This document shows positions 1-51,473 of a stretch of 51,473 nucleotides of DNA, one piece after another. Numbering within the stretch: the stretch's first letter is position 1; each line of letters begins with the position of its first letter. Source of the DNA: Cyclobacteriaceae bacterium (GTDB lineage Bacteria > Bacteroidota > Bacteroidia > Cytophagales > Cyclobacteriaceae). The stretch covers positions 1 through 51,473 of the forward strand of contig JAEUUE010000002.1 in NCBI GenBank assembly GCA_016787605.1. The letters run 5' to 3'. The position numbers were made by a program, and so were the translations under genes. The notes beneath the pieces were generated by a model. That model was not told the origin of the DNA and made no database searches. It saw only the letters and a program-made list of their open reading frames with translations.

Positions 1-17
1 CTCTGACCATTTTCAAA

Positions 18-239
18 TCAATACTCGTCTTCGTTAAAGAAGAAGTCCTCTTTGGTCGGATAATCGGGCCAGATTTCTTCGATGGACTCGTAGGGCTGGC
101 CGTCGTCTTCGAGTTCCTGGAGGTTCTCCACCACCTCAAGCGGCGCGCCGGAACGGATGGAAAAGTCAATCAGCTCGTCTTTCGTCGCAGGCCAGGGCGC
201 ATCTTCCAGATACGAGGCCAATTCCAGTGTCCAGTACAT
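18..239 (-). CDS. DUF2795 family small acidic protein
   Basis: A 73-residue, very acidic protein (starts MYWTLELASYLEDAPWPATK, ends in a run rich in Asp, Glu and Phe). The pattern W-x-LELASYLEDAPWPATKDELI is what I know from the short DUF2795 proteins that are highly conserved across Bacteroidota; their function is unknown. No signal peptide or membrane segment is visible, so it is probably cytoplasmic. It is a single-gene unit divergent from ettA. A good promoter lies just upstream (see 260-289). Start chosen at the only ATG, which gives the family's usual length. The identification rests on remembered family sequence and is firm; the function is open. Confidence 0.9.
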   Translation of the reverse strand: MYWTLELASYLEDAPWPATKDELIDFSIRSGAPLEVVENLQELEDDGQPYESIEEIWPDYPTKEDFFFNEDEY

Positions 240-259
240 AGTGGTGTCTAAAATTCCCG

Positions 260-289
260 CAAAAATAGAATTTAATCACCCTAAGTCAA
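260..289 (-). promoter_or_regulatory. Bacteroidota-type promoter of the DUF2795 gene
   Basis: On the minus strand TTG (plus-strand CAA, 287-289) is followed after 19 bases by TATTTTTG (plus-strand CAAAAATA, 260-267). This fits the Bacteroidota primary sigma consensus TTG-N17-23-TAnnTTTG fully. Transcription should start near 254, leaving about 15 nt of leader before the ATG at 239. Confidence 0.7.
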
Positions 290-415
290 GTGATGCCCGA
301 ACCAATGTTAGGTAACCTTTTCCCCTCCTTTTCCGGGGCTGGCAATAAGGGGGGCATTCGGGGTTGGACTGTGGACTAAAAACTGCATATTTGCGCGCTA
401 AACGCAACCTTTTGA

Positions 416-2098
<1,683 letters not shown>

Positions 2099-2104
2099 CG
2101 GTCA

Positions 2105-3853
2105 ATGTGGGACAGCCTTACCCTGCTGGTTGTTTTTGCTCTGTCAGTAACGTGCGCGTTCGCACAACCGAACCCATGGTACGAGGAAGGATACAAGGTT
2201 AATGGCAAGAAGGCAGGCGCATGGACCTACTATGACAGTCCGGGCAATAAGGTGCTGGTCTACGATCATACCCTTGACTCGATTCTGTACATAAGAAAGG
2301 ACACCACAAAGAGTCTTGTCAAACAAGGGGAGAATTGGGACAGGCTGGATACCGATTTCCCAGCACGAGTCAGAGGAAGCTACGAGCCATTGTATGCTTA
2401 CCTGCAAAGCGTCATCACGAACTATACCAAGGACCTAACGCGGAATGCGCCAAACCTGCAAGCAAAAGTCTATCTCGGTTTTTCAGTTGACTACCGGGGG
2501 AAATTGACGCAGGTTGATGTGTTGAATTCCGATCACGCCGAGCTTATAAAGCGGCTGACTGCCGCTCTTATGGGGGCACCCTTTGAATGGCTTCCGGCCC
2601 GGAAAGGAAAGCAAACCTTTACGAGCATCCTCGCGCTACCTGTTGTTTTCTGCACGGACTGTCAATTCCACCTGCCTGGAAATATGGAGTCTGAGGCCTT
2701 CCCTCTCCAATGCCCGGTCCTTCCCCAGATCATGATCCAGCAAGGAGCCGGCCGGTCCGGGTACCAGACAGACCGATCGGCCCTGGTGAAAGACAAAAGA
2801 CGCACCTGGACTTCCTTCAACGGCTCTCCGGACGAAGAAGACCCCGGTATGGACTGGTCCTCCGATGGCCAGAAAGTCGTATTCATTCATCAGAACAACA
2901 TTTATGAATACCAATTGGATCGCGGCAGTACCCGACAGGTTACCCAAACGGTTTTTAAGAAATCAAATCTCGGGCGGGCTTCAGACGGATGGCTGTTTAC
3001 ACAGCACAACAGTTTTGGTGTGGCTGAAATCTTCTATGCTTCAGGCGACTTTTCTGACATCCGGAACTTGTCCAAGGAAATCAAGTGGCCAGAACACCTG
3101 ATCTGGCATGACTCCCCCAGCCGAAGAATCTATTTCGTGGGATCCAAAGGAAATGGCAAATCCCTATTTTCCATCGCTCTTCAAAACGGGGAAAAGCAAC
3201 TGGTGATTCCCAACACGCCTGGATATCCAGACAGCTACCTGATAACTAAAGGAGGAATAGTGCACCTGGAAAGCCGAAAGGAGGGCAAGTCTGTTTGCCT
3301 CGTTGATTCAGCAGGCCATCATGTGGGCCTCACGGGATTTCGCCATGGAATAGATATCCTGGACCGATCTGCGGACGGCCGATCCATCTTTTATTCCATC
3401 CTTGAAGAGGAGGTTGAAACCTATTACCACTACCACCTGGAAAGAAAGACCACCTCCATGCTTCCCCTGATTGATGCTGGCTTTGTTTTCGAACGCAATG
3501 GTTCCGCTTTCTTTGCCCGGGATCGCGGAGCCTATCCTACAAAGACTATTTTTTATCAGGTCGATCTTTTGTCCGGCGATTTTTCTGTCCTGGGGACCGT
3601 AAACAATCTTGAGTTTATTCACTACCTGTACGATAGTCCCGATGCCGTTATGTCACTTGGTGGTGACATTTACCAGGCAAGATTTGGTACGACCCTGGAG
3701 CTTGTATTGTTGGCTAAACAAGACAAATGGCCTGCCAAACAGCCAAATGGAAACATGGTATTCTTCTTTGGCAAGAAAGACAACCTTCCCTATATCGTTG
3801 ACATGGCATCAAAACGTATTATTCCCGTCCCGTTGCCACCCGGCACCCCCTGA
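2105..3853 (+). CDS. secreted protein with TonB-C-like domain and PD40-type beta-propeller
   Basis: A 582-residue protein of unknown function. An N-terminal signal peptide (hydrophobic LLVVFALSVTCAFAQ, cleavage near residue 21) predicts export. Residues about 25-60 resemble a MORN/toxin-antitoxin repeat (KVNGKKAGAWTYYDSPG). Residues about 115-185 look like a TonB C-terminal-type fold (VYLGFSVDYRGKLTQVDVLN, then PFEWLPARKGKQ). The rest has WD40-like blade motifs such as GMDWSSDGQKVVFIHQNNIY and SADGRSIFYSI. It begins 6 nt after ettA but its base composition is clearly lower in G+C (about 45-52 % in sampled lines against about 60 % in ettA), so it may be a later insertion behind ettA. The domain calls are pattern judgements without a search. 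Confidence 0.7.
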   Translation: MWDSLTLLVVFALSVTCAFAQPNPWYEEGYKVNGKKAGAWTYYDSPGNKVLVYDHTLDSILYIRKDTTKSLVKQGENWDRLDTDFPARVRGSYEPLYAYLQSVITNYTKDLTRNAPNLQAKVYLGFSVDYRGKLTQVDVLNSDHAELIKRLTAALMGAPFEWLPARKGKQTFTSILALPVVFCTDCQFHLPGNMESEAFPLQCPVLPQIMIQQGAGRSGYQTDRSALVKDKRRTWTSFNGSPDEEDPGMDWSSDGQKVVFIHQNNIYEYQLDRGSTRQVTQTVFKKSNLGRASDGWLFTQHNSFGVAEIFYASGDFSDIRNLSKEIKWPEHLIWHDSPSRRIYFVGSKGNGKSLFSIALQNGEKQLVIPNTPGYPDSYLITKGGIVHLESRKEGKSVCLVDSAGHHVGLTGFRHGIDILDRSADGRSIFYSILEEEVETYYHYHLERKTTSMLPLIDAGFVFERNGSAFFARDRGAYPTKTIFYQVDLLSGDFSVLGTVNNLEFIHYLYDSPDAVMSLGGDIYQARFGTTLELVLLAKQDKWPAKQPNGNMVFFFGKKDNLPYIVDMASKRIIPVPLPPGTP

Positions 3854-3892
3854 GGCCCGTTGTTCCCGACTTTTTCAATCTGTTCCAAATCT

Positions 3893-4261
3893 ATGAAAGC
3901 ACTCCTCACCATCGGTCTCCTGATCCTCTCCAACGCCTTCATGACCTTCGCGTGGTACGGCCACCTGCGCTTCAAGCAGATGACCTGGAGTCAAAACCTC
4001 GGGCTGCTCAGCATCATCTTCATCAGCTGGGGGATTGCCTTGTTTGAGTATATGCTCCAGGTTCCCGCTAACCGGATCGGTTTTAAGGAATTCGGAGGAC
4101 CCTTCTCCCTCGTTCAGCTGAAAGTGATCCAGGAAGTGATCACCCTGGTCGTCTTCGTCGTCTTCTCGCTGATCTTCTTCAAAAACGAAACCTTCCGGCT
4201 CAATCACTTCATCGGGTTCGTGTTCCTGGTGCTGGCGGTGTACTTCATCTTCAAGCGCTGA
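3893..4261 (+). CDS. DMT family (DUF486) small membrane protein
   Basis: A 122-residue integral membrane protein starting MKALLTIGLLILSNAFMTFA. Four hydrophobic segments are visible (about 3-20, 32-52, 78-96, 101-119), as in the DUF486 family of drug/metabolite-transporter-like proteins. The charged motif AWYGHLRF after the first segment and the Pro/Asn motif LQVPANRIG are typical of it. The substrate is unknown. The ATG at 3893 is preferred to the TTG at 3860 because it puts the first membrane helix at the N-terminus; the extra 11 residues would be polar and unlike the family. It lies 39 nt after the previous gene and converges on lpxL. Confidence 0.85.
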   Translation: MKALLTIGLLILSNAFMTFAWYGHLRFKQMTWSQNLGLLSIIFISWGIALFEYMLQVPANRIGFKEFGGPFSLVQLKVIQEVITLVVFVVFSLIFFKNETFRLNHFIGFVFLVLAVYFIFKR

Positions 4262-4268
4262 GCGGACA

Positions 4269-4310
4269 GTTGTCCAGAGTCCATGGTCCATGAACTATCG
4301 ACCATTCCTC
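4269..4310. repeat. degenerate period-7 repeat array (about six units)
   Basis: Between the DUF486 gene and lpxL the sequence falls into heptads: gttgtcc, agagtcc, atggtcc, atgaact, atcgacc, attcctc. Neighbouring units agree at 3-5 of 7 positions. The last unit runs into the lpxL stop codon. It belongs to the same style of repeat as the arrays in the arginine operon. Confidence 0.5.
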
Positions 4311-5229
4311 ACCGTTCCTCCTCCCCTGGCTTGGTCTTCCAGCGCTCGTGCATCCACACCCATTGTGCCGGGTTTCGGCGAATGGCTTCTTCCAGTATCG
4401 TCGTTAGTGTCTGGGTATTGGTGATCATGTCTTGTTCCTCATCGCCCGTGTTGACCATCTCCACTTCGGGATAGAGAACCATATGCTGAAGGTTGTCTTT
4501 GCCCAGGTGAATGAGTGCCGGGACAACCGCGGCGCCGGTCTTCATCGCCATGAGTGCCGCCCCAACGGGGGTGGATGCCGGCATTCCGAAGAAGTTCACA
4601 AACCGGCTTTTAACCTTGGTGTCCTGGTCGATCAACATGCCCACAGCGCCGCCGGATTTGAGGGTTTTGATCAACTTGAAGGTCTCACGGCCTCTTTGAA
4701 TGGGCTCCGAGCCATGCTTCGCCCTGAACTGAACCACGATGTCATTCAATCGCTCATCCTTGAGGGCGGTTCCGATGACCATGAAGGGCAGGCCGTTCAA
4801 TCCCATGGCTGTTATCATCAACTCGAAGGCGCCAATATGGCCGGTAAAATAAATCACCCCTTTACCCTTTGCCTTGGCGCGCTCGGCATACTCCTTACCT
4901 TCGAATACCACAAACTTATCAAGGTCTTCCCGCGTCCGGACACTCCAGGAACGAATAACATCCGCCCCATTCTTGGCCAGCATCACATACACCTCCTTGC
5001 TCAACTCCAGAATCTCCCGGGTTGTCTTCTCCTTTGCAAAGGCCAGTCCCAGGTGATGGATTACCAGGTCCTTGAAACGCGATGGAAAGCTGTAAACGAT
5101 CCTTCCGATTAACCCAAACAAGCTCAGCCACAGGGTACGAGGCACCAGCCTGGAGATAAAGATGGTGAACAATACCGCCCAGTAAATTGCTGTATACTTG
5201 ATTCGTTTACGAAGCGGCCGGGAACTCAT
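4309..5229 (-). CDS. LpxL/HtrB-family lipid A acyltransferase
   Basis: A 306-residue member of the lysophospholipid acyltransferase superfamily that adds a secondary acyl chain to the lipid A precursor at the inner membrane. An N-terminal membrane anchor is present (IYWAVLFTIFISRLV, about 15-30). The catalytic HX4E motif is H131-IGAF-E136 (YFTGHIGAFELM), followed by the family's substrate-site region (MLIDQDTKVKSRFVNFFGMP). Length is usual for the family. Its own promoter lies at 5235-5268 and the -7 box is so close to the ATG that the transcript may be nearly leaderless. It is divergent from sixA. Bacteroidota homologues could also acylate related aminolipids. Confidence 0.87.
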   Translation of the reverse strand: MSSRPLRKRIKYTAIYWAVLFTIFISRLVPRTLWLSLFGLIGRIVYSFPSRFKDLVIHHLGLAFAKEKTTREILELSKEVYVMLAKNGADVIRSWSVRTREDLDKFVVFEGKEYAERAKAKGKGVIYFTGHIGAFELMITAMGLNGLPFMVIGTALKDERLNDIVVQFRAKHGSEPIQRGRETFKLIKTLKSGGAVGMLIDQDTKVKSRFVNFFGMPASTPVGAALMAMKTGAAVVPALIHLGKDNLQHMVLYPEVEMVNTGDEEQDMITNTQTLTTILEEAIRRNPAQWVWMHERWKTKPGEEER

Positions 5230-5234
5230 GGGCG

Positions 5235-5268
5235 CAAAGATAACGCACCGCTGAAACGCGGAGCCAAA
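5235..5268 (-). promoter_or_regulatory. promoter of the lpxL-like gene, nearly leaderless
   Basis: Minus strand: TTTG (plus CAAA, 5265-5268), 22-base spacer, TATCTTTG (plus CAAAGATA, 5235-5242). Both boxes fit the Bacteroidota consensus. The ATG begins at 5229, only 5 bases after the box, so the predicted start of transcription falls at or next to the start codon. Confidence 0.65.
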
Positions 5269-5287
5269 TCCTGACTAACTTTATCTC

Positions 5288-5779
5288 ATGAAGACCCTGT
5301 ACCTCCTTCGTCACGCCAAGTCGAGCTGGGAAGACGCCGGACTGGACGACTACCATCGGCCCTTGAGCCCTCGCGGCGAGAAAGACGCTCCGAAAATGGG
5401 AAAACGCCTGCGCCGAGAAGGTATCCTGCCCAACCTCATCTGCTCCAGCTCCGCGGCCAGGGCCATCGCCACGGCCCGCCTCGCTGCCGAAGAGATGAAT
5501 TACCCGGTCAAGACGATCCAGCAGGAAAAGAAACTCTACCACGCCGGGCCCGAGGAAATACTGGGCTTTCTCCGCTCCCTCCCGCCCTCCCTTGAATCCG
5601 TCATGCTCGTCGGTCACAACCCCGGGCTGACGGAGTTCGCCAACGACCTACTCAACGAAGAAATCGACAACATCCCCACGGCCGGAGTCATCGGCGCGAA
5701 ACTTTCCGTCGATTCCTGGAAGGAAGTGAAATGGGGCTGTGGCAAGATGTTCCTCTACGACTACCCGAAGAAGGAATAG
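5288..5779 (+). CDS. sixA: SixA-type phosphohistidine phosphatase
   Basis: A 163-residue member of the histidine phosphatase (phosphoglycerate-mutase-like) superfamily. The catalytic RH motif is at the N-terminus (LLRHAKSSW, with R8 and the phospho-acceptor H9), and the second active-site His is in VGHNPGLTEF. Short length without extra domains matches SixA, which dephosphorylates His residues of phosphotransfer proteins. No signal peptide. It is divergent from lpxL and converges on the DUF4421 gene, with 4 nt between the stops. The exact substrate cannot be read from the sequence. Confidence 0.88.
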   Translation: MKTLYLLRHAKSSWEDAGLDDYHRPLSPRGEKDAPKMGKRLRREGILPNLICSSSAARAIATARLAAEEMNYPVKTIQQEKKLYHAGPEEILGFLRSLPPSLESVMLVGHNPGLTEFANDLLNEEIDNIPTAGVIGAKLSVDSWKEVKWGCGKMFLYDYPKKE

Positions 5780-5783
5780 TAAC

Positions 5784-6824
5784 TTACTGGCCGTTCTTCT
5801 TGCCCCAGGGCGGCAGCAGTTCCCAAACACTGCGCTTCAGAAAACCCCATTCGGAGAAGCGCCAGCCAAACAGGATGCGACCCGTGGTGGTGATGCTACT
5901 GAAGCGGATGTCATCAATAACCAGGTTGCGTGACTGGCTGGAGACCGTGATGCCGGTAAAGAATTTGTCGTTGCTGTACCCGATGGCCATGCGCGCGTCA
6001 AGGAAGCTGTTCACCCGTGTGTTCTTGTGATGAACCCCGTTGTCGTCGGTGTAGCGGAAATCCTGCACGGCAGGGCCCAGGGCAAACAACAGGCTGACGA
6101 AGAAGTTTTTCCGGATGATGAAGTTGTGAGAGTACCCCGGGGCCACCGCGTAGGTCCGGTAGTCGAGGGAGGTAAAGGAACTTTGCTGCCCGAGCAGGGC
6201 CGAATAAGCCGGGTTGAGTATGGCACTGTCGCCGTCGATCTCGAAGAGGTTGAAACTTCCGCTCAGCAGGAATCCCCCGCTGCTCTTGAGTTGCCGGTCG
6301 GCGAAAGTGAAGGACGACCGCAGGGAAAATTTCCGGGCATTGAATACATAAACTCCGTTAATGCCCAGGTTCTCAGAAACGATGTCGGGACGCTGGGGGT
6401 ATGGCGTGCCGGACGGCAGCGGCGGATCGGGGTTGGAGAGATAAAATCCTTTGTATCGCTGGTAGACCACATCTCCGCCCCAGCGCCGGCTGAGAATATT
6501 CAGCTGCAGGTCCGTTGACCGCGTGGATCCGAACACGTTGGTGCGGTCTTGCGCCACGGGCATCGGGAAAACAAACTCAAGCCCGAGGTCGAAGAGATAG
6601 ACACCCAGGCCAAGTCCGTAGGCATTGTTGGGTTTGAACTCCACGTTTTTGCCTCCGTCGCCGGGATCCTGCAAGCGAAAAGACAACTGCCGCTGCTTCG
6701 TGACCGGCCACACGAAGAACTTGTCGCGATACGATTTGATGTAGGCACTGTCGTACTTCTGGCCCGAAACCTGTTGGGCCATCATCAGAGCGATCAGAAG
6801 GATTCCGGCGCGCCACCCGCTCAT
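5784..6824 (-). CDS. DUF4421 family outer-membrane protein
   Basis: A 346-residue exported protein. The signal peptide is RAGILLIALMMAQQVSGQ (about 5-22). The body alternates hydrophobic and polar residues with many aromatic residues (NAYGLGLGVYLFDLGLEFVF), suggesting a transmembrane beta-barrel, and ends in a strand (GWRFSEWGFLKRSVW). This matches DUF4421, a Bacteroidota family of unknown function. It starts 2 nt after the hslU stop and so is the third gene of the lon-hslU unit, although it has no obvious role in cytoplasmic proteolysis. Confidence 0.82.
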   Translation of the reverse strand: MSGWRAGILLIALMMAQQVSGQKYDSAYIKSYRDKFFVWPVTKQRQLSFRLQDPGDGGKNVEFKPNNAYGLGLGVYLFDLGLEFVFPMPVAQDRTNVFGSTRSTDLQLNILSRRWGGDVVYQRYKGFYLSNPDPPLPSGTPYPQRPDIVSENLGINGVYVFNARKFSLRSSFTFADRQLKSSGGFLLSGSFNLFEIDGDSAILNPAYSALLGQQSSFTSLDYRTYAVAPGYSHNFIIRKNFFVSLLFALGPAVQDFRYTDDNGVHHKNTRVNSFLDARMAIGYSNDKFFTGITVSSQSRNLVIDDIRFSSITTTGRILFGWRFSEWGFLKRSVWELLPPWGKKNGQ

Positions 6825-6826
6825 GG

Positions 6827-8215
6827 CTACAGGATATACTCGCTGAGGTCGCGGTTCTTGGAAAGTCCCTTCATACGATCGTTGACCAGTTCGCGGGTCA
6901 CCTCGATGACCGCGCCGGGCATAATCTTGTCGGGGACATCGAAGAGATGTTCGTTGAGCAACCGGCTCAGCACCGTCTGCAGACGGCGTGCGCCGATGTT
7001 CTCCACTTCGGCATTGATGTCGAAGGCGGTTTGGGCAATCGCCTCCAGGGCCTCGCCGGTGAAGCGCAGCGTAACCCCTTCCGCGGCAAACATGGCTTCG
7101 TATTGCCGGGTCAGCGCATTGCGCGGCTCGCGGAGGATTCTCACGAAGTCTTCCTTGGTCAGGCTGCTCAGCTCCACGCGGATCGGGAAGCGCCCCTGAA
7201 GTTCCGGGATCAGGTCGGAAGGCTTGGACACGTGGAAAGCTCCTGCAGCGATAAACAGGACATGGTCAGTCTTAAGCACCCCGTGCTTGGTATTCACGGT
7301 ACTTCCCTCCACGATGGGCAACAAGTCGCGCTGTACGCCTTCGCGGCTCACATCGGGTCCGCTTCCCTTGGCGTTGCCCGAAGCGATCTTGTCAATTTCG
7401 TCGATGAAGATGATGCCGGTCTGTTCGGCTTTGCGAAGGGCTTCCTCCTTCACCTCATCCATATCAATCAGCCGGGCGGCCTCTTCTTCCAGCAAGAGTT
7501 TCCTTGCTTCGGCAATGGTCACTTTGCGTTTCCGGGGTTTCTTCGGCATCATGCCGCTGATCATGTCCTGGATGTTCATCATCGACACTTCGTCGATCAT
7601 GCCCGCTCCGATCATACCCACGTTGCCGCCAGAGCCGCCCTGCCGAAGCTGGATTTCGATTTTACGGTCTTCGAGTTCGCCCCGGCGGATCTTCTCCCGG
7701 AAGTGATTGCGGGTGCGCTCGTTGAGTTCGGCATCGGAAGATGGCATTTCGCCGCTCTCGGCAGATTCGACCGGGTGCACCACGCTGGACTTCAGCGGGG
7801 GTATCAGGGCGTCGAGGATGATTTCTTCCACTGTTTGTGCGGCCTTCTCCTTGACTTCCTCTTTTTTCCGTGCTTTAACCATATTGACCGCCTGTTCAGC
7901 CAGGTCGCGGACCATCGACTCCACATCACGACCTACATAGCCCACTTCGGTGAATTTGGATGCTTCCACCTTGACAAACGGCGCATCGGCGAGCCGGGCC
8001 AGGCGGCGGGCAATTTCCGTTTTGCCCACGCCTGTGGCGCCGATCATGAGAATGTTGTTGGGAACGATCTCCGCCTGCATTTCCGATGTCGCATTCATGC
8101 GTCTCCAGCGGTTGCGGAGTGCAATGGCGACGTTACGTTTCGCGTCGTCCTGTCCGACAATGTATTTGTTCAGCTCCGCAACGATCTGCTGCGGGGTAAG
8201 ATGCGACGAATCCAT
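6827..8215 (-). CDS. hslU: HslU, ATPase subunit of the HslUV protease
   Basis: A 462-residue AAA+ unfoldase that feeds substrates to the HslV peptidase. Walker A is GATGVGKTE, Walker B FIDEIDKIASG, and the pore-loop motif GYVGRDVE is present. The inserted I domain (about 110-245) contains a Gly/Met-rich loop. The C-terminus ends in a short hydrophobic tail (RDLSEYIL), which in this family docks into HslV. hslV is not in the window; in many Bacteroidota it lies elsewhere. It lies 21 nt downstream of lon. A promoter-like TACTTTTA (minus strand, 8222-8229) sits 6 bases before the ATG, so it might also have its own, nearly leaderless transcript. Confidence 0.95.
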   Translation of the reverse strand: MDSSHLTPQQIVAELNKYIVGQDDAKRNVAIALRNRWRRMNATSEMQAEIVPNNILMIGATGVGKTEIARRLARLADAPFVKVEASKFTEVGYVGRDVESMVRDLAEQAVNMVKARKKEEVKEKAAQTVEEIILDALIPPLKSSVVHPVESAESGEMPSSDAELNERTRNHFREKIRRGELEDRKIEIQLRQGGSGGNVGMIGAGMIDEVSMMNIQDMISGMMPKKPRKRKVTIAEARKLLLEEEAARLIDMDEVKEEALRKAEQTGIIFIDEIDKIASGNAKGSGPDVSREGVQRDLLPIVEGSTVNTKHGVLKTDHVLFIAAGAFHVSKPSDLIPELQGRFPIRVELSSLTKEDFVRILREPRNALTRQYEAMFAAEGVTLRFTGEALEAIAQTAFDINAEVENIGARRLQTVLSRLLNEHLFDVPDKIMPGAVIEVTRELVNDRMKGLSKNRDLSEYIL

Positions 8216-8236
8216 GGGCTGTAAAAGTAAAGAAAC

Positions 8237-10702
8237 TCAGGCGACCTTCGCGTCGGTCACCGTAAATTCAACGGGGTGCTTCACCTTTTCCTTCAGCAAG
8301 GCAATCTTCAGCACTTCATCGACCGTAGTCACGTAGTGAAAGACCAGTCCCTTCAGGTAGGACTTCTCGATCTCCTCCACGTCCTTGCGGTTGCGTGCAC
8401 TGAGAATGACTTCCTTGATTCCGCTACGCTTGGCAGCGAGGATCTTCTCCTTGATGCCCCCTACCGGGAGCACTTTACCCCGCAAGGTAATCTCGCCGGT
8501 CATCGCCAGTTTGGCTTTCACTTTTCGCTGGGTGAAAATCGAAGCCAGCGAGGTCAGCATGGTGATCCCGGCCGAGGGTCCATCTTTGGGCACAGCGCCG
8601 GCCGGGACATGCACATGAAGGTCGTACTGCTGGAATACCCGGTAGTCGATCCCGAGGGCCTTGGCGTTGGACTTCAGGTAGGAAAGAGCAGCCATCGCCG
8701 ACTCCTTCATCACGTCGCCCAGCTGCCCGGAGAGAGTAAGTTGTCCTTTGCCCCGGCTTACGCTGGATTCCACAAACAGGATGTCGCCGCCGACCTGCGT
8801 CCAGGCCAGACCCGTTACCACGCCGGCGGTCTCGTTGTCCTGGTAGAGTTCTTCCTCAAACACTTCGGGGCCCAGGACTTTCTGCACAAACTCCTCGTTG
8901 ACTACCCGCTCGGGAGTCTCCTCCATGGCTACGTCCTTCGCGATGTGACGCACGACCGACCCGATCTTCCGTTCGAGACTGCGCACCCCGGACTCACGCG
9001 TGTAGTGGGTGATGATCTTGAGCAAGGCCTCCTTGGTGAACTTAAACTCCGAGTCACCGAGACCATGCTCCTTGAGTTGCTTGGGCACCAGGTGCCGGAT
9101 GGCGATCTGGAGTTTCTCCTCGACCGTGTACCCGGTAATCTCAATGATCTCCATCCGGTCGCGCAAGGCAGGCTGAATGGTGTCGAGTGAATTGGCCGTG
9201 GCGATGAACAGCACCTTCGACAAGTCGTACTCAACTTCCAGGTAGTTGTCGTTGAATGTATTGTTCTGCTCCGGGTCAAGCACCTCGAGCAACGCCGACG
9301 AGGGGTCGCCGCGGAAATCGCTGCGGATCTTGTCGATCTCATCGAGCACGAACACCGGGTTCGACGACTTGGCTTTCTTGATGTTCTGGATGATCTTCCC
9401 CGGCATGGCCCCGATGTACGTCTTGCGGTGGCCGCGGATTTCAGCTTCGTCGTGAACGCCGCCGAGCGACATCCTCACGTAGTTGCGCTGAAGCGACCGT
9501 GCAATGGACTTCCCGAGGCTGGTTTTACCGACGCCGGGCGGACCGTACAGGCACAGGATCGGGCCCTTCATGTCCTGCTTGAGCTTGAGCACGGCCAGGT
9601 ATTCCAGGATTCTTGACTTCACCTTTTCCAGGCCGAAGTGATCCTTGTCAAGAATCTTGGCCGCCCGCTTCAGGTCAAAGTCATCCTGCGTGTATTCATC
9701 CCAGGGGAGGTCGAGCATCAACTCGACATAGTTCATGGACACCGGGAACTCGGCGGCCTGCGGGTTCATCCGCTGCAGCTTATCAAGCTCTTTGTTGAAA
9801 TGGTCGGCGGCGGCTTTGGGCCACTTCTTGGTGGCTCCCCGCTTGCGTAGTTTTTCGATTTCCTTCTCGGGCCCATCGTAGCCCAATTCATCCTGCAGCA
9901 CCTTGATCTGCTGACGCAGGAAATAGTCGCGCTGCTGCTGATCGATGTCGGTATGCACCTTCTTCTGGATCTCATTCTTGATTTCCAGCATCTGGATTTC
10001 CTTCAGCATGTACTGAAGAAGCAGCGTACCCCGGTCAATGATGTTGGCCGTTTCCAGGATCTTCTGCTTGTCGGCCACCTCCACGTTGAGGTTGCTGGAG
10101 AGGAAGTGAATGAGAAAAGGCGTGCTTTGAATATTATCGAGAGCGACCTGGGCTTCCTGGGGAATCTCCGGGTTCAGGCGGAGAATTTTCGAAGCCGAAT
10201 CCTTGAGCGACTGAACCAACGCCTCCGCTTCCTTGCTCTGAAGGTTCAGGGCCGGCTCAATGAGCAGATCGATCCGCGCCGTGAGATAGGGCTCTTCGCT
10301 GGTAAACTCATGGATCGAGAACCTGTTCTTTCCCTGGATGATTACCGTGGTATTGCCATCCGGCAACACGAGCATCTTGAGAATGCGGGCAACCGTTCCA
10401 AACCGGTAGAGATCATCAACAGAGGGATCCTCCACCATCTTGTTCTTTTGGGCCACGACGCCGACCATCTTGTTGCCCTGGTAGGACTTCTTGATCAGGC
10501 GGATCGACTTTTGACGCGTTACCGTGATGGGGATGACCACCCCCGGGAACAAGACCGTATTCTTGATGGGCAGGATGAGCAGTTCACCGGGAACGTCCTC
10601 TGGTTTGAGGTCGGTTTCCTGCTCAGGGTTAATGAGCTGCACCAACTCTTCCGAGTCTTCCTGGACAATGGGGGTGAGTGCTAATCGCTTAAATGAACTC
10701 AT
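8237..10702 (-). CDS. lon: ATP-dependent Lon protease
   Basis: An 821-residue LonA protease that degrades misfolded and regulatory proteins in the cytoplasm. Domain order: N-terminal substrate-binding LON domain (about 40-240), coiled coil (about 245-340), AAA+ module with Walker [10 protein letters not shown] and Walker [10 protein letters not shown], and C-terminal Ser-Lys peptidase with the catalytic Ser in PKDGPSAG (S710) and a downstream Lys in the [14 protein letters not shown] region. Length is normal. It is the first gene of the minus-strand unit lon-hslU-DUF4421. A 13-nt dyad sits 4 nt upstream of the ATG, and a promoter-like dyad lies at 10797-10810. Confidence 0.96.
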
Positions 10703-10706
10703 GCAA

Positions 10707-10719
10707 TGTCAAGTTGACA
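10707..10719. promoter_or_regulatory. 13-nt inverted repeat just upstream of lon
   Basis: TGTCAA-g-TTGACA is a perfect 6+6 dyad with a one-base centre, ending 4 nt before the lon start codon (10702). The position would suit an operator or a translation-level control site. Nothing else supports a function. Confidence 0.3.
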
Positions 10720-10796
10720 CGCTTGCGCGGGGCACTTCCCCAATCCGGCGTGTGCCGTATACTGGTCAATCGGGATGCCAACCCGTTGTATATCAG

Positions 10797-10810
10797 TCAA
10801 ATTTATTTGA
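10797..10810. promoter_or_regulatory. symmetric dyad carrying divergent -7 boxes (lon / PD40-OmpA gene)
   Basis: TCAAAT-tt-ATTTGA is a perfect 14-nt inverted repeat. On the minus strand it contains TAAATTTG (10798-10805), a full match to TAnnTTTG facing lon. On the plus strand TTTATTTG (10802-10809) is one mismatch away and faces the OmpA gene. One dyad may therefore serve or control both divergent units. No convincing -33 box is seen on either side. Confidence 0.4.
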
Positions 10811-10825
10811 ACTTTCGGTATTCCG

Positions 10826-12808
10826 GTGGTGATTCCCATTTTTTCCCAGCCCGTGAAAACGCCATTTTTTGTTTCTATCCTCCTCATTTTGTGCTTTTTA
10901 GCCGCTCCCGGCTACGGCCAGAAAGGTAAAAAGAAGCTGAAGGGTGCGGGCACCGTACAGCTTAACGACTCGCTGACCTCATTCGGACAGTCTGACATAT
11001 TCGTTTTCCCTAATGTTAACGCAGTTCCGTTCTATTATGACGCAAAAAAATTCAAAAAGCTGCAGGAACTGAAACGGACAGGCCCCCCGGAAGAATACTA
11101 TCAGTCGCTGCGGACCTACGTTTCCAACTTCGGCATCCGCAATTTCCAGGAGAATACCGCCATGATTTGGGAACTGGCGCGTCTGTCGAAACGCATGGGC
11201 CCGCCCGGTGAGGCCATCCTGCTCTACAAGCTGGTATTGAAACACCACCGGCAGGGACTGGATACCGCCGACGTGTTCCGCGAGTACGACTCGCTGGAGC
11301 GCGACAAGAAGAAGTACTATGTGCCCCTGGATTATTATTACCAGCTCGTCGAGTACCGGAAGGAAATTGACACGCTGCGACCCCCGCATGCCGTGCTGAT
11401 CAACATGGGCGATAATCTCAATTCGCTCAAAGAGGATTACGCCCCCACGATCGGCAACGTCGACAGCCTGATGCTCTTCACCTCGAAGAGAAACAAGAAC
11501 AACTTCGATACCCGGCAATACGACGAAGACATCTTTTACAGCGAACGGGTAGATGGCATCTGGATGCCTGCGAAAGGCTTTGACAAGATCAACACGATCT
11601 ACAACGAAGGGTCGGCCTGCATGAGCCTTGATGGCAAGACGCTGATCTTCTCCCGCTGTTTCGACAGCAACTGCGACCTTTACATGGCCGAACGGCCGGC
11701 CCTTGACAGCGCGTGGCGCAACGTGCACAACCTCGGCAACGCGATCAACAGCAGCGGGTGGGACTCCCACCCTTCCCTCACACACAGCGGCGACACTCTT
11801 TTCTTTGCTTCCAACCGCGTCGGTAGCTTCGGACTTTCCGACATCTTCTTCTCCATCCGCAACGAAGAGGGCACCTGGGGCAAAGCGCAGAATGCCGGAC
11901 CCATCATCAACACGGCGCAAAGCGAAGTGAGCCCCTTCTTCCACCATGCCTACAACGTGCTTTATTTCAGTTCCAACGGTCACGCCCTGAACTTCGGCGA
12001 TTTCGACATTTATAAATCCATGCGGTTGCCCAACAGCTGGAGTGAACCGAAGAACATCGGGCCGCTGGTCAACGGGCAGGGCAGCGAGTATTACTTCACC
12101 ATTGATTCCCGCTCGAAAGAACTCTTTTACGCCCGGTCGGAAGCCGAAGACAAGAAGAACCTTGACTTGTTTTCTTTCCCGGTTCCGATGGAAGCCAAAC
12201 CCGAAGCCACTACGCAGTTGAAAGGCTCCCTGAAGGACTCCACGGGAGCCCCGCTGAAAGGCATCGTGTCGATCATCGATCTTGACCAGGGGGTCGAAGT
12301 GGCACCCAAGTACCTGCGGGAAGACGGCACCTTCGACTTTAACCTGATCAACCGCCGCAATTACCTGCTGATCATCCAGGGTGATGAATATTTCCGGATC
12401 GAAGAAATCTTCTTCCTTAACGGGGACATGGAAATCAACAAGGTCGCCGAGCCAATAGAAAGCAAGATCGCCTTCGAATCGCTGGAATTCGAAAACGGCA
12501 AAGCGAATATTCTGCCGGCCATGCACGCCGACCTCGACAAGCTCGCCAATTTCCTCATCGATCATCCGGAACTTCATCTCACCATTTCCGGGCACACCGA
12601 CTCGGCCGGAAAAGAGGAATCCAACCTGAAGCTGTCCCAGGCCCGCGCGGATGCCATCCGCGATTACCTCATCACGATTTTCCTCATCGACGGCAGCCGG
12701 ATCAGGGCCATCGGGTACGGCAGTTCCAAGCCCATTACCCAGGAATTTTCTGACGAACACAAGCAGCTCAACCGGCGGGTGGAATTTGAGATCAGCAAGG
12801 GGCATTAA
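10826..12808 (+). CDS. OmpA-family protein with PD40 beta-propeller repeats
   Basis: A 660-residue exported envelope protein. There is no ATG before codon 112, so translation must start at a GTG: 10826 (given here) or 10853, which would give a tidy signal peptide (TPFFVSILLILCFLAAPGYGQ). After a helical region come WD40-like PD40 blades (about 255-430; for example SACMSLDGKTLIFSR and DTLFFASNRVGSFGLSDIF), a carboxypeptidase-regulatory-like stretch (about 460-520) and a C-terminal OmpA domain with the peptidoglycan-binding motif (LTISGHTDSAGKEESN, then SQARADAIRDYL). It probably sits in the periplasm tethered to peptidoglycan. Such proteins are common in Bacteroidota and some act in gliding or type IX secretion; no por genes are nearby. 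Confidence 0.88.
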   Translation: MVIPIFSQPVKTPFFVSILLILCFLAAPGYGQKGKKKLKGAGTVQLNDSLTSFGQSDIFVFPNVNAVPFYYDAKKFKKLQELKRTGPPEEYYQSLRTYVSNFGIRNFQENTAMIWELARLSKRMGPPGEAILLYKLVLKHHRQGLDTADVFREYDSLERDKKKYYVPLDYYYQLVEYRKEIDTLRPPHAVLINMGDNLNSLKEDYAPTIGNVDSLMLFTSKRNKNNFDTRQYDEDIFYSERVDGIWMPAKGFDKINTIYNEGSACMSLDGKTLIFSRCFDSNCDLYMAERPALDSAWRNVHNLGNAINSSGWDSHPSLTHSGDTLFFASNRVGSFGLSDIFFSIRNEEGTWGKAQNAGPIINTAQSEVSPFFHHAYNVLYFSSNGHALNFGDFDIYKSMRLPNSWSEPKNIGPLVNGQGSEYYFTIDSRSKELFYARSEAEDKKNLDLFSFPVPMEAKPEATTQLKGSLKDSTGAPLKGIVSIIDLDQGVEVAPKYLREDGTFDFNLINRRNYLLIIQGDEYFRIEEIFFLNGDMEINKVAEPIESKIAFESLEFENGKANILPAMHADLDKLANFLIDHPELHLTISGHTDSAGKEESNLKLSQARADAIRDYLITIFLIDGSRIRAIGYGSSKPITQEFSDEHKQLNRRVEFEISKGH

Positions 12809-12886
12809 GGCAGCCATCTCCGTGCCGTTCGTCAAAGTCGGCGAGCGGCATGTCTGGATTATTGCCATATTGAGTGACTTAAACCA

Positions 12887-14356
12887 ATGACCATGCGTAT
12901 CCTGCTGATCTTCTGCCTGGCGCTAGGCACCCTTGGCGCCGCCGCCCAAACCGAAATCAACCCCAAAGTCAAGAGCGACAAAGACAAGCAATTCATCCTC
13001 GGTGAAATTGAAAAGCATGCCGCGGAGTACAAGAAGGTCTCCCGTGACATCTGGGGTTACGCCGAACTGGGCTTTAACGAGATCAAGAGTACAGCCGAAC
13101 TCCAGGATCTCCTGAAGCGCAACGGGTTCACCATTGAAGCCGGTGTGTCGGGCATGCCGACTGCATTTGTCGCCACTTTCACGAGCGGCAGCGGCGGACC
13201 GACGCTGGGCCTGCTGGCAGAATTTGACGCCCTTCCCGGCCTGAGCCAGGACAGCGTATTTACCAAGAAGCCTATCATCGAAGGAGCCGGCGGCCATGCC
13301 TGCGGACACAACCTGTTTGGCACCGCCTCATCTGCCGCGGCCATCGCGCTGAAAGAGTGGTTACTCAAGAACAAGAAAGCCGGCACGATCAAATTGTATG
13401 GCACCCCTGCCGAAGAAGGCGGATCAGCGAAAGTGTACATGGTTCGTGACGGGTTGTTCAACGGTGTCGATGCCGTCCTCCACTGGCACCCGTCTTCGGC
13501 CAACGATGCCAGCCCTTCGTCGTGCCTGTCCATCAAGCAGACCATGTTCCGGTTCTACGGTCGATCGGCCCATGCCGCCGCTGCACCCGATGCCGGAAGG
13601 TCGGCGCTGGATGGTGTGGAGGCCATGAATTACATGGTAAACATGATGCGCGAACACGTTCCGCAGGACGCCCGCATACACTACATCATCGCGAAAGGAG
13701 GCCTGGCGGCCAACGTCGTGCCTGATTTTGCCGAAGTGGAATACATGGTCCGCCATCCTGACGCCCGGGTCGTGGAAGAAATCTGGAACCGGATTGTGAA
13801 AGCCGCCGAAGGCGCCGCCAGCGGCACCGAGACTTCCATGAAGTACGAGATTGTGTCCGGCTCCTATAACCTGGTGCCCAACGAGACCCTCGCGCGCGTC
13901 ATGCACAACAACCTGGTCACCGTGGGCGGCGTGAACTATACGCCGGAAGAAGCCGCATTCGCGAAAGAAATCCAGAAGTCCATCGCCAAGGCGCCTGACC
14001 TGTCGCAGGCTGCTGTGGTTCAACCGTTCAAAACCGGGGGCTTCTTCCCTGCCTCCACCGATGTGGGCGACATCACCTGGGTTGTTCCTACGGTTGGACT
14101 GGGCACGGCTACCTGGGTTCCCGGGGCGCCGGCTCACTCCTGGCAAGCCGTGGCCACCGGCGGTATGAGTATCGGCCAGAAAGGGATGCTCAACGCGGCG
14201 AAGACCATTGCCCTGACCGGCGTGGACCTCTTCAACAATCCTGCGTTGCTCCAGAAAGCCAAGGATGAACTGGCCCAGCGGCTAGGTCCTGGCTTCCAGT
14301 ATAAGTCGCTGATCGGTGATCGTTTGCCACCGCTTGACTTCAGGAAAGGGAAATAA
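12887..14356 (+). CDS. secreted M20 family amidohydrolase (AbgB-like)
   Basis: A 489-residue metallo-amidohydrolase with a signal peptide (ILLIFCLALGTLGAAAQ, cleavage near 21). The metal-binding motif GGHACGHNLFG (H137, H141) and EEGGSAKV belong to the M20 subgroup that includes aminobenzoyl-glutamate hydrolase AbgB and the indole-acetyl-amino-acid hydrolases; a dimerisation domain follows in the middle. It hydrolyses an N-acyl amino acid bond; the substrate is unknown. The ATG at 12893 is an equally good start. Single gene, converging on rseP across a repeat-rich gap. Confidence 0.85.
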   Translation: MTMRILLIFCLALGTLGAAAQTEINPKVKSDKDKQFILGEIEKHAAEYKKVSRDIWGYAELGFNEIKSTAELQDLLKRNGFTIEAGVSGMPTAFVATFTSGSGGPTLGLLAEFDALPGLSQDSVFTKKPIIEGAGGHACGHNLFGTASSAAAIALKEWLLKNKKAGTIKLYGTPAEEGGSAKVYMVRDGLFNGVDAVLHWHPSSANDASPSSCLSIKQTMFRFYGRSAHAAAAPDAGRSALDGVEAMNYMVNMMREHVPQDARIHYIIAKGGLAANVVPDFAEVEYMVRHPDARVVEEIWNRIVKAAEGAASGTETSMKYEIVSGSYNLVPNETLARVMHNNLVTVGGVNYTPEEAAFAKEIQKSIAKAPDLSQAAVVQPFKTGGFFPASTDVGDITWVVPTVGLGTATWVPGAPAHSWQAVATGGMSIGQKGMLNAAKTIALTGVDLFNNPALLQKAKDELAQRLGPGFQYKSLIGDRLPPLDFRKGK

Positions 14357-14381
14357 CTACTTGGCTTCGCTTGACGGCCAG

Positions 14382-14409
14382 GTCATGCTTCGACTGCGCT
14401 CAGCATGAC
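14382..14409. repeat. 28-nt palindromic dispersed repeat, copy 1
   Basis: Arms GTCATGCT (14382-14389) and AGCATGAC (14402-14409) flank a 12-nt centre. The full 28 bases are the exact reverse complement of 35507-35534. It lies between the convergent M20 and rseP genes and could fold into a hairpin in transcripts from either side. The core (TGAGCGcAGTCGA) is a kind of intergenic repeat I know from many Bacteroidota. Confidence 0.75.
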
Positions 14410-14434
14410 AATCAATCTGTCGTTCTAAGCTAAA

Positions 14435-14480
14435 GTCAGACCGAGTGGAGTCGAGGTCAGACTGAGCGAAGTCGAAGTCA
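14435..14480. repeat. two 21-nt tandem repeats related to the palindromic repeat
   Basis: Units at 14435-14455 and 14456-14476 both begin GTCAGAC and contain GAG-T/C-G-G/A-AGTCGA, followed by a partial GTCA (14477-14480). The core is the same TGAGCGnAGTCGA as in 14382-14409. The last bases form the rseP stop codon. Confidence 0.6.
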
Positions 14481-15845
14481 ATTACCTCCCAGTGCTTTAG
14501 AGATATCGTTGTAGAAGACGAACACCATCAGCAGGAGCAGGATAGCCATGCCGATCTTGAGGGCTGTTTCGAATACCTTTTCGTTGGGTTCCCTGCCACT
14601 GACCATTTCATAGAGGAGGAACATGACATATCCTCCATCGAGGCCGGGGATGGGCAAGAGGTTCATGAAGGCCAGCACCATCGACAAGAGACCGGTCATG
14701 CGCCAGAAACGTTCCCAGTCCCAGGTGCCGCCATAAGCCTGCGCCATGCCGACGGGACCCGACAGTGACTTGCGGAAAGAGATTTCGCCCGTAAAGATCT
14801 TCCTGAACGCCTTGAGCTGAATGAAGATCACATCGAAGGCGCGGACCGGTCCCAGGATAAGCGATTCGCCCAGGGAATACTTCCTGGTGATCATTTCCGA
14901 CTCGGGCACCAGGACGCGGTTGACATAAAAACCAATGCCCGTCTCGCCTTTGAAGTACTCCTTAAACCGGAGCACCTGCTCGCCACGGTGCACGGCAAAC
15001 TGGATGCTGTCGGCCGCGTAACTCTTGAGCCCCGCCTGCACTTCGTCAAAGTAAGACACGGATTTGCCGTTCAGTTCGATGATGCGGTCACCCTTCTGCA
15101 GACCAACTTTTCTCGCCACCGATCCCTCGCGGGTTTCTTCCACCAGCGGGGTAAAGCGCGGGAGAACGAATTTGGCGATGGCATCGCGTGAATTGAATTT
15201 CTCAATGAAATTAGCCGGGATCGGAACATCGACCCGCTGCCCGTCGCGGAGCACGGTGTAGCGGGAGTTCTCTGCGAGCAGCACCCCCGGCTTGGTGAGG
15301 TCATCAAAATTGACCAGCTCGTTGCCGTTGACCTCAATGATTTTGTCGCCGGTCTGAATACCAAGTTCCTGGGCCAGTTCAAGGGCTTCGATACCGCCGT
15401 GCTCGTTGATGTATTTCATGGGTACGAACTGGTCGCCGATGAACCAGGTGATCCCGATGAAGATGAGTATTCCGACAATGACGTTGACGATGATACCGCC
15501 GAGCATCACGATAAGCCGCTGCCACGGCTTCTTGGAGCGGAATTCCCAATCCTGCGGCGGGGATTTCATGGCATCTTTGTCCATGCTTTCATCCACCATG
15601 CCCGCGATCTTCACATAGCCACCCAGGGGGAACCAGCCTACGCCGTACTCGGTATCCCCCTTCTTGTATTTGAAGAGCGAAAAATTGAGTACGTTGGCCA
15701 TGGGAAACAGGAAGTCGAAGAAGAGATAAAACTTCTCCACGCGGATATTGAACATCCGGGAAGTGAAATAATGGCCCCATTCGTGAACGACGATCAGGAT
15801 CGAAAGGCTCAGCAGGAGCTGGGCCGTCATAATCATACCTTCCAT
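14478..15845 (-). CDS. rseP: RseP site-2 protease
   Basis: A 455-residue intramembrane zinc metalloprotease of the M50 family, which cleaves membrane proteins such as anti-sigma factors after a first cut by a site-1 protease. HEWGH (H21, E22, H25) lies in the first membrane helix and the third metal site motif LDGG is near the C-terminus (LLPIPGLDGGYVMF). Two PDZ domains lie between (about 125-195 and 215-290; for example VGLQKGDRIIELNGKSV). Length is normal. It starts 10 nt after the dxr stop, the usual dxr-rseP pairing. The stop codon falls within the tandem repeat. Confidence 0.94.
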   Translation of the reverse strand: MEGMIMTAQLLLSLSILIVVHEWGHYFTSRMFNIRVEKFYLFFDFLFPMANVLNFSLFKYKKGDTEYGVGWFPLGGYVKIAGMVDESMDKDAMKSPPQDWEFRSKKPWQRLIVMLGGIIVNVIVGILIFIGITWFIGDQFVPMKYINEHGGIEALELAQELGIQTGDKIIEVNGNELVNFDDLTKPGVLLAENSRYTVLRDGQRVDVPIPANFIEKFNSRDAIAKFVLPRFTPLVEETREGSVARKVGLQKGDRIIELNGKSVSYFDEVQAGLKSYAADSIQFAVHRGEQVLRFKEYFKGETGIGFYVNRVLVPESEMITRKYSLGESLILGPVRAFDVIFIQLKAFRKIFTGEISFRKSLSGPVGMAQAYGGTWDWERFWRMTGLLSMVLAFMNLLPIPGLDGGYVMFLLYEMVSGREPNEKVFETALKIGMAILLLLMVFVFYNDISKALGGN

Positions 15846-15855
15846 GCCTCTTTGC

Positions 15856-17019
15856 TTATCTGATTAACTCTTTTGCCCGAATCCGGGTCATTTTATCCGT
15901 CTCAACGTAATCCTCCAGCGCGGGTTCCCTGATATAATCCAATTTCCCTAAACATTGTTCCACGACCTCCGAAATCCCGAGAAAGGACAGCCGGTCATTG
16001 AGGAACTCCGCCACCGCCACCTCATTGGCCGCATTGAGCACGCACGGCATGTTGCCGCCGCGTTCCAGGGCTTCAAAGGCGAGCGCAAGATTACGAAAAG
16101 TTTCCGTATCGGGTTTTTCGAACGTCAGGGAGGGGTAACGGGCAAAGTCAAACCGTGGGAAGCTGTTCTTCAGGCGCTGCGGGTAAGCCAGGGCATACTG
16201 GATGGGGAGCTTCATGTCGGGAAGACCCAGCTGCGCCTTGATGGAGCCGTCTTCAAACTGGACCAACGAGTGGATGATACTCTGGGGATGCACGAGCACC
16301 TCGATCTGGGCTGCCTGGACCCCGAAGAGCCAGCGCGCCTCGATCACCTCCAGTCCCTTGTTCATCAACGTCGCCGAGTCGATGGTAATCTTCGCACCCA
16401 TCGACCAGTTAGGGTGCTTCAGCGCCTGCGCCTTGGTCACCTGGGCCAGATCGGCCCTCGTCTTACCCCGGAACGGCCCTCCCGAAGCGGTGAGAATGAT
16501 CTTTTCAATCGGGTTGTGAATCTCGCCGGCCAGGCACTGAAAAATGGCGGAATGCTCCGAGTCGACCGGCAGGATGTTGACCCGGTGTTCGCGAGCCAGT
16601 TGGGTGATCAGGGCACCGGCCACCACCAGCGTTTCCTTGTTGGCCAGCGCGATTGATTTCCCGGCCTCGATCGCTTTGATCGTGGGTTTGAGACCTGCGT
16701 AACCTACCAGTGCGGTAACCACCAGGTCAACGGATTCCATTTGTACTACAGAACCCAGTGCCTGTTCACCGGCAAATACCTTGATGGGCTCATTGGCCAG
16801 CGCCTGCTTTACCGTGGTGTACTGCTCTTCATTGACGATCACCACCGCGTTAGGTTTGAACTGCTTCGCCTGCCGGATCAACTCCTCCGCGCTATTCTGG
16901 GCGGTGAGCACCTCCACCTCGAAATGTTCCGGGTTGGCAGCAACCACGTCGAGGGTTTGCCGGCCGATAGAGCCGGTGGAGCCGAGAAGGGCGATTCGTT
17001 TCTTGGGCGATGAAGTCAA
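15856..17019 (-). CDS. dxr: 1-deoxy-D-xylulose-5-phosphate reductoisomerase
   Basis: A 387-residue enzyme that converts DXP to 2-C-methyl-D-erythritol 4-phosphate with NADPH, the second step of the MEP isoprenoid pathway. The N-terminal NADPH motif is LLGSTGSIGRQTLDVV. The metal-site region VDSEHSAIFQCL and the flexible-loop region TASGGPFRG are present, as is NHPNW-like KHPNWSMGAKITIDSATLMNKGLE. Length is normal. It lies 50 nt downstream of the GH3 gene and directly upstream of rseP, so GH3-dxr-rseP may form one transcript. Confidence 0.96.
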   Translation of the reverse strand: MTSSPKKRIALLGSTGSIGRQTLDVVAANPEHFEVEVLTAQNSAEELIRQAKQFKPNAVVIVNEEQYTTVKQALANEPIKVFAGEQALGSVVQMESVDLVVTALVGYAGLKPTIKAIEAGKSIALANKETLVVAGALITQLAREHRVNILPVDSEHSAIFQCLAGEIHNPIEKIILTASGGPFRGKTRADLAQVTKAQALKHPNWSMGAKITIDSATLMNKGLEVIEARWLFGVQAAQIEVLVHPQSIIHSLVQFEDGSIKAQLGLPDMKLPIQYALAYPQRLKNSFPRFDFARYPSLTFEKPDTETFRNLALAFEALERGGNMPCVLNAANEVAVAEFLNDRLSFLGISEVVEQCLGKLDYIREPALEDYVETDKMTRIRAKELIR

Positions 17020-17069
17020 GGAGTCGCTATTAATGGTGGTGAAAGTTGGTTATGGGCAACGGGTTTTGC

Positions 17070-18554
17070 TCAGCGTATGGCGTCGGCGATTTTGCGGTCG
17101 TTGGACAACCTGGGTACTTTATTCTGCCCGCCCAGTTTACCCTGGCTTTTCATGTAATCGATAAACGCATTCTTACTCAACGAGGTGAGAACGAGCGGAC
17201 GGAGGATGCTGCCGGAAATCAGGTCGTCGTAGTAGGTGTTCAGGCTTCTCAGCTGCTGGTCAAGATCCGCGGCAAAAGCCTGTTTGTCGTTGGGCTCCCG
17301 CCCGAATTCAACGAGCCACTCGTGGTGCGGCAGCCCTTCGGCCGGCGTTACCTGCGGAGCCACGGTAAATTCGATGACCTCGGTCCCCGGAAACTTCTCC
17401 ATCGTCTGCTTCAGCGCTTTCTCCACTTCTTCGCCGATGACATGTTCCCCGAATGCCGAAATGAAGTGCTTCACTCGGCCCGTGACGACAAGCCGATAGG
17501 GATCCCTGGAAACAAACTTGACCGTATCCCCAATGGAATAACCCCAAAGCCCCGCGTTGCTGTTGATGATGACCGCGTAGTTTTTGTTCAGCTCCACCTC
17601 CCCGATCGTCAGCCGCCGCGGGTTCTCCTGGAAATACTCGTCGGCCGGTATGAATTCGAAGAATATGCCGCTGTTCAGCAGCATCAGGAGGCCGGGATGC
17701 TGTTGTGAATCCTGGTAGGCGATGAATCCCTCCGAGGCCGGGTACATTTCAATGGAGTCGACCTTCTTTCCGATCGATTCGAAAAGCTTGGCCCGGTAGG
17801 GTTCAAAGTTCACGCCACCATAGACAAAGAGCGAGAAGTCGGGAAACACGTCTTTGATCTTCTTCCCTGTCCTGGCCTGTATCCTATCGAAATACATCTG
17901 CACCCAGGGCGGGATGCCGGAGATAAGCGTCATCCGCGCGTTGATGGTCTCGTCGATGATGCGCTCCAGCTTTTCTTCCCAGTCCTCAATACAATTGGTC
18001 GCGTAGCTCGGCTTCTGGTTGCCACGGAGGTAGCCGGGCACGTGATGGTTGACAATCCCGGAAAGGCGGCCCGTCGGGATACCGGCCTTCTCGTCCAGCT
18101 CAGGGCTCCCGGAAAGAAAGATCAGCTGGCCGTCGGCGAACGCGCTGTTGCCTGTCTCGTGAATGTAACTGAGCAGGGCATTGCGTGCGCTGTTGATGTG
18201 GTTGGGGATGGAGTCCTTGGTGATCGGGATATACTTGGTACCGCTGGTCGTTCCAGACGTTTTGGAAAAATACGCGGGCTTTCCAGGCCACAGGATGTCG
18301 GGCTTTCCCTCCAGCACCAGCTCGATGTACGACTTCAGCGTTTCGTAGTCGCGAACCGGCACCTGGCGTTTGAAGTCCTCGTAGGTACGGATATCAGCGA
18401 AGCCATGGTCGGTGCCAAAGCGTGTCTGGGCCGCCTTACCCACAATACTATTGCGAACCAACTCCTGCACCTTGGCGGGGCGGGATGCCCAGTCGCGGGT
18501 GTCCCGGGCGACCAGGGCCGCAAAAGGACGGGCGAGGAAGGATCGGAAACCCAT
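17070..18554 (-). CDS. GH3 family acyl-acid-amido synthetase-like protein
   Basis: A 494-residue member of the GH3 (auxin-responsive promoter) family, adenylating enzymes of the ANL type. ATP-binding motif 1 is YFSKTSGTTSGTKYIPIT; the middle motif YPASEGFIAYQ and the C-terminal hinge region (GRVKHFISAFGEHVIGEE) are intact. Plant members join acyl acids such as auxin or jasmonate to amino acids; the role of bacterial members is not established. I chose the ATG at 18554 (MGFRSFLARPFA) because the longer frame adds 11 residues foreign to the family. No signal peptide. It is the first gene of a possible GH3-dxr-rseP unit. Confidence 0.88.
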   Translation of the reverse strand: MGFRSFLARPFAALVARDTRDWASRPAKVQELVRNSIVGKAAQTRFGTDHGFADIRTYEDFKRQVPVRDYETLKSYIELVLEGKPDILWPGKPAYFSKTSGTTSGTKYIPITKDSIPNHINSARNALLSYIHETGNSAFADGQLIFLSGSPELDEKAGIPTGRLSGIVNHHVPGYLRGNQKPSYATNCIEDWEEKLERIIDETINARMTLISGIPPWVQMYFDRIQARTGKKIKDVFPDFSLFVYGGVNFEPYRAKLFESIGKKVDSIEMYPASEGFIAYQDSQQHPGLLMLLNSGIFFEFIPADEYFQENPRRLTIGEVELNKNYAVIINSNAGLWGYSIGDTVKFVSRDPYRLVVTGRVKHFISAFGEHVIGEEVEKALKQTMEKFPGTEVIEFTVAPQVTPAEGLPHHEWLVEFGREPNDKQAFAADLDQQLRSLNTYYDDLISGSILRPLVLTSLSKNAFIDYMKSQGKLGGQNKVPRLSNDRKIADAIR

Positions 18555-18618
18555 GGGCTGGCGATAAACGACCACAAAGGTGGCCACGGCAAGGAACTTA
18601 TTAAAATGAGGGCCGTTT

Positions 18619-18626
18619 TATATTTG
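18619..18626 (+). promoter_or_regulatory. -7 promoter box of the DegP-like gene
   Basis: TATATTTG is a full match to TAnnTTTG, 23 nt before the ATG at 18650. I see no clear TTG box 17-23 bases upstream. Confidence 0.5.
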
Positions 18627-18649
18627 CGCTGAATTAAAACCAGGCACGT

Positions 18650-20086
18650 ATGGGAAACATGGTAAGGACGATTGTGGTGGCCTTTCTGGCGGGTCTCGCC
18701 GGGGCATATGTGTTTGTGAACTACGGGCAGAACGGTCCCTCTTCCGCGGCCGATCCTGAAGCCCAGTATACCGTCAACACCTACGAACCGGAAACCGAGT
18801 ACCGTCCCAACGTCGTGGCACCCTCCGATGCCGGGAGCATCGAAAAAGTCGACTTCAGCGAGGCGGCCGCGAAAGCCATACCCAGCGTGGTCTACATTAA
18901 CAGCATCTCTCAAAGCAGCGCCGCCTACAATCATTGGGACTGGATCTTCGGGCGGGGCGGACAAAACACCCGCGTCTCGAGCGGCTCGGGCGTCATCTTC
19001 ACCGCCGATGGCTACATTGTAACCAACAACCACGTCATCGAAGCGGCAGAAAAGCTGCAGGTCATCTACAACAAGAAGGTGTACGACGCCGAACTTATCG
19101 GCACGGACCCATCCACCGACCTGGCCGTGCTCAAAATCAATGAAACCAACTTGCGTCCCGCCACGCTCGGCAACTCCAAGACGTTGGCCGTGGGTGAATG
19201 GGTGATCGCGGTGGGCAACCCCTTCTCCCTGTCTTCGACCGTCACCGCGGGCATCGTCAGTGCCAAGGGCAGGCGCATCAACATCGTGGAAGACCGCTTT
19301 CCCATCGAATCCTTCATCCAGACCGACGCGGCGATCAACCCCGGAAACAGTGGCGGTGCCCTGGTCAACAAGAACGGCGAGCTGGTCGGCATCAACACGG
19401 CCATCTCTTCCCCGACCGGCTCCTATACCGGCTATGCGTTTGCCGTTCCCATCGACATCGCGAAAAAGATCGTCAACGACCTGATCAAGTACGGGATCGT
19501 GCAGAAGGCCTTCTGGGGCGGCAACGTGCTCGACTACGACTTTCAGACCGCGCAGAAGTACAAGTTGAAAACCAACGGAAACGAATTCCGCGGCGTGGTG
19601 CTCGCCGAACTGGAGAAAGAGGGCGTGGCCCGCAGCGCGGGGCTTGAACTGGGAGACATCATCATCAAGCTGGGCGACGTGGAAGTGAACAGCAAGAGTG
19701 AGTTCGAGGAAGAGCTTAGCCTGCACTACCCCGGCGAAAAGCTCACCTTCACCTACCTCCGTGACGGCAAGCCGGGTATCGTCTCCATCACGCTGGTCAA
19801 CAAGAACGGCGGCACCAGCCAGATCAAGCGGCAGATCTTCAGCGACAGCCAGCTTGGTGCGGAACTCGAGGCGGTGGACTACGGGGTCAAGGTCTACAAG
19901 ATCAAGGACGGACTCTTCCGTCGCATCGGCATCCCGGAAAACTATACGATCATCTCCATCAACCGCCAGCGCGTGAAGAGCCCGCAGGAAGTGATTGACT
20001 TCTTCCAGAAATACCGCGGACGTGTGCTGCTCTATGGCATCACCAGTGCGAAGGAAGAGTACCCGTTACAGTTTAATTTGAACTGA
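18650..20086 (+). CDS. DegP/HtrA-type periplasmic serine protease
   Basis: A 478-residue trypsin-like protease with an N-terminal signal anchor (IVVAFLAGLAGAYVFVNYG). The catalytic triad is visible: H128 (TNNHVIEA), D157 (STDLAVLKI) and S234 (GNSGGALVN). A PDZ domain follows (about 315-395, GVARSAGLELGDIIIKLGD) and a second, weaker PDZ ends the protein. It handles misfolded envelope proteins and may act as a site-1 protease; with rseP close by an envelope-stress role is plausible, though that link is inferred. It is divergent from the GH3 gene and converges on the SH3-like gene with 5 nt between. Confidence 0.92.
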   Translation: MGNMVRTIVVAFLAGLAGAYVFVNYGQNGPSSAADPEAQYTVNTYEPETEYRPNVVAPSDAGSIEKVDFSEAAAKAIPSVVYINSISQSSAAYNHWDWIFGRGGQNTRVSSGSGVIFTADGYIVTNNHVIEAAEKLQVIYNKKVYDAELIGTDPSTDLAVLKINETNLRPATLGNSKTLAVGEWVIAVGNPFSLSSTVTAGIVSAKGRRINIVEDRFPIESFIQTDAAINPGNSGGALVNKNGELVGINTAISSPTGSYTGYAFAVPIDIAKKIVNDLIKYGIVQKAFWGGNVLDYDFQTAQKYKLKTNGNEFRGVVLAELEKEGVARSAGLELGDIIIKLGDVEVNSKSEFEEELSLHYPGEKLTFTYLRDGKPGIVSITLVNKNGGTSQIKRQIFSDSQLGAELEAVDYGVKVYKIKDGLFRRIGIPENYTIISINRQRVKSPQEVIDFFQKYRGRVLLYGITSAKEEYPLQFNLN

Positions 20087-20091
20087 GGTTT

Positions 20092-20850
20092 TCAGGGCAC
20101 CAGGATGACTCGACGGCTCACTTTCCCTTCCTTGATAATCCATACGGCATCGTAAGCCCCTCCTCCGTCGCTGTTGTTAACCATGCAAAGAAACCACTGG
20201 TCATCTGAAGCGAAGTACAAATTGAGCCCCGAAAGGTTGGGTTCATACAGATCATCAAAGTGGTGTCTCGGAAACTTCAATTCTTTACTGTCGATGTGGA
20301 ATGATAATTTCTGAATCTGGATATGGGGCATTCCACCGTCTTGTCCCCATGGTTTCTTACCATCTACCCGTGTGATCCAGTTTCCAATCCCTGACCTTTC
20401 CAGTTGATGCTTGGTGGAATCAAATGAAGCGGTGTGCAGAGTAACTCTTATGGAGCTATTACTTATCGTGACGGAGTTCCTGTGGGAGTTAAATGACCTT
20501 TCCGACAGCGAGGGAAGGCTGCTAATCAATCGTATTCTGCTTCGGTGAACAAAACCTTGGATGGCCACATACCCTTCAATACCCAATTCCTTGCGGTAGA
20601 AATCACGCTTGCTGGTCGCCAGGCTGTCTCGATCCGGATCACAACCATAGAACACTGGCCACCAGTAACTCCCCTCCAATTCTTCAGTTTGAAAGACTTC
20701 CCCCTCAAAAATTCTTCCCACAATTCTAGCTGTGTTGTGTCCAGAATCCCTGACGTTTACATACCCATCGGGGTCGTTGATAATGGCTAATTGTGCGGAA
20801 GAATAGTGAACCAGTAAGAAAAGAAGGATAGCCGAGAGAAAGGCTTTCAT
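20092..20850 (-). CDS. secreted SH3-like domain protein of unknown function
   Basis: A 252-residue protein with a signal peptide (FLSAILLFLLVHYSSAQ, cleavage near 19). Residues about 22-75 look like a bacterial SH3 domain (INDPDGYVNVRDSGHNTARIVG, then GEVF). The remainder is not recognised. It lies 11 nt downstream of dnaA but is clearly richer in A+T (a sampled line gives about 43 % G+C) than dnaA or the protease gene, so it looks like a late arrival behind dnaA. SH3b domains often bind peptidoglycan; that is only a family expectation here. Confidence 0.7.
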   Translation of the reverse strand: MKAFLSAILLFLLVHYSSAQLAIINDPDGYVNVRDSGHNTARIVGRIFEGEVFQTEELEGSYWWPVFYGCDPDRDSLATSKRDFYRKELGIEGYVAIQGFVHRSRIRLISSLPSLSERSFNSHRNSVTISNSSIRVTLHTASFDSTKHQLERSGIGNWITRVDGKKPWGQDGGMPHIQIQKLSFHIDSKELKFPRHHFDDLYEPNLSGLNLYFASDDQWFLCMVNNSDGGGAYDAVWIIKEGKVSRRVILVP

Positions 20851-20861
20851 GGCCTTAATCC

Positions 20862-22292
20862 TTAAGAAGCCATTCGCATCTTGAGCTTCTTGGCGAGTTC
20901 GTCGACTGAATTCTTAAAATTCGGATCCGTCTTCATCATGTCTTCCACCGACTCGAGGGCGTGGATGACGGTGCTGTGGTCGCGGCCGCCGAAGTTCTCG
21001 CCGATCAGCGCCAGGGTGAGCTGGGTGTAGCGCTTGCAGAAATACATGGCCACCTGGCGGGGGATCACGATCTCGCGCTTCTTAATCTTTCCTTTCATCG
21101 CATCGAGGTCGACGCGGAAATAATCGCCTACCGTCTTCTGGATGAAGTCGACGGAAACATCCGACTGGATCTCCTTGACGATATTCTTCATCACCTCCTT
21201 GGCGAGGTCAAGGTCGATTTCCTTCTTGAGCAGCGTGGCGTGGAAGATGAGGGAGTTGAGCACGCCTTCCATGTCGCGAAGGTTGGTGTCCACGCTGTAG
21301 GCGAGGTATTCGGCCACTTCCGTCGGAATCTGGATTCCGTCGGACTGCATTTTATTGTGGATGATGGCCAGTTTCGTCTCGAAATCAGGCTCCTGGAGGT
21401 CGGCGGTGAGGCCCCACTTGAACCGGGAGAGCAAACGCTCCTGGAAGCCCTTCAGGTCACGCGGCGGGCAGTCGCTGGTCATGATGATCTGCTTGCCCGT
21501 TTGGTGAAGCTGGTTGAAGATATGGAAGAACATCTCCTGTGTCTTCTCGCGGCCCGCCAGGAACTGCACGTCGTCGAGGATGAGCAAGTCGACCTGGAGG
21601 TAGAAGTTCTGGAAATCCTGCAGCTTGTGGTTCTGCAGGGCATTAAGAAACTGGTTGGTGAAATCGTTCTGATCGACGTAGAGAACAATCTTATCCGGCA
21701 ACTTCTGCTTGATCTCGTTGCCGATGGCCTGGACGAGGTGCGTCTTGCCCACGCCCACGCCGCCATACAGCATGAGGGGGTTGAAACTGGTCACCCCGGG
21801 CTTCTTGGCTACCGCCACCCCGGCCGAACGGGCGAGCCGGTTACAGTCGCCTTCGACGAAGTTTTCAAACGTGTAACTCGGATTAAGCCTTGAATTGACG
21901 GTCCGGGGGTCCAGCGTGCGCAGCGTGAAGGGGGAATAGTCCTCCAGGTTGCCGTTGCCGTTTCCACCGGGGCTCACCGGGGTTTTTCCTTTTCCATTGG
22001 GGTAGTTGACCGTCAGCGGGGGGTTGAGCTGGTTGCCGCTGTCGACCACCACCGAATATTCGAGGCGTGCATTCTCTCCCAATACGGAGTGAATGGCCTT
22101 CTTCAGAATGTGTACGTAATGCTCTTCCAGCCACTCGTAGAAAAACTGGGACGGAACCTGGATCGTCAGCACATCCCCTTCATGCCGGAGCGGGACGATG
22201 GGCTTGAACCACGTGTTGAAACTCTGCTCGTCAATCTGTTTTTGAATGACTTCGAGACAATCAGTCCAGACGGTGGCAGAATCTACTTCCAT
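20862..22292 (-). CDS. dnaA: chromosomal replication initiator DnaA
   Basis: A 476-residue initiator that binds DnaA boxes at oriC and melts the duplex. Domain I (1-85), a short Gly/Asn-rich linker (about 88-120), the AAA+ domain with Walker A GGVGVGKTH (177-185) and Walker B LLILDDVQF, and the DNA-binding domain IV with signature GRDHSTVIHA near the C-terminus are all present. Length is normal. dnaN is not adjacent and no DnaA-box cluster is seen nearby, as is common in Bacteroidota. A small 5+5 hairpin (22321-22337) lies in its leader and a weak promoter-like box CACCTTTG (minus) at 22345-22352. Confidence 0.97.
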   Translation of the reverse strand: MEVDSATVWTDCLEVIQKQIDEQSFNTWFKPIVPLRHEGDVLTIQVPSQFFYEWLEEHYVHILKKAIHSVLGENARLEYSVVVDSGNQLNPPLTVNYPNGKGKTPVSPGGNGNGNLEDYSPFTLRTLDPRTVNSRLNPSYTFENFVEGDCNRLARSAGVAVAKKPGVTSFNPLMLYGGVGVGKTHLVQAIGNEIKQKLPDKIVLYVDQNDFTNQFLNALQNHKLQDFQNFYLQVDLLILDDVQFLAGREKTQEMFFHIFNQLHQTGKQIIMTSDCPPRDLKGFQERLLSRFKWGLTADLQEPDFETKLAIIHNKMQSDGIQIPTEVAEYLAYSVDTNLRDMEGVLNSLIFHATLLKKEIDLDLAKEVMKNIVKEIQSDVSVDFIQKTVGDYFRVDLDAMKGKIKKREIVIPRQVAMYFCKRYTQLTLALIGENFGGRDHSTVIHALESVEDMMKTDPNFKNSVDELAKKLKMRMAS

Positions 22293-22498
22293 AACTAAGG
22301 AGTGAAAAGAAACAAATTGCGCCCTAAAAAACAGGGCAGGGGGACAAAGGTGTAAAAAAAGGTTTCAACAAAAAAACAATCAACCCACTTGATTTGCTTG
22401 CTAATTTTTTTGACCGCCAAACGCTTTTCTGAAAGAAAAAAATTGTTTAAATACTTTCCATCATGGAATTTTCACGCGATATCGATTGCGGACGCTAA
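22293..22498. other. A+T-rich divergent spacer between dnaA and mutA
   Basis: A 206-nt gap without a gene, rich in A and T tracts. It holds a GCCCT/AGGGC hairpin (22321-22337), the dyad TTCCAT-c-ATGGAA (22456-22468) and the palindrome CGATATCG (22477-22484). No TTATNCACA DnaA box is present on either strand, so I do not call it an origin. Confidence 0.5.
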
Positions 22499-23533
22499 AT
22501 GAACTCTCCATCCAAACCCGAACGCTTCCCGGAGGGCACACGGCAAGCCTGGGAACAGGCTGCACGCGAGGAATTGCAGGGAACTGATCCCTGGCAAAAA
22601 CTGACCCGGGAGGTCCAGGGGGTTCCCATCCGCCCTTTCTATTCCAAGGAAGATGCCCCGGAAGCACCTTTTCACCTTGCGGCCGCTGATTCCGGATTTC
22701 TTGGACCGCGAACCTGGTACAATTGTCCAAGGGTCATCGTCAACGAACCCAAGGAGGGCAACGCCGAAGCCCTGGAACACCTTCAGCAGGGGGCCGATGG
22801 CGTCTTTTTTGAGCTGAAGGGCCCTGTTGACTTCAACACACTACTGAAAAAGATTGAGTGGCCCATCTGCGCCCTCCATTTCCTGCCCGGCGCAGACCCG
22901 GAATCGACAGCCCGGTCGCTCGCCAACTACATGACTAGCTTCTCGGGCCCCGCACGAGGTGCCTGGTATGGAAATGGGCTCCTGGAATTCCCGGCCAACC
23001 GCTCCTTCCACGTGATCGGCGAGTCTATCCCTTCCTCTCCGACGCTGGTCGATACGGTGGCAGACCACATCGCCCGGCTCTATTCGGCGTTGCGCGATTC
23101 CCGCAACAATATTTCCTCACCCGTTGCCTTTCGTGTGGAAACGGGTGCCGATTTCTTCTTCGAGATTTCCCGGCTGAGAGCCATCCGGCACGTTTGGGAA
23201 AGACTTGCACAGCCTGACAGCCCGCTCCATCTTCACGCTTGCTCCTCACCCTGGACGCCGGAGGCCTACGCTCCCCACGCCAATATGCTCAAGGCCACAA
23301 CGGCCACCATGGCGGCCATCCTGGGGGGAGCTGATTCGGTCACTGTCGACCCTGAAGCGTACGACCAACCCATGCAGCGACGGGTGGCCCGCAACGTGGC
23401 CATCCTCCTACGAGAAGAATCCCGCTTCGCCAAAGTTGCTGATCCGCTGGCGGGTGCCTACTTTGTTGATCACCTGACTCACGACTTGTCCGAAAGGATC
23501 TGGTCGGCCGTCTCATCCCGTCTCCGCTCATGA
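22499..23533 (+). CDS. mutA: methylmalonyl-CoA mutase small subunit, compact form
   Basis: A 344-residue, catalytically inactive partner subunit of methylmalonyl-CoA mutase. It keeps the TIM-barrel part ([29 protein letters not shown], matching the same region of MutB) but has no cobalamin-binding DxHxxG motif and no C-terminal Rossmann domain. Small subunits I know run from about 450 to over 600 residues, so this is one of the shortest. The frame is intact and its stop overlaps the mutB start (ATGA), so it looks like a settled compact form and not a broken gene. Confidence 0.82.
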
Positions 23534-25602
23534 CATCCAAGTCTTCTATCCACGGCGGCTGGATCTCCCCGGAGAAGATCCCCATTCATCCCGAATACCA
23601 GGCGGCCTCATTTGAACACCTGACCTTCACGGCCGGAGTGCCGCCCTACCTCCGCGGCCCGTATGCCACGATGTATACCGTGCGGCCGTGGACGATACGC
23701 CAGTACGCCGGGTTTTCTACCGCCCGTGAATCCAACGCTTTCTACCGGCGCAATCTCGCCGCCGGGCAGAAAGGACTTTCGGTTGCTTTTGACCTCGCCA
23801 CACACCGGGGGTATGACTCCGACCATCCGCGCGTAGCCGGCGACGTCGGCAAGGCCGGCGTGGCCATCGATTCTGTCGAGGACATGAAGATTCTCTTCGA
23901 CCAGATCCCGCTCGACCAGATGTCGGTGTCGATGACCATGAACGGAGCCGTACTCCCCATCATGGCCTTTTACATTGTGGCTGCCGAGGAACAAGGGGTA
24001 AAACCCGAACAACTCACCGGAACGATCCAGAACGACATCCTGAAGGAGTTCATGGTACGCAACACGTACATCTATCCTCCCGAAGCTTCCATGCGGATCG
24101 TGGCGGACATTTTTGCCTATTGTGCCGAGCACATGCCGAAGTTCAACTCCATCAGCATCAGCGGCTATCACATGCACGAAGCCGGAGCGCCGGCACATCT
24201 CGAGCTGGCCTACACGCTGGCCGACGGGCTTGAGTACATCCGCGCCGGGATCAAGGCGGGAATTCCTATCGATGATTTCGCGCCTCGCCTCTCGTTCTTC
24301 TGGGGAATCGGGATGAACTTCTTCATGGAGATCGCCAAGATGCGCGCCGGCCGCGTATTGTGGGCCAAACTGGTTCAGCCTTTCAAACCCGGGAATCCCA
24401 AGTCGATGGCCCTGCGCACGCATTGCCAGACCAGCGGCTGGAGCCTGACCGAACAGGATCCTTACAACAATGTGGCGCGTACAGCCATCGAAGCCCTTGC
24501 GGCCGTATTGGGTGGCACCCAATCGCTGCACACCAACAGTCTCGATGAGGCCATTGCGCTGCCGACGGATTTTTCCGCACGCATCGCCAGGAATACCCAG
24601 CTCTTCCTGCAGAAAGAAACCGGGGTCACCCGTGTGGTCGACCCCCTCGGTGGCTCCTATTATGTAGAGTCGCTCACCGACGAACTCATCCGCAAAGCCT
24701 GGGGGCTAATCGAGGAAGTTGAGTCGCTAGGCGGGATGACCCGCGCCATCGAAAGCGGCATCCCGAAACTGCGCATTGAAGAGGCCGCCGCTGAGAAGCA
24801 GGCCCGGATCGATTCCGGCGAGGAAGTGATTGTCGGCGTGAACCGATTTGTCACCCAGGAACAGCCGGATTTCAAAATCCTGGAGGTAGACAATGCCCAG
24901 GTGCGCCAGGAGCAGGTGGAACGGTTGCAGCAGTTGAAAAAATCACGCAACGCCGGGAAGACGCAAGCCGCGCTGGACAAGCTCGCGAAATGTGCGGCGA
25001 CCCGGGAGGGCAATCTTCTCACCCTCGCCGTGGAGGCGGCCAGGAACCGCGCCACCCTGGGTGAAATTTCCTCCGCCCTGGAAACTTCCTTCGGGCGGTA
25101 TGTAGCTCCCATCCGAACCGTTTCGGGCGTATATTCAAGCCAGATGAAGAACACGGCTGTTATGGACGCAGTTAGGAAGCTGTCCGATCGTGTGGCCCGC
25201 CAGGAAGGGCGTCGTCCGCGCATCCTGGTGGCCAAGATGGGCCAGGACGGACATGACCGAGGGGCAAAGATCATCGCCACCGGCTTCGCCGACCTGGGGT
25301 TTGATGTCGATATCGGGCCGCTGTTCCAAACCCCCGACGAGGTGGCCCGGCAGGCCGTAGAAAATGACGTTCACGTCGTTGGCATCTCCAGTCTCGCCGG
25401 AGGTCACAAAACACTGGTGCCGGAACTTGTCCGAAGTCTTGCCACAATGGGGCGCCCTGACATCCTGATTGTTGCCGGTGGTGTCATTCCTCCCGCCGAT
25501 CACGAGGTATTGAAGAAAGCCGGTGTTGTCGGTGTTTTCGGCCCGGGCACGCCGGTGACCAGCGCCGCTCAAACCATCCTCGAGAAACTCCTTCAGAAAT
25601 AG
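23530..25602 (+). CDS. mutB: methylmalonyl-CoA mutase large (catalytic) subunit
   Basis: A 690-residue adenosylcobalamin enzyme that interconverts succinyl-CoA and (R)-methylmalonyl-CoA, used in propionate metabolism. The substrate barrel ([24 protein letters not shown], shown in part; [19 protein letters not shown]) is followed by the C-terminal B12 domain with DGHDRG, in which H575 is the lower cobalt ligand, and by GISSLAGGH and GGVIPP. Translationally coupled to mutA by a 4-nt overlap. The chaperone MeaB and the epimerase are not in the window. The next gene begins 84 nt downstream. Confidence 0.96.
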
Positions 25603-25686
25603 CCTTCACCTGCTTTTTTTGACCCAGGCACGTGATTTCAAGTGCTTGCCAATTCTGTATCTTTAAGATTCTAACTGATATCCCCT

Positions 25687-28600
25687 ATGCGACGGCTACT
25701 ACCGGTAATCATGGGACTGCTCGCCCTGGCGGCGGCTGTCCAGGCACAGACCAAAGAAGAGAAGGCAAAAGCCAAGGCCGCTAAGGAGTTTGCCAAGTAT
25801 GAGAAAGGCCTGGTAAAGCCCGAGGGGGCGTTAGCCCAGGGAAATTACAAGAGCGCCAAGTCGCAGCTGACCAAGGCCCGGAAGAAGATCGTATCGAAGC
25901 TTGGCGCTCAAAACGTGCTTTCGGCCCGGATGTACGTCATGGAAGCCCGCGCCGACCTGGGATTGGGTATGCCCAAAGACTTCGAACTGAATGTCCAAAA
26001 CGCATTGAAGGCCAGCCTGGCCGTGCATGGTGAATCCAGTGAGAAGCATGCCGGAGTGCTGATTGACATCGGCGACCTGTATAACCAGTATGGCGCCTAT
26101 CGCATCAGCCGCGAACACCTGGAGAAGGCCAAACAAATCATTGATGTCGGAACGTTTAGCAAGGAAGCCATTCGGGCCAAGCTGGACATCGTGCTGGCGG
26201 AAACCCTGGTCGGCCAGGGATACTGGAACGAGGCCCTGCAACTTGCCCGCGGGCAGGAAAGCTATTATGCCAAACGTGCCGTCAAGCAGGAGACCGTCCC
26301 CGACGGCAAAGGAGGACTGAAGAGCCGGAAGATTCCCGAGGAAGAACTTACCGTTCGCTTCACTGAATACGCCCGCGTGCTCACCCTCATTGGAAACGCT
26401 TATGGTCACCAGGGCAACCTTCGCAGCGCTGACTCGGCATTCGTGTTCGCTGCCACCTGGATCAAGCGCAATCTCAACGACCGTTGTCTGCCCTACCTGC
26501 AGAACCAGTTTGACAATGCCAACATGCTGGTCGAGAACGGAAACGAGAACCTGCCGAAAGAACTCCGGTACGACAAGACCCTTACCGTCTTTCGATCCTA
26601 CTTCTACCCCGCTCACCGGTTGACCATTCAACTTTACGAAGCCTACCTGAAACAGCTGCTCCGCGACAATGAAGAAAGCAAGTATGCCAACACGAAGGCG
26701 GAGTATCAGAGCCTGATCAAAAAGGAGTTTCCCGACAAGAGCATCTACACCGTTCGGCTCAAGGCCATCGAATACGACAAGAAGCTGGATGCCCAGCGGA
26801 CCAAGGGGCTTGAGAAAGAAGCCAATGCCCTCATTACCAATTCCCCCATTCTGCCCCGCAAGAGCCTTGTGACGGCGGAAGTGCTGGACTTCCTCGCCCA
26901 GCTCGCTACCGTACAGAAAAATTATTCCAATGCAGAGAAAGCACTTCGGGAAATTATTGACATCAAGGCGGATTTGTACGGCGAAGCGGCGCCCGAGGCT
27001 CACCTGGCGAGGTTGCAACTGGCCAATTTCCTTCTTGACAATACCAACCAGCTGGCCGAAGCCGGGAAGATCTACGAAGAGAGTTTCAACAAAAGCCTGA
27101 AGGATGAGATTGGTGCCTGGCACAAGGACCACATGGACCTGCTCAATCACCTCGCACAATACTACGAGATGACGGATCAGTACGCGAAAGCGGTAGACGC
27201 CCTGGACCGGGCCACCCTGGTGGCGCGCGGAAAGTATGACGACGCCGATTTCAAGTACGGCGACGAATTGACTAAGATCGCCCGTCTTCAGATCCGACTC
27301 GGACGCTATGAAGAGGCCGAGACCAACATCAACAAGGCACTGAAGATCCTGGAGGAATTCGACGATGAGCACGACAAGAAAGGGTTGCTCATCGAGGCCA
27401 TCGATACGCAGGCCGTTCTCTTCGGCATCAAGGGGATGTTTGACGAAGCAGAGGATGCGCTGAACCGGTCGGCCAAAATCATCCGCAAAGCCGACCGACC
27501 GCTGAATATCGACGCCCTGACCACCTCCCAGAATCTCTCCAGCCTGTTTATCCAGTTGGGCCGTTATTCGGATACCAACGAACTGCTGAATGAGACTATC
27601 GCCGAATACACGCGCATCTATGGCGACCAGTCATTGCGCCTGATCGAACCGCTGGTCAACAAAGGACGCATCCTGCTGGCCCAGGGCGACTACACCGAAG
27701 CCGACAAGATTGCCCTTCGTGCGAACCAGATCGCTGTGAAGATTTATACCGAGAAATCGACCAAGACGGCCGTCACCCAGAAGTTGCTCAGCGACATCGA
27801 TTATACGATCGGCGACTACGACCTGGCGGAAGACAACATCCGGCTCGCCCTGGCCAGCCAGGAAAAGCAGTTTGGCCGGAAGCACATCGAAGTGGCCAAG
27901 TCGCTGTCGCAACTGGCGCTGATCAAGTTCTACAAAGGCGACAACAAAGCAGAGGTGGAGAAGCTGATGATCGAATCGCGCGACATTATGGGCGAGCGGC
28001 TGGGCAAGGACAACCCCCAGTATGCCGACATCCTGAAAAACGTGGCCATCCTGTACATTTCAGAAGGGAAGTATGACATCGCGTTCAATGCCCTGACCCA
28101 GGCGGAGACCATCTGGCGCAACAAGACGGGCCGCAAGAACAGCATCCAGGCGGCGTCCATATACGCACTTACCGGCGACGTCTACTATCAGCTGAAACGC
28201 TACGATCAGGCCGAGGAGTTCTACAAGAAAGGAAAAGACCTGTATGACAAGTACTTCAGCGATACCCACCCGGAGTACGTGAAGATCCTCTCGAAGATTG
28301 CGAAAGTGTATTACATGAAGAAGGACTTCAAGGGGGCCAAGAAGAACATCGAGCAGGCACTCAATAACTACGAAAACTTCATCAAGCAGTTCTTTCCCGC
28401 CTTGAGCGAACGGGAAAAAGCCAAGTACTGGAACACCATCAAGGGCGACTTCGAGTTCTACAATACGCTGGCCTTCAGTCAGCTCGAGGACTTCCGCGAC
28501 CTGAGCGGTAAAGTGTACAACTACCAGTTGCTGACCAAGGCGCTCCTGCTAAGTTCCTCGATCAAGATCCGCGAGCGCATTCTTAACAGCAAAGACGAAG

Positions 28601-29949
28601 CCCTCAAGTCAGCCTACGCGGCCTGGGTCCAGAAGAAAGAATTCCTCACCAACGTGATGTCGATGAGCACCCAGCAGCTCGCCGAGAACGGGATCGACCC
28701 TAACCTGCTCAGCGCGGAAGTGGAAAAACTCGAACGGGAACTGAGCGAAAAGTCAGAAATCTTCGGCCAGGGCTTTGAAAACAAGCGCATCACCTACGAG
28801 AACGTGCAATCCTCGCTCGGCAAGACCGAAGTGGCAGTGGAAATGGTCCGCTACCGGCACTTCAACCACGCCTTCACCGACTCTGTCATCTACGTGGCCC
28901 TCTACGTGAAGGGCGACCGTAGCCGGCCGAAGGTGGTCACCTTTTCCGACGGGAAACTTATGGAGGGAAGGTTTTTCCGCTATTACCGTAACAGCATCAT
29001 CCGGAAGACGACGGATGAGAACTCCTACAAGGTTTACTGGGAACCCCTCCAGAAAGAAATCGGCCAGAACTCGACAATTTTCATTTCCCCCGACGGCGTG
29101 TACAACCAGATCAACCTGGAGGCCATTCCTACGCCCGACGGAAAGTACGTAATCGACAATTCGAACATTGTGATGGTGAGCAACACCAAGGACCTCTACC
29201 TGCGGAAGGCGAAAGCCAAACTGGCCGGTGGTGCAGCGTCCAACAATGCATCGATGTTCGGCAACCCGAAGTTCTACCTGACCGCTTCGGCGCAGCGCGA
29301 CTGGACGGATCTGCCCGGCACGGAAAAGGAAGTCGACGAACTCAATAAACTGCTCAAGGAAAAAGGCTGGATCGCGGAAGAATATATGGAGGACGCCGCC
29401 AGCGAAGACAAGGTGAAGGCCGTTAACAGCCCCCGCATCTTCCACATCGCCACCCACGGATTTTACTCCAAAGCGGAGGCCGCCAGCGCCCAGAAGGAAC
29501 TCACCTCTAACGAGGCCATGCTCGCCGAGAACCCGCTCATGAAATCCGGGCTGCTGCTTACCGGCGCAGGCGATATCCTCGCGAAAACGAAGAACAACTA
29601 CAACATGGAAAGCGGCGTACTCACAGCCTACGAGGCCATGAGCCTCAACCTCGACAAGACAGACCTCGTGGTGCTCAGTGCCTGCGAGACCGGGCTCGGC
29701 GAGATCTCCAACGGCGAAGGCGTGTACGGACTCCAGCGCGCCTTCCTTGTCGCGGGTGCCAAAGTCCTCATCATGTCCATGTTCAAGGTGGATGACGAAG
29801 CCACCCAGAAACTGATCCTGAACTTCTACCGAAAATGGCTGAATACCGGGAACCTGCGCCAGAGCTTCATCGAAGCCAAGCGGGAATTGCGGATGGAATA
29901 CCCCGAACCCATCTATTGGGGGGCGTTCATGATGATCGGACTGGACTAA
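25687..29949 (+). CDS. secreted TPR-CHAT protein (caspase-like)
   Basis: A 1420-residue protein with a signal peptide (LLPVIMGLLALAAAVQAQ), a long array of TPR-like helical repeats (about 60-1000; units such as GRYEEAETNINKALKIL and GRYSDTNELLNETIAEY) and a C-terminal CHAT domain (about 1120-1420). The caspase-type dyad is complete: H1257 in FHIATHGFYS and C1333 in SACETGLGE, so it should be an active Cys protease. Substrate unknown. Unlike CHAT proteases of cytoplasmic defence systems it is predicted to be exported. Single gene; a promoter-like TATCTTTA lies at 25658-25665 and a strong terminator follows at 29977. Confidence 0.9.
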   Translation: MRRLLPVIMGLLALAAAVQAQTKEEKAKAKAAKEFAKYEKGLVKPEGALAQGNYKSAKSQLTKARKKIVSKLGAQNVLSARMYVMEARADLGLGMPKDFELNVQNALKASLAVHGESSEKHAGVLIDIGDLYNQYGAYRISREHLEKAKQIIDVGTFSKEAIRAKLDIVLAETLVGQGYWNEALQLARGQESYYAKRAVKQETVPDGKGGLKSRKIPEEELTVRFTEYARVLTLIGNAYGHQGNLRSADSAFVFAATWIKRNLNDRCLPYLQNQFDNANMLVENGNENLPKELRYDKTLTVFRSYFYPAHRLTIQLYEAYLKQLLRDNEESKYANTKAEYQSLIKKEFPDKSIYTVRLKAIEYDKKLDAQRTKGLEKEANALITNSPILPRKSLVTAEVLDFLAQLATVQKNYSNAEKALREIIDIKADLYGEAAPEAHLARLQLANFLLDNTNQLAEAGKIYEESFNKSLKDEIGAWHKDHMDLLNHLAQYYEMTDQYAKAVDALDRATLVARGKYDDADFKYGDELTKIARLQIRLGRYEEAETNINKALKILEEFDDEHDKKGLLIEAIDTQAVLFGIKGMFDEAEDALNRSAKIIRKADRPLNIDALTTSQNLSSLFIQLGRYSDTNELLNETIAEYTRIYGDQSLRLIEPLVNKGRILLAQGDYTEADKIALRANQIAVKIYTEKSTKTAVTQKLLSDIDYTIGDYDLAEDNIRLALASQEKQFGRKHIEVAKSLSQLALIKFYKGDNKAEVEKLMIESRDIMGERLGKDNPQYADILKNVAILYISEGKYDIAFNALTQAETIWRNKTGRKNSIQAASIYALTGDVYYQLKRYDQAEEFYKKGKDLYDKYFSDTHPEYVKILSKIAKVYYMKKDFKGAKKNIEQALNNYENFIKQFFPALSEREKAKYWNTIKGDFEFYNTLAFSQLEDFRDLSGKVYNYQLLTKALLLSSSIKIRERILNSKDEALKSAYAAWVQKKEFLTNVMSMSTQQLAENGIDPNLLSAEVEKLERELSEKSEIFGQGFENKRITYENVQSSLGKTEVAVEMVRYRHFNHAFTDSVIYVALYVKGDRSRPKVVTFSDGKLMEGRFFRYYRNSIIRKTTDENSYKVYWEPLQKEIGQNSTIFISPDGVYNQINLEAIPTPDGKYVIDNSNIVMVSNTKDLYLRKAKAKLAGGAASNNASMFGNPKFYLTASAQRDWTDLPGTEKEVDELNKLLKEKGWIAEEYMEDAASEDKVKAVNSPRIFHIATHGFYSKAEAASAQKELTSNEAMLAENPLMKSGLLLTGAGDILAKTKNNYNMESGVLTAYEAMSLNLDKTDLVVLSACETGLGEISNGEGVYGLQRAFLVAGAKVLIMSMFKVDDEATQKLILNFYRKWLNTGNLRQSFIEAKRELRMEYPEPIYWGAFMMIGLD

Positions 29950-29976
29950 ACCGGACACTAACCGGACACCACCAAG

Positions 29977-30008
29977 CTCCCCGGCCATGCAACCGGGGAG
30001 TTTTTTTT
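29977..30008 (+). terminator. rho-independent terminator after the TPR-CHAT gene
   Basis: Perfect 8-bp stem CTCCCCGG / CCGGGGAG with an 8-nt loop, followed directly by eight T residues. It starts 28 nt after the stop codon. Confidence 0.93.
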
Positions 30009-30065
30009 CTGTCTTTGGGTAACGTCGACGGGGAATGCCCGTTTCTCTGATTAACCCCAATCGCC

Positions 30066-32522
30066 ATGCTGAAAAATTACCTGACCACGGCCCTTCGAAG
30101 CCTGTTGCGCAACAAGCTCACCTCGTTCATCAACATCGCCGGCCTGGCCCTGGCCATGACCAGCGCGCTGACAATCTACCTCTTTGTCGCCGACGAACTC
30201 CGCTACGACCGCCACCATGCCAAGGCCGACCGCATTTACCGGGTCACCCGGAACTTCCTGGACAACAGCGGCGTGCCCAGGCTGCACCTCAGCGCCGTGG
30301 CCCCTCCCATCGGGCCGCTGCTGAAGAACGACTACGGCGAGATCGAAGAAATGGCCCGCACGCTGCAGTTCAGCCTCGTGATGGCCATTGAAGAGAACGG
30401 GGAGCGAAAGAAGATGGCGACCGAAAACGACGTGTTTATGGCCGAACCGGGCCTCTTCCGCATCTTCGATATCCCGGTCATCTCCGGCAACCCGGCCACC
30501 GACCTCGAGCGACCCCTGACCGTGATGCTGTCGCAGTCGGCTGCCAAAAAATACTTCAACTCCGAAGACGTCATCGGCAAACACCTGAAAGGCGGCCGGC
30601 AGCTTGACCTCGAAGTGACGGGCGTCTATCCCGACTTCCCGCCTCAATCGCACTGGCATCCCGACTTCCTCATCTCTTTCAGCACTCTTTACGACAGCAC
30701 CATTTATGGTCGCAAAGGTCTCGAGCGGAACTGGGGCAACAACGCCTTTTCCACTTACCTGCTCCTCGACGAGGGCACCGACCCCGGAAAACTGGAGGCC
30801 GCTTTTCCCGGATTTCTCGACAAGCACTTCGGGCCCTTTGCCATCGCCAACTTCGGCGCCCCTCCCACCTTTGTCGCCTCCCGGGTCACCACCCTCTTCC
30901 TGCAGAAGGTGACTGACATTCACCTGAAATCCCACCTGGACGACGAACTGGAAGTCGGCGGCAACATCAATAATGTCTACATGATGGCCATCATCGGGGC
31001 GTTTATCGTGCTCATCGCCTGCTTCAACTTCGTCAACCTGTCGACGGCACGGGCGGCGCGCCGGTCCAAAGAGGTGGGACTCCGCAAGGTAGTCGGCGCG
31101 TTCCGCCGCCAGCTGGTCACCCAATACCTGGGCGAGTCGGCACTCACCTCCCTTCTTGCCCTGCTGCTGTGTATCCCGATGAGCCTTACCGCCCTGCAGT
31201 GGCTGAACTCCTTTACCGGCAAGAACATAGTACTCGATGTCAACTCCGGTCTCCCCATCCTCGTCGGCATGGTCCTGTTTTCTCTGCTGGTGGGACTTCT
31301 GGCGGGCATCTACCCCGCGTTCATTATCTCTTCCTATAAACCGGTACAGGCCCTGAAGGGCAAGATCCAGGCCTCGAGGGGCAACACCGGACTCAGGAAG
31401 GTGTTGGTGGTGACGCAGTTTGCGATTTCCATCGTCCTGATCATCGCCACCCTGATCATCGGCCAGCAGCTCAATTACCTCAACACCCGCGACCTGGGCT
31501 TCGACAAGGAGCGCGTGGTGACGTTACCCTATTACGGAGAACTGGGCGACTCCTACGACGCCTTTTACAACGAGCTTACCAAATCGTCGGCCATCAAGAA
31601 TTTGTCGCGGTCGTCGCGTCTCCCTACCGGCAGGCTGCTGGACTCGCAGGGAAGCCCCAGCATCATGAAGGGCGACAGCCTGACGGCCACGGGCGTGGTG
31701 CTGAAGATGGTCGTGGTTGACCACGAGTTTTTCGATACCTACGGGATCGCCATGGCGGCCGGTCGGCCCTTTTCGAAGGCCATCCCCACCGACGATTCCC
31801 TGGCCTTCATCATTAACGAGACGGCTGCCCGGAAGATCGGCCTGGAGGTGAGCGAGGCCTCCATCAACCAGGACTTCCTCTACGGAGGAGTCAGAGGCAA
31901 ACTGATCGGGATTGTGCGCGACTTTCACTTCGAGTCGCTCCACCAGGAAATTACGCCGATGTCCTTCTTCGTCAACCCGAACTTTTACAACAACCTGACC
32001 GTGAAGATTGCCGGCAACGACTTGCAGGCCGGGCTCGAACACCTGGAAAAGACCTGGCGTTCGTTCCTGCCCATCCGGCCCTTCGACTACCAGTTTACCA
32101 GCGACCGCTATGAGCGGCTGTACGAGTCGGAGAAGAAAGAGGGACAATTGTATTCCATTTTCTCGGGGCTGGCCATCTTCATCGCCTGCCTGGGTTTGTT
32201 CGGCCTGGCGACTTTCAGCACGCTCCAGCGCATCAAGGAGATCGGCATCCGGAAAGTACTGGGCGCTTCCGTGCCTGGGATTCTTGGCCTGCTGTCGCGG
32301 GAGATCATTATCCTCGTGCTGGTCGCCAACCTGCTGGCCTGGCCGGCGGCCTGGTACCTCATGAACCTATGGTTCGACAGTTTTGCCTTTCATGTGACCA
32401 TCAGCCCGCTGACCTTTCTGCTTGCCGCGGTCGCCGCGGTGGGTGTGGCCCTGCTTACGGTGAGTACGCAGACGGTTCGGGCCGCCCTCAGCAACCCGTC
32501 GCACACCTTGCGGTACGAATGA
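30066..32522 (+). CDS. FtsX/MacB-family ABC transporter permease
   Basis: An 818-residue membrane protein with two MacB-type periplasmic domains and two FtsX permease domains. Membrane segments are visible near 20-42, around 300-320 and 340-420 (FIVLIACFNFVNLSTARAARR and VGLRKVVGA, the typical FtsX coupling motif), then a second set at about 690-800 with IGIRKVLGASVPGILGLL. These permeases work with a separate ATPase, which is not next to it, and in Bacteroidota are usually annotated as antimicrobial-peptide or lipoprotein exporters. It stands alone after a terminator and its TGA abuts the TCA (stop) of the convergent dedA gene. Confidence 0.9.
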   Translation: MLKNYLTTALRSLLRNKLTSFINIAGLALAMTSALTIYLFVADELRYDRHHAKADRIYRVTRNFLDNSGVPRLHLSAVAPPIGPLLKNDYGEIEEMARTLQFSLVMAIEENGERKKMATENDVFMAEPGLFRIFDIPVISGNPATDLERPLTVMLSQSAAKKYFNSEDVIGKHLKGGRQLDLEVTGVYPDFPPQSHWHPDFLISFSTLYDSTIYGRKGLERNWGNNAFSTYLLLDEGTDPGKLEAAFPGFLDKHFGPFAIANFGAPPTFVASRVTTLFLQKVTDIHLKSHLDDELEVGGNINNVYMMAIIGAFIVLIACFNFVNLSTARAARRSKEVGLRKVVGAFRRQLVTQYLGESALTSLLALLLCIPMSLTALQWLNSFTGKNIVLDVNSGLPILVGMVLFSLLVGLLAGIYPAFIISSYKPVQALKGKIQASRGNTGLRKVLVVTQFAISIVLIIATLIIGQQLNYLNTRDLGFDKERVVTLPYYGELGDSYDAFYNELTKSSAIKNLSRSSRLPTGRLLDSQGSPSIMKGDSLTATGVVLKMVVVDHEFFDTYGIAMAAGRPFSKAIPTDDSLAFIINETAARKIGLEVSEASINQDFLYGGVRGKLIGIVRDFHFESLHQEITPMSFFVNPNFYNNLTVKIAGNDLQAGLEHLEKTWRSFLPIRPFDYQFTSDRYERLYESEKKEGQLYSIFSGLAIFIACLGLFGLATFSTLQRIKEIGIRKVLGASVPGILGLLSREIIILVLVANLLAWPAAWYLMNLWFDSFAFHVTISPLTFLLAAVAAVGVALLTVSTQTVRAALSNPSHTLRYE

Positions 32523-33098
32523 TCACGGCTTCGCAGAGGGGATATTGAGTCGCTGTTCGGCGATTCGCTTTACCAGGGTACCCACAGCCAGCCCGAACGT
32601 GGCAAACGCGAGGATCACCAGCAGGCCATGCTCCTCGAAGGTCTGCGGGGTAAACTGAAAGTACTGTCCGGCGAGATAACCGGTGGCGCTGACCAGGCTC
32701 GCCCAAAGGAGGCCCGCCGCCACGCTGAAGGCCAGGAAGTGGAAGGGGCGGACTCCCGTCAGACCGATCATGATGGGGAGGACGGCCCGGAGGCCATAGA
32801 GAAACCGGTAGCTGATAAGTACCTGGAAGCGGTGTGTCTCGAAGAAACGCCGGGCCGGATCGAGCCGGAGCTTCAGCTTCGGACGGCGCTCGACGAAGTA
32901 CGTACCGTTGAGTCGGCCGATCAGGTAGTACATCCAATCGCCGAGAAAGGAGCCGAAAAAGCCGAAAAAGACCGTTTCCACGCCCCCAAAGATGCCGCTG
33001 TACACCAAGGATGACGCGACCAGGATGGCCGTCTCTCCTTCGAGAAAGGTGCCAATCGCCAGAGCCAGGTAGCCATACTGGTGGAGAAAATCTTCCAT
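32523..33098 (-). CDS. DedA family membrane protein
   Basis: A 191-residue polytopic protein of the DedA/VTT family (undecaprenyl-phosphate or phospholipid scramblase-like). Family motifs are present: FLEGETAILVASSL near the N-terminus, GSFLGDWMYYLIGR, and the arginine motif ISYRFLYGLRAVLPIMIG. I start at the ATG at 33098 (MEDFLHQYG) and not the TTG at 33107, because the promoter -7 box covers the upstream codons. Single gene, convergent with the permease, with abutting stop codons. Confidence 0.9.
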   Translation of the reverse strand: MEDFLHQYGYLALAIGTFLEGETAILVASSLVYSGIFGGVETVFFGFFGSFLGDWMYYLIGRLNGTYFVERRPKLKLRLDPARRFFETHRFQVLISYRFLYGLRAVLPIMIGLTGVRPFHFLAFSVAAGLLWASLVSATGYLAGQYFQFTPQTFEEHGLLVILAFATFGLAVGTLVKRIAEQRLNIPSAKP

Positions 33099-33104
33099 GT
33101 TCGA

Positions 33105-33112
33105 CAAAGGTA
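33105..33112 (-). promoter_or_regulatory. -7 promoter box of dedA, nearly leaderless
   Basis: The minus strand reads TACCTTTG, a full match to TAnnTTTG, ending 6 bases before the ATG at 33098. Transcription would begin at or next to the start codon. No clear -33 box. Confidence 0.5.
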
Positions 33113-33194
33113 AGGAAGCTGAGCCGACGGTCGCCCGGAACTTTTCTCACAAAAAAACGTTCGATCTCGGTGGAAAACTGATTTGAGAATCATT

Positions 33195-33202
33195 TACTTT
33201 TG
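33195..33202 (+). promoter_or_regulatory. -7 promoter box of the arginine operon
   Basis: TACTTTTG is a full match to TAnnTTTG. The expected start of transcription is near 33208, which gives a leader of about 250 nt before the first operon gene. A TTTG at 33182-33185 is too close to be a normal -33 box. Confidence 0.55.
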
Positions 33203-33259
33203 TGACGACCTTTCGAGGCTTCTAAACAGATGGTGGACCATTAATTTGGAACAACGAAT

Positions 33260-33364
33260 TTGAAAAACCCCTTCACCCTTTCCGCGCACGAGGCACTGCT
33301 TCGCCGCCGGTTTGACTCCCTCCCCCTGGTGATCAGAAGTTTCCGACGTCTTATCCGGATTTGA
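33260..33364 (+). CDS. putative arginine-rich leader peptide of the arg operon
   Basis: A 34-codon frame starting at TTG (MKNPFTLSAHEALL...) and ending in TGA. It contains seven Arg: positions 15, 16, 17 (CGC CGC CGG), 26 (AGA), 29, 30 (CGA CGT) and 33 (CGG), the last three close to the stop. It lies in the leader of an arginine biosynthesis operon, behind a TAnnTTTG box, and is followed directly by mutually exclusive hairpins (33365-33435). There is no in-frame ATG; an in-frame TAA at 33242 bounds it. The first operon gene also uses TTG. It resembles leader peptides of amino-acid attenuators such as those of his and trp operons. Translation is inferred, not shown. Confidence 0.6.
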   Translation: MKNPFTLSAHEALLRRRFDSLPLVIRSFRRLIRI

Positions 33365-33435
33365 TACCGCTTCCCGCGGTACCTGCGGCAGCCTGTGAGA
33401 CGGGCCTGCCGGCTTCATTCATTTTATCATTTTTC
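33365..33435 (+). promoter_or_regulatory. putative attenuator: three alternative hairpins and U-rich tract
   Basis: Hairpin 1:2 is TACCGC (33365-33370) with GCGGTA (33376-33381), perfect 6 bp. Hairpin 2:3 is CCGCGG (33374-33379) with CTGCGG (33383-33388), 6 bp with one G-U pair. Hairpin 3:4 is CGGCAG-CC-TG (33386-33395) with CG-GG-c-CTGCCG (33401-33411), 10 bp with one bulged C, followed by the T-rich 33414-33435. 1:2 and 2:3 exclude each other, as do 2:3 and 3:4. A ribosome stalled on Arg codons 29-33 would cover segment 1, free segment 2 and prevent 3:4, the presumed terminator. Confidence 0.55.
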
Positions 33436-33460
33436 AAATTTTACTCACAACCACTGAGCA

Positions 33461-34204
33461 TTGGAACCTGTAATACGTGTGCGGGAGGCAACCCCCGACG
33501 ACAAGAAATACGCTGAGACCATCACCCAGGAAATGGCCGAATCCGCGAAAGCCCGCGGCACGGGCATTGCCAAGCGGTCGCCCGAATACATCCAAACCAA
33601 AATGGACGAAGGCAAGGCCGTCATCGCCCTTACCGACGACGGCACCTGGGTGGGATTTTGTTACATCGAAGCCTGGGAGCACGGCAAATACGTCGCCAAC
33701 TCCGGCCTCATCGTCTCTCCCCCCTTCCGGAAATCGGGCGTGGCCCGCGAGATCAAGCGCAAGGTTTTCGAACTGTCGCGTAAGAAATACCCTGACGCCA
33801 AAATCTTCGGCCTCACCACGGGGCTGGCCGTCATGAAGATCAACTCGGACCTGGGGTATGAGCCGGTGACCTATTCCGAGCTGACCACGGACGAAGAGTT
33901 CTGGAAGGGCTGCCGGAGCTGCGTGAACTACGACATCCTGATGAGCAAGGAGCGGAAGAACTGCCTCTGCACCGCCATGCTGTTTGACCCGGTCGAAAAA
34001 GCCAAAGCGGCCCCTGCCGTCAACGGCCACACCGCGCATAGTGCCGAAGACCGCCGCCACCGCCGGGTCATGGCTGAAAACCTGACCCTTTTCGACCGCT
34101 GGGTGCACTTCAAGCAATTTGTGCTCCTGAAAAACTGGTGGCGCAAAGAGAACGACAACCCGGAGAAGGGCAAGTCGATCCTCAGCTTCCTGATATTCTG
34201 GTAA
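33461..34204 (+). CDS. GNAT-family acyltransferase, likely N-acylglutamate synthase
   Basis: A 247-residue protein beginning at TTG (an in-frame TGA lies two codons upstream, and no ATG suits). The GNAT domain covers about 5-145 with the acyl-CoA-binding motif R90-KSG-VA (PPFRKSGVAREI). A cluster of four Cys follows (C151, C154, C168, C170), perhaps a metal site, and then a basic, aromatic C-terminal tail. As first gene of a complete arginine operon that otherwise lacks argA or argJ, it is the best candidate for the acylation of glutamate, with acetyl-CoA or, given the ArgF' type, succinyl-CoA. That role is inferred from position. Confidence 0.8.
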   Translation: MEPVIRVREATPDDKKYAETITQEMAESAKARGTGIAKRSPEYIQTKMDEGKAVIALTDDGTWVGFCYIEAWEHGKYVANSGLIVSPPFRKSGVAREIKRKVFELSRKKYPDAKIFGLTTGLAVMKINSDLGYEPVTYSELTTDEEFWKGCRSCVNYDILMSKERKNCLCTAMLFDPVEKAKAAPAVNGHTAHSAEDRRHRRVMAENLTLFDRWVHFKQFVLLKNWWRKENDNPEKGKSILSFLIFW

Positions 34205-34210
34205 TCCGCG

Positions 34211-34233
34211 GCGGTCGCCCCACAGTCGACCGC
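34211..34233 (+). other. 7-bp perfect hairpin between the GNAT gene and argG
   Basis: GCGGTCG (34211-34217) and CGACCGC (34227-34233) form a perfect stem with a 9-nt loop. No T tract follows, so it is not a normal terminator. It may adjust mRNA processing or expression between the first and second gene. Confidence 0.4.
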
Positions 34234-34263
34234 TGATTTACAGTTGAACGTTAATCTCTCTCC

Positions 34264-35454
34264 ATGAAGAAAGTTGTTTTGGCCTTTAGTGGCGGACTCG
34301 ACACCTCCTACTGCGCGGTGTACCTTTCCCGCGACCTGGGCTATGAAGTCCATACCCTGACCGTAAATACCGGCGGCTTTTCGGCCGAGGAAGTCAAGGA
34401 TATCGAAGCCCGGGCGCTCCGGCTGGGCGTCTCCTCACATCGTACGGTCGATGAGACCCGAAACTACTACGACCAGGTGATCCGGTTCCTCATCTTTGGC
34501 AACGTGCTCAAGAACAGCACCTACCCCCTCAGCGTGAGCGCCGAGCGGATGTCACAGGCCCTGGCCGCCGCCCGCTACGCCCGGGAAATCCAGGCCACCG
34601 CGGTCGCCCACGGCAGCACCGGCGCCGGCAACGACCAGGTGCGCTTCGACATGACGTTCCAGATCCTTGCGCCCGGCCTGGAGATCATCACCCCGATCCG
34701 CGACAAGAAGCTAAGCCGGGAGGCGGAGATCGAATACCTGAAATCAAAAGGCATCGAGTTCAATGCCGCCAAGGCAGCCTACTCGATCAACAAAGGACTG
34801 TGGGGCACTTCCGTAGGCGGCCGTGAGACCCTCAACTCCATGGGCATGCTGCCCGAGTCGGCCTGGCCCACGCCCGTCACGAAGACGGAACCGGAAGAAG
34901 TACGCCTGGGATTTGAAAAGGGAGAACTCCGTACCGTCGACGGTAAGTCGTTTGCGCACCCCGTCGAGGCCATCAACTACCTGCAGGCCAAAGCCGGGCC
35001 CTTCGGCATCGGTCGCGACATCCATGTCGGAGATACGATCATCGGCATCAAGGGCCGCGTAGGCTTCGAAGCCGCCGCACCGGTCGTCATCATCAAGGCG
35101 CATCATGCCCTCGAGAAACACGTGCTCACCAAATGGCAGCTTTCATGGAAAGACCAGCTGGCACAATTCTACGGCAACTGGCTGCACGAGGGCCAGTACC
35201 TCGACCCGGTGATGCGTGACATGGAAGCGTTTCTTACGTCTTCGCAGCAGCGGGTAACGGGAACCGTGAGCGTCACCCTGCTGCCCTACCGCTTCCAGAT
35301 TAATGGCATTGAATCTCCCTACGACCTGATGTCGGCGAAATTCGGCAAGTACGGGGAAATGAACCTGGGATGGACAGGCGAGGATGTGAAGGGTTTTACC
35401 AAGATCTTTGGCAACCAGGTGGCGATTTATCACCAGGTGGGGAATGGGGAATGA
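34264..35454 (+). CDS. argG: argininosuccinate synthase
   Basis: A 396-residue enzyme joining citrulline and aspartate with ATP. The PP-loop motif LAFSGGLDTSYC is at the N-terminus. AHGSTGAGNDQVRFD and GIKGRVGFEAAAPVVII fit the family. Length is normal. Second gene of the operon. Its last codons (HQVGNGE and the TGA) are written by the first units of a period-7 repeat array that continues past the stop, so the C-terminal tail is probably repeat-derived. Confidence 0.95.
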   Translation: MKKVVLAFSGGLDTSYCAVYLSRDLGYEVHTLTVNTGGFSAEEVKDIEARALRLGVSSHRTVDETRNYYDQVIRFLIFGNVLKNSTYPLSVSAERMSQALAAARYAREIQATAVAHGSTGAGNDQVRFDMTFQILAPGLEIITPIRDKKLSREAEIEYLKSKGIEFNAAKAAYSINKGLWGTSVGGRETLNSMGMLPESAWPTPVTKTEPEEVRLGFEKGELRTVDGKSFAHPVEAINYLQAKAGPFGIGRDIHVGDTIIGIKGRVGFEAAAPVVIIKAHHALEKHVLTKWQLSWKDQLAQFYGNWLHEGQYLDPVMRDMEAFLTSSQQRVTGTVSVTLLPYRFQINGIESPYDLMSAKFGKYGEMNLGWTGEDVKGFTKIFGNQVAIYHQVGNGE

Positions 35455-35480
35455 AAAATGAAGAATTAAGAATTAACAAT
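35439..35480. repeat. degenerate period-7 array at the 3' end of argG
   Basis: Six heptads: ggggaat, ggggaat, gaaaaat, gaagaat, taagaat, taacaat. All end in AAT. The first two units and part of the third lie within the argG coding sequence and stop. Confidence 0.75.
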
Positions 35481-35506
35481 TGGGACATCCTTACCTGGTA
35501 AACGGA

Positions 35507-35534
35507 GTCATGCTGAGCGCAGTCGAAGCATGAC
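35507..35534. repeat. 28-nt palindromic dispersed repeat, copy 2
   Basis: Arms GTCATGCT and AGCATGAC around a 12-nt centre. It is the exact reverse complement of 14382-14409, in the argG-argC spacer between two period-7 arrays. Confidence 0.75.
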
Positions 35535-35536
35535 GG

Positions 35537-35578
35537 AGTAAGTGGTAAGTAGTAAGTAGTAAAAGGTAAACAGTAAAA
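35537..35578. repeat. degenerate period-7 array before argC
   Basis: Six heptads: agtaagt, ggtaagt, agtaagt, agtaaaa, ggtaaac, agtaaaa (consensus RGTAARN). It ends 5 nt before the argC ATG, where an A-rich context is expected to help translation start in Bacteroidota. Confidence 0.75.
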
Positions 35579-35583
35579 CGATA

Positions 35584-36561
35584 ATGACGGATAAGAAGAT
35601 CAGGGTGGGTGTGGTTGGCGGGGCGGGGTACACGGGGGGAGAAACCGTGCGCGTGTTACTGCGGCATCCCCACGTCGAACTGGTCTTCGTGCAAAGCCGG
35701 AGCCAGCAAGGCAAGCCGGTGGCGGCCATCCACACAGATCTCGCCGGGGAAACTTCGCTCACCTTTACCGAAGACTACACGGCTCCCGTTGACGTCCTTT
35801 ATCTCTGCCTTAGTCATGGGGAGAGCCAATCCTTCGTGGAACAAAACAACTTCCACTCCATTACCCGCCTCATCGACCTGGGCAACGACTTTCGGCTCGG
35901 CGCCACGGCGGCCGGCCGGACATTTGTCTACGGCCTCCCGGAGTATCAGCGCGAAGCCATCCGCAACGCGAAGAACATCGCCAACCCGGGTTGCTTTGCC
36001 ACCACCATCCAGCTCGGGCTCCTTCCGCTGGCCAAAGCCGGCCACCTCACTTCCGTCTGCACCACGGGCATTACCGGCTCCACCGGTGCCGGGCAGAAGC
36101 TCCAGGAGACTTCGCACTTCTCCTGGCGAGCCAACAATGTGGCGGCCTACAAGACCCTCACCCACCAACACCTCGGGGAGATCCATCAGACCCTGAATGC
36201 CCTCCAGCCCGGCTTCGGCCACGTGCATTTCGTACCGTGGCGCGGTGATTTCACCCGGGGCATCTTCGTCACGTCCCTCGTTCCCTGTTCGCTCCCGAAA
36301 GAGAAGATCGTGACGCTCTATAAGGATTTCTACAATTCCCATCCTTTCACCCACGTGATGGATTCGATGGTGGACATCAAGCAAGTGGTGAATACCAACA
36401 AGTGCCTCATCCACCTCGAGGTGGTCAATGGGATGCTGGCCATCCACTCGGTGACCGACAACCTCCTCAAAGGCGCCGCCGGGCAGGCCGTACAAAATAT
36501 GAACCTGATGATGGGACTGGAGGAATCGGCCGGGCTGCACCTTAAGGGAACCGCCTATTAA
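35584..36561 (+). CDS. argC: N-acyl-gamma-glutamyl-phosphate reductase
   Basis: A 325-residue NADPH-dependent reductase of N-acylglutamyl phosphate. The N-terminal nucleotide motif is VVGGAGYTGGETVRVLLRHP. The catalytic Cys is C137 in NPGCFATT. The block FVPWRGDFTRGIFVTS, typical of ArgC, is present. Length is usual for this class. Third gene of the operon. Whether the acyl group is acetyl or succinyl cannot be told from this enzyme. Confidence 0.95.
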   Translation: MTDKKIRVGVVGGAGYTGGETVRVLLRHPHVELVFVQSRSQQGKPVAAIHTDLAGETSLTFTEDYTAPVDVLYLCLSHGESQSFVEQNNFHSITRLIDLGNDFRLGATAAGRTFVYGLPEYQREAIRNAKNIANPGCFATTIQLGLLPLAKAGHLTSVCTTGITGSTGAGQKLQETSHFSWRANNVAAYKTLTHQHLGEIHQTLNALQPGFGHVHFVPWRGDFTRGIFVTSLVPCSLPKEKIVTLYKDFYNSHPFTHVMDSMVDIKQVVNTNKCLIHLEVVNGMLAIHSVTDNLLKGAAGQAVQNMNLMMGLEESAGLHLKGTAY

Positions 36562-36564
36562 CGC

Positions 36565-36592
36565 ATTGACCATTGATAATTGAGAATTGAGC
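36565..36592. repeat. period-7 array between argC and argD
   Basis: Four heptads attgacc, attgata, attgaga, attgagc with the invariant core ATTGA. They fill nearly the whole 35-nt spacer. Confidence 0.75.
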
Positions 36593-36596
36593 CGGC

Positions 36597-37718
36597 ATGA
36601 AGCTATTTGACGTCTATCCCCTTTTCAGCATCGAACCGGTTCGGGCGCAGGGATCATGGCTGTGGGACAAGGAGGGCATCCAGTACCTGGACCTGTACGG
36701 CGGACATGCCGTCATCTCCATCGGCCACGGCCATCCGGCCTTTGTGCAGGCACTGACTAACCAGCTCCAGAAGATATCGTTCTATTCCAACAGCGTGGAG
36801 AACAACCTGCAGCGGAAGCTGGCCGACAGACTCGGCGAACTGTCAGGCTACGGCGACTACCAGCTCTTCCTCTGTAATTCGGGCGCCGAAGCCAACGAGA
36901 ACGCGCTGAAGCTTGCCTCCTTTGCCACGGGGCGAAAGAAAATCATCGCCTTCCGCAAGGCGTTTCATGGCCGCACCTCGGGCGCCGTGGCGGCCACCGA
37001 CAACCCGAAGATCGTCGCGCCCTTCAATGCCGGGCACGACATCGTGTTCCTTCCCCTGAATGATGAGCAGGCCCTGAAAGACGCCATGAAGCCGGAAGTG
37101 GCCGCGGTCATCATCGAAGGCATCCAGGGCGTTGGTGGCATTCATGTTCCCGATGATGCCTTTCTTCGTTTCGCCGCAGACGCGTGCCGTCGAAACGGCT
37201 CACTTCTTATCCTCGATGAAATCCAGTCCGGCTATGGACGAACGGGTAAGTTCTTCGCCCACCAGCACGCCGGTATCCGGCCCGACCTGATCACGGTCGC
37301 CAAAGGAATGGGCAATGGTTTTCCTGTGGGCGGCGTGTTGATTCATCCCGACATGAAATCCTGGCACGGCATGCTGGGCACCACGTTTGGCGGAAGCTAC
37401 CTCGCCTGCGCCGCTTCACTGGCTGTACTCGACGTCATGGAAAAGGAATCGCTTATCGCCCACGCCGGCGAGGTGGGAGCAGAGTGGATCGAACGCCTAA
37501 AGAAATTTCCTGGAATTCTCGACGTCAGGGGACGAGGACTGATGATCGGCTTTGACTTGCCGGAAACCCACAAAGAGCTGCGCAAGCGGCTGCTGGCCGT
37601 TCACCACATCTTCACCGGTGAAGCGAAGCCCAACACCATTCGCCTGTTGCCTTCGCTGGCCATCAGCCGGGAAGAAGGCGAAGTATTCTTTCACGCCCTT
37701 TCGAAGGAACTGTCATGA
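36597..37718 (+). CDS. argD: N-acylornithine aminotransferase
   Basis: A 373-residue class III PLP aminotransferase that turns N-acylglutamate semialdehyde into N-acylornithine. Motifs: CNSGAEANENALKLA for cofactor and substrate binding, ILDEIQSGYGRTGKFFAHQ, and the PLP-binding Lys K236 in TVAKGMGNGFPVGG. Length is normal. Its stop overlaps the start of argF' by 4 nt (ATGA), so the two are translationally coupled. Confidence 0.95.
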   Translation: MKLFDVYPLFSIEPVRAQGSWLWDKEGIQYLDLYGGHAVISIGHGHPAFVQALTNQLQKISFYSNSVENNLQRKLADRLGELSGYGDYQLFLCNSGAEANENALKLASFATGRKKIIAFRKAFHGRTSGAVAATDNPKIVAPFNAGHDIVFLPLNDEQALKDAMKPEVAAVIIEGIQGVGGIHVPDDAFLRFAADACRRNGSLLILDEIQSGYGRTGKFFAHQHAGIRPDLITVAKGMGNGFPVGGVLIHPDMKSWHGMLGTTFGGSYLACAASLAVLDVMEKESLIAHAGEVGAEWIERLKKFPGILDVRGRGLMIGFDLPETHKELRKRLLAVHHIFTGEAKPNTIRLLPSLAISREEGEVFFHALSKELS

Positions 37719-38668
37719 AAAAGTTCACCTCCATATCCGACGTTGCCGACCTGGACACCCTCGTGTCCTCTGCCCTGCGCTACAAAGCGAATCCTTTCGC
37801 CGACAAGACTTTGGGCAGCGGAAAGCGAATCGGTTTGCTCTTCTTTAACCCCAGCATGCGTACACGGCTCAGCACGCAGGTGGCGGCCGCCAACCTCGGC
37901 ATGGAAGCCCTTGTATTCAATGTGGGCCAGGAGGGCTGGACGCTGGAATTTGGTGAAGACACGATCATGAACGGCACTACCGTGGAGCACGTGCGGGATG
38001 CTGCACCGATTCTCGGGACCTACTTCGACTTCCTCGGCATCCGTACCTTCCCTTCGCTCAAAAACCGGGAAGAGGACTACAGCGAGCAATACCTCAACCA
38101 GTTTATCCGCTATGCCGGCATCCCCGTGGTTAGCCTGGAAAGCGCGACCCTTCACCCGCTCCAGAGCCTGGCCGACATCATCACGCTGACCGAACTGATG
38201 CCCGCCGGCCGGAAACCGAAAGTCGTGCTCACCTGGGCACCGCACGTCAAGGCTTTGCCGCAGTGCGTGGCCAACAGCTTCGCCCAATGGGTGACCGCCT
38301 GGGGCAAAGCCGAACTGGTGGTGGCCCATCCGCAGGGAATTACCCTCGACAGCGCCTTTACCCGGGGTGCCTCGGTCACCCACCAGCAGGACGAAGCCCT
38401 GGCGGGTGCTGACTTCGTTTACGTCAAGAACTGGAGTTCCTTTTCCGACTATGGAAAAATTCCTGACGCGCACCCGGGGTGGATGCTGACACCGGCTAAA
38501 TTGGAGCGCACCAACCGGGCCAAAGTCATGCACTGCCTCCCCGTCCGGCGCAATGTGGAGTTGTCGTCTGCGGTCCTCGACAGCCCCGCGAGCGTGGTGA
38601 CCCGCCAGGCAGGCAACCGGGTGTGGGCGGCCCAGGCGGTACTGGCGGAATTATTGAAGAACAGTTGA
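37715..38668 (+). CDS. argF': N-acylornithine carbamoyltransferase, probably N-succinyl type
   Basis: A 317-residue transcarbamylase. The carbamoyl-phosphate motif is FFNPSMRTRLSTQ, and the HPLQSLAD and MHCLPVRRN blocks are conserved. The sequence is of the Bacteroidota type closest in memory to Bacteroides fragilis ArgF', which acts on N-succinyl-L-ornithine and not on ornithine. In that enzyme Pro90 decides for succinyl, while the N-acetyl enzyme of Xanthomonas has Glu92; here the equivalent residue is V90 (MNGTTVEH). Published mutants of the N-acetyl enzyme with a small or hydrophobic residue there gain succinyl activity, so succinylornithine is the likely substrate. Confidence 0.9.
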   Translation: MKKFTSISDVADLDTLVSSALRYKANPFADKTLGSGKRIGLLFFNPSMRTRLSTQVAAANLGMEALVFNVGQEGWTLEFGEDTIMNGTTVEHVRDAAPILGTYFDFLGIRTFPSLKNREEDYSEQYLNQFIRYAGIPVVSLESATLHPLQSLADIITLTELMPAGRKPKVVLTWAPHVKALPQCVANSFAQWVTAWGKAELVVAHPQGITLDSAFTRGASVTHQQDEALAGADFVYVKNWSSFSDYGKIPDAHPGWMLTPAKLERTNRAKVMHCLPVRRNVELSSAVLDSPASVVTRQAGNRVWAAQAVLAELLKNS

Positions 38669-38680
38669 TCCTAAGGCGAT

Positions 38681-39469
38681 ATGAACAAACTCTATGTAAC
38701 CAAGATCGGCGGCAACGTGCTGGATGACGATGAGGCGCTGAACCGATTTCTCAAGGACTTCGCCTCCATCCAGGCGCCCAAGATCCTCATTCACGGCGGC
38801 GGGGCGATGGCCACCAAGATTGGCAACCGGCTCGGCATCGAATCCAAGTACGTCAACGGACGTCGCATCACCGACCGCGAGACGCTCGACCTGGTGACCA
38901 TGGTCTACGGCGGGCTGATCAACAAGCAGATCGTAGCCCACCTCCAGCAGTGGGGCTGCAACGCGCTCGGCGTCACCGGGGCCGACGGCAACATGATTAA
39001 AGCGGTGAAACGCCCCGTGAGGGACATCGACTTCGGCTTTGTCGGCGACATCACCCCCGACAGCGTTAACTCGACATTGCTGTACTTCCTCCTCAAGCAA
39101 AATGTGGTGCCCGTCTTCGCGCCGCTCACCTACGCCGACGGCATGATGCTCAACACCAACGCCGATACCATCGCCTCGGTGCTGGCCATCTCGCTCAGCA
39201 AGCACTTTGACGTGCGGCTGATCTTCTGTTTTGAAAAGAAAGGCGTGCTGAGCAACGTGAACGACGAAAATGCCGTCATCCGCAATCTCAATGAAGCGGA
39301 GTACAAGCGCCTGATGAGCGAAGGCGTATTCTCCGACGGCATCCTGCCGAAGCTGGAGAACGCTTTTTCGGCCATCCGGTCGGGCGTGAAGGAAGTGCTG
39401 ATCGGACAGGCTTCTGACCTGATCAAAAACACGCGCGTGGATACGGAAGGAACCCTGATTACCCTCTAG
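38681..39469 (+). CDS. argB: N-acylglutamate kinase
   Basis: A 262-residue amino-acid kinase that phosphorylates N-acylglutamate. The N-terminal KIGGNVLDD and ILIHGGGAMATKIGNRLGIES fit the nucleotide and substrate loops, and LGVTGADGNMIKA the family's middle block. It lacks the N-terminal helix typical of arginine-inhibited ArgB, so feedback inhibition may be absent or act elsewhere; this is inference. It starts 12 nt after argF'. Confidence 0.93.
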   Translation: MNKLYVTKIGGNVLDDDEALNRFLKDFASIQAPKILIHGGGAMATKIGNRLGIESKYVNGRRITDRETLDLVTMVYGGLINKQIVAHLQQWGCNALGVTGADGNMIKAVKRPVRDIDFGFVGDITPDSVNSTLLYFLLKQNVVPVFAPLTYADGMMLNTNADTIASVLAISLSKHFDVRLIFCFEKKGVLSNVNDENAVIRNLNEAEYKRLMSEGVFSDGILPKLENAFSAIRSGVKEVLIGQASDLIKNTRVDTEGTLITL

Positions 39470-39477
39470 CACCCACC

Positions 39478-40551
39478 ATGACGACCGCGGATCAACTTGT
39501 CTCGGATGCCGTTGCCCTCCTTCAGCAACTCATCGCCACGCCGTCATTCAGCCGCGAAGAGGACAAGACCGCGGCCATACTTGAGGCTTTTCTCCAATCC
39601 CACGGCGCGATACCTAAACGCAAGGGAAACAACGTGTGGGCGGTGGGTAAGTCCTATGATCCCTCCAAGCCTACGCTCCTGCTCAACTCCCATCACGACA
39701 CGGTGAAGCCCAACCCCGGCTACACCCGCGACCCTTTCCAGCCGGCCATTGAGGGTGGCAAACTGTTTGGCCTGGGTAGTAATGATGCCGGCGGAGCCGC
39801 CGTTGCGCTGACGGCCGCCTTCCTGCAGCTGCACGACCGACCTGATCTTTCGCATAACCTGGTGCTGGCCATCACCGCCGAGGAAGAGATCTCCGGAGCG
39901 AACGGGATCGAAAGCCTCTGGCACGATCTCCCGAGAATCGACTGCGCCATCGTCGGTGAGCCCACGCAAATGGATGTGGCTGTCTCCGAAAAAGGACTGA
40001 TGGTCCTGGACTGTGTAGCCACCGGGAAGGCTGGCCACGCAGCACGGGAAGAAGGTGAAAACGCCATTTATAAAGCCCTCGCCGACATCGAGTGGTTTCG
40101 CACCTATGTGTTTCCAACAACGTCTTCCACCCTCGGGCCCGTCAAGATGTCGGTGACGGTAATACAGGCCGGGCAGGCGCACAACCAGGTGCCTGCCGAA
40201 TGCCGCTTCACCGTGGATGTGAGAGTCACCGACGCCTATACCTTGGAAGAGGTGCTTTCAACCATCCGTCAGCATGTCGCCTCCCAGGTCACCCCGCGGT
40301 CGCTTCGTATGCGGCCCTCGGGGATTCCCGACAACCACCCGCTGGTGGTCGCCGCCAGGGCAAGGGGCAAGAAATGCTACGGGTCTCCGACTACCTCCGA
40401 CCGCGCCCTGATCCCCGTGCCCTCCGTCAAAATGGGACCCGGCGACTCCGGGAGGTCGCATAGTGCGGATGAGTATATCTTCGTGGAGGAGATTGCTGAT
40501 GGGATCAGGGGGTACCTGGAACTCATCCAGGCGCTGGGAGCTAGGCGCTAG
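39478..40551 (+). CDS. argE: ArgE-type M20 deacylase (N-acylornithine or N-acylcitrulline)
   Basis: A 357-residue di-zinc M20 peptidase. Metal-site residues: H72 or H73 with D74 (LLNSHHDTVKP), D103 (LGSNDAGGA) and the general-base pair E136/E137 (ITAEEEISG). In an operon with an N-acylornithine transcarbamylase it should release the acyl group from N-acylcitrulline to give citrulline for ArgG. No signal peptide. It starts 8 nt after argB. The last residues (ALGARR) are written by a period-7 array that continues beyond the stop. Confidence 0.9.
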   Translation: MTTADQLVSDAVALLQQLIATPSFSREEDKTAAILEAFLQSHGAIPKRKGNNVWAVGKSYDPSKPTLLLNSHHDTVKPNPGYTRDPFQPAIEGGKLFGLGSNDAGGAAVALTAAFLQLHDRPDLSHNLVLAITAEEEISGANGIESLWHDLPRIDCAIVGEPTQMDVAVSEKGLMVLDCVATGKAGHAAREEGENAIYKALADIEWFRTYVFPTTSSTLGPVKMSVTVIQAGQAHNQVPAECRFTVDVRVTDAYTLEEVLSTIRQHVASQVTPRSLRMRPSGIPDNHPLVVAARARGKKCYGSPTTSDRALIPVPSVKMGPGDSGRSHSADEYIFVEEIADGIRGYLELIQALGARR

Positions 40552-40593
40552 GCACTGGGCGCTAGGAACTCGGTGCTTGGTACTCGGAACTCG
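40531..40593. repeat. period-7 array at the 3' end of argE (nine units)
   Basis: Heptads gcgctgg, gagctag, gcgctag, gcactgg, gcgctag, gaactcg, gtgcttg, gtactcg, gaactcg (consensus GnnCTnG). The first three units encode the C-terminal residues and stop of ArgE. Confidence 0.8.
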
Positions 40594-40646
40594 CGCTCAG
40601 AAATCAGTTCTTTATCAATCATGTAAATTGCATAAGGCCAATAGAC

Positions 40647-40695
40647 CAGGAACTCAATACCAAGCAACCAGTACCCAGAACCCAGCACCCACCCC
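40647..40695. repeat. period-7 array before argH, inverted relative to the previous one
   Basis: Heptads caggaac, tcaatac, caagcaa, ccagtac, ccagaac, ccagcac, ccacccc. The consensus CCAGnAC is the reverse complement of the GTnCTnG form in 40531-40593, so the two arrays can pair across a 53-nt loop. Confidence 0.7.
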
Positions 40696-40707
40696 TAGCC
40701 CCGCACC

Positions 40708-42039
40708 ATGAAACTGTGGACCAAATCCTCCGACGCCCTTGCCGAAGTCTCCGCGTTTACCACCGGCGACGACCTCACGTGGGACCGTTACCTTGCCCGC
40801 TATGATGTGCTGGGCTCCCTGGCCCACATCCGCATGCTGGCCTCCATCGGCTTGCTCACCCAGGACGAGCACCAGGCGCTCTCCGCGGAATTGAAGAAGA
40901 TCCACGGCGAGATCATGAACGGGAAGTTTGTCCTGGAAGCCGGTGTGGAAGACGTGCACTCACAGGTTGAACTGCTCCTCACCCGTACCCTGGGCGATGC
41001 CGGAAAGAAAATTCACAGCGGCCGTTCGCGCAACGACCAGGTCCTGCTCGATACCAAGTTGTTTCTACGGCAAGAGTTGGAAGAACTCCTGACGGATATC
41101 AAAGCACTGTTCGACCTGCTCCTGGCCCAAAGCGAAAAACACAAGAACGCGCTGCTGCCCGGGTACACCCACCTGCAACTGGCAATGCCCTCGTCGTTCG
41201 GGTTGTGGTTTGCGGCCTACGCCGAAAGCCTTGTTGATGACGTCATCACGTTACAGGCGGCGTATCGGGTTGTGAACAAGAATCCCCTTGGCAGCGGCGC
41301 GGGTTACGGGTCGTCGTTCCCGCTCAACCGCCGGATGACCACGGAACTTCTCGGTTTTGAAGACCTGAACTACAATGTAGTCTACGCCCAGATGGGACGG
41401 GGCAAAACAGAGAAGATCGTGGCCGCTGCCCTGGGCAACGTGGCCGGCACGCTGTCGAAACTGGCCATGGACGCCTGCCTTTACCTCAACCAGAATTTCG
41501 GGTTTATCAGTTTCCCAGATGAGCTGACCACGGGGTCGAGCATCATGCCCCACAAGAAGAACCCCGATGTATTTGAGATCATCCGCGGCCGCTGCAACAC
41601 CATCCAGGCCATCGCGGGCGACATCACCCTGTTGACGGCCAACCTGCCGTCGGGATACCATCGTGAACTGCAGCTCCTCAAGGAGAAACTCTTCCCGGCG
41701 TTCCGCTCGCTACGCGATTGCCTCGCCATGACCGGCCTGATGCTGTCCCGGATGACGGTTAAAGAAAATCTCCTTCAAGAAGAGAAGTACAAATACCTCT
41801 TCAGCGTGGAGGAAGTGAACAAGCTGGTGTTGCAAGGTGTGCCCTTCCGTGATGCCTACCGAAAGGTCGGGCAGGACATTGAGCAGGGTAAATTTTCGCC
41901 CGCGCGCACCGTGGAGCACACCCACGAAGGCAGCATCGGCAACCTGTGCAACGACGACATTGCCCGGATGATGGACAAGGAACTGAAGACCTTTCCCCTT
42001 GCCAAAACACAAGAAGCCCTGAAGCGGCTACTCCACTAG
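40708..42039 (+). CDS. argH: argininosuccinate lyase
   Basis: A 443-residue lyase of the fumarase/aspartase superfamily that splits argininosuccinate into arginine and fumarate. The signature GSSIMPHKKNPD is present with the active-site Ser near 277-278, and HSGRSRNDQV and GYTHLQLAMP are intact. Length is normal for the family. Last biosynthetic gene of the operon. It follows a 156-nt spacer made up largely of repeats, so an internal promoter cannot be ruled out. Confidence 0.96.
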   Translation: MKLWTKSSDALAEVSAFTTGDDLTWDRYLARYDVLGSLAHIRMLASIGLLTQDEHQALSAELKKIHGEIMNGKFVLEAGVEDVHSQVELLLTRTLGDAGKKIHSGRSRNDQVLLDTKLFLRQELEELLTDIKALFDLLLAQSEKHKNALLPGYTHLQLAMPSSFGLWFAAYAESLVDDVITLQAAYRVVNKNPLGSGAGYGSSFPLNRRMTTELLGFEDLNYNVVYAQMGRGKTEKIVAAALGNVAGTLSKLAMDACLYLNQNFGFISFPDELTTGSSIMPHKKNPDVFEIIRGRCNTIQAIAGDITLLTANLPSGYHRELQLLKEKLFPAFRSLRDCLAMTGLMLSRMTVKENLLQEEKYKYLFSVEEVNKLVLQGVPFRDAYRKVGQDIEQGKFSPARTVEHTHEGSIGNLCNDDIARMMDKELKTFPLAKTQEALKRLLH

Positions 42040-42062
42040 CATTCACTAAAACCTGAACCCCT

Positions 42063-42980
42063 ATGCGCTTCCTGGTTTTACTCCTTCTCCTTGTTGCCGC
42101 GGCCTGCGGCGGACCCCGGTCCGACGAAAAACCCCAATCCGCCCCGGAGCCCGAGGCCCTGTCGTTTTCGGGACAATCCTTGTTTGCCCGCACGCCTGAC
42201 TCATTGGCCGCGGCCAAGAGCGACAGCTTGATCTCGGCCATCCGTTCAAAGGCGGACCTTACGGAAGAAGATTACATTTCTATCGGACGTTCCCTTGCAG
42301 GCATTGGGCAATTCCGGAAGGCGGTGGAAAACTATGCTGAAGGGCTGTCAAAGTTTCCCGATTCCTACAAACTGCTTCGCCATCGGGGCCACCGGTATAT
42401 CAACCTCCGGCAACTGGAGCCGGCGATCGCTGATCTGACACGGGCTGAACAGCTCATCGCCAGCGAGCCGCCGGTCTACGAAACCGACGCTGCGGGTAAG
42501 CCCGGGGCCTCCTACCAGCACCAGATCTGGTATCACATCGGAGTTTATCACTTCCTCAAACGGGATTACACCAAAGCGGCAGAAGCCTTTGAAAAGAGTT
42601 TCGCCACCGCCTACACCGGAGGGGATATGGCAGGCGCCAGCGACTGGCTGTACAACTGCTACATGCGGGCCGGCAACAAGGACAAAGCCGCCACGGTGGC
42701 CAGGCCTTTCACGACCGACTACGACATTGAGAACAAGGATTATCCTTACTTCCGGAGGCTGTTGCTTTTCAACAACCAGATCAAGCCCACCGACCTCGTG
42801 GACGAAAACAAACCCATCGGTGAGATGTCGCTCTATGACGTCACCAAACTTTATGGGCTGGCCAATTATTACCTCTACCAGGGCGACACCACCCATGCCC
42901 GTACACTGTACAACAAGATTCTTGAGTCGTCGGAGTGGGCGGGATTTGCCTACGCCTCGGCCGAATTGGATGCCCCATAG
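42063..42980 (+). CDS. TPR-containing lipoprotein
   Basis: A 305-residue protein with a lipoprotein signal (FLVLLLLLVAAAC, lipid-carrying C15). Helical repeats in the middle resemble TPRs (AGIGQFRKAVENYAEGLSKFP and LKRDYTKAAEAFEKSFATAY). No enzymatic motif is seen; a scaffold role in the envelope is likely. It starts 23 nt after argH and 6 nt before the Ste24 gene, so it may be read from the arginine operon although its function looks unrelated. Confidence 0.8.
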   Translation: MRFLVLLLLLVAAACGGPRSDEKPQSAPEPEALSFSGQSLFARTPDSLAAAKSDSLISAIRSKADLTEEDYISIGRSLAGIGQFRKAVENYAEGLSKFPDSYKLLRHRGHRYINLRQLEPAIADLTRAEQLIASEPPVYETDAAGKPGASYQHQIWYHIGVYHFLKRDYTKAAEAFEKSFATAYTGGDMAGASDWLYNCYMRAGNKDKAATVARPFTTDYDIENKDYPYFRRLLLFNNQIKPTDLVDENKPIGEMSLYDVTKLYGLANYYLYQGDTTHARTLYNKILESSEWAGFAYASAELDAP

Positions 42981-42986
42981 TCCTTC

Positions 42987-44222
42987 ATGACCTCCATCCA
43001 GCTCCTCTATTTGCTGGTCGGCATCACCTTGGCCGGCTACCTGTTCAACACCTTTCTTGAATGGCTGAATCTCCGCGCCCAGCGCCGCGACATCCCCGAC
43101 GATGTCGCCGCTTTCTACGACCGTGAGAAGTACCTCAAGTCGCTCGATTACCACCGTGATCAGACACGCTTCGAGTTCCTTACCTCCGGCCTCGGAGTAG
43201 TGGTCTCGCTGGCACTGCTGACCACCGGGGCCTTCGGGTACCTGGACGAACTCCTGCGGCAAATCATCAGCGGCGCCATCCCCCTGGCTCTTTGCTTCTT
43301 TGGCATTGTGGGCCTGGCTTCGGACCTCCTCACCCTTCCCTTCCAGTGGTATGCGGTGTTTGTCCTCGAGGAACGTTATGGTTTCAACAAGACTACGCCG
43401 CGCACCTTCGTGCTGGACAAGCTCAAGGGATACGTCCTGGGAGCGGTCATCGGCGGGGTTTTGATGGCCGCGCTCATTTCTCTCATGGAGCGGATCGGTC
43501 CCGGCTTCTGGATCTGGTTCGGCGTGATCGCCGCCGGCTTTATCCTCTTCATGAACATGTTCTATACCACGCTCATCCTCCCCCTGTTCAACCGCCTCAC
43601 TCCCCTTCCCGACGGAGAACTTAAGTCGGCCATTGAAACCTTCGCTCAAAAGGTGGGTTTTCCGCTGGACAACATTTTCGTCATGGATGGCTCAAAGCGT
43701 TCCAAAAAGGCCAACGCCTTTTTCTCCGGCATTGGCCGCAAGAAGAAGATCGTTCTCTATGATACCTTGATCAACAACCACACCACCGAAGAGTTGGTGG
43801 CTGTACTGGCCCACGAGGTCGGCCACTTCAAGAAGAAGCACATCGTTTTCGGGTACGTACTGAGCCTGGTGCAGGTATTCTTTACGCTCTTCCTGCTCTC
43901 GAAGATGGCGTTCAGCCCGGAGTTATCGCTTGCGTTGGGCGGAGGGCAGCACGCTTTTCACCTGAACCTGGTGGCGTTCGGGATTCTCTTCTCGCCCATC
44001 AGCGGCGTTACGGGGCTGCTGATGAGTCTCTACAGCCGGAAGAACGAATACGAAGCCGATGCCTTCGCCCGCGAAACTTACAGCGGGCCCGCGCTGGCCA
44101 CTGCCCTGAAGAAACTTTCGGTCGACACCCTCAGCAACCTGTATCCCCACCCGGTCTACGTATTCTTTCATTACTCGCACCCGCCGCTTCTCAGCCGACT
44201 GGGGGCGCTCAAGAATCCATGA
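42987..44222 (+). CDS. M48 family (Ste24-type) membrane metalloprotease
   Basis: A 411-residue membrane protease resembling Ste24/CAAX prenyl protease 1. The zinc motif HEVGH is H276-E277-x-x-H280, with the third ligand in NEYEADAFA (about E356). N-terminal M48_N region with several membrane helices (about 1-25, 60-95, 105-130, 150-195). Bacterial members take part in membrane protein quality control; the prenyl-protein substrate of eukaryotes is absent. It starts 6 nt after the lipoprotein gene and converges on the porin gene with one base between. Confidence 0.91.
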   Translation: MTSIQLLYLLVGITLAGYLFNTFLEWLNLRAQRRDIPDDVAAFYDREKYLKSLDYHRDQTRFEFLTSGLGVVVSLALLTTGAFGYLDELLRQIISGAIPLALCFFGIVGLASDLLTLPFQWYAVFVLEERYGFNKTTPRTFVLDKLKGYVLGAVIGGVLMAALISLMERIGPGFWIWFGVIAAGFILFMNMFYTTLILPLFNRLTPLPDGELKSAIETFAQKVGFPLDNIFVMDGSKRSKKANAFFSGIGRKKKIVLYDTLINNHTTEELVAVLAHEVGHFKKKHIVFGYVLSLVQVFFTLFLLSKMAFSPELSLALGGGQHAFHLNLVAFGILFSPISGVTGLLMSLYSRKNEYEADAFARETYSGPALATALKKLSVDTLSNLYPHPVYVFFHYSHPPLLSRLGALKNP

Positions 44223-44223
44223 G

Positions 44224-45444
44224 TCAGATTCCCAACTCAAACTGGAATGTTCCTGAATAGTACCCCGGCAGCCGCACGTTGGTTTTCATGTCGGTGGGAA
44301 CGAGGTACTGCAGACTGCCCTGGAGTTTCACGCGGTGTCCGCGGAGGTATTTGGTGACGCCCAGTTCAAACTGTTCGAGCTCGTTCACCTTATACGAAGG
44401 GAACGACGGGTTATTGTAGAGAGCCTCGTTGGGCCGGGTCTGCGCATACCGGCCGGCGATCTCAAAATTGTTCTTGAAGAGATAGCTCATCTGGGTGAGG
44501 AATCCCTGCCCCACGGCGACCGCCCGGTCTTTCGACGCATCCGAATTTACCGTAATGGGATTGGAGGTGCTTCGGTTCATCCACTCCGTGTACCAGGCCC
44601 AGCCATTGTATTTCCACAACATATCGACCTCCATGCTCACCAGGCTGCGCATTTCATAGATGTCGTTTCCGGTCTGACCTGCCTGGCGCTCGGCCCGGTC
44701 GTTGTAGTGGTAGGTGCCAGAAAGAACCATCTTGGGAGAAGGTTCGCGCTCGAGGTCCCCCTCGAAGTCGTCCCCGTTGTTGGTGAAATGCCCGAACGGA
44801 AGAAGTTCCACACGGCCTGTATAGGCCAGTCCGCCCAACGAAATGATCGCGTTGCGTCCCTCACCTGAAGTCAACGCTCCCTTCAGATTAAAGTGACTCC
44901 CCGTGTACGTCCCAAAAAATCCAAAGTCGCGGTCAATATTAAACGCCGCATTGACGATCGCGCGGTCGGTAAATTGCTGGTCACCGGAAGAAATGACGCG
45001 CTGCCGGTTGCCCGGGAGTTTGGTCTGTCCGAATCCCAGCCGGAGCTTGGGCTTGACTTGATAATAGATCACCGCATCACGAACCACGTTGGGGCTCGTG
45101 TTGACCGTGGAGTTGTCCGGTCCGCGCCAATCCATATCGCCGCGGGAAAACGACAACTGGATGTAGTAGGTCAGTCGCGGGTCGATGACAAAACCGGTGA
45201 ACTTCATCCGCAGGCGGCGCACGCGGAACTCATAGCTCTGCGCCGACCAGTCGCCTTCGTCAATCGTGTTGAAGGACGCGCGGTTCTGGATACGAAACTG
45301 GAAGTTGAGCGAAAAACTGCTGTCGTTGGCGACCAGGCCGACGCCTCTTCCCTTCCGTTGATAGGCGGTGACGCCGAATTTCTTGTCCTGACCTACGGCT
45401 ACCGCAAGCGGCAGGCAGACCAGGAGGATGAGCAAGTGTTTCAT
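44224..45444 (-). CDS. phosphate-selective porin O/P family protein
   Basis: A 406-residue outer-membrane barrel with a signal peptide (MKHLLILLVCLPLAVAVGQ). The motif SYEFRVRRLRMKFTGFVIDPRLTYYIQLSF and the end ...GYYSGTFQFELGI (terminal strand) are typical of the porin O/P family; quoted pieces are partial. I start at the ATG at 45444, because the longer frame adds 10 residues before the signal peptide. No Pho-box-like sequence is visible, so phosphate selectivity is a family name only. A promoter-like CATTTTTG (one mismatch) precedes it on the minus strand. Confidence 0.85.
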   Translation of the reverse strand: MKHLLILLVCLPLAVAVGQDKKFGVTAYQRKGRGVGLVANDSSFSLNFQFRIQNRASFNTIDEGDWSAQSYEFRVRRLRMKFTGFVIDPRLTYYIQLSFSRGDMDWRGPDNSTVNTSPNVVRDAVIYYQVKPKLRLGFGQTKLPGNRQRVISSGDQQFTDRAIVNAAFNIDRDFGFFGTYTGSHFNLKGALTSGEGRNAIISLGGLAYTGRVELLPFGHFTNNGDDFEGDLEREPSPKMVLSGTYHYNDRAERQAGQTGNDIYEMRSLVSMEVDMLWKYNGWAWYTEWMNRSTSNPITVNSDASKDRAVAVGQGFLTQMSYLFKNNFEIAGRYAQTRPNEALYNNPSFPSYKVNELEQFELGVTKYLRGHRVKLQGSLQYLVPTDMKTNVRLPGYYSGTFQFELGI

Positions 45445-45574
45445 GGGGGTGGATTGGCGGCTGCAAAAATGCAACCTCTTAACATTAGGTTAACGATTTC
45501 GAAACAAGCATAACAATTTCTTAATACGGCTGACCAATGTCATCCCGGCGCGATTTTTTCAGGCACTGTAGCCG

Positions 45575-48500
45575 TTAGCGCGCCAAATCCTTGATTCGAA
45601 TATTCCTGAACCGGACCACCGAACCATGGCCCAGGAAGCCGATATGGCCCTTTCGCCGCTGCAGGCCGGGGTGCTCCCGGCCATCCAGGGTTCCCTTGGC
45701 CGAAGCCTTCTTCATGTCGCCATCGACGATCACCACGCCATTCACCGTCACTTTGATACGGTCGCCGCGGACCTCGACTTCCTCCTCATTCCATTGCCCC
45801 ACCGGCCGCAAGGCATCGCGTTTGGCGGCAATGATGCCATACACGGAGCCGTGAGCCTGCCATGGCTTGATGTCGTGATAGACCGGGTGCCGGTCATCGA
45901 GGATCTGAATTTCCTTGCCCAGGTAGGCCGCGTCGCCTTCCAGCGGGGCATGGATACCCAGGCCGTTGTTGCCGGCGGGCGTCAATTGGAACTCAAAGCG
46001 GAAGATGAAATCACTGTACTCCTTTTCCGTGTATAAATTGCCCTTGCCCCTTCCCGTCGGGTAGATGGTGATCACCTGGTCGTCGACCACATAGTCGGTC
46101 TTATTGCCCACCCAGCCTGTCAGGTCCTTGCTGTTGAACAGGAGTTCAAATCCTTGTTGCTTCTCTTCCTCCGACAATGCATACGGGCGGTTCAGCTCTT
46201 TCACATACAGGTTGCGGAATGCCAGCTCGGTGCCATGGGCCTGGAGTTCGATGGGTCCGCTGGGGAAGATCGGCAGCTTGCGATCCCAATAGTTTTCCAT
46301 AGTGACGTTGTCCACCACCAACTGCCCGTTGAGATAGACGGTCATCTTTTCTCCCACCATCGTGATGCGCAGCGTGTTCCAGTCACCGATCGGGTTGTCG
46401 GCCACCACGAGCGGGTTTCGGTTCACCGTGTTGTTGTACAGCCCACCGGATCCCACCTGCGCGCCGACATCCACCCGGGAAGTGTCCCAGATTTGCACCT
46501 GCGGTGTTCCCCGGAGGTAGATGCCGCTGTCGCCGTTCTTGCTGATTCTCCAGTCGACCAGCAACTCGAAGTCGCCGTAGATCTTCTTCGTGCAGAGGTT
46601 ATCGCCGGTGCCCGTGAAGCAGATCATTCCGTCTTTCACCGACCAGCTGGTTGCCAGCTTCGCATCGGCTTCCGCCTGCTTTTTCGCCAGCTCTTCCTTC
46701 GTCATCTTTGCCCGCGCGATGGGATTTTCGACCAAACCCTGCCAACCACTGAGATCCTTGCCGTTGAAGATGGGCTCATAGCCTTGCGTGAACGGCATCT
46801 GGTCGAGGTAGTTTTTCACATCGATGCGATCGTACTGGCTGTCGGGCCCGGTCAGTTTTTCCATGACCTTTTCCAGTACGGTACGCACTTCTGAGCCTGT
46901 TTGTCCTGGATGTCCGTCGGCGGTAGGCAGGGCGAGCCGCATTGCTGAGCGGGTAGCCGAGGCGCCGAGCTCGGGATCGTTGATATACCCCGCCACAAAC
47001 ATGAATGACAAGAACGTACGCACACTGCCGGCTTCCCGCAGCACCAGGCGGCGTTCTTCGGCGTTAGTAGCGAGCGCAAACGCCTCGCGCAGTTTCAATA
47101 ATTTCTGATCCGCGGGCCAATCGGTACTCATCACCTGTTTGACGTACGCGCCCAGGGCTCGGCCGCGATAGGCCGCCTGGCTGGGATCGCGCATGAGGCC
47201 AAGCAGCATTCCCGTGGCATCGCCATTCTGCCAATTCAGGAGCGCCGTAAAGGCAAGTTCTTTCTCCTCGCCCGAGCCTTTCTCGAAAGAGGTCTTCACC
47301 ATCTGAAGAGACTTCGGATCGCGGAAGTACGGAAGCACCGGGAGGAGACGTGCCCGCTGGCTGGAGGTTGCCTGCAGAATGGCCGGAATGGTCTCGCTAT
47401 CGGCGATGGCCACCAGCGCCATCTGTACGTCACTCACCTCCTGCGATGAAGAGGCTTTGCCGAGAAGACCCAGCAGGGTCTGCACCGACGAGGGCGTAGC
47501 TACATAGGGCAGGGCATGGTAGGCCGCCACCCGAACCGAAGCGTCGGCGGAGGCCGTCAACGCGATCACCTTTCCCTCCTCGGCGGTACTGCGGCGTTGG
47601 GAAAGAATTGAGAGAATCGACACCTGGGCTTCCGGCATTGCCTTGGGCAGTCGCTCGGAAAGTTGTTGAACGTGAGGTGCATCTGCCAGCTGAAGGAATG
47701 CCTGCACCGCTTCGGCACGTTCGTAGGCCGGGACACCGGTCCGGGTGATCACCTCAGCCACGTCGTTGGCATAAGCGACTTTGCGGGTTCCCGCCAGCGC
47801 ACGAATGGCGACGGTCCTGAGTTCAGTGCTCTTCGAGATTCGTTTGCCGTTGATCAATGGAACAACCAGCTCCCTCAGGAAGGCATCATCGGACGAATTG
47901 GACTTGGCCATCATGGCGAGAATATCCGCCTGCCTCACTCCCTCCGACTTCCTATACTCCTTTAGCCACGCCTCCCGATTTTTTGGCACGCCGGCCGTGG
48001 CGACCGCCAATTGAAGAACATCGCGGCGGTAGGCGTCGTCAAAGCGATCCAACTCCTTGACCAACACGGGCTGCGCATTGCCGGGATCCATGGTCACCTT
48101 TTCTTTAAGAGCGACCAGACGATAGTGCTGTTGTTCCGGCGCCAGCGTATGATCGAGCAGGGCCGCAAGAACCGCCGGCGCAGGCTGGCCTTGCGAAGCG
48201 CGCACGGTCATGTAGTGAATAAGCGCCTCCATTTCCTGGACGGGAGTGCCTTTATATCCCGCCTTGGCTGCCTGTTCCAGAAGCAAGGACTCCGCCGAAG
48301 GGTCCGCGAGCCAGGACAGCGTCCACAGCACTTCGCGTTTGAGATCCGGGTTTGAGGATGACGCCATCGGCATCAGCAAGGGGGTAGCCTTCGTATCGCG
48401 GCGAACACCAAGCGCCTGCACGATCCGAATTTGTGTCTTTTCCGGTTTGCCGGAAAGAGCATTACGCAGCGCGTCAGTGGCCCGGTCAGTGCCGATCTGC

Positions 48501-48952
48501 TGCAAGGTCCCGATAGCGGCATCGGCCAGTGCGGTGTCGTTGATCAACGAGGTCAGCGGCAGAACACTGGCGTCGCTTCCGACAAGGCCCAAGTGATGAA
48601 GGAAATACAATTTGATCTCTTCCTGACCGCTGCGGGCCAGGCCACCGAGAAGGGCATTCTCTACGCGGCTGCGTTCCGCGGCATTGGCCGACTGGGTGAG
48701 CAGCGACACGGCGTATCGGTAGGCGACCCCGGATTCATCGCCGTTGGGGCGAACGCCATCCATGACTTTGGCCAAGCCTCCTTCGTCGAGCGACATCAGC
48801 TCAGCGTAGGCCAGCGAGGCTGTGGCGCCGTCGCGTGCAGGCAATAAAGCCAGGGCATCGGCTATACGGGTAGTAGTAGTCCGGTTGTCCTGTGCCTGGG
48901 CCAGTCCCGGGGAAAGAAAAAAGGAAAGAAGAAGAAGGTAAATGAATCTCAT
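45575..48952 (-). CDS. HEAT-repeat protein with two DUF1080 (3-keto-disaccharide hydrolase) domains
   Basis: A 1125-residue exported protein. Signal peptide MRFIYLLLLSFFLSPGLAQAQ; the ATG at 48952 is used because the longer frame lacks a signal and overlaps the upstream gene. Residues about 40-640 are helical HEAT/armadillo-like repeats. Two DUF1080 domains follow: about 722-925 (YEPIFNGKDLSGWQG, SGIYLRGTPQVQIWD) and about 930-1120 (FELLFNSKDLTGWVG, GLGIHAP, GKEIQILDDRHP). DUF1080 proteins hydrolyse 3-keto-glycosides. It starts 13 nt after an oxidoreductase of the kind that makes 3-keto sugars, which supports that role. Confidence 0.87.
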   Translation of the reverse strand: MRFIYLLLLSFFLSPGLAQAQDNRTTTTRIADALALLPARDGATASLAYAELMSLDEGGLAKVMDGVRPNGDESGVAYRYAVSLLTQSANAAERSRVENALLGGLARSGQEEIKLYFLHHLGLVGSDASVLPLTSLINDTALADAAIGTLQQIGTDRATDALRNALSGKPEKTQIRIVQALGVRRDTKATPLLMPMASSSNPDLKREVLWTLSWLADPSAESLLLEQAAKAGYKGTPVQEMEALIHYMTVRASQGQPAPAVLAALLDHTLAPEQQHYRLVALKEKVTMDPGNAQPVLVKELDRFDDAYRRDVLQLAVATAGVPKNREAWLKEYRKSEGVRQADILAMMAKSNSSDDAFLRELVVPLINGKRISKSTELRTVAIRALAGTRKVAYANDVAEVITRTGVPAYERAEAVQAFLQLADAPHVQQLSERLPKAMPEAQVSILSILSQRRSTAEEGKVIALTASADASVRVAAYHALPYVATPSSVQTLLGLLGKASSSQEVSDVQMALVAIADSETIPAILQATSSQRARLLPVLPYFRDPKSLQMVKTSFEKGSGEEKELAFTALLNWQNGDATGMLLGLMRDPSQAAYRGRALGAYVKQVMSTDWPADQKLLKLREAFALATNAEERRLVLREAGSVRTFLSFMFVAGYINDPELGASATRSAMRLALPTADGHPGQTGSEVRTVLEKVMEKLTGPDSQYDRIDVKNYLDQMPFTQGYEPIFNGKDLSGWQGLVENPIARAKMTKEELAKKQAEADAKLATSWSVKDGMICFTGTGDNLCTKKIYGDFELLVDWRISKNGDSGIYLRGTPQVQIWDTSRVDVGAQVGSGGLYNNTVNRNPLVVADNPIGDWNTLRITMVGEKMTVYLNGQLVVDNVTMENYWDRKLPIFPSGPIELQAHGTELAFRNLYVKELNRPYALSEEEKQQGFELLFNSKDLTGWVGNKTDYVVDDQVITIYPTGRGKGNLYTEKEYSDFIFRFEFQLTPAGNNGLGIHAPLEGDAAYLGKEIQILDDRHPVYHDIKPWQAHGSVYGIIAAKRDALRPVGQWNEEEVEVRGDRIKVTVNGVVIVDGDMKKASAKGTLDGREHPGLQRRKGHIGFLGHGSVVRFRNIRIKDLAR

Positions 48953-48965
48953 GGTCTTCGATACG

Positions 48966-50228
48966 TTAGATTTTCCAGGGACCGCGCATGGGCTGATCGA
49001 TGAGGCGGTTGGCGGCCTCGTCGTTGATGAACACTTGCTTGACCGGGTCAAACTGCAGCGACCGGCCCAGCTGGAGGGCGACTTTGCCCATGTTGACAAT
49101 GGTCGACGACCGGTGCCCGTTGCGTTCGTTGAGGGCGAACTTCTTCCGGGTGCGCACCGACTCCGAAAACGTTGTGATTTGGGTAGGCGGCTCCGGCAGG
49201 GTGTCGAGGTACTTCTTCAGGTTGGGAATATCCGAGCGGAACCCGCGATAGATTCTTCCTTTCGGGCCTTCGATGTAGGGCGCTGACAAATCCTTGTTCT
49301 CCCCGTCGAGAATGATCTTGCATCCGTCGGCGTAGGTGTATTCGATCCTCCGCCACGTGCCCACGGCATCGTCGTGTTGCTGCGGTGCATCGACGTCGAC
49401 ACGGATCGGGCTCGTGTCATCCTTTCCGAGGATATATTGTACCGGGTCGATGTAATGTTGTCCCATGTCACCGAGGCCGCCACCGTCGTAGTCCCAGTAG
49501 CCGCGGAACGTGCCGTGCACGCGGTGGGCATTATAAGGTTTCCAGGGAGCGGGGCCCAGCCAGAGGTCGTAGTCGAGTTCTGCCGGCACCGGCTGCGGTT
49601 CCAGGTTGGTTTTGCCAACCCAGTAGAACTTCCAGTTGAAGCCGGTCACCCCACTGATCGTTACTTTCAATGGCCATCCAAGCACCCGGCTGTCGACCAG
49701 TTTCTTCAATGGCTTCACGGTGGTGTCCATGCCGTAGAAATTGTCTTCAAAGCGGAACCACGTATTCAGGCGGAACATTCTCCCATACTGTTCCATGGCC
49801 TCCACCACCCGCTTGCCTTCGCCGATGGTTCGGGTCATGGGCTTCTCACACCACACGTCTTTGCCCGCCTGGGCTGCCATCACCGACATGATACCATGCC
49901 AATGAGGGGGTGTGGCGATGTGGACGACGTCGATATCGGGCTGGGCCAGCAGCTCGCGGAAGTCGGTGTAGCCGCGTACGCCGGGTCCGGCCGCCGTCAG
50001 CGCATCTTTCAGGTGGATGGCATCCACGTCGCAAACGGCGAGGAGCCGGCCTTCATAGTCGAAGTGGCCGCGGCCCATGCCGCCGACCCCGATGATGCCT
50101 TTGGTCAGCTGGTCGCTGGGTGCCAGGTAGCCTGGTCCGCCGAGCACATGGCGGGGCACGATGGCCAGGCCGCCGAGGGCGAGGGCGGATTTTTTGAGGA
50201 AGTCGCGGCGAGAGGGTGAAGATGACAT
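48966..50228 (-). CDS. Tat-exported Gfo/Idh/MocA family oxidoreductase
   Basis: A 420-residue NAD(P)-dependent oxidoreductase. The N-terminus is a twin-arginine signal (SRRDFLKKSALALGGLAI), so it is exported folded with its cofactor. The Rossmann motif GIIGVGGMGRGHF and the conserved CEKPM are present, and the C-terminal alpha/beta domain is complete. The ATG at 50228 is used because it places the Tat motif at the N-terminus; upstream codons of the open frame are not plausible. With the downstream DUF1080 protein it probably oxidises C3 of a glycoside before cleavage; that reaction is inferred. Confidence 0.9.
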   Translation of the reverse strand: MSSSPSRRDFLKKSALALGGLAIVPRHVLGGPGYLAPSDQLTKGIIGVGGMGRGHFDYEGRLLAVCDVDAIHLKDALTAAGPGVRGYTDFRELLAQPDIDVVHIATPPHWHGIMSVMAAQAGKDVWCEKPMTRTIGEGKRVVEAMEQYGRMFRLNTWFRFEDNFYGMDTTVKPLKKLVDSRVLGWPLKVTISGVTGFNWKFYWVGKTNLEPQPVPAELDYDLWLGPAPWKPYNAHRVHGTFRGYWDYDGGGLGDMGQHYIDPVQYILGKDDTSPIRVDVDAPQQHDDAVGTWRRIEYTYADGCKIILDGENKDLSAPYIEGPKGRIYRGFRSDIPNLKKYLDTLPEPPTQITTFSESVRTRKKFALNERNGHRSSTIVNMGKVALQLGRSLQFDPVKQVFINDEAANRLIDQPMRGPWKI

Positions 50229-50430
50229 AGCGGTAGCTCGTTGAGCAGACAAATTGGGAAAAAATGCGTTCTCCGGGCAATCATTCCGGAAGGCAAATGG
50301 AAGAAATTTCAGCCATTGGATGGCGATTATTGCCAATGCCGCCCTTCCTGATCCCGAAGTTTTGCACTTTCTTCTACTCAGTAAGGGAGGCCCCTGCAAA
50401 GAATAAAACTAAGCGGGTAATTGAATGGGA

Positions 50431-50438
50431 TACTTTTG
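50431..50438 (+). promoter_or_regulatory. -7 promoter box of the small barrel gene
   Basis: TACTTTTG, a full match to TAnnTTTG and identical to the box of the arginine operon, 30 nt before the ATG at 50469. No convincing -33 box. Confidence 0.5.
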
Positions 50439-50468
50439 ACCATTATGTCAAATCAAACCCCAAGTCTT

Positions 50469-51023
50469 ATGAAAACCATTCTCATGGCACTGATCCTGTG
50501 CATGACCGGGCTAGTCGCCACGGCACAAATTGAAAAAGGTTCCTGGCTGATGGGCGCCAGCACCAATCTGGGCTACATCAGTTATACCCCGACGGGTGGA
50601 GGAAGCAGTCAGAACTTCTTCAACATCGGTTTAAAGTCAGGATACTTTGTTGCCAACAACATGACCGTTGGCGTAAATCTCGACTACCTGAACGCCAGCG
50701 GTTCGTCTGGATCGACAAATAGCATTACAACCGTGGGTATATTTCTCCGCGGCTACTCCAAGAAGGTCTTTTTTGGTATTGGCTATAATTCCATCTCGAT
50801 GTCCGGCAGCAGTACAAGCTGGGGGAGCATTCCACTGGAAGTTGGCTATGCGGCCTTCATCACCCGGAACATTGCTTTCGAGCCGGCCATCAACTACACG
50901 TTCGCCACTGACAGCGACAATGGGGGAATGCCCGGTTATGCCGGTTTTCCATTCAGTGCCAAGTCAGCCTTCGGCATTAAGCTTGGCTTCAGCCTTTACC
51001 TCGGCAGGCCGGCTTCCGAATAG
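50469..51023 (+). CDS. small outer-membrane beta-barrel protein
   Basis: A 184-residue protein with a signal peptide (MKTILMALILCMTGLVATAQ). The mature part has about eight amphipathic, Gly/aromatic-rich strands (GSWLMGASTNLGYISY, NNMTVGVNLDYLNASG, FGIKLGFSLYLGR), like an eight-stranded barrel. Function unknown. The ATG at 50469 is chosen because the longer frame (from 50421) overlaps the promoter box and precedes the signal peptide. Single gene with promoter and terminator. Confidence 0.82.
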   Translation: MKTILMALILCMTGLVATAQIEKGSWLMGASTNLGYISYTPTGGGSSQNFFNIGLKSGYFVANNMTVGVNLDYLNASGSSGSTNSITTVGIFLRGYSKKVFFGIGYNSISMSGSSTSWGSIPLEVGYAAFITRNIAFEPAINYTFATDSDNGGMPGYAGFPFSAKSAFGIKLGFSLYLGRPASE

Positions 51024-51046
51024 CCTGTATGCGAATCTCCAGACTG

Positions 51047-51083
51047 GCAGGGCCTTTACCGACAGAGGCCCTGCTTTGTTTTT
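51047..51083 (+). terminator. rho-independent terminator after the barrel gene
   Basis: Perfect 9-bp stem GCAGGGCCT (51047-51055) / AGGCCCTGC (51066-51074), 10-nt loop, then TTTGTTTTT. Confidence 0.9.
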
Positions 51084-51104
51084 ACTTTTGTTCCCGTGTT
51101 TTCA

Positions 51105-51112
51105 TACATTTG
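51105..51112 (+). promoter_or_regulatory. -7 promoter box of tRNA-Gly
   Basis: TACATTTG matches TAnnTTTG fully, 16 nt before the mature tRNA. A second full match, TACTTTTG, lies at 51083-51090 and overlaps the end of the terminator T tract. Confidence 0.6.
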
Positions 51113-51128
51113 AGCAGACAGATTATCA

Positions 51129-51201
51129 GCGGGAGTAGCTCAGTTGGTAGAGCGGCAGCTTCCCAAGCTGCAGGTCGCGGGTTCGAGACCCGTTTCCCGC
51201 T
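51129..51201 (+). tRNA. tRNA-Gly (anticodon CCC)
   Basis: A 73-nt cloverleaf. Acceptor GCGGGAG pairs with TTTCCCGC (last pair G-T). The D arm is AGCTCAGTTGGTAGAGC. The anticodon stem GCAGC/GCTGC closes the loop TTCCCAA with CCC at 51162-51164, reading GGG. The T arm is GCGGG-TTCGAGA-CCCGT and the discriminator is T. CCA is not encoded (CAC follows). It strongly resembles E. coli tRNA-Gly in the acceptor and D arm. Confidence 0.95.
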
Positions 51202-51227
51202 CACTAAAGAATCTTGATTTGAAACAG

Positions 51228-51296
51228 AGGTCGCGCCTGTCCCGATGAGTCCCGAAGGGACGAAAGTCGGGAGGTTCGAGACCCGCTGCGCCCACC
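51228..51296 (+). pseudogene. tRNA 3'-part remnant interrupted by a 37-nt hairpin repeat
   Basis: AGGTCGCG (51228-51235) and GGTTCGAGACCCG (51273-51285) joined together equal, base for base, the variable-loop/T-arm stretch of the intact tRNA-Gly upstream; CTGCGCCCACC follows like the 3' strand of another acceptor stem. Between the two parts sits a 37-nt piece (51236-51272) holding the hairpin TCCCGA...TCGGGA with an inner GTCCC/GGGAC stem. No 5' half (D arm) is found. Confidence 0.55.
51240..51272. repeat. nested-hairpin repeat inside the tRNA remnant
   Basis: Outer arms TCCCGA (51240-51245) and TCGGGA (51267-51272); inner stem GTCCC (51249-51253) and GGGAC (51257-51261). It looks like a small mobile or dispersed hairpin element. 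Confidence 0.5.
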
Positions 51297-51346
51297 TTCG
51301 ACTTCCCGCCTACACGTCGCTACGGCGGGCAGAGCGCTCAGGATGA
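51296..51346. repeat. copy of the TGAGCG/AGTCGAAG repeat split by a second palindrome
   Basis: CTTCGACT (51296-51303) and GCGCTCAGGATGA (51334-51346) are the two halves of the repeat seen at 14389-14408 (there contiguous). The 30 nt between contain CCCGCC (51305-51310) and GGCGGG (51324-51329), a hairpin of their own. Confidence 0.5.
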
Positions 51347-51389
51347 TCGCGCCAAGAAGCCGAATTCAGGATTACTGTCGGGAAACCAA

Positions 51390-51473
51390 TTACAAATGCA
51401 AGTTCATTGGCCACCCTCCCGTTCGGGTCAGGGTGGTGCGGGCGGCGTCGCCGGCGCTGTTGATCCACTCGAT
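51390..51473 (-). CDS. 3' end of an unidentified gene (partial)
   Basis: The last 27 codons and TAA stop of a minus-strand frame that continues beyond the window. The encoded tail contains EWINSAGDAARTTLTRTGGW. High G+C and an uninterrupted frame to the window edge support a real gene, but the fragment is too short for me to name a family. Confidence 0.45.
   Translation of the reverse strand: MEWINSAGDAARTTLTRTGGWPMNLHL

Follow-up and report, generated by a model that had tools for sequence, protein, structure and literature searches.

The window analysed here is a stretch of 51,473 nucleotides from a Cyclobacteriaceae bacterium, contig C81 of a genome of 3.98 Mb in 191 contigs. The arginine operon that the first-pass annotation of this DNA had placed 3' of a short leader frame is indeed present, on the forward strand. 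It opens with the gene of a GNAT acetyltransferase (33461..34204; PF00583), followed by argG, encoding argininosuccinate synthase (34264..35454; PF00764, PF20979), argC (35584..36561; PF01118, PF22698), an argD-like class III aminotransferase gene (36597..37718; PF00202), an ornithine or acetylornithine carbamoyltransferase gene (37715..38668; PF02729, PF00185), argB, encoding an amino acid kinase (38681..39472; PF00696), an argE-like gene of the M20 peptidase family (39478..40551; PF01546) and argH, encoding argininosuccinate lyase (40708..42039; PF00206). Divergent from the leader, on the minus strand, lies the gene of a VTT-domain membrane protein (32523-33107), presumably DedA-like. The relatives had been named as Chitinophagales; the source organism is instead a member of the Cyclobacteriaceae, a family that we take to belong to the order Cytophagales.

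Upstream of the GNAT gene, a frame of 34 codons plus stop (33260..33364, forward strand) runs from a TTG at 33260-33262 to a TGA at 33362-33364, with the translation (M/L)KNPFTLSAHEALLRRRFDSLPLVIRSFRRLIRI. Its start codon is TTG and not ATG, a point on which the annotation was silent. Seven of the 34 codons encode Arg, at positions 15-17, 26, 29, 30 and 33, exactly as reported before. Further upstream on the same strand, TACTTTTG (33195..33202) matches TAnnTTTG, the -7 element motif of Bacteroidota promoters, and a four-codon mini-ORF (ATG GTG GAC CAT TAA, MVDH; 33230..33244) lies 15 nt before the leader TTG. Beyond the leader stop codon, folding recovers three forward-strand hairpins where they had been put: 1:2 (UACCGC/GCGGUA; 33365..33381, folded as 33364-33382), just 3' of the stop codon, at -8.4 kcal/mol; 2:3 (33374..33388) at -7.2 kcal/mol; and 3:4, here H2 (33386..33411), with 11 pairs and a GAG triloop, at -16.0 kcal/mol. 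They are followed by a U-rich, G-poor stretch (33412..33435, forward strand) that is not a canonical U-tract.

The arginine-rich leader frame within the genus

Arginine accounts for 290 of the 5882 codons (4.9%) in 13 ORFs of the window, and seven Arg codons among 34 have a binomial P of only 0.0012, a value from a single sequence that would leave some room for a chance or untranslated frame; conservation, rather than this probability, is the real test. The Arg-rich frame is conserved: the GNAT gene was detected in 54 of the 62 genomes of the window's genus, and all 54 keep upstream of it a frame that ends in Arg-Ile-TGA. For further analysis a set of 57 leaders was chosen by this Arg-Ile-TGA pattern, 53 from the genus and four from neighbouring genera, while the leader of the 54th genus genome (L207) was read from its upstream region and stands outside the set. 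In the 53 scored genus genomes the leader stop codon starts 84-122 nt before the matched part of the GNAT gene, and a TTG start is found at -34 to -45 codons in 50 of them, as well as in 4/4 from neighbouring genera; of the three exceptions, L010 stops at a contig end, L006 has a frame break and L027 is divergent. The usual tails in the genus are ...FRRQIRI, ...RRPHRRIRI and ...IRRIRRQIRI before the stop codon. Across the 57 leaders, Arg stands at position -2 in all (57/57, by construction of the selection), at -5 in 55 and at -9 in 42.

The frame also evolves as coding sequence, in line with the codon-like substitution pattern that had been proposed as a check on the leader. With unique sequences aligned without gaps from the stop codon, pN/pS was lowest in the leader frame in all five groups (0.39, 0.51, 0.53, 0.71 and 0.79), whereas the other frames gave 0.86-1.80. 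Five leaders did not enter this comparison: L010, which runs into a contig end, L006, whose frame breaks one base earlier, and L022, L024 and L027. We infer translation of the leader because selection acts in frame. Judged from these comparisons, the 34-codon Arg-rich frame is real and conserved, and a chance or untranslated frame is refuted by its conservation, the in-frame selection, the codon bias and the recurrence in other families, so that its probability is negligible.

With regard to codon usage, AGA at codon 26, CGA CGT at codons 29 and 30 and CGG at codon 33 (33335..33358, forward strand) are the probable control codons, given the conservation of the Arg positions and a bias towards rare codons. 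In 21 loci of the genus, AGA, AGG and CGA make up 71 of the 88 Arg codons in the leader tails versus 141 of 548 in the GNAT and argG genes of the same loci (p=6e-23). Only 4 of the 290 Arg codons in the 13 ORFs of the window are AGA, yet leader codon 26 is one. These counts are for the window's genus; the leaders of family f101, discussed below, mostly use CGG.

A preference for rare codons would be expected of a sensor of decoding speed and not of a peptide signal. It therefore bears on a different reading, in which the nascent peptide would sense free arginine and halt the ribosome on the stop codon, which reverses the logic of stalling. In the fungal arginine attenuator peptide and in TnaC, it is the nascent peptide that arrests the ribosome at the stop codon. 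Within lineages, C-terminal residues other than Arg are conserved in a manner that would suit such a signal (R-R-Q-I-R-I, S-R-R-P-R-I and ...P-R-A/V before the stop codon). Across families, however, little persists beyond Arg and a small or hydrophobic last residue, as judged by eye, and peptide sensing is, in our view, distinctly improbable. Theoretical work, in passages of PMC1183508, indicates that codon choice influences the sensitivity of attenuation-type codon sensors.

Upstream of the leader, TA..TTTG or a near match lies 26-72 nt before the TTG in the relatives where it was found. The mini-ORF is kept in subclades A (10/10), C (21/22) and E (4/4), that is, in 35 of the 36 scored, nearly always with four codons (MPFI, MPFT and variants) and 17-29 nt before the TTG, with a stop codon, be it TAA, TGA or TAG, at the same place. 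It is found in 5/15 of the window's own subclade B and in 2/4 of subclade D, and its support in the window is weak. Re-initiation from the mini-ORF onto the leader TTG is a guess.

Hairpins after the stop codon and the question of a terminator

The three hairpins differ in their conservation, so that the covarying stems proposed by the first-pass annotation are found in part: the arms of H2 are matched, the evidence on 1:2 is mixed, and 2:3 is absent from the relatives displayed. H2 is stronger than in shuffled sequences across the 57 relatives (-11.62 vs -5.58 kcal/mol, p=1.4e-10), and its arms pair far better when matched than when exchanged between species (z=-10, n=53). These arm-matching tests used 53 of the 57 leaders and covered six regions, over all sequences and five subclades. 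On the comparative evidence, H2 is the only clearly conserved hairpin of the three. The 1:2 hairpin does not exceed shuffles across the 57 relatives (-3.66 vs -3.09, p=0.24); its arms fit each other better within a species than between species over all sequences (p=0.015), in subclade A (p=0.03) and in subclade C (p=0.0045), but not in the window's subclade B (p=0.997), and single relatives show clear compensated versions. It is thus best described as weak and lineage-specific, with mixed evidence from these alignments. The 2:3 pairing was not seen, by eye, in any of the relatives displayed; it was seen only in the window.

H2 begins about 14-32 nt after the first base of the leader stop codon. 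Its loop is NAG closed by C-G in 8/12 of subclade A and 15/22 of subclade C, compared to 0/15 of the window's subclade B, and CCUACGYGG or close variants of it in several other families, where the hairpin again follows the leader stop codon (for example, L039-L041, L054, L057, L060, L068 and L069). A 17-base pattern of the CCTACGYGG hairpin occurred in 5 of 13 genomes searched, once in each and always at the arg leader, and the idea that H2 is a general module was rejected on these grounds. In Chitinophagaceae loci such as L226, L231, L244 and L258, a hairpin starts at the leader stop codon itself (UGAUAGG/CCUAUCA, with a compensated version UGACAGG/CCUGUCA). A further hairpin, P4 (GAAGUGC...GCAUUUC), seen by eye 3' of H2 in subclade A, was not retained as a terminator. 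Rfam covariance models gave no match, at E<=5 in the window (32500-36000) or at E<=1 in 15 related loci, which sets the region apart from the Bacteroid-trp RNA (RF01692), whose name suggests to us an association with trp genes. That RNA is a Bacteroidetes candidate listed in passages of PMC2864571.

From the window alone, the locus had been drawn as a classical intrinsic attenuator, in which the three hairpins are mutually exclusive, 3:4 and the U-rich stretch together act as the terminator, and 2:3 forms when the ribosome stalls on the Arg codons. All three hairpins do exist, H2 is strongly conserved and in subclades A and C the two arms of 1:2 match each other, but the wiring between them is not supported: 1:2 does not rise above shuffles and is unmatched in the window's subclade, 2:3 was seen in the window alone, the position of the ribosome has no predicted effect on H2 in the window, and the polarity is wrong for stalls at codons 29-30. 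With a reach of some 12 nt beyond the first base of the codon in the A site, the leading edge of a ribosome would stand at about 33359 for a stall at codon 30, at 33368 for codon 33 and at 33374 for a ribosome that has come to the stop codon. Of the stalls at codons 29-33 that had been held to cover segment 1 (33365-33370), one at codons 29-30 would therefore leave that segment free, and it would be masked by a ribosome at the stop codon or stalled at codon 33. As segment 1 would be covered by a finishing ribosome and not by one stalled at codons 29-30, this wiring would terminate transcription during starvation; on this model of ribosome reach, the polarity is the reverse of that proposed unless the ribosome stalls at codon 33.

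Folding with simulated ribosome positions points the same way. In the window the predicted probability of 3:4 is 0.87-0.92 and hardly altered by where the ribosome stands. Stalling is predicted to dissolve H2 in 8 of the 57 relatives (L012, L019, L028, L029, L031, L102, L116 and L206), compared to 6 of 57 that behave as a switch when leader ends are swapped between species, and over the whole set H2 switching is 0.173 with the species' own leaders vs 0.146 with swapped ones (p=0.52). In L029, L031 and L206, the last codons and the stop codon can pair with the 5' arm of H2, and a test of this leader-end arm (bases -12 to +14 vs +18 to +75) gave p=0.019 over 53 leaders and significance in no subclade. 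An antiterminator formed by the leader end and H2 was rejected on the leader swaps and on this test. No signal of a mutually exclusive antiterminator set by ribosome position was found over the set of 57, and none in the window.

With regard to the terminator itself, the stretch after 3:4 is U-rich, as described before, but GCTTCATTCATTTTATCATTTTTC is late and broken as a U-tract, with 4 U in its first eight bases, and a terminator scan found at 33412..33435 only an alternative stem of 5 pairs (0.4 expected). Of the 57 relatives, 11 have five or more U among the eight bases that follow H2, the window not being one of them, and 4 of 57 have four or more U in the first five bases; typical tails after H2 at arg leaders are UGAAGUGCUUU or UAUCGUGCUUU. 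Terminator-like hairpins were counted in 80 of 203 loci, in which some genomes appear twice, vs 34 in shuffles. Clear terminators stand at the arg leaders of L105 and L007, and in family f57 (L147, L142) a textbook terminator follows a leader that ends in ...RSLRRRPYAAG. In L147 the segment at the stop codon can pair, by eye, with the GGCUUGCC...GGCAGGCC-U6 terminator arm, giving a textbook set. After leader and terminator, L142 and L147 carry a second conserved ORF that ends in HFE.IQSI.DMLNYT. In another locus (L186), the Arg-codon tract of the leader itself (...FARGGRTRARAFSF before the stop codon) contains a GC-rich hairpin that ends in UUUUU, so that a stalled ribosome would cover the hairpin directly. 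To judge from their sequences, f57 and the few genus members with an intrinsic terminator may use the textbook version of attenuation.

The his leader of the same genome (L298, contig C173) serves as a control. It reads MKTKQNIHLHHHHSHHGHGRLLF before its stop codon (1195-1266) and is followed by a terminator of 12 pairs (1289-1317) with a U-rich tail, so that 1195-1317 is, by its sequence features, a textbook his attenuator, unlike the arg leader of this genome. Similar leaders with runs of His codons are found in many genomes of the genus, and 15 of 15 his leaders chosen there have a hairpin of the GGCUUGCC...GGCAGGCC kind that continues into a run of five to nine U, the 15 having been picked for a clear leader from 28 loci scanned. 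Attenuation by leaders is thus in use in this genus. Given the polarity, the insensitivity of H2 to the ribosome, the leader swaps and the poor U-tract, we hold the classical intrinsic attenuator to be an unlikely account of the window's arg leader.

Another reading follows the orf34 leader of Salmonella speF, and would have pausing at the Arg codons alter an RNA structure that decides mRNA decay or translation and not termination. Passages of PMC6386406 describe ribosome pausing at two consecutive Arg codons of orf34 as the means of sensing arginine, and H2 is conserved without a terminator tail in most of the relatives scored. Conversely, an informal look revealed no conserved structure hiding the GNAT start, and predicted switching between leader end and H2 is limited to 8/57; we rate this reading as quite unlikely. 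The two systems also differ in that orf34, a DUF2618 peptide according to the same passages, controls ornithine decarboxylase, with an output that involves Rho and RNase G (PMC6386406). The genes 3' of the window's leader are those of arginine biosynthesis, and by eye the leader is without the HIRR..HIMM core that would place it with orf34; no sequence or operon relation between the two is claimed.

Spread of the leader and of argR upstream of the GNAT gene

The leader was followed beyond the genus by an Arg-tail criterion, which asked for an ORF with a start codon and three or more Arg among the final 12 codons, no more than 300 nt upstream of the gene. By this criterion, 56 of the 57 arg upstream regions of the window's genus and near genera pass, compared to 1 of 26 his-operon upstream regions of related genomes. 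Of 79 loci from other orders of the class, 50 pass (49 of 78 genomes, one locus occurring twice and a weak hit, G437, having been left out), vs 8.7 loci expected by shuffling, and some of the passes must accordingly be down to chance. The other 29 of the 78 genomes fail the three-Arg criterion: six have argR, a few have two-Arg tails, and nothing clear is seen in the remainder. Of 80 named loci, 70 pass with the distance set at 330 nt, a count that stands without a shuffle comparison; they include Chitinophaga (...LSRRPRI), Algoriphagus (...RRYRFFFRV), Cecembia and Sediminibacterium, and in Niabella drilacis (L274) no ORF within 330 nt upstream of the gene passed. A preliminary contrast over 140 sequences gave 3.65 vs 1.61 in shuffled sequences and 1.97 on the reverse strand; it is modest because the maximum was taken, and the counts by a fixed criterion are therefore preferred.

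Outside the class, the gene was found in 37 genomes, 27 of which were examined: 12 of the 20 in family f101 and 15 others. All 12 of the f101 genomes have a leader, which in ten of them is of 21 codons, begins with MQ and ends in PRRR. Counted from the stop codon's first base, their H2 begins at +14 to +16 in 8 of the 12, with stems altered on both arms, by eye, and energies that differ from shuffles (p=0.0005). The 15 genomes outside f101 are mostly without a leader, with a clear one only in L324 and a two-Arg one in L329. By genome comparison, an Arg-tailed, translated frame before GNAT-argG is thereby established throughout the genus, and further afield in many families of the class and a single family beyond the class. 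The arg leader locus also occurs in records with the titles Beijerinckiaceae and Ignavibacteria (L240 and L261), possibly through mis-binned contigs or by transfer. In L187 and L193, two short Arg-rich ORFs stand in tandem upstream of the GNAT gene (in L187, ...LRRRRPMRRR and then ...SVRRFFPRP).

ArgR is the textbook case of a repressor by which arginine controls the arg genes. Its profile (PF01316) found no match in the window's genome (G000, 98.87% complete), where the leader occupies that place instead; in the class, 12 of 197 genomes match at E<=1e-3 (10 of them over the cut-off) and 185 are without a match. Seven loci (L168, L196, L198, L200, L201, L203 and L205), five from f52, one from f75 and one from f86, have a complete argR-like frame immediately before the GNAT gene; Pfam was used to check its identity in three of the seven. 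By the criterion, six of these loci have no Arg-rich ORF, and the short one in L205 is regarded as chance. On this pattern of occurrence, leader and argR seem to be alternative occupants of one site upstream of the GNAT gene, and several other genomes have neither in view.

A probable ribosome-based arginine sensor and its proposed output

Arginine shortage is very probably sensed by stalling of the ribosome on the leader, which would switch on the pathway, as the comparative evidence suggests. When charged tRNA-Arg is scarce, the ribosome would stall on the Arg codons near the stop codon and the operon would be transcribed; when arginine is plentiful, the ribosome would finish the leader and leave, and transcription into the operon would be cut short. 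In the window's genus the output may well be something other than a 1-2-3-4 intrinsic terminator switch, which we propose with less confidence: a stalled ribosome could shield the RNA after the stop codon, or an RNA polymerase close ahead, from a termination factor. That factor would most likely be Rho, acting where the RNA between H2 and the first gene is poor in G. Factor-dependent termination is favoured because the control codons adjoin the stop codon, H2 is mostly tailless and the interval is low in G. From the size of the ribosome's footprint, the H2 of f101, at +14 to +16, begins just past a ribosome at the stop codon.

Several observations speak against parts of this reading. A low G content is also common before genes, and intrinsic termination may yet operate, given the window's hairpin of -16 kcal/mol with its U-rich stretch and the excess of terminator-like hairpins over shuffles. 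Added to these are the 8 of 57 relatives in which stalling is predicted to dissolve H2, the p=0.019 of one arm test, and the 29 of 78 genomes of other orders that fail the three-Arg criterion. The ratio of C to G after H2 is 3.1 in f101, 2.1 in g24, 1.7 in the genus set and 1.10 in the Chitinophagaceae set. Over the whole interval from leader to gene it is 1.10 for his, terminator included, vs 1.26 for the arg loci of the genus; like for like, the excess of C is thus small, and composition alone is weak support. Weighing all this, we consider it likely that 33260-33364 is an arginine-sensing leader peptide gene ('argL'), and favour the view that a stalled ribosome beside its stop codon blocks premature, probably Rho-dependent, termination. 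A wider version, in which an old arginine sensor of the phylum, ending in slow Arg codons, replaces ArgR in many Bacteroidota lineages, the stalled ribosome by the stop codon and before the position-conserved H2 blocks factor-dependent termination without any intrinsic terminator, and the TTG is fed by re-initiation from the tetrapeptide mini-ORF in part of the Cyclobacteriaceae, is put forward tentatively, as a possibility that we would sooner doubt than accept. Our reading of the comparisons is that the sensor would be conserved while the output drifts.

The arg leader shares with the his, trp and leu attenuators a short leader ORF, with codons for the product amino acid near its stop codon, before the matching operon; it differs from them in that the control amino acid is arginine and that no general antiterminator/terminator pair was found in the window's genus. 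In the tryptophanase operon of E. coli, a ribosome stalled at the stop codon of tnaC blocks Rho. The likeness to tnaC, as far as the accounts drawn on here extend, is that a stalled leader ribosome controls transcription of the operon; TnaC senses free Trp via its peptide, whereas the arg leader would sense codons and tRNA charging, with a putative link to Rho. The first-pass annotation knew of no described Arg attenuator of this type in Bacteroidota, and none was found in a literature search that had supplements and most subscription papers outside its scope. Passages of PMC9723704 speak of 'strong clues' that amino-acid operons of Flavobacterium psychrophilum are preceded by attenuators of the leader-peptide type, and the supplements of that paper may list an arg leader. 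In passages of PMC8632094 a cysS leader with Cys codons is described, and no arginine leader is seen in them.

Of the original proposal, then, a conserved leader peptide whose Arg codons, biased towards rare ones, sense the supply of arginine is supported, and the 1-2-3-4 wiring of the hairpins is not. The sensor part, leader peptide and arginine sensing by stalling, is well supported by the sequence comparisons, and the hairpin scheme as drawn is not supported. These results point to translation as the means by which many lineages of the class sense arginine, with argR and the leader standing in for each other at the same spot. Moreover, they suggest that the same genus uses a textbook terminator attenuator for histidine and a different output for arginine. 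The his and arg leaders of one genus thereby make the mechanism of the arginine output directly testable by comparison in one host.
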